A stretch of 39,774 nucleotides of DNA from Pedobacter sp. (lineage in GTDB: Bacteria; Bacteroidota; Bacteroidia; Sphingobacteriales; Sphingobacteriaceae): the NCBI GenBank assembly GCA_014377775.1, contig JACMOW010000113.1:1-39774 (forward strand). Reading direction: 5' to 3'. Positions 1 through 39,774 of the stretch are shown here, in pieces. Numbering within the stretch: position 1 is the first letter of the stretch; each line of letters starts with the position of its first letter. Under the pieces are notes generated by a model. The model was not told the origin of the DNA. It was given only the letters and a program-made list of their open reading frames with translations, and made no database searches. The position numbers were made by a program, and so were the translations under genes.

Positions 1-2559
1 GAAGATTTAGAAAATCAAGAGAACGACAAAATTATTTCAATAAACATAGATGAGCAGATGAAATCTGCTTATATCGATTATTCGATGTCGGTAATCGTAA
101 GTAGGGCTTTACCTGATGTACGCGATGGTCTGAAACCCGTACATCGCCGTGTATTGTACGGAATGTTGGATCTGGGTTTAGGTGCTGGAAAACCGCATAA
201 AAAATCTGCTCGTATTGTAGGAGAGGTGCTTGGTAAGTATCACCCCCATGGCGATTCATCGGTTTATATGACGATGGTGCGCATGGCGCAAGAGTGGAGC
301 TTACGTTATTTAATGGTTGACGGACAGGGTAACTATGGCTCTATTGATGGGGATTCGCCGGCAGCAATGCGTTATACGGAGGCACGTTTTCAGAAAATAG
401 CTGAAGATATGCTAGCCGATATCAATAAAGATACAGTAGATTTTCAGTTAAACTTCGATGATACATTACAGGAGCCAACGGTTCTTCCAGCTAAAGTTCC
501 AAATCTATTAATTAATGGTTCATCTGGTATTGCTGTAGGTATGGCAACCAACATGGCGCCTCACAATATTACTGAAACAATTAATGCGGTAATTGCCTAT
601 ATCGAAAACAATGAAATTACTATTCCCGAATTAATGAAATATGTAAAAGGTCCTGATTTTCCAACGGGCGCAATTATATATGGTTATGCAGGTGTGCAAG
701 ATGCATTTGAAACGGGTAGAGGTCGCATCGTAATGCGTGCCAAAGCTGAAATTGAAACGGTTAAAGATAGGGAAACCATTATAGTTACCGAAATACCATA
801 CCAAGTTAATAAAGCCATGATGATTGAGCGTACTGCTGAATTGGTTGGCGAGAAAAAACTAGAAGGAATTTCAAATATTAAAGACGAATCAAATAAAGAT
901 GGAATTCGTATTGTTTATGAAATTAAGCGAGATGCGAATGCAAATATTGTATTAAATAATCTATTTAAACAAACCGCGCTACAAACTTCTTTTAGTGTTA
1001 ACAATATTGCTTTGGTGCATGGTCGCCCGCAAATGTTAAACTTGAAAGATTTAATTCGCCATTTTGTTGATCATAGGCATGATGTAGTTGTTCGTAGAAC
1101 AAAGTTTGAACTGCTAGAAGCCGAAAAACGTGCACATATTTTAGAAGGTTTATTAATTGCCTTGGATCACATTGAAGAGGTGATCAGATTAATTCGTGCA
1201 TCGAATACACCAGAAGAGGCGAGGGTAGGTTTAATGGAGTCATTTGGTTTAAGTGATATCCAAGCGAGAGCCATTTTAGATATGACCTTACGTAGGTTAA
1301 CTGGTTTGGAGCGCGACAAAATTAAGGATGAATATGCGGAGTTGATGAAAACCATCGAGTATTTAAAATCTATTTTAGCAGATGAAACTTTGCGTATGCA
1401 AATTATCAAGGATGAATTGGCCGAAATGATTGAAAAATATGGTGATGAACGTAGAACCACTATAGTTCATTCGGCAGAAGATATGAGCATGGAAGATTTT
1501 ATCGAGGATGAAGAAGTAGTAATTACCATCTCGCATGAGGGTTATATAAAACGTACTCCAGCTTCAGAATATCGTACTCAAGGACGAGGAGGAAAAGGAT
1601 CTAAGGGGAGTGATTCGAGAAATGAAGATTTCATAGAACACTTGTTAATTGCTTCAAATCATAATTACATGTTATTCTTTACCGAAGCAGGTCGCTGTTT
1701 CTGGTTAAGGGTTTACGAAATACCAGAGGGAAGTAGATTAAGTAAAGGAAGAGCATTACAGAATATCATCAATATACCGAAGGAAGAGAAAGTTAAGGCG
1801 TATATTAAGGTTAAAAATCTTAAAGATCAGGATTATCTTGAGAACAACTTCATCATTATGTGTACTAAAAAAGGTACCATTAAAAAGACTTCTTTAGCCG
1901 CCTATTCTCGTCCAAGAGTGAATGGTATTAATGCGATAAATATTAACGAAGGTGACCAATTATTAGAAGCAAGTTTAACTACTGGCACCAGCGAAATTGT
2001 AATGGCCCTGCGTTCTGGTAGAGCAATTCGATTTAACGAAAGTACGGTTAGACCAATGGGTAGAACAGCTACAGGAGTGAGAGGAGTTACTTTAGCGCAT
2101 GATAAAGACGAAGTGGTAGGTATGATTGCGATTGATGACCCATCGGCTACGGTGTTGGTAGTTTCAGAGAAAGGATATGGTAAACGTACCGATATAGACG
2201 ATTATCGCGTTACCAACAGGGGTGGAAAGGGTGTGAAAACAATTAATGTAACTGATAAAACTGGCGCATTAGTTGCTATTAAAAATGTAACCGATGCGGA
2301 TGATTTAATGATTATCAATAAATCGGGTATCGTAATAAGAATTGTAGTTAGTGAATTAAGGGTAATGGGAAGAGCTACACAAGGTGTTCGACTAATTACA
2401 CTAAAAGGTAACGACGAAATTGCATCGGTTGCTAAAATTGAGCATGAAGACGAAGAATTGGAAGATGAAGAGGTTATTGAAAATAAAGAAGAAGGTACAG
2501 TTGATGAGCCTAAAACAGATATTAATCCTGATATTCAAGAAAAAACTGAAGAGAATTAG
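1..2559 (+). CDS. gyrA: DNA gyrase subunit A (5' end cut off by window)
   Basis: Subunit A of DNA gyrase, which breaks and rejoins DNA to introduce negative supercoils with GyrB. The frame is open from base 1, and the first 19 codons read like a normal GyrA N-terminus ([19 protein letters not shown]), so the true start lies just upstream. The ATG at 58 is internal. Counting from base 1, the catalytic tyrosine is Y125 in AAMRYTEAR. The GyrA-box is QGRGGKG at residues 527-533 (bases 1579-1599), which marks gyrase rather than ParC. Beta-pinwheel repeats follow, then a strongly acidic tail after about residue 810. In the quinolone-determining region, the position matching E. coli S83 is serine and the one matching D87 is methionine (codon 268-270). 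The visible 852 residues are a normal length. Identification is very secure. Confidence 0.98.
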
Positions 2560-2597
2560 ATAGCTTCATAACCATTAAAAATCAAATTTTAAAAAAA

Positions 2598-3728
2598 ATG
2601 AAAAAAGTATTTTTTATTATATTATTTGTAGGAGCAGCCTCCTATGCTAATGCACAAAAAACAGAAGTAGCAGAAGCAAAAAAGATTTGGGGTATTTTTG
2701 AACTTACCATGAGTGTTGATCCTGCGAAAAAGAGTAATGCTCCGGCTGCTGCTTCACCAGGTGGTACATTCATTCAAAAACAAATTTTGAGATTAACTGA
2801 TGGTCTTTCCCATATCGATAAAGCTATTGTTCATGATAAAACAAAGGATTTGCCTGAAACTTGGGTATATAAAGCATTATTTCATTCCACAATAAGTGCC
2901 GTAGATACGCTCAATATTGCCAATTCTAAAAAGAATCAAAAAATGGCAGAAGAAGCTATTGCTAAAGCGAAATCTTTGGATTTAAAAAATGAGTTTAAAG
3001 ATCCTATTGCACAAGCAGAAGGAAATATAGACGTTGCGTTATCATCAAGAGGTATAATGGCCTATAATAAAAAAGATTATGCAATTGCGTACGAAAATTT
3101 TATTTTGTTAGCCGAAAAAAAACAAACTGATCCATCTTGGTTTTTAAATGCTGCGGTAGCTGCAAATCTGATGAGTAATTATCCTGAAGCCATTAAAAAT
3201 TTTAAAAAGGTAATTAGCTTTAATACTCCAGATGCACAAAGTCTTTATTTTCAGGTTATTGGAATTACGTTAGATAAATTAAAGGATACTACTTCAGCAA
3301 TGACGTTGTTAGATGAAGCAATTGCTAAATATCCCGACGATAATGGATTAATTGGTACACAGACTGATATTTACATTATTCGAGGTGACATTGCTAAATC
3401 TCAAGCTTCATTAGCTAAACTTATCGCAAAAGATCCAAATAAGGCGGTATATCAATATTTAATGGGCGAAACTTATTATAAACAAGCTTTGTTAATGCAA
3501 GAAGAAAGAAAGAAAATTGATTTGAAAAAAGTTAAGGAATTTGATGCAATTTCAGCAAAAATGCTGGCGTTAATTGATAAATCATTGCCCTTTTATCAAA
3601 AATCACATGAATTGGACCCTAAATTTGTTTCAACTCTAGAAACTTTAAAGCAAATTTATGGTTTCAAAAACGACACTGCAAACTTTAACGATATCAAGAA
3701 AAAATTGGACGCTATTCCTCAAAATTAA
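2598..3728 (+). CDS. Secreted tetratricopeptide-repeat protein
   Basis: A 376-residue protein with a Sec signal peptide at residues 1-20 (ends in ANAQ, mature from about KTEVAEA). The rest is helical with TPR-like repeats, for example around residues 145-300 (AYNKKDYAIAYENF, AAVAANLMSNYPEAIKNF), so it is probably a periplasmic or outer-membrane-associated scaffold. The start is 38 bases after gyrA, so the two may be co-transcribed. A strong intrinsic terminator follows the stop. The next gene is a diverged paralogue: both begin AQKT(E/Q)V after the signal peptide and share a K-T-K-x-x-PETW segment near residue 85. The exact function is unknown; the TPR assignment rests on repeat pattern only. 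Confidence 0.85.
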   Translation: MKKVFFIILFVGAASYANAQKTEVAEAKKIWGIFELTMSVDPAKKSNAPAAASPGGTFIQKQILRLTDGLSHIDKAIVHDKTKDLPETWVYKALFHSTISAVDTLNIANSKKNQKMAEEAIAKAKSLDLKNEFKDPIAQAEGNIDVALSSRGIMAYNKKDYAIAYENFILLAEKKQTDPSWFLNAAVAANLMSNYPEAIKNFKKVISFNTPDAQSLYFQVIGITLDKLKDTTSAMTLLDEAIAKYPDDNGLIGTQTDIYIIRGDIAKSQASLAKLIAKDPNKAVYQYLMGETYYKQALLMQEERKKIDLKKVKEFDAISAKMLALIDKSLPFYQKSHELDPKFVSTLETLKQIYGFKNDTANFNDIKKKLDAIPQN

Positions 3729-3750
3729 AATTTCACTAGTGTGAGCATTT

Positions 3751-3782
3751 AGAGGGATAATTAAATTTATTCCTCTTTTTTT
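3751..3782 (+). terminator. Intrinsic terminator between the two TPR genes
   Basis: A 10-bp stem, AGAGGGATAA (3751-3760) with TTATTCCTCT (3767-3776), contains one G-U pair. It has a 6-base loop and is followed by six T residues (3777-3782). It lies 23 bases after the first TPR stop and 22 bases before the next ATG. It should end the gyrA-TPR transcript, at least partly. Confidence 0.8.
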
Positions 3783-3803
3783 ATTAAATAATAGATAGCC
3801 ATA

Positions 3804-4943
3804 ATGTACAAATTTTTTTATTTACTATTTTTCGTTTTTGCATGCTTAACTACAGTAAATGCACAAAAGACGCAAGTTTTATTAGCTCAAAATAGCGTGG
3901 GTAAGTTACAAGCGAGTATTGCCAAAAATGAAGATGTAAAAAAACAGCTTGTAATTATAGGAGAGGGTATTAAGGCTATAGAATTTGCTCAAAAAGATAA
4001 AAAAACTAAAAATTGGCCAGAAACATGGGCAATTAAATCCTACCTCAGTTCATATTTGGCAATTATTGATGTAAATGAATTAAATAGTTATAAATATTAC
4101 GATTTAGCTGTTCGATCTTTGGACACGGCTAAGATTTTAGATAAATTTCAAGCAAATTCAGAACTTATTAAGGCTTCGGATTATAATATCAATGTTAAAA
4201 AATTAACGGATGGAAATAAAGCATACCATCAGAACGATTTTTTAACGGCCTATAATATCTTAAAAGACGTTAGTAACTATTTTCCAAAAGATACCACAAT
4301 AGCAGTAAATGTTGCACTTTGTGCCCAGAAAATTCAAGCCAACGAACAAGCTTTAAAGTATTTTTTACGTGCAAAAGAAAGTGGTATAATTAATCCAATT
4401 GTTCACCAAACTATTGCTAACCTATACACTTCATTATTTGAAAATGATTTGGCTATTAAATCGCTAGAAGATGGATTAAAGCTTAATCCTCTTCATCCAA
4501 TTTTAACTAACGATTATATTAATTCTTTATTAGATAATGAGAAGTACGACAAGGCAATAAAAGCGATTGAAGGATCATTAGGGTTGGAAAAAAGGAATAA
4601 CCGCGTAATTTATTATCTATTTGGCTATTTACAACAGTATCAGCTAAAGAATTATGCAGTAGCCGAAGATTCTTACCAAAGAGCTTTAACCTTAGATCAG
4701 AATTATTTTGATGCTTTATATCAATTGGCTCTAGTATATATTAATAATGCGAATGAAGCCTTAAAGCAAAATAATAAGCAAAAATATGCGAATTTTTCAA
4801 GTAGAGCGGAGTTTACATTGCTTCGTGCACATGAGATAAATATTAATGATCTTAATACTGTTCAACTCTTAATCGAAATCTATACCCGCAAGAGTAGGTT
4901 GGATAAGGTTCAGGAACTTAAAAGAAAACTCAACGAATTTTAA
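3804..4943 (+). CDS. Secreted tetratricopeptide-repeat protein, paralogue of the upstream gene
   Basis: A 379-residue protein with a signal peptide (residues 1-21, ending VNAQ) and an all-helical TPR body. Typical repeat fragments are NVALCAQKIQANEQALKYF, AIKSLEDGLKLNPLHP and AVAEDSYQRALTLDQ, between about residues 160 and 310. It is probably exported to the periplasm. It resembles the preceding gene in length, in the mature N-terminus (AQKTQV) and in the KTKNWPETWAIKSYLSS segment, which suggests an old tandem duplication. The start is just behind a terminator and no good TAnnTTTG word precedes it, so expression may depend on read-through or an unrecognised promoter. Specific function unknown. 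Confidence 0.85.
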   Translation: MYKFFYLLFFVFACLTTVNAQKTQVLLAQNSVGKLQASIAKNEDVKKQLVIIGEGIKAIEFAQKDKKTKNWPETWAIKSYLSSYLAIIDVNELNSYKYYDLAVRSLDTAKILDKFQANSELIKASDYNINVKKLTDGNKAYHQNDFLTAYNILKDVSNYFPKDTTIAVNVALCAQKIQANEQALKYFLRAKESGIINPIVHQTIANLYTSLFENDLAIKSLEDGLKLNPLHPILTNDYINSLLDNEKYDKAIKAIEGSLGLEKRNNRVIYYLFGYLQQYQLKNYAVAEDSYQRALTLDQNYFDALYQLALVYINNANEALKQNNKQKYANFSSRAEFTLLRAHEININDLNTVQLLIEIYTRKSRLDKVQELKRKLNEF

Positions 4944-5053
4944 TTATTGAAACTTCCTCAAGGAAATATATATTAGGAGTAATAAAAATATTAACTTAAC
5001 ATAATATTAATTATATGACAAATAATCGTTTAATAAAAATTAATTAAATAAAT

Positions 5054-5061
5054 TAGCTTTG
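5054..5061 (+). promoter_or_regulatory. Bacteroidota -7 promoter element, probably leaderless
   Basis: TAGCTTTG matches the Bacteroidota -7 consensus TAnnTTTG exactly. It ends 6 bases before the ATG at 5068. Transcription normally starts a few bases after this element, so the mRNA would have almost no leader. This argues against the in-frame TTG at 5059, which lies inside the element. Confidence 0.55.
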
Positions 5062-5067
5062 TTACTT

Positions 5068-6282
5068 ATGACAAACAAAAGAAAATCAGGTGTCGTTTTT
5101 ATTTTTATTACGATTTTGATCGATTGTATAGGTTTTGGTATCATTATTCCAATAATGCCTAATCTAATTAGGAATTTAACTGGGGGCGATTTAAGTGAGG
5201 CTTCTCGTTATGGTGGCTTATTATTAGTGGCATATTCTGTGATGCAATTTATCTCTTCACCAGTTTTAGGCTCTTTGAGCGATAAGTTTGGTCGCCGCCC
5301 TATATTGTTAATTTCTTTGTTTGGTTTAGGTGTTGATTATATATTCCTAGCTTTTGCACCCACAATAATTTGGCTTTTTGCTGGACGAATTTTCGCTGGA
5401 ATTTGTGGCGCAAGCATCACTACTGCTTCGGCCTACATGGCTGATGTGAGTGAACCTGAAAAGCGTGCACAAAATTTTGGTCTTATTGGCGCAGCATTTG
5501 GCCTAGGATTCATCATTGGACCAGTTATTGGTGGCGTATTTGCACAATACGGTGTTCGCATTCCTTTTATGATTGCCGCAGGATTATCTTTAATAAACTG
5601 GCTGTATGGCTACTTTATCTTACCCGAATCTTTAAAATTAGAAAACCGACGGAATTTTGATTGGAAACGTGCAAATCCAGTCGGTGCTCTAAAACAAATT
5701 AGAAAATACCCAGCATTATTAGGTTTACTTGGCTCTTTACTCATTTTATATATAGCCGCTCAGGCTACACAATCCATTTGGTCTTACTATACCATTGAAA
5801 AATTTAATTGGAATACTGCCTGGGTAGGTTATTCCTTGGGTTTTGTAGGCATTACAGTTGCCATTGTTCAAGGTGGATTAATTCGAATCATCATCCCTAA
5901 AATTGGGAATAAAAGATCTATCCAAGTAGGATTAATTTTGTATGTATTTGGTTTTATTGCATTCTCATTCGCTAGCGAAGGTTGGATGATGTTCGCTTTT
6001 ATTGTTCCTTATGCCCTAGCTGGAATTACTGGTCCAGCGATACAAGGCATAATTTCAAAGCAAATTCCAGCCAATGAGCAAGGTGAAATTCAAGGTGTTA
6101 TGACAGGATTAATGAGCTTAGCGAGTATTTTTGGCCCGTTATTAATGACTAACTTATTTTTCTATTTTACGGATAAAAATGCAACAGTTTATTTTCCAGG
6201 TGCTCCTTTTATGATGGCTGCAGTTTTAACCTCTATTGCGATTATAATTTGCAATCGTTCATTAAGGAAGTATCATTCTTAA
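5068..6282 (+). CDS. TCR/Tet-family MFS drug exporter
   Basis: A 404-residue inner-membrane protein of the major facilitator superfamily with 12 predicted membrane segments. The first helix has the Tet(A)-style pattern LIDCIGFGIIIPIMP, and the loop between helices 2 and 3 carries MFS motif A, GSLSDKFGRRP, at about residues 68-78. These are features of the drug:H+ antiporter group that includes class A-C tetracycline exporters. Chromosomal members in Bacteroidota are usually of unknown substrate, so a resistance role is not implied. I start at ATG 5068 (MTNKRKSG) because the longer TTG start overlaps the -7 element. It stands alone and faces the phoH gene. Confidence 0.88.
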   Translation: MTNKRKSGVVFIFITILIDCIGFGIIIPIMPNLIRNLTGGDLSEASRYGGLLLVAYSVMQFISSPVLGSLSDKFGRRPILLISLFGLGVDYIFLAFAPTIIWLFAGRIFAGICGASITTASAYMADVSEPEKRAQNFGLIGAAFGLGFIIGPVIGGVFAQYGVRIPFMIAAGLSLINWLYGYFILPESLKLENRRNFDWKRANPVGALKQIRKYPALLGLLGSLLILYIAAQATQSIWSYYTIEKFNWNTAWVGYSLGFVGITVAIVQGGLIRIIIPKIGNKRSIQVGLILYVFGFIAFSFASEGWMMFAFIVPYALAGITGPAIQGIISKQIPANEQGEIQGVMTGLMSLASIFGPLLMTNLFFYFTDKNATVYFPGAPFMMAAVLTSIAIIICNRSLRKYHS

Positions 6283-6291
6283 GAGGTAGTT

Positions 6292-6381
6292 AGTATATAA
6301 TACTTAGTACCCTGATTAGATTTTTATTGTGTAATGTCTAAGACTTCTGATCTAACTATTATTTACTAAGTACTATATACT
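6292..6381. repeat. Long imperfect inverted repeat in convergent intergenic space
   Basis: Arms 6292-6309 and 6364-6381 are 18 bases each and pair with a single mismatch. A second shorter pair (TTAGAT at 6316-6321 with ATCTAA at 6350-6355) nests inside. The element fills the whole gap between the convergent MFS and phoH genes and touches the phoH stop codon. It could act as a bidirectional transcription end, but it has no clean T-run and its arms are very AT-rich. It may also be a dispersed genomic repeat. Confidence 0.6.
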
Positions 6382-7715
6382 CACAAAAGCTCTGTCGCCA
6401 GATTGGCAAGTTCACTCCTCTCCCCTTTCTGAAGGGTGATGTGCGCATATAGTGGATGATGCTTTGCATTTTCGATTAAATAAGATAATCCGTTACTTTC
6501 TGAATCAAGATAAGGTGTATCAATCTGATAGATATCTCCGGTAAACACAATTTTTGTATGCTCTCCTGCTCTCGAAATAATGGTTTTTATCTCATGAGGA
6601 GTTAAATTCTGTGCCTCATCTACAATGAAAAATATTTTGGTTATGGTACGACCTCTGATGAATGCAAGTGGTGCAATTGCTATTTTTTCAGTTCTGATGA
6701 GTTCATCAATTTTAAATAGCATTTTTTCATCATGAGAGAACTGTTCTTTGATGAATTTTAAGTTATCCCAAATTGGTGCCATGTAAGGATCTACTTTAGC
6801 TTTTACATCACCTGGTAGATAGCCAATATCTTTATTACTAAGAGGAACGATTGGTCTTGTGATGTAAATCTGCCTAAAATTTTTACGTTGTTCTAGTGCA
6901 CTTGCTAATGCCAATAAAGTTTTACCTGTACCTGCGTTTCCTTGTATGGTTACTAATTTTATATCAGGGTTCAATAATGCATCGATTGCGAACGATTGTT
7001 CTGCATTTCTTGGCTCAATATTAAACACAGATTCTTGGTTTATTTTTCTTAGCCGTTTGGTGGTCACATCAAAAAAAGCAATCGAGTTCTTTTTCTTGTG
7101 TTTTAGTTTATAGAAGTGATTTCGATCGGTATAATTTAAATTTATTCCATTTGTTTCGATTGATCCCTCCTTTCTTAACTCGTCTATAAGCTCAGAATTA
7201 CACGAAAAATCTGTTTTTCCAGTATATAATTCATCAACATTTTTTATTTTTCCAGTTTCGTAATCTTCAGCATAGAGATTTAATGATTTCGCCTTTAAAC
7301 GTAAACAAATGTCTTTAGAAACTAATATCACTTTGCTCGCAGGATATTCTTCTTTTAATACCAATGCCGAGTTTAAAATTCGATGATCAAATTTTCCTTT
7401 CCCAAATAATTCTTCTGCATTAATTGCTTTAGGGCTTTCGTTTAAGATAACCTTAATCTTACCCATACTTTTTTTATGGAGCGAGAACCAGTCGTTAACC
7501 AGATTATCCTTAGCAGCTAAATCTATTAGGCGAATGAAACTTCTTGCTTCAAAGTTTCGTGTATCATTTCCACTTTTAAAATTATCCAACTCCTCTAAAA
7601 CCAATACAGGGATGGCAACATAATGCTCCTCAAAATTATTGATGGCATCGTGATCGTACAGAATAACTGAGGTGTCTAGGACAAATATTTTTTTTGGAGA
7701 ATCTTTCTTTAACAT
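6381..7715 (-). CDS. PIN-PhoH family protein (ATPase with RNase-like domain)
   Basis: A 444-residue cytoplasmic protein with an N-terminal PIN domain (residues 10 to about 150) and a C-terminal PhoH ATPase (about 235-444). The PIN part has the acidic residues D14 (FVLDTSVIL), E41/E42 and D135 (SKDICLRL) expected of a Mg-dependent RNase fold. The ATPase part has Walker A GNAGTGKT at 259-266 and Walker B IFFIVDEAQN at 361-370. Proteins with this fusion (PhoH2 type) have been described as ATP-dependent RNA helicases with ribonuclease activity. The in vivo role is not known. It is divergent from the FUSC gene across an unusually long gap. Confidence 0.92.
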   Translation of the reverse strand: MLKKDSPKKIFVLDTSVILYDHDAINNFEEHYVAIPVLVLEELDNFKSGNDTRNFEARSFIRLIDLAAKDNLVNDWFSLHKKSMGKIKVILNESPKAINAEELFGKGKFDHRILNSALVLKEEYPASKVILVSKDICLRLKAKSLNLYAEDYETGKIKNVDELYTGKTDFSCNSELIDELRKEGSIETNGINLNYTDRNHFYKLKHKKKNSIAFFDVTTKRLRKINQESVFNIEPRNAEQSFAIDALLNPDIKLVTIQGNAGTGKTLLALASALEQRKNFRQIYITRPIVPLSNKDIGYLPGDVKAKVDPYMAPIWDNLKFIKEQFSHDEKMLFKIDELIRTEKIAIAPLAFIRGRTITKIFFIVDEAQNLTPHEIKTIISRAGEHTKIVFTGDIYQIDTPYLDSESNGLSYLIENAKHHPLYAHITLQKGERSELANLATELL

Positions 7716-7785
7716 GGCGATTTAAAATTACCATTTAGCATTTAAAGATTATAGTTTATTTGAGAATAAAAAAGGACTTAATAGC

Positions 7786-8250
7786 AAAACGGAGATCCGC
7801 CTCTTTCGATTTGGTTCTCCGCTTTAACCCTTTATCTAACCGTAGTCATCTAAAAGGCATCAAAACTGTTACTTAACCAGTTCGTAGTTATAGTCATCTT
7901 GCGATGTCTACTTCTCGTTTACTTATCATTACTACTTTGCTTTATTCCGTAAAATGCCACAATTCGTAATCATGCTTGATATTAGTTAACAAATAAATAA
8001 TGGATTTTGCAACCCGTTAGTCTTTCTAAACCTATCTGCTCTTGCGAGTGATCGAATTTATATTACCCTATTCTTTTACATGCTATCCACCTTACGGCTT
8101 CTTAATGTAAAACCAATTTTGCATTTTGCAATGCGCATCGGATCTGATTAACTTTTGAACGTTCCCAAAAATTTAGACTTGCGACTTCATTTTTGTTTTG
8201 GATTGTTCTATCAAACTGTCAAAGTACTTCGTTATTGATATGATCTAATG
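7786..8250 (-). ncRNA. Candidate structured non-coding RNA (unnamed; ends uncertain)
   Basis: On the minus strand this stretch is G-rich over C: by hand count about 68 G to 38 C between 7801 and 8100. It can form several hairpins: CGGAGA/TCTCCG (7790-7795 with 7816-7821), AACTG/CAGTT (7864-7882), TTTTACAT/ATGTAAAA (8074-8112) and GCATT/AATGC (8121-8134). The first of these is followed on the minus strand by TTTT, and about 12 bases later by six T, like an intrinsic terminator. I looked for RNase P, tmRNA and SRP signatures and found none. The 5' end near 8250 is only a guess. It could also be a long phoH leader. Confidence 0.35.
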
Positions 8251-8323
8251 TAGTGTCAAAATGGTTACTTGTCAAGAAAAATCGATTTATTTTATTAACA
8301 AGTTTTGAACTTTATTTTGATAC

Positions 8324-8332
8324 TTATCCACA
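8324..8332 (+). promoter_or_regulatory. Perfect DnaA box
   Basis: TTATCCACA matches the DnaA-box consensus TTATNCACA exactly. It lies between an 8-base inverted repeat (TTAACAAG at 8295-8302 and CTTGTTAA at 8387-8394) in AT-rich DNA. A second perfect box in the same orientation lies 89 bases downstream. Confidence 0.5.
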
Positions 8333-8412
8333 TTATAATAGTATTAAATAGACCCCTCTACACCATATAAATGAGTATAGATAAATCTTGTTAACATAAA
8401 GTAATTTTAATG

Positions 8413-8421
8413 TTATCCACA
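8413..8421 (+). promoter_or_regulatory. Perfect DnaA box
   Basis: Second exact TTATCCACA, same orientation as the one at 8324. It is followed by very AT-rich sequence (about 8440-8510) that could unwind easily. Two boxes are few for an origin, so DnaA-dependent control of phoH or the FUSC gene, or DnaA titration, is equally possible. Confidence 0.5.
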
Positions 8422-8534
8422 TTTACATCGCTTTAACCGATTTTCAAAATAAAAAATCTGCTTATTTTTAAAATTCTTCTCAAAAATTATATAATTCTAT
8501 CTTCAAACTTCCTTAAAATTGCAACTCAATACTG

Positions 8535-8542
8535 TAGATTTG
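8535..8542 (+). promoter_or_regulatory. Bacteroidota -7 promoter element, probably leaderless
   Basis: TAGATTTG matches TAnnTTTG exactly and ends 4 bases before the ATG at 8547. This supports that start over the GTG at 8544. No clear -33 element is visible at the expected distance. Confidence 0.5.
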
Positions 8543-8546
8543 TGTG

Positions 8547-10706
8547 ATGCTTAATAGACCTATTCGAAATATTCACGATTTCTTGTTAAGTACCTATTTT
8601 GCTGATGGGTTAAGGATTACTTTTGGTGTATTGTGTCCGTCGTTAATAATGGCACAGTTTGGAATGCTTCAGTATGGTATGACCCTATCATTGGGTGCGT
8701 TATGTATTAGTGTTGTTGACTCACCCGGACCAATTGTTCATCGCAGAAACGCGATGCTAATAACCACTGGCCTTATTGTTATTGTTTCTATTTTGGTAGG
8801 AATTACCAATAAACACGTATATGTTACAGGCCTGCTCTTAGTTGCTTGTAGCTTTGTATTCTCCATGTTTTTTTTATACGGTGCTCGAGCCGCTGCCATT
8901 GGTACTGCAGTTTTACTGATTATGGTACTTAGTATTGATGATGTTAGACCTTGGAAAGAAGTAATTTGGTATGCTATACTAATTTTCTGCGGAAGTATTT
9001 GGTATACTTTACTCAGCTATTTTGTGTATCGAATAAGACCCTATCGATTAGTACAACAGATGTTAAGTGATTATATTCATGAGGTGAGTATTTTTTTAAG
9101 AGCTAAAGCAAAATTTTATCACCAAAATATAGATTATGAAAAAAATTATGCAGAGTTACTGCAACTACAGGTTTTAGTAAACGAAAAGCAAGATGAAGTA
9201 AGAGAGGTATTGTTTAAAACAAGAGAAATTGTAAGCGAATCGACTCCAGAGGGGCGATTTTTATTACTTGTATTTGTAGATATGGCTGATCTTTTCGAAC
9301 AAATTATGTCTACCTACTACAATTATAAACAACTACACCAGCAATTTGATGAAGTTGGAATTTTAGTGCATTACGAAGATGTAATCAATAAGACAGCCGA
9401 TTCGCTCGAAGATATTGCATTTGCACTAAAAACGGGAGATACGCCTAATTTATCCATCAAATTAACAGAAGATATAGAAAAATTAAAGCAAGAAATTTTA
9501 GTCTTAGAAAACGACAAAATAAATAAAGATTATAATACTTTGGGCTTAATTGCCCTAAAAAATATTGAAGTTAACATTGAAAATATTTTAGCAAGGGTTA
9601 GAACTATTACCCGTTATTTTAACGAAAATGAGAAGAAAAATCTTAAAAAAAACGATATCGATGTTAATAAATTTGTAACTAGGCAAAATTTTGATGTTAA
9701 ACTATTTCGTGAGAATTTAACTTTTAATTCTTCCACTTTTAGGCATTCCTTACGTGTAGCTATTGTGATGCTAATTGGTTTTGTAGTGGCAAAGAGCTTT
9801 GATTTTGCCCACAGTTATTGGATATTACTTACCATTTTGGTAATTTCTAAACCTGGTTATACCTTAACCAAACAAAGAAATTATCAGCGATTAATTGGGA
9901 CTATAGTTGGTGCTTTTGTTGGCATGGGTATTTTAGTATATGTTAAAGATAAGAATGCACTATTTGTAATTTTGTTAATCTGCATGATTGGTAGCTATAG
10001 CTTTCAGCGAAAGAACTATGTAGTTAGCGTGTTGTTTATGACGCCATATATATTGGTCTTATTCGACTTTTTAGGAATGGGAAGCCTCTCTATCGCTCGT
10101 GAGCGTATTTATGATACGCTAATTGGATCAGGGATTGCTGTAATGGCTAGCTACTCCTTATTTCCAAATTGGGAACATGAGAAACTAAAGGAGGCCATGG
10201 TTAATATTATAAAGGCCAATATGAATTACTTCGAACAAGTTACGCTTCTATACTTTGAACAACAGAATAGTTTAACTAAATATAAAGTAGCGCGTAAAGA
10301 GGTATATGTGAACACAGCCAACCTCGCCTCGTTATTTCAACGGATGTTTTCTGAGCCAAAAAGTAAGCAATTATACATTAAAGAATTGCATCAATTTACG
10401 GTACTTAATCATTTACTTTCGTCGTACATAGCCACACTTTCTCTTTTTTATAGGGAGCATGATTATGTGTATACTAATTTTGAAGAGTTAAAACCGGTAT
10501 CTACTAATACTATTTATCTGCTATCACAATCGTTCGAAAATTTAACCCTACAAAAAGAGGATTTAAGTAATGTTCCTTTAATTCGACGAAAAAATATCGG
10601 CGAATTGGATGAAGCCAATGAAAACATGATAATCTCCGAGCAATTTGAGCTAATTCAAAAAGTAGCCTATGACATTTTTAAGTTGACGGAGAAAATAAAG
10701 ATTTAG
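8547..10706 (+). CDS. FUSC-family (YccS/YhfK-like) inner-membrane protein
   Basis: A 719-residue membrane protein with the two-part layout of the FUSC/aromatic acid exporter group. An N-terminal block of about six membrane helices (roughly residues 15-165) is followed by a long cytoplasmic helical section (about 165-390). A second helix block (about 395-540, including WILLTILVISKPGYTLTKQR, the typical FUSC helix region) is followed by a soluble C-terminal domain. Relatives are proposed efflux permeases, but the substrate of the YccS type is not established. It is transcribed alone. Its stop is only 9 bases from the stop of the convergent starch operon. Confidence 0.87.
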   Translation: MLNRPIRNIHDFLLSTYFADGLRITFGVLCPSLIMAQFGMLQYGMTLSLGALCISVVDSPGPIVHRRNAMLITTGLIVIVSILVGITNKHVYVTGLLLVACSFVFSMFFLYGARAAAIGTAVLLIMVLSIDDVRPWKEVIWYAILIFCGSIWYTLLSYFVYRIRPYRLVQQMLSDYIHEVSIFLRAKAKFYHQNIDYEKNYAELLQLQVLVNEKQDEVREVLFKTREIVSESTPEGRFLLLVFVDMADLFEQIMSTYYNYKQLHQQFDEVGILVHYEDVINKTADSLEDIAFALKTGDTPNLSIKLTEDIEKLKQEILVLENDKINKDYNTLGLIALKNIEVNIENILARVRTITRYFNENEKKNLKKNDIDVNKFVTRQNFDVKLFRENLTFNSSTFRHSLRVAIVMLIGFVVAKSFDFAHSYWILLTILVISKPGYTLTKQRNYQRLIGTIVGAFVGMGILVYVKDKNALFVILLICMIGSYSFQRKNYVVSVLFMTPYILVLFDFLGMGSLSIARERIYDTLIGSGIAVMASYSLFPNWEHEKLKEAMVNIIKANMNYFEQVTLLYFEQQNSLTKYKVARKEVYVNTANLASLFQRMFSEPKSKQLYIKELHQFTVLNHLLSSYIATLSLFYREHDYVYTNFEELKPVSTNTIYLLSQSFENLTLQKEDLSNVPLIRRKNIGELDEANENMIISEQFELIQKVAYDIFKLTEKIKI

Positions 10707-10715
10707 AAAATATTT

Positions 10716-12605
10716 CTATTTTAATGCAGTCTTACTAAAAATATGGTATTCGCCAGGTACTAAAGTTGCGGAGTAAGTTGCGTTCGATAAATTAATACTA
10801 TTACCAACCGCATCAACCCAAACCCCAGCAGATCCAAAATCTATATTAGAAGTTTGATTAATTACATCAAAATTTCCCACTACAACAACGATATTTGTAC
10901 CTTCCGTTAGCTTAATATACTTAACACCGCCAGTTAAATTATAGTTAACATTTGCAGTGTTAAAAATGGAATTACTCCTTTTTAATTTAATAAATCTTGC
11001 ATAAGCATCATATAATGCTTTACGGTTTATATCCGTGTAATAATCCCATCTAATTGGTTTATCACCAGTTCGCTGATTATAATCTATACTAATATCATAA
11101 CCTAATTCTCCAAATTGCCATATCATTTTTGGGCCAGGTATACTAAATAAAAATGCAGCAGCAAGCTCTTGTCGTTTCAAAGTGGTGGGAAGATTTCCTT
11201 TAATAACGTAGCTTCCTGAAAAGTTTCCATAAGTAATATTTTTATAGTTTAAGCGCTCTTCATCATGACTTTCTCCAAAACTTACTAAGTTTTCTGATTT
11301 CCCAAAACCGTGTTTAGTAGAAAATCCCCACGAAAAATCAGAATTTGAAAGCCAGCCCATTGTGGCCTCATTCATATTGTAGTTTAAATTTGCCCAAAGC
11401 ATCATACCCTCATCTGCTAAAATTTTCTCTTCGGCCGCATCTGCAAAATGCTCTAAAATCACATAAAAATTAGTCGGATCTATACTTTTAATATAATTAT
11501 TATACTCCTTCCAAATGGCTATTCTACTTGCATCTAATGCACTAAAACTAGCATCGTTGTTTGAAGCATTTTGTGTAAATCCTTTAGATAGATCAAAACG
11601 AAAACCATCAATTTTATAGTTTTGCATCCAAAATTTAATTACATTCTTAGCAAAATATTTTGTTGCCGCACTTTCATGGTTAAAATCGTAACCTACATTG
11701 TAAGGATGTTTAGCATCTGTGTTAAACCAGGGACTATTTGAAGTTGGTTTAGTCCCATCAAAATACATCTGTACCATTGGCGATTGTCCGAATGAATGAT
11801 TTAAAACCATATCTAAAATAACTGCAATACCTTTGCCGTGGCATTCGTCGATAAAATTCTGCAGCGCTGTTTTAGTTCCATAATATTTATCTGGCGCAAA
11901 ATAAAAGGACGGATTATACCCCCAACTTAAATTACCTTCAAATTCATTTACGGGCATCAGTTCGATGGCATTTATTCCAAGACCAATTAAATAATCTAAT
12001 TTTTGCAAGGTTGAAGCATAATTATGTTCTATTGTAAAATCTCTAATCAACAACTCATAAATAATCAGACTATTTTTTTCAGGCCTTAAAAAAGAATTAT
12101 TTTTCCAGGTGTAGGTTGGTTGGTTTGCTTGCATTACACTTACAATACCAGTCGTTTTACCCGTGGGGTAACTCATCAGGTTTTGATAAGTACCAGCTGA
12201 AATATATTTATCATTCGCTTCATCTAATATTTTTTCGCAATATGGATCAGCTACTTTTAAATTTCCATTTACTAAAAACTGATAGCTATATTCCGTATTG
12301 GGATTTAAATTATCAATTTGTATCCACCAAGTTTCACCATTATTTGCTTTTTTCATTGGCGAGGCGGTGAACGACCAATTATTAAAATCGCCAATTACAG
12401 CAACTGATGTTTTTGCTGGGGCGAACAGCGTAATAATCGCTGATGTACCATTGTTAATGAACACTACACCATCTTTAGCCGCTGCTGGTAAATCTAATGT
12501 TGGTTTGGGAGGATCAATCGGGTTCTCTACTGCGAGACTTGAAGTTTTTTTACAAGCGCCGCTTACAATTATAAAAAAGAATAAGCTGTATAATATTTTT
12601 TTCAT
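10716..12605 (-). CDS. Lipoprotein alpha-amylase (GH13) with N-terminal beta-sandwich domain
   Basis: A 629-residue exported lipoprotein. The lipobox is VSGAC, with C18 as the lipidated residue. An N-terminal CBM48/E-set-like beta-sandwich (about 55-140, with VAVIGDFNNWSFTASPM) precedes a GH13 barrel (about 170-570). The four GH13 regions are intact: DMVLNH (265-270), GFRFDLSKG with nucleophile D338, VILEHF with acid/base E385, and SHDEER with D448. It hydrolyses or transfers alpha-1,4-glucan and by its anchor may sit in the outer membrane, as SusG does, though the inner leaflet is possible. It is the last gene of the starch operon. Exact specificity (amylase, pullulanase or branching-like) cannot be read from the sequence. 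Confidence 0.9.
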   Translation of the reverse strand: MKKILYSLFFFIIVSGACKKTSSLAVENPIDPPKPTLDLPAAAKDGVVFINNGTSAIITLFAPAKTSVAVIGDFNNWSFTASPMKKANNGETWWIQIDNLNPNTEYSYQFLVNGNLKVADPYCEKILDEANDKYISAGTYQNLMSYPTGKTTGIVSVMQANQPTYTWKNNSFLRPEKNSLIIYELLIRDFTIEHNYASTLQKLDYLIGLGINAIELMPVNEFEGNLSWGYNPSFYFAPDKYYGTKTALQNFIDECHGKGIAVILDMVLNHSFGQSPMVQMYFDGTKPTSNSPWFNTDAKHPYNVGYDFNHESAATKYFAKNVIKFWMQNYKIDGFRFDLSKGFTQNASNNDASFSALDASRIAIWKEYNNYIKSIDPTNFYVILEHFADAAEEKILADEGMMLWANLNYNMNEATMGWLSNSDFSWGFSTKHGFGKSENLVSFGESHDEERLNYKNITYGNFSGSYVIKGNLPTTLKRQELAAAFLFSIPGPKMIWQFGELGYDISIDYNQRTGDKPIRWDYYTDINRKALYDAYARFIKLKRSNSIFNTANVNYNLTGGVKYIKLTEGTNIVVVVGNFDVINQTSNIDFGSAGVWVDAVGNSINLSNATYSATLVPGEYHIFSKTALK

Positions 12606-12624
12606 GATGGGATGATTGATGTAT

Positions 12625-14001
12625 TTAAACTGATCTGTTTTCTTCTACCTCTAACTTAGCTGTTAAAACATCATTTATTTTATTTGGTTCTTTGATTAAT
12701 AAATAGCAAATAATTGCTGCTAAAACCATTAGTCCACCTCCTAGTTGAACGGCTAAAAGACGATCGTTATTAAGCACATTTCGCATTAACCAACCAAAAC
12801 CTAATGATGCTATAATTTCGGGTAAAACAATAAAAAAGTTAAAAATACCCATGTAAATACCAATTTTATCTTTCGGTAATGAACCGCTTAGCATGGCATA
12901 AGGCATTGAAAGTATACTTGCCCAAGCTATTCCAACCCCAGTCATACATAAAAACAACATATTTTTATCGTGTACCCAAGCTACACTAATTAAACCCATT
13001 GCTCCGCAAAATAGGCAGATTGCATGTGTATTTTTCCTGCCTAGTGTATCGGCAATTTTTGGTAAAACAAGTGCGAATAGAAAAGTAATTACACTATAGT
13101 AAGCTAGGGTTAAACTTCCAAAATCTGCTCCTTGTGCATATATAGGATCGCTAGCATCTTTGCCTCCAAAAACATTTATAGCCACTGCTGTAGTGTAATA
13201 GAACCACATTAGAAACAAACCTGGCCAAGTAAAGAATTGAACTAACGAAACAATTTTCATTCTTTTTGGCATATTGGTTAAAGCATGTATAATCTCTTTC
13301 ACTCCCCCACCAAAACCCTTATTACTTTCTAAAACCTTTTCCTTAAAGTTAACATCAGATGGTGGATACTCTTTTGTTGTTAAAACGGTATATAAAACTG
13401 CTGCAAAAAAGAAAAATGCACCAATATAAAAGGAGAATTTAACATTTTCAGGAATGTTACCCATTTCTGCCGTGTTGGCTAAGTGGAAAACATTTTTCAT
13501 CAACCATGGAAGAGAGGAAGCTATACTCCCACCTAAACCAATCATTAAGCTCTGCATAATAAATCCCCTATTTACTTGGCTATCGGGTAATTTATCTGTC
13601 ACAAATGCTCTGAAAGGCTCCATCGCAATGTTTCCAAAAACATCCAAAATCCACAATAATCCAGCGGCCATCCATAAAGCGCTACTATGAGGCATAAATA
13701 GTAGGGCAATACTACTTATAATTGCACCAATCATAAAGTATGGTCTTCTTCTACCCCATCTTGGATGCCATGTACGATCACTTAAATAGCCAACAATTGG
13801 TTGAACTAATAGTCCTGTTAATGGTGCTGCTAAAAATAATAAAGGTACTTGATCTGCATTAGCCCCTAAATTTTCATAAATGCGGCCCATGTTTGCGCGT
13901 TGTAAATCCCAACCAAATTGTATACCAAAAAAGCCTACACTCATATTGATAATTTGTACGAGCGACAATTTGGGGTTTTCAGCGATTAATTTCATGTTCA
14001 T
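12625..14001 (-). CDS. SLC45/GPH-type sugar MFS transporter (probable maltose/maltodextrin importer)
   Basis: A 458-residue inner-membrane protein with about 12 helices. The loop RWGRRRP (residues 81-87) after GYLSDRTWHP and the N-terminal QFGWDLQRANM segment are typical of the sucrose/maltose SLC45-like group. Its place between GH13 and GH65 genes points to import of maltose or short maltodextrins from the periplasm into the cytoplasm, where the phosphorylase acts. It sits 5 bases after the amylase stop and 19 bases before the lipoprotein amylase. An ATG two codons further in (13995) is an alternative start. The substrate is inferred from context. Confidence 0.9.
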   Translation of the reverse strand: MNMKLIAENPKLSLVQIINMSVGFFGIQFGWDLQRANMGRIYENLGANADQVPLLFLAAPLTGLLVQPIVGYLSDRTWHPRWGRRRPYFMIGAIISSIALLFMPHSSALWMAAGLLWILDVFGNIAMEPFRAFVTDKLPDSQVNRGFIMQSLMIGLGGSIASSLPWLMKNVFHLANTAEMGNIPENVKFSFYIGAFFFFAAVLYTVLTTKEYPPSDVNFKEKVLESNKGFGGGVKEIIHALTNMPKRMKIVSLVQFFTWPGLFLMWFYYTTAVAINVFGGKDASDPIYAQGADFGSLTLAYYSVITFLFALVLPKIADTLGRKNTHAICLFCGAMGLISVAWVHDKNMLFLCMTGVGIAWASILSMPYAMLSGSLPKDKIGIYMGIFNFFIVLPEIIASLGFGWLMRNVLNNDRLLAVQLGGGLMVLAAIICYLLIKEPNKINDVLTAKLEVEENRSV

Positions 14002-14006
14002 TTGGT

Positions 14007-15788
14007 TTAAAATTGAATGATTTGTGCAGAAGAAGGCAAAATTTTCACAGGTATCTTATTCTTAGTGGTTACTGTTATTTCCCTATTCGTTAATAGTTCC
14101 TTAATCAAAACAGACGTATTCAGATCTAGCATATTTTCTGGAATGGTAAATTCCGTATTTAGTGTTTTTTCTCTATCAAAATTGGCAACAATAAGTATTC
14201 TTTGATTTTTAGTGTAGCGAATAAAGGCATACATTCTGTTGTTCATTTTCGCATTTGTTAATTCTGTAATTTCACCATTAACAATCGCATCATTTTGCGT
14301 AGTAACTTGAAGTAGCTTTCGATAAAAATTTCTGGTACTTTTTTGATTTTCAGTTAATTTTCCACCGTCAAATAATCCATTATTCATCCATTTCTGATGA
14401 TTTGGTACACCCCAATATTCAAATATCGTAGTTCTTCCGTTTTGGTGATCATCTCCAGTAAAACCTTCTGAAGCTCCAGCTGGTTCGCCATTTTCTTGAC
14501 CAAAATAAAGCATAAGTGGCCCAGTTCCTAAAGCTGCAGAAATAACCATTCCCGGAAAACTAAACTCTGCTTTACCTGCAAATGATTTTGAAGCTATTCT
14601 TTCTTCGTCATGGTTTTCTAGAAATCTAACCATTTGATTGCCAAATGCTGCACTTTCCACTTTCCATACGTTGGCGATATCATTAACATTAGCCTTTGGC
14701 TCATTTTTGATTAATTTTTTCAAGGCATCATATAAACCTACCTTATCATATAAATAATCAAATTTACCTTGAGTTAAGAACTGTTGATATACCTTTGGAT
14801 TGTAAGCTTCCGCGATAAAAATTAAACCAGGCTTAACCACTTTTACCTGTGGAATAACCCATTCCCAAAAATCAACTGGTACCATTTCCGCAACATCACA
14901 TCTAAAGCCATCTACTCCCATTTTTGTCCAGTAGATTAATATGTCCCGCATTTTAGTCCAAACTGGCGGAATGGGGTTAAAATGAGTTATTTCTTTTCCA
15001 TTGCTATAGTCGATACCATAATTTAATTTTACAGTTTCATACCAATCATTAAGTGAAGGAGATGCAGAAAAAATGTTATTTCCGGTAGCCTTTGCAGGGT
15101 ATTCAGTAAATTTTCCGTTCATCTGCTTTTTTAGTGGACTATTATATTCATTTGTGTTTACAGGAACCTCAAAAGGCTGATTTGGAATATAATAAAAATC
15201 ATTTTTTGTGCTAAATGCAATGCTTTTATCGTCATTTACACCAAAATCAGTTACCTTTTTTGGTTTTACATTTGAGAAATAGCTTCTAGCTACATGATTT
15301 GGAACAAAATCTATTAAAACTTTAAGATTTTTATCATGTGTACGTTTAATTAAAGCCTCAAATTCGGCTAATCTGTTTGAAACATTTACGGCTAAATCAG
15401 GATCTACATCATAATAATCTCTTATTGCATAGGGAGAACCAGCTCTACCTTTAACAACATCTGCGTCATCTGGTTTGATGCCATATTTTGAATAATCAGT
15501 TAAACTAGCATGTGCTAAAACTCCAGTATACCAGATATAATTTACCTGTAATTCCTTTAAGCCATCAAGTGCAAGATTGGTAATATCATTGAATTTACCG
15601 CTTCCGTTTTCCACTATCGTACCATAGGGAATATTTACAGCTTTTTTATTACCAAAATAACGTGGTAATAACTGGTAAATAATAATTTTTTTACCTTCTA
15701 CCTTCACCTCTTTTTGTTGTCCAGAAGCTGAGATTCCGAAGCAAATAGTTATAAAAATACTGCATATAAATGGCTTAAGTTTATTCAT
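14007..15788 (-). CDS. Secreted alpha-amylase family enzyme (GH13)
   Basis: A 593-residue exported enzyme. A signal peptide (about residues 1-24, ending ISASGQ) predicts the periplasm. Numbered from the ATG at 15788, the GH13 motifs are DFVPNH (about 160-165), GFRCDVAEM with nucleophile D298, FIAEAY with acid/base E327, and FLENHDEER with D394. There is no obvious N-terminal accessory domain, unlike the other two GH13 enzymes of the operon. The longer GTG start at 15797 would overlap the GH65 stop by four bases. I prefer the ATG, 5 bases after that stop. It probably trims maltodextrins; the exact product is unknown. Confidence 0.9.
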   Translation of the reverse strand: MNKLKPFICSIFITICFGISASGQQKEVKVEGKKIIIYQLLPRYFGNKKAVNIPYGTIVENGSGKFNDITNLALDGLKELQVNYIWYTGVLAHASLTDYSKYGIKPDDADVVKGRAGSPYAIRDYYDVDPDLAVNVSNRLAEFEALIKRTHDKNLKVLIDFVPNHVARSYFSNVKPKKVTDFGVNDDKSIAFSTKNDFYYIPNQPFEVPVNTNEYNSPLKKQMNGKFTEYPAKATGNNIFSASPSLNDWYETVKLNYGIDYSNGKEITHFNPIPPVWTKMRDILIYWTKMGVDGFRCDVAEMVPVDFWEWVIPQVKVVKPGLIFIAEAYNPKVYQQFLTQGKFDYLYDKVGLYDALKKLIKNEPKANVNDIANVWKVESAAFGNQMVRFLENHDEERIASKSFAGKAEFSFPGMVISAALGTGPLMLYFGQENGEPAGASEGFTGDDHQNGRTTIFEYWGVPNHQKWMNNGLFDGGKLTENQKSTRNFYRKLLQVTTQNDAIVNGEITELTNAKMNNRMYAFIRYTKNQRILIVANFDREKTLNTEFTIPENMLDLNTSVLIKELLTNREITVTTKNKIPVKILPSSAQIIQF

Positions 15789-15793
15789 TTTTA

Positions 15794-18112
15794 TCACACT
15801 AGTTCTGTGTTTTTTATCTCGATTTCCTCATTTCCTGTGATTTTAAAGTTTTGATTGGCTAAACAAATTTCTAAATCAATTAATGTACTGTTATTTATCG
15901 TCATGCCGGCTTCTGTAATTTTTATTTTTAAAACAGCGCCCCTAAATCCAATTGTAAAAGAAAATGATTTCCATTTTGCCGGTAAAAAAGGGTTAAATAC
16001 AAGTCTATCATTTTTAACTCTCATTCCTGCAAACCCCTCTATCATGCTCATCCAAGTACCCGCCATTGAGGTAATATGTAAGCCATCTTCCGTATCGTTG
16101 TTATAATCATCTAAATCTAACCGCGCCGTACGCAAATAAAACTCATACGCTTTAACTTCATCATTTAGTTTTGCTGCCAAAATACTGTGTACACAGGGCG
16201 ATAATGAGCTTTCGTGTACGGTACGGGGCTCATAAAAATCAAAATTTCGTTTTAATGTGGCCAAATCATAATCTTCCTCAAAGAAATATAATCCTTGCAA
16301 TACATCTGCTTGCTTGATAAAACAAGAACGAAGAATACGATCCCAACTCCATTTTTGGTTAATTGGCCTTTCACTAGGCGATAAATCTTTAACTAAAATT
16401 TGTTCTTTATCTAAATACCCATCTTGTTGTAAGAAAATCCCTTTCTCCTCATCGGTTGGATAGTACATTTTATCAACAATAGCAGCCCAATCTACTAATT
16501 CATGTGCTTTAAAGTTTAGTTTAGCTAAAAGTGAATTCAATTTTTTTTGTTCATTGGTACGAAGAATTTCAATTACTTTTGCGGTATATTTTAAACACCA
16601 TGTTGCTAAAATATTGGTGTACCAATTGTTATTTACATTGTTTTCGTATTCATTTGGACCAGTAACGCCGAGCATCACATATTTTTGTTTTTCATTGCTC
16701 CAATTCACACGTTGTTTCCAAAATCGAGCAATTGCCACCAATACTTCTAAGCCATAATCACCTAAATAATCTGTGTCGCCAGTATAACGAACGTAATTAT
16801 AAATGGCAAAGGCAATAGCTCCATTTCGGTGAATTTCTTCAAAAGTAATTTCCCATTCATTATGGCACTCTTCACCATTCATGGTTACCATCGGAAATAA
16901 TGCTGCACCATCTTTGAAACCTAGCTTATGGGCATTTTCAATGGCTTTATCAAGTTGTTTATATCGATAAATTAATAAATTTTTGCTCACCTCTTGTGGG
17001 GCGGTTGCCAAATAAAATGGAACACAATAGGCTTCAGTATCCCAATAGGTTGAACCACCATATTTTTCACCAGTAAAACCCTTTGGCCCAATATTTAGTC
17101 GATCATCTTTACCGGTGTACGTTTGAAATAATTGATAAATGTTGAATCGGATAGCTTGCTGAGCCGAAACATCTCCTTCAATTATGATGTCACTATGCTC
17201 CCATTTTTTTGCCCATTCTTGTTTTTGTTCATTTAATAAAGTGCTAAAACCCTTTTTAAAGGCATTAGCAATTGTACTTTTAGTTTGTGATAAGAGCGTG
17301 GTTTTAGGATGATTTTGCGAAGAAAGATTGGCAACAATTTTTATTAATGTTATTTCTTCATTTGCTTGGATATCAATTTGAAATAATTGACCAACGAATT
17401 TTTCTCTACGAATTTCTTGTGGTTTAACCTGAAGTAGTTTTCCATTGCAATGAATAGATACCGCACTTCCAGTGCATACCTCAAAATTAGTTTTTTTAGT
17501 CCTTAAAGTAAGATAAGCTTCATGTTCAACAATATCATCATTTACAAATTCCCAAAATTTCTCATCATAATTACTATCTTGGTTTTTAACATCACCATCA
17601 ATAAACGGCATTATATGTAATTTGGCGCTAAAGTTTAATGGCAAAATTTGATAGCGAATAGCGGCAATTTCATCGTCAGCAATACTGCAGAAGCGAGTAG
17701 CCATTATTTTTACTTTTTTTCCACTTTTTAATTTAGCAATGAAACTGCGTTCTAAGTAGCCTTCACCCATATTTAAAATACGGCTAAATTCGCTAACTTC
17801 AGCAGTCGCTAAATCTAAAATCTCATCGTCAAATTTAACTTCAATCCCAATCCAATTTGCTGCATTTAATACCTTTGCAAAATATTCTGGATATCCATTT
17901 TTCCACCACCCAACCCTTGTTTTATCCGGATAATAAACACCAGCAATGTAATTGCCAGGTAAAGTTTCGCCAGAGTAAGTCTCTTCAAAGTTTGCGCGTT
18001 GTCCCATTCGTCCATTGCCCAAACTAAATATACTTTCTGAAATTTTATTTAAGTGTGGATCAAAGCCCTCTTCTATGATATTCCACTCTTCTGCTTTAAT
18101 ATAATTCTTCAT
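15794..18112 (-). CDS. GH65 disaccharide phosphorylase, probable maltose phosphorylase
   Basis: A 772-residue cytoplasmic enzyme, full length for GH65, without signal peptide. It has the N-terminal beta-sandwich and the (alpha/alpha)6 barrel with GFTGEKYGGSTYWDTE (345-360). The catalytic acid is E488 in GPNEYENNVNNNWYTN. A later HESSLSP motif matches the GH65 phosphate-binding loop. Family members split maltose, trehalose, kojibiose or similar with phosphate, giving glucose and beta-glucose-1-phosphate. The adjacent pgmB and the starch enzymes make maltose the likeliest substrate. It lies 31 bases downstream of pgmB. Assignment to GH65 is secure; the substrate is inferred. Confidence 0.92.
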   Translation of the reverse strand: MKNYIKAEEWNIIEEGFDPHLNKISESIFSLGNGRMGQRANFEETYSGETLPGNYIAGVYYPDKTRVGWWKNGYPEYFAKVLNAANWIGIEVKFDDEILDLATAEVSEFSRILNMGEGYLERSFIAKLKSGKKVKIMATRFCSIADDEIAAIRYQILPLNFSAKLHIMPFIDGDVKNQDSNYDEKFWEFVNDDIVEHEAYLTLRTKKTNFEVCTGSAVSIHCNGKLLQVKPQEIRREKFVGQLFQIDIQANEEITLIKIVANLSSQNHPKTTLLSQTKSTIANAFKKGFSTLLNEQKQEWAKKWEHSDIIIEGDVSAQQAIRFNIYQLFQTYTGKDDRLNIGPKGFTGEKYGGSTYWDTEAYCVPFYLATAPQEVSKNLLIYRYKQLDKAIENAHKLGFKDGAALFPMVTMNGEECHNEWEITFEEIHRNGAIAFAIYNYVRYTGDTDYLGDYGLEVLVAIARFWKQRVNWSNEKQKYVMLGVTGPNEYENNVNNNWYTNILATWCLKYTAKVIEILRTNEQKKLNSLLAKLNFKAHELVDWAAIVDKMYYPTDEEKGIFLQQDGYLDKEQILVKDLSPSERPINQKWSWDRILRSCFIKQADVLQGLYFFEEDYDLATLKRNFDFYEPRTVHESSLSPCVHSILAAKLNDEVKAYEFYLRTARLDLDDYNNDTEDGLHITSMAGTWMSMIEGFAGMRVKNDRLVFNPFLPAKWKSFSFTIGFRGAVLKIKITEAGMTINNSTLIDLEICLANQNFKITGNEEIEIKNTELV

Positions 18113-18143
18113 TTTATATACGTTTAGCGCATAGCATATTATA

Positions 18144-18815
18144 CTATAACCTTTCTAAATCTTCAATTGTTAATTTGTCTAAGCCGCTCACCACTAGGTC
18201 AGCATGAACTAAAATATTTTTTTTACCAATTCCAATCGCTTTCATCCCCCCTGCTTTTGCAGCTTCAATACCAGCAACAGCATCTTCAAAAACTACACAC
18301 TCTTTTGCAGAAACGTTCAAAAGTTCTGCTCCCTTTATAAATACTTCAGGATCTGGTTTTGATTTATTAACACTATTTCCATCTACTATTTCATGAAAAA
18401 AATGCGTCAAATTAGTTCTTTCCAATATCAAAGAAGAATTTTTACTGGCAGAACCTAATGCGAGTTTATAACCTGCTTTAGTAATTGCAGTTAAAAACTC
18501 TACAGTTCCAGGCAACACTTCATTGGGAGTCATTTTTGAGATCATTTCTACATACCAACTATTTTTTAGCGCAGCCAATTCCATTTTTTCACGTTCCGTT
18601 TTAGTGATGTTTCCCCAAGCTAAAATTTTAGTTAAGCTCTCCATTCTGCTCACTCCTTTTAGCTGCTCATTTTGCTCTTCCGCAAAATCAAAATTCATTG
18701 TATTTGCCAAACGTTTCCAAGCTTGGTAATGGTAAATTGCAGTGTCTACTAAAACACCGTCTAAATCAAATAGACAGGCTTTAATGTTTGATGTTATATT
18801 TCTTAGGTGATACAT
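18144..18815 (-). CDS. pgmB: Beta-phosphoglucomutase
   Basis: A 223-residue HAD-superfamily enzyme that converts beta-glucose-1-phosphate to glucose-6-phosphate. The nucleophile and acid/base are D17 and D19 in CLFDLDGVLVDTA. The cap segment contains YHYQAWKRLA, and motifs III/IV appear as KSKPDPEVF and VVFEDAVAGI. The pairing with a GH65 phosphorylase is the classical arrangement, because this mutase handles the beta anomer made by that enzyme. It is the second gene of the operon, 13 bases after the SusA-like gene. The N-terminus has about ten residues more than many PgmB proteins, but no better ATG precedes the HAD motif. Confidence 0.95.
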   Translation of the reverse strand: MYHLRNITSNIKACLFDLDGVLVDTAIYHYQAWKRLANTMNFDFAEEQNEQLKGVSRMESLTKILAWGNITKTEREKMELAALKNSWYVEMISKMTPNEVLPGTVEFLTAITKAGYKLALGSASKNSSLILERTNLTHFFHEIVDGNSVNKSKPDPEVFIKGAELLNVSAKECVVFEDAVAGIEAAKAGGMKAIGIGKKNILVHADLVVSGLDKLTIEDLERL

Positions 18816-18828
18816 TTCTATTTATAAT

Positions 18829-20691
18829 CTATTTTAATTCGAATATTAAAGTAGTTTGTGCGGGTATAATTATCGTTTTAAGTACTAAAAGCTGATTTGA
18901 AACAATGTCTAATCCCGATTTTGCAGTTAAAATTCTTTCTTGATATCGATCTGTTGAAATAGATTTTTCAGTGGTATTGCTATTCATTATTACCATTACT
19001 GTTTTGGTATTATTGTATCTGAAATAGACATATATACCATCTTCAGGAATAAATTGCATCATTTTTCCAGTTTGTAATACTGGATTATTTTTTCTGTAAT
19101 TGGCAATTGTTTTTAAATAATTGAAAGCTTCATTTTCTTTGTTTGTTCTGCCTTGGGCGGTAAACTTATTTTTCTTGTCTTCTTCCCATCCTCCTGGAAA
19201 ATCACTACGTACTAAACCATCCGGACTAGCGAAATTTTTCATTAAAATTTCGGTGCCATAGTATAGTTGTGGAATTCCTCTAGTAGTTAGTAACCATGCT
19301 AAGCCCGATTTATACTTATTAAAATCTTCGCCTACAACAGAATAAAATCTACTTAAGTCATGATTATCAAGAAAAACAACATTTCTGGTTGGATCCTCGT
19401 AAAGGAAATCGTTTGCAAATGTGTTATATAGCTTTACCACACCATCCATCCATCCAAATTTGCCATTTAAAGCTTCATTTATCCCCCAAAGTGCCTGAAA
19501 ATCCGTTACACCTTGTAGTTTGGTATCAAAACCTTGATTAATTTTATTACCCGTTGTAAAATAAGCTTGATTTGGCACACCATGTACCCAAGTTTCCCCA
19601 AAAAATGTAATCTTGGGATATTCTGCTGTGATCTCCTTTGCCCATTCAGCCATATATTTTTGGTCGTTGTAGGCATATGTGTCTAAACGAAAACCATCCA
19701 AGCCTGCGTATTCCACCCACCAAATATGGCTTTGAGTGATATAATTTTTAACGTATGAATTATGATGATTCATGTCTGGCATGTGCTTATCAAACCACCC
19801 ATTTTCCATTAATTCTTTATCTGCTTTTGCAACATAAGGATCCATGTGCACTTGTTCCCTGTAAGTAGTTTTGGTGAATTTTGGCCATTGATTAACCCAG
19901 TCTTTCATAGGCATATCTTTAATGGTAAAATGTTCTGTACCGATATGATTATGAACCAAGTCCTTAATTACTTTCATGCCACGTTTGTGCGATTCAATTA
20001 CTAATTTTTTATAATCTTCATTTGTACCAAACCTGCGGTCAATTTTATAATTTTCGGTATTGGCATAACCGTGATAGGATGTTTTTGGTTGATCATTTTC
20101 AAGAACAGGATTAAGCCAAAGTGTTGTAATCCCCAAATCTTTTAAGTAGTCAAGGTGATTAATAATTCCTTGAATATCGCCTCCATGACGGTAATACATA
20201 CTGTCTCTATTGAGTGCCATTTCTTGCATTCCTTCAATCACATCATTGTGCTTATCGCCATTCGAAAATCGATCAGGCATGATGAGATAAATTAGGTCTG
20301 AGTTATCAACCCCTTGATGGAGATTGAGGCTTTTATCTTTTTGTTTTAATTCGTAAGTATAAATTAATTTTTTCCCATTCTGATTAAATTCAATTGGAAA
20401 TTTGCCTGCTTTGGCGGTTGATGAAATTTCAACATCTAGAAAAAGATAGTTAGGGTTGTCAACTTTATTTACTTTAACCAATTTTACACCAGGATAAATT
20501 AAAAGAACAGTAGTTGATGCAATATTAGCTCCATGAACTAGCAATTGAAGTTTAGGTTGCTTCATTCCAGTAAACCAGAACATGGGCTCAATACGTTCTA
20601 ATTGTACCTTATTAGTTTGTGCTTTTAAAATAATTGGCGATAAAATAAATAGCCATAAAATCCAATGTTTTAAGAAGTTAAAAATTTTCAT
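18829..20691 (-). CDS. susA: SusA-like periplasmic neopullulanase/cyclomaltodextrinase (GH13)
   Basis: A 620-residue exported GH13 enzyme. The signal peptide (about 1-25) ends in LKAQ. An N-terminal beta-sandwich (about 27-115, PMFWFTGMKQPKLQLLVHG) is the Cyc-maltodextrin N domain typical of SusA. The catalytic barrel carries DLVHNH (about 244-249), GFRLDTYAYND with nucleophile D337, FFGETW with acid/base E366, and FLDNHDLSRF with D445. The C-terminal beta domain ends near residue 620, matching the family length. It cuts maltodextrins or cyclodextrins in the periplasm. It is the first gene of the minus-strand operon and lies downstream of the 32-base palindrome. An ATG three codons upstream (20700) is also possible. 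The name is by similarity. Confidence 0.9.
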   Translation of the reverse strand: MKIFNFLKHWILWLFILSPIILKAQTNKVQLERIEPMFWFTGMKQPKLQLLVHGANIASTTVLLIYPGVKLVKVNKVDNPNYLFLDVEISSTAKAGKFPIEFNQNGKKLIYTYELKQKDKSLNLHQGVDNSDLIYLIMPDRFSNGDKHNDVIEGMQEMALNRDSMYYRHGGDIQGIINHLDYLKDLGITTLWLNPVLENDQPKTSYHGYANTENYKIDRRFGTNEDYKKLVIESHKRGMKVIKDLVHNHIGTEHFTIKDMPMKDWVNQWPKFTKTTYREQVHMDPYVAKADKELMENGWFDKHMPDMNHHNSYVKNYITQSHIWWVEYAGLDGFRLDTYAYNDQKYMAEWAKEITAEYPKITFFGETWVHGVPNQAYFTTGNKINQGFDTKLQGVTDFQALWGINEALNGKFGWMDGVVKLYNTFANDFLYEDPTRNVVFLDNHDLSRFYSVVGEDFNKYKSGLAWLLTTRGIPQLYYGTEILMKNFASPDGLVRSDFPGGWEEDKKNKFTAQGRTNKENEAFNYLKTIANYRKNNPVLQTGKMMQFIPEDGIYVYFRYNNTKTVMVIMNSNTTEKSISTDRYQERILTAKSGLDIVSNQLLVLKTIIIPAQTTLIFELK

Positions 20692-20700
20692 GTTTAACAT

Positions 20701-21166
20701 TTTTTAAGTCTATAAATTTGGTTATCTATTTCTAGATTATATATAATTTCTAATTTACATTAGTTAATTACATTTCAAAATATTTTTTTCAAAATATAAT
20801 TTTGGCCTATTTCTCAGTAATAAAATGAATAAATCTAGCTTAGATGTTCAATCAATTAATAGGTAAAATTTAATTAAATTCTACCATTAACTAATTGAAT
20901 AATAAATATATATCGCATATTTATCAGTATTTAATGTGTTATTTTTACACTAAGTTATACCATCATTAATTATTCAAAGTATTCTAAGTCATAAATGTTT
21001 AAAAAATGATTTATTTTCGGGAACGTTCCCGAAAATAAATTCGAATTGTGCTTTTTTTGCATAAATCCTCAAAACTTTTTTAAAATATAACTGAAAATTT
21101 GGATGCAGAAACACCTTGTTTTTCGCCCATTATTTGTCAGTCTACTGTAGGATTTTCAATGATAAA
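20701..21166. other. AT-rich non-coding region upstream of the starch operon
   Basis: About 465 bases between the bioB stop and the first starch gene. It has no gene. It is extremely AT-rich between 20740 and 21000 and must carry the operon promoter on the minus strand, although no exact TAnnTTTG was found. The one prominent element is the palindrome at 21009-21040. The stretch is long enough for an untranslated leader of up to about 300 bases. Confidence 0.6.
21009..21040. promoter_or_regulatory. 32-base perfect palindrome, probable LacI-type operator
   Basis: Sixteen bases on each side of 21024/21025 are perfectly complementary, with core CGGGAACGTTCCCG. A central CG inside AACGTT is the hallmark of LacI/CcpA-type operators, which often control maltose genes. 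It lies 318 bases before the susA ATG used here and 126 bases beyond the bioB stop. It could instead, or also, form a hairpin that ends bioB transcription, since a T-run (CATTTTTT on the minus strand) follows it. The repressor gene is not in the window. Confidence 0.6.
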
Positions 21167-22171
21167 TTATGCTAAAATCTCTTGCGCATTCAAGGTATTT
21201 TGAGGTCTTCCATTTTTGAACGCTTCTCTTGTTTTTAGTCCAAGCAATTCAAACATCACCATGTCATCTGCAAAAGCAGGATTTGGCGTAGTTAATAATT
21301 TATCGCCTGCAAAAATAGAACTTGCACCAGCCATAAAGCAAAAGGCCTGTTCTAAAGTGCTCATTTCATTTCTTCCAGCACTTAATCTAACTACCGAATT
21401 TGGCATTATAAGTCTAGCTGTTGCAATCATCCGTACCATGTCCCAAATGGCTACACGGGGTTGATTTTCTAATGGTGTACCTTTTACGGGTACAAGGGCA
21501 TTAACAGGAACAGATTCAGGGTGTTTCTCCATATTTGCTAAGGTTTGTAGCATGGCTATTCGATCTTCAATGGTTTCTCCTAAACCAATAATTCCACCAC
21601 TGCAAACCGTTAATTTAGCTTTACGCACATTTTTAATCGTGTTTAAGCGATCATCATAGGTACGTGTAGATATAATTCGTTTATAATCATCTTCAGAAGT
21701 ATCAATGTTGTGATTATAGGCATATAACCCCGCATCAGCCAAACGCTGGGCTTGATTTTCGCTTAACATCCCCAAGGTGCAACACACCTCCATATCCATC
21801 TCATTAACCGCTTTAACCATTTCAATTACACGGTCGAAATCGCGATTATCTCGTACCTCTCGCCACGCCGCACCCATACACAAACGAGAAGCTCCGCCTG
21901 CTTTGGCTTTTACAGCAGCACTTACTACCTCACCGATTTGCATTAATGGTTGCACTTCTAAATCGGTATGGTAACGGGCTGCCTGTGGACAATAAGAACA
22001 ATCTTCGGCACAGCCGCCAGTTTTAATTGAAATTAATGAACTAATTTGAACCTCATTATAATCCTTTTGAGCACGATGAATACTTGCAGCTTCGTACACC
22101 AAATCTAAAAATGGTTTGTGATAAATGGCTGAAATTTCTTCTTTGGTCCAATCGTGTTTTAATACTTGCAT
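21167..22171 (-). CDS. bioB: Biotin synthase
   Basis: A 334-residue radical-SAM enzyme that inserts sulfur into dethiobiotin, the last step of biotin synthesis. The radical-SAM cluster motif [10 protein letters not shown] gives C54, C58 and C61. Downstream family motifs include LCMGAAWR, the YNHNIDTS segment and RLSAGRNEM, whose arginine helps bind the second iron-sulfur cluster. It is 50 bases downstream of mgtE on the same strand, but function links it to no neighbour; no other bio gene is present. Length and start (MQVLKHDW) match the family. Confidence 0.98.
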
Positions 22172-22221
22172 ATTTTTGAGTTGTACGTTTTAAGTGCTAA
22201 GTTATAGTTCTACATTTTGTT

Positions 22222-23571
22222 TTACAAAAGCAATTTACTTGCTAGTCCTAGTAATAGTAAAAATCCGAAAACATCGGTAAAGGTAGTAATGATAATTGAG
22301 GAGGCAATAGCAGGATCGATCCCTACCCGTTTTAAAATTAACGGAATTCCAGCTCCAGTAAATCCTGCGATAATTAAATTTCCAGTCATGGCCATAAAAA
22401 TAACTAAACCTAACATGGGGTTAGAGTCGAAAAAGTAGGCGAAAGCAAAAACAATTAAGCCAGTAACTGAGCCGTTAATTAGCCCTACGGTAAACTCTTT
22501 CAAAACCGTTCTATAGGCTTGGTTATCTGTTAAATCGTATAATGAGATACGCCTAACTGTTACTGCAAGTGCCTGCGTTGCAGCATTACCTCCCATGCCG
22601 GCAATGATAACCATATAGGCTGATAAAACGCTCAAATGGGCTAGGGTACTTGCATAATGTCTAACTACTGCCGAAGCCAAAAATGCTGTTCCTAGGTTAA
22701 TGATTAGCCAAGGTAAACGTGATTTAACTGCTTCAACCCAATTACCACTCAATTCCTCATCTTCAGAAACCCCAGATATTTTAAGGAAATCTTCTGTATT
22801 TTCGTCTTCTAATACATCAATCACATCATCGAAGGTAACGCGACCTAAGAGTTTCATATCCCCATCAACAACAGGAATACTTGTTAAATTATACTGTGAA
22901 ATTAGTTTTGCTACTTCTTCTTGATCGGTTTCTGGTCTAACGTATACCACGTCAGACTTAACCATTTCTGTGATTTTAGCATTACCTTTTGCTTTTATAA
23001 TATCTTTTAACGAAACAATACCTTTAAAGGTATTTTCATCATCAATAACAAAAACCGTATAAAATTCTTCAATTTCTTCGCTTTGGCGGATAATTTCATC
23101 TATCGCATCTTTTTTTGTGAGGTTTAGGTTAATTCGGATAAACTCAGTATTCATCAATCCACCTGCGGTTTCCTCATCGTAACGCATTAAATTTCTAATG
23201 TTTGAAGCGTCGTCTTCGCTCAAATCTTCAAGAATTTCTTTCTGCTCGTGCTCTTCTAGCTGTGAAATAATATCAGTCGCGTCATCATAATCGAGCTCCT
23301 CTACTATTTCAGTACGTTTATCTGGATGTAATTGAAGTAATAATTCTTCCGGATGCGCCTCTTCATGCATTTCAGAAATTACTTCTGAAGCAATTTCTAC
23401 ATCAAGTAGATTGATAATGCGTTGACGATCTTCCTTACTAATGCTTTCAAATAAAATAGCGATTTCCGAGGCATGGTATTCCCCAAGCGTAGCTTTAAGT
23501 TGTTCATTATCACCCCCTATTGCTTGCTTTAAATTGGAAACGTCTGTTTTATCTAAATCAAATGATTGCAT
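22222..23571 (-). CDS. mgtE: Magnesium transporter MgtE
   Basis: A 449-residue inner-membrane Mg2+ channel. It has the three MgtE parts in order: an acidic N domain (residues about 15-135), a pair of CBS domains (about 140-260, with VVDGDMKLLGRVTFDDVIDVL) and a membrane domain of five helices (about 290-449) with the pore region GGNAATQALAVTVR. The N and CBS domains sense Mg2+ and gate the pore. It follows corA by 33 bases, so the two Mg2+ transport systems are probably co-transcribed. Full length, no anomaly. Confidence 0.96.
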   Translation of the reverse strand: MQSFDLDKTDVSNLKQAIGGDNEQLKATLGEYHASEIAILFESISKEDRQRIINLLDVEIASEVISEMHEEAHPEELLLQLHPDKRTEIVEELDYDDATDIISQLEEHEQKEILEDLSEDDASNIRNLMRYDEETAGGLMNTEFIRINLNLTKKDAIDEIIRQSEEIEEFYTVFVIDDENTFKGIVSLKDIIKAKGNAKITEMVKSDVVYVRPETDQEEVAKLISQYNLTSIPVVDGDMKLLGRVTFDDVIDVLEDENTEDFLKISGVSEDEELSGNWVEAVKSRLPWLIINLGTAFLASAVVRHYASTLAHLSVLSAYMVIIAGMGGNAATQALAVTVRRISLYDLTDNQAYRTVLKEFTVGLINGSVTGLIVFAFAYFFDSNPMLGLVIFMAMTGNLIIAGFTGAGIPLILKRVGIDPAIASSIIITTFTDVFGFLLLLGLASKLLL

Positions 23572-23604
23572 ACCCTGCTAAGATATAAATAATTTAGTCT
23601 AACC

Positions 23605-24723
23605 CTACTTAAACCAACCCTTACGCCAAAAATAAATCACCTGAAAAACAGCGATGATTCCCATTCCGATCATAGTATACAAATAACCATGTTCTTGATA
23701 CAACTCTGGCATGTTTTGAGGTAAAATTTTACCGGTAGTGGGATCTTCCCTACTAAAATTCATGCCATAAATACCAGCTACGAAAGTTAATGGAATAAAA
23801 ATAGATGAAATGATGGTTAGCACCTTCATGATCTCATTCATACGGTTGCTAATAATCGAAAGGTACATATCAATATTACTGGCCGAGATTTCTTTCAATG
23901 ACTCGATCATGTCTATGATCTGAATACAATGATCATAAGCATCACGAATATAAACTTTGGTTTGCTCACCAATTAACTTGCTATCGGTTCTCAAAATATC
24001 GTTTACTTTATCGCGCTCGGGCCAAGCAATACGCCGCAACGTAATTAAATTTCGTTTAATTAGCTGGGTATCATACATGATGGATTTGTCGGGTTTTGCT
24101 AATAATCGATCTTCAATATTATCTAGTTCCTCACTCCAAGTGCCTAAAACTGTGAAATATTGATCAATAATCATATCCATCAGCGCATACATTAAATAAC
24201 TGCTTCCGCCAATCCTAATGTTCCCTTTGCCAATTTCTAGACGCTTACGAACGGGTTGTAAGCAATCTTCATATTTATCTTGAAATGTAAATAAAATATT
24301 TTTCGTTAAAATAAACGATAATTGCTCATTCTCTAAATTATTTTCAGCATCGAGAAATAACATTCTACTAATGGCAAAATCATATTCACCATATTCTTCG
24401 TATTTAGGGCGCTGGTAAGTAGTAGTAATATCCTCAACAATGAGTTTGTTAATGTTATATTCCTTCATTAACGTTTCAAACAATTCAACAGATTTAAACC
24501 CCTTAATCTCTACCCAATAGGTAAAATTATTATCTTTTGTTAGTCGTTTCACATCTATTAAGCGTTCAATTTTCCTTATAATATATGTGTCAGCATTATA
24601 AGTATAAAGCGAAATCCTGGGTTCGAGCGAGTTTTCGTCCACATAAACTGTACCCGGACTTGTTCCTGGGCTGGGTAGTACATAGCGAGCTTTTTTACGT
24701 TTATGATGAGATGGTTTGGCCAT
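23605..24723 (-). CDS. corA: CorA-type magnesium/cobalt transporter
   Basis: A 372-residue inner-membrane channel. The large N-terminal cytoplasmic domain is followed by two C-terminal helices with the signature GMN in GIYGMNFS (residues 319-322 for YGMN). The short basic C-terminus ends WRKGWFK, as in bacterial CorA. The protein acts as a pentamer and imports Mg2+, with Co2+ or Ni2+ as possible substrates. It starts 2 bases after the stop of the WbqC-like gene and precedes mgtE. The basic N-terminal tail (HHKRKKARYV) is common in Bacteroidota members. Confidence 0.95.
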   Translation of the reverse strand: MAKPSHHKRKKARYVLPSPGTSPGTVYVDENSLEPRISLYTYNADTYIIRKIERLIDVKRLTKDNNFTYWVEIKGFKSVELFETLMKEYNINKLIVEDITTTYQRPKYEEYGEYDFAISRMLFLDAENNLENEQLSFILTKNILFTFQDKYEDCLQPVRKRLEIGKGNIRIGGSSYLMYALMDMIIDQYFTVLGTWSEELDNIEDRLLAKPDKSIMYDTQLIKRNLITLRRIAWPERDKVNDILRTDSKLIGEQTKVYIRDAYDHCIQIIDMIESLKEISASNIDMYLSIISNRMNEIMKVLTIISSIFIPLTFVAGIYGMNFSREDPTTGKILPQNMPELYQEHGYLYTMIGMGIIAVFQVIYFWRKGWFK

Positions 24724-24725
24724 TT

Positions 24726-25334
24726 TTAAAGATATATTTTTGTTTGTGGACCTTGGTTAAACAACAAATCGACGATGCTTAAGTTTGGGATGAAGGCATT
24801 ACGATCGCTAAATACTTGAAAATATGCTTTCATATTAACCTCATGAATGTTGTTCTTGCTAAATTTATTTCTAAAGTCTAATTCATGGGCAATTTGGCTT
24901 TCATAATCAACAGTATAATTAACCGTTGGGTTAATTTTCATTTGCTTAAAAATCCAATTCAATAACTCTACGTTAAAATCGAACAAAAAAGTATATTTCT
25001 TTTCGTAAAATGGAACTAAGCCATCTTCATAAAACTCAAAATAAGCAGAACTCCGATAGCAGGTTTGAAGGCTTAACCAATGTAATCGCTGCCATTTCGC
25101 ATCGTAACTAAGTTTTACATCCTTCATTCGCGTATGGTTTTTCGAACCCTTTACAACTGGTAAAGTCAAATCTAATTTGCCGTCGGGCGATGAAATTGTA
25201 GCTCGACTTCGATAGGTTTGTTTAGGCAAATGCTCTTGCTTTTCGATTAAGAATTCGAAATTGTGTTCTTTTATGGCAGTAAAATAACTTACAGGTGGAA
25301 GATAAAAAAGGGGAAAAATAGCTGAACTTTGCAT
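24726..25334 (-). CDS. WbqC-like family protein
   Basis: A 202-residue soluble protein of the WbqC-like family, seen in the PLFYLPPVSYF N-terminus, the KQTYRSRATI segment, LPVVKGSKNHT and the WQRLHWLSLQTCYRSSAYFE block. Members occur in polysaccharide and O-antigen loci of some bacteria, but the biochemical role is not established. The reading frame stays open to 25403, but the N-terminus used here (MQSSAIFPLF, ATG at 25334) fits the family and avoids overlap with the divergent acyltransferase. It is probably the first gene of the corA-mgtE transcript. Confidence 0.82.
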   Translation of the reverse strand: MQSSAIFPLFYLPPVSYFTAIKEHNFEFLIEKQEHLPKQTYRSRATISSPDGKLDLTLPVVKGSKNHTRMKDVKLSYDAKWQRLHWLSLQTCYRSSAYFEFYEDGLVPFYEKKYTFLFDFNVELLNWIFKQMKINPTVNYTVDYESQIAHELDFRNKFSKNNIHEVNMKAYFQVFSDRNAFIPNLSIVDLLFNQGPQTKIYL

Positions 25335-25343
25335 TTGATATTT

Positions 25344-25351
25344 TATGTTTG
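25344..25351 (+). promoter_or_regulatory. Bacteroidota -7 promoter element of the acyltransferase gene
   Basis: TATGTTTG matches TAnnTTTG exactly. The ATG at 25345 lies inside it, so the better start is the ATG at 25372, about 20 bases downstream. No clear -33 element was seen. Confidence 0.45.
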
Positions 25352-25371
25352 CATTCTTGGCGTCCAAATTA

Positions 25372-26241
25372 ATGATTAAAAAAGGCTTTTCACATATTGG
25401 CATCTTCTTTTTGTATGTTTTATCGCTGTTACCACTATCAGTACTCCATTTTTTTGCCAGATTACTGTATTATCCATTGTATTATGTTGTTGGTTATCGA
25501 AAAAAGGTAGTACGTGAAAATTTAGAGAAATCATTCCCTACAAAAGATAGCAAAGAAATTATTCGAATCGAAAAAACCTTTTATAAATATTTCGTTGATT
25601 TAGTTTTCGAAATCATTAAGATGTCAACAATTTCTAAAAAAGAACTATTAAAACGTGTTAAATTTAAAAATTTAGTGCAGATAGAAGCATATTTTAGCAA
25701 GGGCGAAAGTGTTTTAGCTTGTACTGGTCACTACGGAAACTGGGAGTTATGCATGTTAGCTTTAGGAGCAAGTTTATCTGCACCTGAATATGTGATTTAT
25801 AAACCATTAAGTAATCAGATCTTTGAAAATTGGTTTCTGAGGATTAGAACCCGTTTTGGAAATATTTTTATCGCTATGCGACAAACCCTACGAATGGTTA
25901 TCTCTACCAAAAATAGCCCTACCATGTTTTGTTTTGCAAGCGATCAAACTCCCACTCGCGAAGAAGCACAATATACTTTAAACTTCTTAAACCAGCCCAC
26001 GGCAGTTTTATTAGGTCTGGAAAAAATAGCTTTACAAACCAATCGTCCTGTATTTTTCTTTGATGTAATTAGTTTAAAACGTGGCTATTACGAAATAGAT
26101 TGCCTACCCTTATGCTTGGATCCAAAAGCAACTGAGGGACATGAAATAACCGATCTTCTTTTTAAGTTTTTAGAAAAAAGAATAACTGTATCACCTCCTT
26201 TTTGGTTATGGAGCCACAGGAGATGGAAACTAAACAAATAA
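25372..26241 (+). CDS. LpxL-like lipid A / lysophospholipid acyltransferase
   Basis: A 289-residue membrane-bound acyltransferase of the LpxL/HtrB family. An N-terminal hydrophobic helix (about 8-40) is followed by the basic patch YRKKVVRENLEKSFP. The catalytic motif is CTGHYGNWEL, giving the H-x4-E pair H120 and E125. Such enzymes add a secondary acyl chain to lipid A from acyl-ACP at the inner face of the inner membrane; some relatives acylate other lipids. The start at 25372 (MIKKGFSHIG) fits the family better than the ATG at 25345. The next gene follows after 2 bases. Confidence 0.88.
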   Translation: MIKKGFSHIGIFFLYVLSLLPLSVLHFFARLLYYPLYYVVGYRKKVVRENLEKSFPTKDSKEIIRIEKTFYKYFVDLVFEIIKMSTISKKELLKRVKFKNLVQIEAYFSKGESVLACTGHYGNWELCMLALGASLSAPEYVIYKPLSNQIFENWFLRIRTRFGNIFIAMRQTLRMVISTKNSPTMFCFASDQTPTREEAQYTLNFLNQPTAVLLGLEKIALQTNRPVFFFDVISLKRGYYEIDCLPLCLDPKATEGHEITDLLFKFLEKRITVSPPFWLWSHRRWKLNK

Positions 26242-26243
26242 AT

Positions 26244-27260
26244 ATGCAACCTAGTGTAGCCGTAGTGATTTTAAATTGGAATGGTAAAGCATTGTTGGAA
26301 CGTTTTTTACCAAGTGTAATGGCTACCGAGTACCCCAATTTACAGATTATTTTAGGTGATAATGCTTCTACCGATGATTCGATTGCTTATGTCAAAAGTA
26401 ATTTTCCTGCTGTAAGTATTGTAAAGAACGATCAAAATTACGGTTATGCTGGTGGTTATAATCATGTTTTATCATCCATAGTGGCCGATTATTTTGTTTT
26501 ACTTAACTCTGATGTTGAAGTGCCTGTGAATTGGATACAACCAGTGATTAATTTGATGCAAAGCGATGAGAAAATTGTTGTAGCACAGCCAAAAATTAAG
26601 TGGCAACAGCAAAAAAATCAATTCGAATATGCGGGTGCTGCTGGCGGATTTTTAGATTTACATGGTTATCCTTTTTGTCGTGGGCGAATTTTTGATAGTG
26701 TTGAGAATGATAATAATCAATACGATACCAATATTGATATTTTTTGGGCAAGTGGTGCTGCATTTTTCATTAAAAGTAAGGCTTGGGCAGCAGTTAATGG
26801 ATTGGATGCCGATTTATTTGCCCATATGGAAGAAATTGACTTGTGCTGGCGTCTTAAAAACTTAGGCTATCGGATTGTATGCTGTACAGATACAGAAGTT
26901 TATCATTTGGGGGGAGGAACATTAAATGCCAATAATCCTTATAAAACCTATCTTAATTTTCGAAATAATTTGGTGATAATGCAGAAGAATTTGCCATCAG
27001 ATGATATGTATTTCCGAATATTTGTTAGGATTTGGTTCGATTTTGCAGCATGGTTGCAATATTTACTAAAAGGAAAATTCCAATTTTCGATGGCCATTTC
27101 AAAGGCACACTTTCACTTCTTTCGAGATATAAATCGCAATGCACGAAAAAGAAATAAACTTCAGATCCCCTATTTAAATCATACAGGTGTGTTTAAATAT
27201 AGTATTGTATATGCCTTTTTTATTGATAAAATCAGAAGCTTTAATCAATTACGCTGGTAA
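26244..27260 (+). CDS. Family 2 glycosyltransferase
   Basis: A 338-residue cytoplasmic, probably membrane-associated GT2 enzyme. It opens with VAVVILNWNGKALLERF, then LGDNASTDDS (nucleotide binding) and LLNSDVEVP (D-x-D-type metal site, about residue 82). The acceptor/catalytic region is HMEEIDLCWRLKNLGYRI. These are the features of rhamnosyl/GlcNAc-type GT2 enzymes that build cell-surface glycans; donor and acceptor are unknown. I start at ATG 26244, 2 bases after the acyltransferase stop. Upstream in-frame starts (26202 TTG, 26208, 26223) would overlap it. Its stop abuts the convergent gene with no gap. Confidence 0.9.
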   Translation: MQPSVAVVILNWNGKALLERFLPSVMATEYPNLQIILGDNASTDDSIAYVKSNFPAVSIVKNDQNYGYAGGYNHVLSSIVADYFVLLNSDVEVPVNWIQPVINLMQSDEKIVVAQPKIKWQQQKNQFEYAGAAGGFLDLHGYPFCRGRIFDSVENDNNQYDTNIDIFWASGAAFFIKSKAWAAVNGLDADLFAHMEEIDLCWRLKNLGYRIVCCTDTEVYHLGGGTLNANNPYKTYLNFRNNLVIMQKNLPSDDMYFRIFVRIWFDFAAWLQYLLKGKFQFSMAISKAHFHFFRDINRNARKRNKLQIPYLNHTGVFKYSIVYAFFIDKIRSFNQLRW

Positions 27261-27971
27261 TTATAGTTGCTCTTGAATTGTCTTTTCGATCCAGTGTAAG
27301 GTATTGGGTGCTAATCCAACTGTACTAAATTTAATTAATCCATCTTTTCCAATAATTACGTGTGTTGGATAACTTTTTACCCCATGTTTATCAGAAAAAT
27401 ATCTTCCATCAGCGACAATATTATAATCAAAAGGCATAATTTTTTGAAAATTCTTTAACTCAAATTCTTGATCTAGCGCTATTGCGATAAAAACCACATT
27501 TGGGTTATCTTTGTATTTTTTTACCAATTCGTTTAATTCGGGAATTTCTTTTTTACACGGCGGACAATTAATAAACCAAAAATTGATTACATAAACTTTG
27601 TCCGTTATAGTTTTTAAATCAAACTTATTTCCATTGATCGCTTTAATTCTATCCCCCCTAAATTTCTCCCCTTCTTTAAAAGCGTCACTAACTCTGGGTT
27701 TTGCCATTGTTAAGATCATGGCTTTTTTCCTCTCGGCAGCACTTTTTATCTGCTCAGGAGTTAATCTAAACAAAATAAATTCTCCACCATTATCTGGCTT
27801 AATACTATATTGCCCCGATTCTAAAAGTTTATTCCAAATCTCGGCTGTATAAACTGTGCCATCGGCATCTTTAACTATCGATTGCTTATCTAATTTGATG
27901 CTCGTTTTCACTTGTTGTGCAGTGCTATTAAATGCAATAAAAAAGGCAATCATCATTAAAAATTTCTTCAT
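27261..27971 (-). CDS. Secreted TlpA-like thioredoxin-fold protein
   Basis: A 236-residue exported thiol-disulfide protein. The signal peptide covers about residues 1-18. The thioredoxin fold occupies about 100-236, with active-site C136-P-P-C139 in WFINCPPCKKEIPEL and the cis-proline loop SYPTHVI. About 80 residues of unassigned sequence precede the fold. It probably reduces or isomerises disulfides in the periplasm; the partner is unknown. It lies 7 bases after aroQ on the same strand, so it is likely co-transcribed, though no functional link is apparent. Confidence 0.9.
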   Translation of the reverse strand: MKKFLMMIAFFIAFNSTAQQVKTSIKLDKQSIVKDADGTVYTAEIWNKLLESGQYSIKPDNGGEFILFRLTPEQIKSAAERKKAMILTMAKPRVSDAFKEGEKFRGDRIKAINGNKFDLKTITDKVYVINFWFINCPPCKKEIPELNELVKKYKDNPNVVFIAIALDQEFELKNFQKIMPFDYNIVADGRYFSDKHGVKSYPTHVIIGKDGLIKFSTVGLAPNTLHWIEKTIQEQL

Positions 27972-27978
27972 CTCATTA

Positions 27979-28395
27979 TTATTTTAAAAAACTTTCTATA
28001 GCTAAACGATAGCCATCTAAACCAAAACCCGTAAGTACCCCTTTGCAGTTTTTGCCGGTAAGCGACGCGTGACGATGTTCTTCACGCGCATATATATTCG
28101 AAACGTGCACTTCCACCACCTGTGTATTAATGGCCGCAATGGCATCGGCAATCGCTACCGAAGTGTGTGTATAACCTCCTGCATTCATAATAATTCCATC
28201 ATAAGAAAAACCTACCTCATGCAATTTATTAATCAACTCCCCTTCTACATTACTTTGATAATATTCAATTTCCAAGATGCTATATAACTCTCGTAATTTA
28301 GTAATGTAAGTATCGAAACCCTCTGTTCCGTAAATTGTAGGTTCCCTTATGCCCAAAAGGTTTAAATTTGGACCATTTATAATTTGTATCTTCAT
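27979..28395 (-). CDS. aroQ: Type II 3-dehydroquinate dehydratase
   Basis: A 138-residue cytoplasmic enzyme that dehydrates 3-dehydroquinate to 3-dehydroshikimate in the shikimate pathway. It shows the type II pattern: GPNLNLLGIREPTIYG with catalytic tyrosine Y22, NAGGYTHTSVAI, and EVHVSNIYAREEHRH with the conserved histidine and the mobile-loop arginine. Length is typical for the dodecameric enzyme. It is divergent from xerD across 49 bases and leads into the TlpA-like gene. Confidence 0.97.
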   Translation of the reverse strand: MKIQIINGPNLNLLGIREPTIYGTEGFDTYITKLRELYSILEIEYYQSNVEGELINKLHEVGFSYDGIIMNAGGYTHTSVAIADAIAAINTQVVEVHVSNIYAREEHRHASLTGKNCKGVLTGFGLDGYRLAIESFLK

Positions 28396-28444
28396 ACTTT
28401 TAAGACTTGTACAATTGCAATGTTATAAAAAAAAATGAATAAAA

Positions 28445-29344
28445 ATGAATAAAGCTGCTTATCATAATGGTTTTAAGGCCTATTTAAAGTTAGAACGTTC
28501 CCTATCTGAACATTCTATAACAGCCTATTTAAACGATATCGCAAAGCTTGAACAATATTTCTATTCATTAAATCAGACTTTAAACGTTACTAATTTAAAG
28601 TTAAAGGAATTACGCGAATTTATTTCATGGTTAAATGCGCTCGGTATGCAAGCTTCTTCTCAAGCCAGGATTATATCAGGGATTAAGGCTTTTTTTAACT
28701 ATTTGATGATGGAAGAAATCATCACGGAAGATCCTACAAGCTTAATTGAAGCCCCAAAGTTAAGCCGTAAGTTACCTGATACCCTAAACATAACTGAAAT
28801 AAATGCTTTATTAGCTGCAATCGACGCTTCAAAAGCTGATGGAATGAGAAGCAAAGCAATCATTGAAGTATTGTATGGTTGTGGCTTGCGCGTTAGTGAG
28901 TTATCTGAGCTAAGAATTTCAAATATTTTTAAAGAAACCGAATTTGTTAAAATTATAGGTAAAGGAAATAAGGAACGTATCGTTCCCATTGGAGGTGCCG
29001 CGTTAAAGTTTTTAGCCATTTATATTAACGAGGTTAGACTGCATTTGAGCATTAAAAAGGGGCATGAAGATTTTGTTTTCCTAAATCGATTTGGGAGCCG
29101 ATTATCTAGAATTTCTATCTTTACCTTAATAAAAAGTTTATCAGCTAAAGCAGGAATTCATAAAACCATTAGTCCACATACCTTTAGGCATTCTTTTGCT
29201 ACTCATTTAATTGAAGGCGGAGCCGATTTACGTGCTGTTCAAGAAATGCTAGGTCATGCTAGCATTACCACTACTGAAATATATACCCATTTGGATCGAG
29301 ATTATTTAAGAAGTGTAATTACACAATATCATCCTAGGTCTTAA
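28445..29344 (+). CDS. xerD: Tyrosine recombinase XerD (chromosome dimer resolution)
   Basis: A 299-residue tyrosine recombinase with an N-terminal SAM-like DNA-binding domain (about 5-95) and a complete catalytic set: R149 in CGLRVSEL, K173, H245 and R248 in HTFRHSFATHL, H271 in LGHASITTT, and nucleophile Y280 in EIYTHL. Length and lack of extra domains fit the housekeeping Xer recombinase, which acts at dif with its partner, rather than an integrase of a mobile element. An earlier ATG at 28434 runs into a stop after five codons, so 28445 is the start. Its stop overlaps prmC by 4 bases, tail to tail. Confidence 0.94.
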   Translation: MNKAAYHNGFKAYLKLERSLSEHSITAYLNDIAKLEQYFYSLNQTLNVTNLKLKELREFISWLNALGMQASSQARIISGIKAFFNYLMMEEIITEDPTSLIEAPKLSRKLPDTLNITEINALLAAIDASKADGMRSKAIIEVLYGCGLRVSELSELRISNIFKETEFVKIIGKGNKERIVPIGGAALKFLAIYINEVRLHLSIKKGHEDFVFLNRFGSRLSRISIFTLIKSLSAKAGIHKTISPHTFRHSFATHLIEGGADLRAVQEMLGHASITTTEIYTHLDRDYLRSVITQYHPRS

Positions 29345-30243
29345 TTTCGGCTACAACATATCATCCTGTCTTTACCCTGCATATCTTTTCTTAACTCAAT
29401 AGCATTAAATCCTTTACCAGATAACATCTTAACTGTTTTCTCACCATGATGCTCATTAATCTCGAAGAATAGTAATCCATTTTCTTTTAAGTTTATTAAT
29501 GCAAAATCGGCTATGGCTTCATAAAAAATAAGTGGATCTTCATTGCTAACAAACAAGGCGAGATGAGGCTCGTTTTTCAATACATTTTCATGCATTTGAG
29601 CCTTTTCAGTTTGAGTAATGTATGGAGGGTTGCTAACGAGTATCGAGTATCGAGTATCGAGTATCGAGACGGAATTCAGAAGTATATCTTGTTCCATAAA
29701 AGACACATTAACGTTATTTAATACAGCATTTCGTTTGGCAATAGTTAAAGCTTCTGTTGATATATCCATAGCAAAAACATTTGCTTTTGGCAAGTTCTTT
29801 TTTAAAGAAATAGCGATGCAACCACTTCCGGTGCCTATGTCTAACAGATTGATTGGTTGGCGATAAGCGTTATGCGTTTTGGATTCAGAATTTTCAATTT
29901 TCAATTTTAAACTTTCAATTCTCTCTATCACCCACTCCACTAACTCCTCAGTTTCGGGTCGAGGGATTAATACGGCTTCGGTCACTTTAAAAGTTAAGCC
30001 ATAGAATACAGTTTCGCCTAAAATATATTGAATAGGCTTACCTGTTATTATTTGATCGAGTACGAATTCGAACGTTTTTAATTCATTATCAGTTAATTCA
30101 TATTCCTTTTTTAAGCTATAAATAGATCGATTCAGTTTTAAATAGTATTCAATAACTAAAAGAAAAATACCGTTAACTTCTTCTTTACCATAAAGGGGTG
30201 CCAATGCTACGCTAAACTTTGCTCCTAATTCTTTTAGATTCAT
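29341..30243 (-). CDS. prmC: Peptide chain release factor N5-glutamine methyltransferase
   Basis: A 300-residue SAM-dependent methyltransferase that methylates the GGQ glutamine of release factors. It has the helical N-domain (1-95), motif I LLDIGTGSGCIAI (about 134-146) and the catalytic NPPY at 205-208. I start at ATG 30243 (MNLKELGAKF), because the 18 further codons open upstream do not look like PrmC. Two segments appear inserted. Residues about 110-129 (ESLKLKIENSESKTHNAYRQ) and 190-201 (NSVSILDTRYSI) are encoded by period-7 DNA arrays, the second only a few residues before NPPY. The catalytic motifs are intact, so the enzyme is probably functional. Confidence 0.93.
   Translation of the reverse strand: MNLKELGAKFSVALAPLYGKEEVNGIFLLVIEYYLKLNRSIYSLKKEYELTDNELKTFEFVLDQIITGKPIQYILGETVFYGLTFKVTEAVLIPRPETEELVEWVIERIESLKLKIENSESKTHNAYRQPINLLDIGTGSGCIAISLKKNLPKANVFAMDISTEALTIAKRNAVLNNVNVSFMEQDILLNSVSILDTRYSILVSNPPYITQTEKAQMHENVLKNEPHLALFVSNEDPLIFYEAIADFALINLKENGLLFFEINEHHGEKTVKMLSGKGFNAIELRKDMQGKDRMICCSRN
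29637..29668. repeat. Perfect 7-base tandem repeat inside prmC
   Basis: Four perfect copies of TATCGAG (29641-29668) preceded by a partial copy CGAG (29637-29640). On the coding strand it encodes about residues 190-201 of PrmC in frame, just before the NPPY motif. Confidence 0.9.
29884..29925. repeat. Degenerate 7-base tandem array inside prmC
   Basis: About six units of period 7 related to TTTTCAA: TTCAGAA, TTTTCAA, TTTTCAA, TTTTAAA, CTTTCAA, TTCTCTC. On the coding strand it gives the charged low-complexity segment around ESLKLKIENSES. Different sequence from the array at 29637 but the same period. Confidence 0.7.
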
Positions 30244-30339
30244 CAATCGTAAAACTAAACATATATAACATAATTTATATACATATTCGATATCCATATA
30301 AAATTATAAGTAATATTGAGTTTTATCCTTTGCGTCCGT

Positions 30340-30347
30340 TACTTTTG
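30340..30347 (+). promoter_or_regulatory. Bacteroidota promoter (-7 element) of ribD, probably leaderless
   Basis: TACTTTTG matches TAnnTTTG exactly and ends 5 bases before the ribD ATG. ATTG ending at 30318, 21 bases upstream, is a plausible -33 element. The transcript would begin at or next to the start codon. Confidence 0.6.
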
Positions 30348-30352
30348 CAACA

Positions 30353-31405
30353 ATGAATAATGAGTTATATATGCAGCGCTGTATTGAACTTGCTAGGTTA
30401 GGTATGGGGCAAGTTAGTCCGAACCCTATGGTTGGTTGTGTAATCGTTCATGAAAATCAGATTATTGGAGAAGGTTATCATCAGAAAATTGGTGAAGCCC
30501 ATGCCGAAGTAAATGCGATAAACAACGTATTTGCAAATCATCCTGGCTCAGCTACTATTCTTCTAAAAAAAGCCACTGTTTACGTTAATCTAGAGCCTTG
30601 CGCTCATTTTGGTAAAACGCCACCTTGTGCAGATTTGTTAATAAAACACCAAGTAAAGAAAGTTGTAATTGGGAATACAGATCCTTTTTTGGGCGTTAAT
30701 GGGAAGGGAATTGCTAAACTTAAAGATGCGGGTATTGAAGTACAAATTGGCGTGTTGGAAAAGAATTGTACTCGCTTTAATCGACGATTTTTTACCAGAA
30801 TACAGCAACAACGTCCATTTATTATTTTAAAATGGGCTCAAACTGCAAATGGTTACTTTGCACCTTCTGATCATTCACAAAAATGGATTACTGGCCATCT
30901 TGCAAAACAACTCAACCATCAGTGGCGTGCGGAAGAGGATGCCATTTTGGTAGGGAAAAATACAACTTTAATAGATAATCCATCGCTCACTACTCGATTG
31001 GTTAGCGGGAAAAATCCAATTCGTATCGTAATTGATAAAAAATTAGAAATCCCTACAACGCATCATATTTATAATCAGGAAGCAAAAACGATAATTTTTA
31101 ATGAGATTAAAACGGAAGTGATCAATAATATCCACTTTATTCAGATGGAAGACATGCAATTTTATTTACCGCAAAAAATAGCTTTCCAGCTTTATTTAAT
31201 GGACATCCAATCGGTAATTATAGAAGGTGGACTACAAATTTTGACTCAATTTATTGCTGCTGATTTATGGGATGAAGCCAGAATTTTTACTTCAAGTGAT
31301 ACTTGGGATAATGGTATTAAATACCCTATAATTAAGGGAAATGTAATAAGGAAAATGATGATAAATGATGATCAATTAACAATTTTATCAAATAATAAGT
31401 CATGA
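30353..31405 (+). CDS. ribD: Bifunctional riboflavin biosynthesis protein RibD (deaminase/reductase)
   Basis: A 350-residue cytoplasmic enzyme catalysing the second and third steps of riboflavin synthesis: deamination and then reduction of the ribosylaminopyrimidine. The N-terminal deaminase domain (1 to about 145) has the zinc site H50-A-E52 and C83/C92 in EPCAHFGKTPPC. The C-terminal reductase domain (about 150-350) has FIILKWAQTANGY, the KWITG region and a late IIEGG motif. No FMN riboswitch was seen; the promoter is almost at the ATG. The stop overlaps the next start by 4 bases, so translation may be coupled. Confidence 0.96.
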   Translation: MNNELYMQRCIELARLGMGQVSPNPMVGCVIVHENQIIGEGYHQKIGEAHAEVNAINNVFANHPGSATILLKKATVYVNLEPCAHFGKTPPCADLLIKHQVKKVVIGNTDPFLGVNGKGIAKLKDAGIEVQIGVLEKNCTRFNRRFFTRIQQQRPFIILKWAQTANGYFAPSDHSQKWITGHLAKQLNHQWRAEEDAILVGKNTTLIDNPSLTTRLVSGKNPIRIVIDKKLEIPTTHHIYNQEAKTIIFNEIKTEVINNIHFIQMEDMQFYLPQKIAFQLYLMDIQSVIIEGGLQILTQFIAADLWDEARIFTSSDTWDNGIKYPIIKGNVIRKMMINDDQLTILSNNKS

Positions 31406-32259
31406 TTTATCTCGCTCTAAGTATTTTCTGCAGTGTAATTGTTGGTGTATTGTTAAAACTAGCCAAGCGGTATCAAATTGGTATCGCACAAACCATCACT
31501 TGGAATTATTTATTTGCCATTGGATTAAGTTTATTTTTCTTCCGTCCGGCAATTAATGTGCTTAATTTATCTTCAATTCAAGCCATTCACGTACTATTGG
31601 GTGTATTATTACCTACTATTTTTATATTTTTAGCCTTATCGGTTCAACGTACCGGATTGGCTCGAACAGATATTGCACAACGCTTATCCCTATTTATATC
31701 ACTCTTAGGAGCTTTTTTTATATTTAATGAAAATTATAGTACACTAAAGTACTTCGGTGTAGCGATTGGTTTTTTAGCGATTATTTTTACCGTATATCGT
31801 AAATCTACCACTCAAGTAAACAATACCGATTGGCTTTATCCTCTATTGGTTTTTATTGGCTTTGGTGTAATTGATGTATGTTTTAAATTAATTAGTCAAT
31901 ACACTCCATTACCCTACACCACTTCTTTGTTTATTATATTCTGTATAGCTTTTCTTCTTTCTTTAGGTTATATCGTGTATTTGGCCGTCATTAAGAAAGT
32001 CAAACTTCAACTTATCAATTTCATTTGTGGTTGTATTTTGGGCTTCTTTAATTTTGGAAATATACTATTTTACATGAAGGCACACCGTGCCATGGCTAAT
32101 GATCCATCAACTGTATTTGCAGCCATGAATATTGGCGTAATTATTTTTGGAAGTTTAATTGGTATTTTGGTATTTAAGGAGAAATTGACCAAACTTAATT
32201 ATTTAGGCTTAACATTAGCTTTGTTATCCATTATTTTAATCACTTTAGCATCCTACTAA
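31402..32259 (+). CDS. EamA/DMT-type membrane transporter
   Basis: A 285-residue inner-membrane protein with about ten hydrophobic helices arranged as two similar halves. The second half ends with the typical EamA pattern: MNIGVIIFGSLIGILVFKEKLTKLNYLGLTLALLSI, split here as a conserved KEKL turn near residue 260 followed by the last helix. It belongs to the drug/metabolite transporter superfamily; the substrate is unknown. Coupling to ribD by a 4-base overlap is suggestive of vitamin or metabolite export, but that is only context. Confidence 0.82.
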   Translation: MIYLALSIFCSVIVGVLLKLAKRYQIGIAQTITWNYLFAIGLSLFFFRPAINVLNLSSIQAIHVLLGVLLPTIFIFLALSVQRTGLARTDIAQRLSLFISLLGAFFIFNENYSTLKYFGVAIGFLAIIFTVYRKSTTQVNNTDWLYPLLVFIGFGVIDVCFKLISQYTPLPYTTSLFIIFCIAFLLSLGYIVYLAVIKKVKLQLINFICGCILGFFNFGNILFYMKAHRAMANDPSTVFAAMNIGVIIFGSLIGILVFKEKLTKLNYLGLTLALLSIILITLASY

Positions 32260-32271
32260 AATTAATATACA

Positions 32272-33144
32272 ATGCAAAAATTATCAGCAGCAGATTTAAT
32301 TATTAATCCCGATGGAAGTATTTATCACCTTAATTTATTGCCTGAAGATATTGCCGATACGGTAATTACAGTGGGCGATTTAGACCGTGTTGGCGAAGTC
32401 AGTAAACATTTCGACTCTATTGAACTTAAAAAGGGGAAACGTGAATTTATTACCCACACGGGTTATCTTGGAAAGAAGCGAATTACTGTACTTTCAACTG
32501 GAATTGGTACCGATAATATTGATATCGTACTTAATGAATTGGATGCATTGGTTAATGTAGACTTCAATACAAGAACCATTAAAAATGACTTAAAATCACT
32601 AAATATTATACGTATTGGCACATCTGGAGCTGTTCAACCTGATATTCCGATGGGTACTATTTTAGCATCAAGCTACGGTTTGGGTTTCGACGCCTTAATG
32701 CAATATTACATTCATGAGGTAGCTGGTGATGAGCACAGCTTATTAGATGCGATTAAATCACATTTCTCTCATATTAAAGGAATTAACCCTTATTTAACAG
32801 CAGCTGATCAAGGTTTATTGCAAACTATTGGAAAAGATATGAAGCAAGGAATAACGGCAACTGCTCCTGGTTTTTATGCGCCCCAAGGGCGACAAGTACG
32901 TGCAAAAAATGCAATTCCAGACTTCATAACACAACTGAATAGTTTCAATGAAGGAAAGCATCGAATTACCAATCTTGAAATGGAAACTGCAGGTATTTAT
33001 GCCTTGGCTAAAACACTCGGACACAAAGCGCTATCGGTAAATGCAATTTTGGCAAGTCGAGTAAAATTTGAATTTAGCAGTACGCCCAACAAGATCATAG
33101 ATAAGGCTATTAATATGGTATTAGCGCGATTAAATGAGATTTAA
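32272..33144 (+). CDS. Nucleoside phosphorylase (uridine phosphorylase-like)
   Basis: A 290-residue cytoplasmic enzyme of the PNP/UDP family. It has VGDLDRVGEVSKHF (phosphate-binding GD..R region), LSTGIGTDNIDIVLNEL, the RIGTSGAVQPDIPMG core motif and NLEMETAGIYALA with the ribose/base-contacting glutamates. Such enzymes split nucleosides with phosphate to free base and ribose-1-phosphate. Uridine-type activity is likeliest by similarity but the base specificity cannot be fixed. It is 12 bases after the transporter, and its last base overlaps the next start. Confidence 0.9.
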   Translation: MQKLSAADLIINPDGSIYHLNLLPEDIADTVITVGDLDRVGEVSKHFDSIELKKGKREFITHTGYLGKKRITVLSTGIGTDNIDIVLNELDALVNVDFNTRTIKNDLKSLNIIRIGTSGAVQPDIPMGTILASSYGLGFDALMQYYIHEVAGDEHSLLDAIKSHFSHIKGINPYLTAADQGLLQTIGKDMKQGITATAPGFYAPQGRQVRAKNAIPDFITQLNSFNEGKHRITNLEMETAGIYALAKTLGHKALSVNAILASRVKFEFSSTPNKIIDKAINMVLARLNEI

Positions 33145-33626
33145 TGAGCATTATTAAGCAAACCATTCTGCATTCAATAGATTTTTTTTATCCCCCATTT
33201 AAAAAAATTATTGGACTACAAACTTTTAGATATGCAGTTTGTGGTGGAAGTAATGCACTCTTAAATTTGATCATTTTTTCGATTAGCTATAACTTTGTTT
33301 TTGTTTATCAAGATTTAAATTGGTTTGGTTTTTCTATTACTAGATATATTGCAGCGTATCTGGTTGCGCTTTCGGTAAGTTTTCCGGTAGGTTTTTGTTT
33401 GAATAAGTTTGTAGTTTTTCAACAATCAAATTTAATGGGCAAAACTCAATTGATCAGATATGGTTCTTTGGCCATCACTAATATATTTCTCGATTATTCT
33501 TTGTTACATCTATTGGTAGGCTACTGGAAGCTCTGGGCAACCCCTTCGCAAGCCTTTATTATTGTGTTACTTTCGCTAATTAGCTATTTTTATCAAACTT
33601 ATTTTTCATTCAAAACAGTCGAATAA
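33144..33626 (+). CDS. GtrA-family membrane protein
   Basis: A 160-residue protein with four membrane helices and the GtrA fold pattern (FRYAVCGGSNALLNLIIFSISY, FPVGFCLNKFVVF). GtrA proteins are thought to flip polyprenyl-phosphate-linked sugars for glycan decoration. It overlaps the nucleoside phosphorylase by one base. Its 3' end overlaps the convergent deacetylase by 28 bases. The nearby GT2 gene on the opposite strand is a GtrB-like enzyme, the usual partner of GtrA, so the two probably act together. Confidence 0.88.
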   Translation: MSIIKQTILHSIDFFYPPFKKIIGLQTFRYAVCGGSNALLNLIIFSISYNFVFVYQDLNWFGFSITRYIAAYLVALSVSFPVGFCLNKFVVFQQSNLMGKTQLIRYGSLAITNIFLDYSLLHLLVGYWKLWATPSQAFIIVLLSLISYFYQTYFSFKTVE

Positions 33627-34381
33627 AACTCATAAATAGTTGAATTTGGATATCCCATTTGGTTAATCCACGTTAATAATCGATCAAATCGATCAACCAT
33701 TGCTGTTCCAGAATTTTTGCTAATATAGGTTGGAAAGCCATAAGCTTCTTTTCTATTCAAGTTGGTAAACTCCCAAGGATGAAAGTAAATGTTTACATAA
33801 CCATCCTTTTTATACGTGCTTTTTATTAACTTTTTATAGAACCAAAATGGAAAATTGTGGAAGGAAAGCCAAAATAATGGAATTCTAAAGGGACTAACAG
33901 AAGCTGGCAATTGCCAAACTCCTTGTTTTTTAAAATAAGTTCTAGAAACCTTAAGATTATTATATCTGCCAGGCAGCCAAGTTGGATTAATCGAACTATT
34001 GTATCCATATCCAGCATTTGCGATTTCTGTTTCATCAACAGGCATCATTCTAGGCATTCTAAAACCATAAATCGACGAACCAAAAAGCGATTCTAATGCT
34101 ATTTTTGATGCTAATAAATCTTTAGCTTCAAATTTAGAATGATAATAACTGTGTGAAGCCAGTTCATGCCCCTCATTTTTAATTCTTGCGATCACTTCTG
34201 GCGCATTTTGGGCAAATATTACTGTAGAAAAAAAAGTAGCCTTAAAGTTGTGCTTCTGGAGCAGATTTAAGATCAAGTTAGTTCCCGTTATCGAAATGGC
34301 AATTTGATCTTCAAAAGAAATCATTTTGCCATACTCAAATGGCATATCAAATTCTTCGATATCAAAACTTAATAAAAACAC
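33599..34381 (-). CDS. Polysaccharide deacetylase family protein (NodB-like)
   Basis: A 260-residue carbohydrate esterase 4-like protein. The metal motif begins SFDIEEFDMP (D7, E9-D12), followed later by ELASHSYYHSKF with the H-x3-H pair, then FRMPRM and FHPWEF toward the C-terminus. No signal peptide is evident, so it may act in the cytoplasm on lipid-linked sugars, like ArnD-type or PssY-type relatives, rather than on cell-wall polymer. It is the last gene of a glycan cluster on the minus strand: its first base overlaps the stop of the GT2 gene, and its 3' end overlaps gtrA. Confidence 0.87.
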   Translation of the reverse strand: MFLLSFDIEEFDMPFEYGKMISFEDQIAISITGTNLILNLLQKHNFKATFFSTVIFAQNAPEVIARIKNEGHELASHSYYHSKFEAKDLLASKIALESLFGSSIYGFRMPRMMPVDETEIANAGYGYNSSINPTWLPGRYNNLKVSRTYFKKQGVWQLPASVSPFRIPLFWLSFHNFPFWFYKKLIKSTYKKDGYVNIYFHPWEFTNLNRKEAYGFPTYISKNSGTAMVDRFDRLLTWINQMGYPNSTIYEFYSTVLNEK

Positions 34382-35316
34382 TATTTTAGATTTGGAATAT
34401 TAGTAGATCGAATAATGTAATTTGGTCTGTTTTTAGTTTGCATAAACATTTTACCAATGTAAATTCCTATAATACCTAAAATGATAAGTTGTAACCCCCC
34501 AAAAAAAGCTACTGTAATAATCAATGAAGCCCACCCACTTACTTCTTGTTTGGTATAAAAGGCATACAAAATATACGGGATGTACAATAGGGAAGAAAAG
34601 GAGAAGAAAAAGCCCAAATAGGCCGCAGTATGCAAGGGTTTAACACTAAATGAGGTTACGCCTTGTATGGCCAAACGCATCATCCTGCCTAAATTATATT
34701 TGCTTACACCAGCAAACCGTTGCTCTGGAACATAATCGATTGCATATTGCTTAAAGCCAATCCATTTAATCAAACCCCTTACAAAAGGATCGTCTTCGCT
34801 AAATGTTTTAAAAGCTTCTACCGCAGTTCTGTCAAGTAACCTAAAATCTGCCGTTCCGGGTTCAATTTCTATATCCGATAACGAATTAAGCAACTTATAA
34901 AAATATTTAGAAGCTTTTCTTTTTTTAATGGATAATCTTTTATCTTCCTCTCTACGCGTATAAACAATGTCGTATCCTTCCTCCCATTTCTCTAGCATTT
35001 GCTTAAATAACTCTGGTGGGTGTTGTAAATCGGCATCCAATGAAATAACGCAATCACCTTTAGCATAATCTAATCCCGCCTTTAAGGCAGGTTGGTGACC
35101 AAAATTTCGAGAAAGCTCGATATAAAAAAAATTATCCTTAATTTTTGCTAAACCTTCGATAATATGTAATGTCTTATCGGTACCGCCATCATCAACTACC
35201 AAAATCTCAAAATTATAATGTAGTTCATTGAATACCTTTTCGATGCGATCTACAATAACAACAATGTTCTCCTCTTCGTTATGGGCAGGAATAACTACTG
35301 AAACTAATCTCTCCAT
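34381..35316 (-). CDS. Polyprenyl-phosphate glycosyltransferase (GtrB/DPM1-like GT2)
   Basis: A 311-residue inner-membrane GT2 enzyme. The catalytic domain has VVIPAHNEEENI, LVVDDGGTDKT and SLDADLQHPPEL (D-x-D metal site), then LLDRTAVEAF. Two C-terminal helices (about 230-255 and 262-290) anchor it. This layout is that of DPM1/GtrB enzymes that move a sugar from a nucleotide donor onto polyprenyl phosphate. With GtrA encoded convergently and a GT87-like enzyme upstream in the operon, it would supply lipid-linked sugar for outer glycan modification. The sugar is unknown. Confidence 0.92.
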   Translation of the reverse strand: MERLVSVVIPAHNEEENIVVIVDRIEKVFNELHYNFEILVVDDGGTDKTLHIIEGLAKIKDNFFYIELSRNFGHQPALKAGLDYAKGDCVISLDADLQHPPELFKQMLEKWEEGYDIVYTRREEDKRLSIKKRKASKYFYKLLNSLSDIEIEPGTADFRLLDRTAVEAFKTFSEDDPFVRGLIKWIGFKQYAIDYVPEQRFAGVSKYNLGRMMRLAIQGVTSFSVKPLHTAAYLGFFFSFSSLLYIPYILYAFYTKQEVSGWASLIITVAFFGGLQLIILGIIGIYIGKMFMQTKNRPNYIIRSTNIPNLK

Positions 35317-35317
35317 T

Positions 35318-36043
35318 TTAAAAGTTTATTAAAACACTATATCTACCTGTGTGCAAGGTTAAATCCTTTATAATTTTTATATCAACCTTTAATTCTTCCG
35401 ATAAAATGATGAAAAAATCTTGATCAATTTGAAGTAATCCACTTTTTTTAATCTTACTGTAATTTGAGAAAACGGCATAGACCAAGAATTTTACAAATTT
35501 TAATGTATATCCCTTTTTAATTGCATGTTTAAGAATACTGAAGATATCGCCAACTGTTGAATGTTTTGTTGGAATAATATCGGCTAATAAGCAGCTAAAT
35601 TTTTGTTTATTGGCAGTTTTTTTTAAAGACAAGAGTAACTCCTTAACTTCTTTTTCACCTTTATAATATTGCAATACGCTCATGAATATAACCCTATCAA
35701 TTTGATAATCGATAATTAACTGATTATAGATTTCGAAATCATAAACCTTACTTACACTAAAACTAAGGTTCTTTTCAGATTTAAACCTTTGTTTACAGAT
35801 TTCAATATATTTTTCAGAAATATCCGTACCATGAACCAGCTCGCACTTATCTTTTAAATAATCGATCAAAAATCCTGGTCCACATCCAATATCTAAAAAA
35901 CGATTTTTAGCGTTAATTGGAAATGACTTTGCTAAACTCTTTGCAAAAAACAAAGTCGATTGCAACATGGTAGAATTGAATTCTGTTGGATTTTCTTTCC
36001 AAAATGATTCCCAATTTGAATTTTCTTGATTGCTATTTTGCAT
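35318..36043 (-). CDS. Class I SAM-dependent methyltransferase
   Basis: A 241-residue cytoplasmic protein with the class I motif I FLDIGCGPGFLIDYLK (about 48-63), followed by the acidic loop HGTDIS and a motif IV-like RVIFMSVLQYY. The substrate is unknown. Its place between a GT87-like and a GtrB-like gene suggests methylation of a sugar or lipid-linked glycan. Its start overlaps the end of the upstream GT87-like gene by 11 bases, and it ends 1 base before the GT2 start, so the genes are tightly coupled. Confidence 0.87.
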   Translation of the reverse strand: MQNSNQENSNWESFWKENPTEFNSTMLQSTLFFAKSLAKSFPINAKNRFLDIGCGPGFLIDYLKDKCELVHGTDISEKYIEICKQRFKSEKNLSFSVSKVYDFEIYNQLIIDYQIDRVIFMSVLQYYKGEKEVKELLLSLKKTANKQKFSCLLADIIPTKHSTVGDIFSILKHAIKKGYTLKFVKFLVYAVFSNYSKIKKSGLLQIDQDFFIILSEELKVDIKIIKDLTLHTGRYSVLINF

Positions 36044-37214
36044 GGCCTAATTCTATTTCCTTCTTTGCTTCAAACTTTATAAATAACAATCGATAAGTGA
36101 TATCGAACCAAATTAAGATACATGGCACTGCTTTTAATGCATAAGGAATTACGTATTGTTGCCTAATAAATTTAGGGAATAGATCGGATGGAGAAAAGCT
36201 GGTTAAGATAATGGCAAATATCAATAAAAAGTAGGTGTAACCAGACCTCTCTACTATTGTAAACCAAATGGCCAGGCCAGCAAAACCTATAATATAGGTT
36301 GGAGACTCGACATTGGTATTAAATAAAACCAAGCATAGCAATACATAACTTAAAATAAGCATTCTATATTGTTTAAACTCATACATTTTCGTTCTCATCA
36401 ATGCGATCAGCAATAACAGTCCACCAAAAGCACATCCGTATAAAACATTGATATGTAGGCCAAATGTTTTTCTAATAAAGCCCAAAAATGAAATATCGGC
36501 CATTAGGTTTACTTCATTATTCATACTTTTTGAGGTAAGCGAATGAAACCAATCCCGATAACTATTAACGATAAAGGATGGACTTGAAATTACCATTGGT
36601 AAGCAAAAAAGAATTATCAACATCAGAGGTAACCACAACATAAAGTTTAGCTTCTTTTTATTGAACAAGAAAAAAGCCAATGCTACAATTCCATATAGTT
36701 TTGCCAGCAAACCGACTACGATTACGAAAGCCGCCTTAATAGACTGTTGCTTTTCCATATAAATAAATGACAAAAGAATTAATCCAGTAATACCTACATT
36801 AAACTGAAACGAAAACAGTGAGGTTAAACATTCATGAGCACAAATCCATGCGATGATTTTCTGATGCCGTTCTGATAAGGGGAGCTTAAAAATCGCAATC
36901 AACAATACAATGGCATTGACTAAATTCCATAGCAACATGCCCAACCAATCTGGTAAAATGGCAAAAGGTGCAATTAAAATAGAAAAAAATGGACCGTAAT
37001 GATTGCTATCTAAGTAAGCAGTATCTAATTCATACAGTGGTTTTTGTTCCCAAGTATGCCAAAAAACATATTTAAAGATGAGGTAATTGTTAAATGATCC
37101 GTTTAGGTATTGCTTTAACGAAGCTACAATTGCCAATAAAATGTAAATACATATAATGGTGCGTTTTTGGAATAAAAAGCGAAGGATAGAATTAAGTGTT
37201 AATTTGAGTTGCAT
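36033..37214 (-). CDS. GT87/DUF2029-like membrane glycosyltransferase
   Basis: A 393-residue inner-membrane protein with about ten helices. An early periplasmic loop (WEQKPLYELDTAYLDSNHYGP) has the acidic/tyrosine pattern of GT87 (DUF2029) and related GT-C enzymes, which use polyprenyl-phosphate sugars as donors. It would be the acceptor-side enzyme for the lipid-linked sugar made by the GtrB-like gene downstream. It is the first gene of this minus-strand operon. The 120-base gap before it holds short palindromes (CGCAATTTGCG at 37271, GTTGTACAAC at 37294) of unknown meaning. Family call moderate, function inferred. Confidence 0.75.
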   Translation of the reverse strand: MQLKLTLNSILRFLFQKRTIICIYILLAIVASLKQYLNGSFNNYLIFKYVFWHTWEQKPLYELDTAYLDSNHYGPFFSILIAPFAILPDWLGMLLWNLVNAIVLLIAIFKLPLSERHQKIIAWICAHECLTSLFSFQFNVGITGLILLSFIYMEKQQSIKAAFVIVVGLLAKLYGIVALAFFLFNKKKLNFMLWLPLMLIILFCLPMVISSPSFIVNSYRDWFHSLTSKSMNNEVNLMADISFLGFIRKTFGLHINVLYGCAFGGLLLLIALMRTKMYEFKQYRMLILSYVLLCLVLFNTNVESPTYIIGFAGLAIWFTIVERSGYTYFLLIFAIILTSFSPSDLFPKFIRQQYVIPYALKAVPCILIWFDITYRLLFIKFEAKKEIELGHAK

Positions 37215-37334
37215 TTTAAGTTTTTTCCAATCTTAAAATCTGATCTTGACTTTCTGAAATTTAGATTAGTCGCAATTTGCGGAAAATAAGTTAGTTGTAC
37301 AACATTTCTGTTACTAAAAATTAAATATTCATTT

Positions 37335-38366
37335 TTAACTTAAAATAATTTTGTATATAGTAGTTTGTGTATATACTTCATCAGGCCTTAAAATGGTATT
37401 TGGAAAATGTGGAATATTAACTGCATTTGGGTGATGCTGCGTTTCTACACAAAAAGCATCAAATTCTTCATAGTTTTTTCCACTCTTTCCATTTCTTACC
37501 CCTAGGTATTTTGCAGTATATAAATGTGCCACTGGTTCTGTGGTGTAAACCAACAAAGTTAACCCGCTAGTTACCTCCGTTGTTTTACTGGCCAATGTTA
37601 GGGCACCATATTCTTTATCTAGCACATAAGTTTGGTCATATCCATTTTCCTCGTCCCAGCCCTCCGCTATAGCTTTGCCACTTCTAAAATCGTGATGTGT
37701 ATGAGTTACGTCTACCAAATTTCCAGTAACTACATGATTTTCATCCTGTTCCAAAAAATTAGATGCGGGCATTTGATGGATATATTTCATTATTTTATCG
37801 CTATTGGCTGACAAATTAAAATAGCTATGATGTGTTAAATTAATCGGTGTAGCCTCATCGGTATCAGCTTGATAAGTTAAAATCAGCTCGTCGTTATTGG
37901 TAAATTCAAATGTAAGCTGAATGGCTAAATCGCCAGGAAAATGCTCCTCGCCATCGAGGCTATAATATTGGAAAGTTATCTTTGGGTGTGGATGATCAGA
38001 GATTGCGATGATGTCCCATACTTTTCTGTCAAAACCAATATTTCCACCGTGTAAATAACTATCCATCTGATAATCTACCCCATCGACGTTAAACTTTCCG
38101 TCTTTAATTCGGTTGGCATATCGGCCTATAATTGCACCTAAATAGGGATAGTTGGCTAAATATACGGGATCGATATAATCCTGAAATTGATCAAAGCCCA
38201 AAACAATGTCTTGTGCCTCACCTTTTGCATTTTTGACAATAAATTTGTTAATTATTGTTCCATAATTAAATATTTTAACAAAACTACCTTTATCATTGTG
38301 CAACTCAACTGCAATTACTTCCTTTTTATCTACAAAAATCCCTGTATTTATCTGCTTTATTTCCAT
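37335..38366 (-). CDS. galM: Aldose 1-epimerase (mutarotase)
   Basis: A 343-residue enzyme interconverting the alpha and beta anomers of galactose and other aldoses, the first step of the Leloir pathway. Family motifs are present in order: GRYANRIKDGKF, the substrate histidine region NLTHHSYFNLS, and VETQHHPNAVN with the catalytic glutamate. There is no signal peptide. The frame is open 38 codons upstream, but that extension lies over the galK start and does not look like GalM. I use ATG 38366 (MEIKQINTG). It is divergent from galK across 69 bases. Confidence 0.94.
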   Translation of the reverse strand: MEIKQINTGIFVDKKEVIAVELHNDKGSFVKIFNYGTIINKFIVKNAKGEAQDIVLGFDQFQDYIDPVYLANYPYLGAIIGRYANRIKDGKFNVDGVDYQMDSYLHGGNIGFDRKVWDIIAISDHPHPKITFQYYSLDGEEHFPGDLAIQLTFEFTNNDELILTYQADTDEATPINLTHHSYFNLSANSDKIMKYIHQMPASNFLEQDENHVVTGNLVDVTHTHHDFRSGKAIAEGWDEENGYDQTYVLDKEYGALTLASKTTEVTSGLTLLVYTTEPVAHLYTAKYLGVRNGKSGKNYEEFDAFCVETQHHPNAVNIPHFPNTILRPDEVYTQTTIYKIILS

Positions 38367-38435
38367 AAAATTGTATCTTAGTCCGACGCCTAAATTACGA
38401 ATATACGTTATCAATTTGGCAATTAAATATGATTT

Positions 38436-39587
38436 ATGGAGCAACAACTCATCGATAGATTTACAGCACAATATCATCAAAAACCTGTGTCCAGTTATTT
38501 TGCGCCTGGAAGGGTAAATTTAATAGGAGAACATATCGATTATAACGGCGGTTTAGTTATGCCTTGTGCAATAACTGCGGGAACATGGTTATTAATGGCA
38601 CCAAATAACGATCAAGTTATTCGGTTTAGTAGCGTCAACTTTGAGGAAATAGGGAGTTTTAACATTCAGCATTCGTATCAAAAAACGGGACATCAGTGGT
38701 ACAACTATCCACTAGGCGTTTTTCATGAGCTCCAAAAATTCGATTGGATGGCTAGTGGATTAGACTTGTTGTATTTTGGAAATATCCCAATCGGCTCGGG
38801 TTTATCGTCATCAGCTTCTATTGAGGTGCTAACCGCTTTTGCTTTGAACGATTATTTCAGTTTAGGTCACGATAAATTGGAGTTGGTAAAACTCTCAAAA
38901 AGAGTAGAAAATGATTTTATTGGTGTAAATTCTGGCATCATGGATCAGTTTGCCATCGCGTTTGGAGAAACAGACAAAGCAATTGTTTTAAACTGTGATA
39001 GCTTGAAATATAAAATGGTTGAGTGTAATTTAGGCGATTATATATTAGCGATTATCAACACCAATAAAACCCGTAAACTAGAGGAATCTAAATATAATGA
39101 CCGTGTTGCAGAATGCGAAGAAGCGTTATTGGCACTTCAAAAAGAAATTAAAATTGCCAACTTATGTGAATTAACCGCAGAGAAATTTGCTTTACACAGT
39201 CATCTTATTACAGATGAAAGCATATTAAAAAGAGCCACTCACGTGATTAAAGAAAATGATCGCGTTCACTTGGCCGCTAAAGCGTTAAATGCGGGGGAGC
39301 TAGCAGAGTTTGGTCGACTAATGTATGCTTCTCATCAATCCCTAAAAGAACTATATGAAGTTTCGGGTAAAGAACTAGATGCTGTGGTTGATTTTTGCCA
39401 TGATTACGAACATGTAATTGGTGCTAGGATGACGGGTGCTGGTTTTGGAGGATGTGCAATTGCTTTATTAAAAAAAGGACAGGAGGAAGACTTCGCAAAG
39501 CAATTAACGGATAATTATGTAGCTAAAATTGGTTATCCGGCAGCAATCTATATTCATGGAATCGGAAATGGCGTGACTAAACTTTGA
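38436..39587 (+). CDS. galK: Galactokinase
   Basis: A 383-residue GHMP kinase that phosphorylates alpha-galactose to galactose-1-phosphate with ATP. The galactokinase signature GRVNLIGEHIDYNGG lies near residues 26-40, the ATP-binding motif IPIGSGLSSSAS near 115-126, the catalytic aspartate in GIMDQFAI near 170, and the C-terminal GHMP motif TGAGFGGCAIAL near 345. It is divergent from galM; galT and galE are not in the window. Its last codons and stop (39585-39587) fall inside the first unit of the 37-base tandem repeat, but the protein has normal length and ending. Confidence 0.97.
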   Translation: MEQQLIDRFTAQYHQKPVSSYFAPGRVNLIGEHIDYNGGLVMPCAITAGTWLLMAPNNDQVIRFSSVNFEEIGSFNIQHSYQKTGHQWYNYPLGVFHELQKFDWMASGLDLLYFGNIPIGSGLSSSASIEVLTAFALNDYFSLGHDKLELVKLSKRVENDFIGVNSGIMDQFAIAFGETDKAIVLNCDSLKYKMVECNLGDYILAIINTNKTRKLEESKYNDRVAECEEALLALQKEIKIANLCELTAEKFALHSHLITDESILKRATHVIKENDRVHLAAKALNAGELAEFGRLMYASHQSLKELYEVSGKELDAVVDFCHDYEHVIGARMTGAGFGGCAIALLKKGQEEDFAKQLTDNYVAKIGYPAAIYIHGIGNGVTKL

Positions 39588-39690
39588 CAACTTTCTTTGC
39601 ACCTGGCTATAAAGTGAACTTTGACAACTTTCTTTGCACCTAGCTATAAAGTGAACTTTGACAACTTTCTTTGCACCTGGCTATAAAGTT
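39580..39690. repeat. Three tandem copies of a 37-base repeat after galK
   Basis: Units 39580-39616, 39617-39653 and 39654-39690 are identical except for one base in unit 2 (A at 39642) and the last base of unit 3 (T for G). Each opens with AACTTTGACAACTTT. The first unit contains the galK stop codon. No spacers separate the units, so this is not a CRISPR array. Confidence 0.95.
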
Positions 39691-39698
39691 GTCAAAGT
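39655..39698. repeat. 14-bp perfect inverted repeat at the end of the tandem array
   Basis: ACTTTGACAACTTT (39655-39668) pairs with AAAGTTGTCAAAGT (39685-39698) around a 16-base loop. Only the third repeat unit is followed by the matching right arm. There is no T-run on either side, so it is not a classical intrinsic terminator, though the transcript would fold into a stable hairpin ahead of the next gene. Confidence 0.85.
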
Positions 39699-39712
39699 AA
39701 AAACTTCCTTAA

Positions 39713-39774
39713 ATGAAAAAATTAAAATTAGACGAACTTAATCGCGTAGCGGTAGCAGAATTTAAACAACAAGA
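39713..39774 (+). CDS. TrmH/SpoU-type RNA methyltransferase (N-terminus only)
   Basis: Only the first 20 codons are inside the window: MKKLKLDELNRVAVAEFKQQ. This resembles the N-terminus of Bacteroidota TrmH-family 2'-O-ribose RNA methyltransferases, which begin with a KLxLDELNR-type segment before the SPOUT domain. It starts 14 bases after the hairpin that ends the 37-base repeat array. The call rests on memory of that short N-terminus, so it is tentative. Confidence 0.55.
   Translation, partial: MKKLKLDELNRVAVAEFKQQ

Follow-up and report, generated by a model that had tools for sequence, protein, structure and literature searches.

A one-sided array of DnaA-type boxes beside the promoter of a candidate structured RNA in Pedobacter

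Analysis of a 39,774-nucleotide stretch of Pedobacter sp. DNA, hereafter the window, revealed an array of DnaA-type boxes, all on one strand, next to promoter-like elements of a predicted structured non-coding RNA of about 455 nt that is absent from current family listings. We consider it probable that the replication initiator DnaA binds this array, which has the genus-level consensus TTATN(A/C)ACA, about 50-175 bp upstream of the RNA promoter, where it would act as a transcription regulator. The amount of RNA would then track either the state of replication or how much active DnaA is present, making the RNA gene a candidate output of the replication initiator. For the broader proposal, that a structured RNA family around Pedobacter is under direct DnaA control through a dedicated array and couples replication to RNA-based regulation, we judge the case to be evenly balanced. 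Other outcomes of the analysis were the conservation of the array among relatives and a likely Pedobacter oriC between nadA and nadB.

DnaA-type boxes upstream of the RNA promoter

The source genome is a 3.17 Mb assembly in 339 contigs, 88% complete, in which the window contig is G000:C248. Boxes and RNA lie in the intergene at 7716-8543, flanked by a PIN-PhoH gene and a FUSC gene. The features are as follows:

6381..7715, minus strand: PhoH-family ATPase with a PIN domain (Pfam), the 3' neighbour of the RNA
7786..8240, minus strand: structured non-coding RNA, about 455 nt, with matches in relatives and compensatory changes; predicted ends
7786..7825, minus strand: terminator-like hairpin GCGGAGA...TCTCCG-TTTT, with a conserved AATCGAAAGA in the loop
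7786..7883, minus strand: RNA 3' domain, matched by covariance model R1 at E 1.4e-12, the window sequence being among the 38 from which R1 was built
8247..8252, minus strand: -10-like TACATT, recognized by eye and separated from the -35 by 17 bp; many relatives have a TAAATTAG-like element
8270..8275, minus strand: -35-like TTGACA, recognized by eye; TTGACA or near variants in many relatives
8292..8300, plus strand: array box 1, TTATTAACA; PWM score 13.2; about 52 bp upstream of the predicted RNA start
8324..8332, plus strand: array box 2, exact TTATCCACA; the first box of the original prediction
8388..8396, plus strand: array box 3, TTGTTAACA; includes the right-hand arm of the inverted repeat reported originally
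8413..8421, plus strand: array box 4, exact TTATCCACA; the second box of the original prediction
8544..10706, plus strand: FUSC-like membrane protein (YccS type; Pfam), divergent from the RNA

The original prediction had described two perfect DnaA boxes in the same orientation, the first framed by an inverted repeat. Both boxes were confirmed at 8324-8332 and 8413-8421 and are the only exact copies of TTATCCACA in the window. The repeat arms TTAACAAG and CTTGTTAA are present, but they are pieces of two further boxes, TTATTAACA (8292) and TTGTTAACA (8388), and what was reported as an inverted repeat consists of direct repeats whose core is close to palindromic. The four same-strand boxes fall within 130 bp and form a DnaA-box cluster.

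Conservation of the position and strand of the array is, on these comparisons, the main evidence against a chance occurrence. Among 118 loci, 98 were usable (the other 20 lacked either the RNA by pattern or 250 bp of upstream sequence), and removal of those at least 85% alike left 58 non-redundant loci, the window's own included, which share descent, such that all counts come from related loci. In the 58 loci TTATNNACA occurs 166 times on the array strand versus once on the opposite strand; shuffled sequences gave means of 4.4 forward and 2.7 reverse, and maxima of 10 and 8. With offsets measured from the RNA anchor, at 8219 in the window, TTRTNNACW sites recur on one strand at about 73, 85, 106, 169 and 194 bp. 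The slot of box 1 (offset 70-75, about 73) is filled in 45 of the 58 loci, that of box 2 (102-108, about 106) in 47, that of box 3 (166-172, about 169) in 33 and that of box 4 (190-197, about 194) in 31, and the slot at about 85, which is empty in the window, in 15. The commonest steps from box to box are 33, 25 and 62-64 bp. Arrays usually contain three to five boxes, with a box-poor interval of about 63 bp, while three of the 58 loci have one box and ten have two. Recurrent spacing of DnaA boxes relative to a promoter, here one whose elements were recognized by eye, is the arrangement expected of a DnaA-regulated promoter.

The array consensus is TTATN(A/C)ACA. All 166 array TTATNNACA sites have A or C at position 6, where background TTATNNACA sites have any base; among 181 array sites picked by offset and a loose match, A stands there in 163. 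The information in the offset-picked sites resides in TTAT, position 6 and ACA, with little in the flanks, and CC in the middle was found in only five of the 166 TTATNNACA sites. At least three same-strand sites in 150 bp occur at 44 of the 58 RNA loci. Across 139 sampled stretches totalling 2.25 Mb, four clusters had at least three sites per 150 bp; one is the array of G009, and the other three reach that number through an overlapping palindromic pair scored on both strands, which leaves the G009 array as the sole same-strand cluster of that density in the sample.

Taken alone, a pair of exact TTATCCACA copies within 100 bp is mildly unusual, about 0.07 pairs less than 100 bp apart being expected in this genome by simple arithmetic. 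An exact pair with a gap of 70-95 bp was found in this genome and in 3 of 40 others, elsewhere in the latter. The exact pair is missing at the corresponding loci of relatives because the sites diverge within the consensus. Lack of conservation of the two boxes in relatives had been named at the outset as grounds for abandoning the idea, and the sites are in fact retained there as TTATN(A/C)ACA; searches for exact TTATCCACA overlook most sites at array loci.

The RNA and its association with the array

On the minus strand, TTGACA-N17-TACATT is followed by TATCAAnnACGAAGTACTTTGA, a G+C hairpin and a run of T's; the 5' end of the RNA was placed from the promoter and the 3' end from the terminator. 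No long open reading frame was found in the RNA region, and in an alignment with P. insulae and G016 the intergene to the left of the boxes was better conserved than the DNA flanking the boxes. A search of the whole window against 4227 Rfam families returned no match at gathering score; a search with a 1-kb stretch gave one meaningless match (E 1.5) to an insect-virus element on the other strand, and four relatives gave two matches only, with E values of 0.41 and 0.83. The RNA region matches 26 of 59 genomes, the window's own included, although the match in G053 is a 32-base, chance-type one. Together these features mark the region as a predicted structured non-coding RNA, not listed before, that occurs in Pedobacter and relatives and is presumably transcribed.

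The fold is conserved by covariation. In an alignment of 24 relatives (A3), 96.2% of cells pair and 29 of the 65 predicted pairs change on both sides, figures that lean toward the fold in that it was predicted from the same alignment. None of 500 shuffles reached the pairing and covariation values of this alignment, and sliding the partners by one column lowered pairing to 52-54%. A3 comprises 24 of 51 sequences, and because it holds the shorter RNA type (about 340-380 nt) only, the full-fold count applies to relatives and does not include the longer form present in the window. For the 3' domain, an alignment of 38 of the 51 sequences (A2), including the window's own, showed compensatory changes in 11 of 22 pairs, and R1 is the covariance model of this domain built from 38 sequences.

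With R1, 21 of 28 Pedobacter genomes proved to have the RNA, always as a single copy, and the other 7 gave no match. Across the order it matched 153 of 300 genomes in 8 of 17 genera, the window's own included, with E values outside Pedobacter running from about 1e-10 up to the cut-off of 0.01; the weakest matches outside the genus are doubtful. Some genomes of other genera carry two or three R1 copies, and copies within a few kb of each other were seen at G085:C10:806 kb, G090:C2:759-764 kb, G225:C21:698 kb and G327:C1:3.40 Mb. L156 and L157 are two RNA copies on two contigs of one Sphingobacteriaceae MAG. The RNA 5' pattern had no match in viral contigs. Two or three full-strength DnaA domains are encoded in each of G006, G013 and G019, where R1 found no RNA, and one in each of G000, G008, G009, G016 and G022, where the RNA is present; the pattern of multiple DnaA and absent RNA may reflect a single event, the genomes being related.

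DnaA control of the divergent phoH and FUSC genes had been suggested originally. A DnaA-titration or DnaA-regulatory site stays the preferred class of interpretation, but the likeliest target of regulation is the RNA, the array and RNA persisting while phoH and FUSC vary. The neighbour count used 58 of 72 loci. R1 detected the RNA in 7 of the 14 excluded genome_contigs loci, once as a partial copy; among the other 7, four have a pattern match less than 300 bp from the locus end, and the remaining three (Prevotella, Psychrobacter and Bacteroides fragilis) resemble chance hits of the pattern. In 44 of the 58 loci a PhoH gene follows the RNA within 1.5 kb, and in 43 a divergent FUSC lies within that distance. 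Both were present at 36 loci, PhoH alone at 5, FUSC alone at 5 and neither at 2, with 10 unjudgeable on one side, and the 1.5-kb limit accounts for some of these absences.

We also examined FUSC loci directly, using 24 of 30 after excluding fragments and distant paralogues. An RNA 5' anchor lay within 600 bp at 11 of the 24, each with three to five boxes. Among the 13 without a nearby anchor, 11 had no boxes, L024 had one and L028 had two; L028 belongs to genome G003, in which R1 places the RNA beside FUSC. This distribution argues that the array belongs to the RNA and not to FUSC, and the regulated unit is most likely the non-coding RNA gene. Regulation of FUSC as the main purpose was rejected on the absence of the array from FUSC loci without a nearby RNA. 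The RNA as a phoH leader was also rejected, given its own terminator-like hairpin and the absence of PhoH within 1.5 kb downstream at 8 judgeable loci, in 3 of which PhoH lies at 1.5-1.7 kb.

At datA-like loci a box cluster bent by IHF stimulates hydrolysis of DnaA-ATP. The Pedobacter array might, comparably to E. coli datA, chiefly titrate or inactivate DnaA, with the RNA promoter simply adjacent to it or acting as the switch by which it is cleared. The usual three to five boxes with their box-poor gap would suit such a role. DnaA-box clusters outside oriC, such as datA and DARS, are a known kind. E. coli datA lies downstream of a tRNA-Gly operon and likewise combines DnaA boxes with a transcription unit for stable RNA (PMC10950094). 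The array resembles datA, DARS1 and DARS2 of E. coli in being a non-coding DnaA-box cluster outside oriC; unlike datA, the Pedobacter boxes precede the promoter of a long structured RNA and keep recurring distances to it. The distance from box to promoter is kept across 58 loci, and FUSC loci without a nearby RNA have no array. Promoter control fits better than titration because register should not matter for titration, and we regard a chiefly titrating or inactivating role as unlikely.

The relation of the array and RNA to other published systems is partial. CcnA of Caulobacter crescentus is a 182-nt RNA inside the origin with a cell-cycle role, presumably activated by CtrA (PMC8959179). Like the Pedobacter RNA, it is a non-coding RNA gene beside replication-control sites, but the Pedobacter RNA is about 455 nt, lies away from the origin and has DnaA-type boxes. 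Weinberg 2010 (PMC2864571) lists structured RNA candidates from Pedobacter and Bacteroidetes, Pedo-repair RNA (RF01715) among them; unlike the RF-numbered motifs in that list, which are Rfam families, the window has no Rfam family match. Among the matches listed in searches of the open-access literature, none described DnaA boxes arrayed at recurrent spacing relative to the promoter of a long structured RNA, and none concerned this Pedobacter RNA or DnaA sites in Pedobacter. The likely target of the array is a new RNA family. Knowledge of DnaA-binding sites beyond the origin is, as far as we are aware, sparse in Bacteroidota. An antisense RNA to a replication gene region is reportedly present in Salmonella Typhi (PMC3634043).

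DnaA as the likely binder

Promoters of dnaA carry DnaA boxes that serve autoregulation, and we looked for the array motif there. The set comprised 8 loci, of which that of G009 begins at the gene, and it excluded the other dnaA copies of G006, G013 and G019; for L048 and L050 the position of the start codon is uncertain. All seven readable cases had 2-4 TTRTN(A/C)ACA sites upstream of dnaA, in mixed orientation. The box near -175 is TTATCCACA in P. insulae (G022) and G008, and TTATCAACA in the window's own genome and G016, a C/A interchange that is also that of the array sites. The array thus resembles dnaA promoters in its motif and in lying close to a promoter, as in the seven of seven Pedobacter dnaA upstream regions read; it differs in its target, a non-coding RNA, and in usually having three to five same-strand boxes, as opposed to two to four of mixed orientation.

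The motif was also found in the nadA-nadB intergenes of G008, G009, G043 and P. insulae (384-445 bp), which contain 3-4 strict PWM sites each, in comparison to 0, 1 or 2 sites in each of 76 AT-rich control windows. This intergene (L269:3730-4174 and its counterparts in G008, G009 and G043) is AT-rich and lies about 6 kb from parS with mnmG nearby, and gene order around nadA-nadB, mnmG and parS is the same in the four genomes. Gene names from Pfam were assigned on the P. insulae copies, the other three genomes having been matched by synteny and length, and the FAD oxidoreductase beside nadA was taken for nadB. It seems likely that this intergene near mnmG and parS is the true Pedobacter oriC, a prediction in four genomes for an intergene chosen partly for its boxes.

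The GGRDH region of DnaA contacts the box, and the Pedobacter DnaA is canonical, with the domain IV motif GGRDHSTV. DnaA is the likeliest binder of the array because the motif is common to dnaA promoters and the likely oriC and the DnaA protein is ordinary. The textbook DnaA box has C at position 6, and the preference of the array for A there, unlike the usual TTATNCACA, could instead point to another regulator with a DnaA-box-like motif, for example an activator of the RNA promoter, which same-strand sites beside the -35 would suit. We find this improbable, since the motif and its A/C interchange occur in dnaA promoters, and the motif in the likely oriC, where DnaA is expected.

Origin and terminus

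The boxes had initially been considered a possible part of the replication origin, an idea that rested on AT-rich DNA and two perfect boxes. It might draw further support from the sole same-strand cluster of at least three sites in our sample being of the array type, and from the lack of a dense cluster near parS: at least three TTATNNACA in 250 bp were found nowhere in the 100 kb around parS of G008, G009 and G043 or in 60 kb of G022. We nonetheless consider it very improbable that the locus is oriC, as parS, the skew switch, mnmG and rRNA direction all place the origin elsewhere. parS is an origin-side marker, and parS and the RNA lie at 4.10 and 1.69 Mb in G008, 4.92 and 2.30 Mb in G009, and 5.39 and 2.53 Mb in G043, a separation of 45-49% of the chromosome in these three complete genomes. 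In G009 and G043 GC skew switches from negative to positive no more than about 5 kb from parS; local skew is noisy in G008 and G022, and the rRNA genes of G008, G009 and G043 are directed toward the RNA locus. The single parS match of the window's own genome is on contig C310, separate from the RNA contig; G016, one of nine genomes searched, had no match to the parS pattern. Around the RNA locus of G008, G016 and G043 skew runs from positive to negative, the opposite of an origin. A skew minimum with boxes elsewhere in the genome had been put forward as the result that would overturn an origin, and this is largely what relatives have, but with no dense box cluster near parS. The comparative data from G008, G009 and G043 contradict a replication origin at the RNA-array locus.

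Immediately 3' of box 2, TTATAATAGTATTAA (window 8333-8352) looks like DnaA-trios, but by eye it is unconserved in the two nearest relatives, P. insulae (G022) and G016, which makes a BUS/DnaA-trio reading of this AT-rich stretch doubtful. Same-strand triples with gaps of at most 30 bp were found in one of 41 genomes, away from the RNA locus, and the gaps of the array are longer.

That the two boxes are a functionless coincidence, for which one could cite the 49 exact TTATCCACA copies in the genome versus 31 of a reversed control pattern and the chance-level count of copies with at most one mismatch in the window (11 observed versus 13.5 expected), is refuted by the finding that position, strand and consensus are all conserved across the 58 loci, and has a negligible probability.

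A terminus location was also considered. In G008, G016 and G043 the RNA locus lies between sampled positive and negative skew, with skew in G008 positive again at 1.80 Mb, and in G009 the switch is some 50-100 kb from the locus. Seven of 53 neighbouring sampled pairs in G008, G009 and G043 change from positive to negative, two of which bracket the RNA locus. In 10 further complete Pedobacter genomes, over about 100 kb on either side, such a change occurred at the RNA locus in only one, and the nine without it led us to reject terminus location as a general property of the RNA; a position near the terminus may apply to some species. Searches for dif, with patterns based on E. coli and B. subtilis sites, gave no consistent site.

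Elsewhere in the window, the minus strand at 10716-20700 encodes alpha-amylase-type genes, an MFS transporter and a cyclomaltodextrinase (Pfam; the open reading frames at 15794-18112 and 18144-18815 were outside the search), probably a cluster for the use of starch or maltodextrin.
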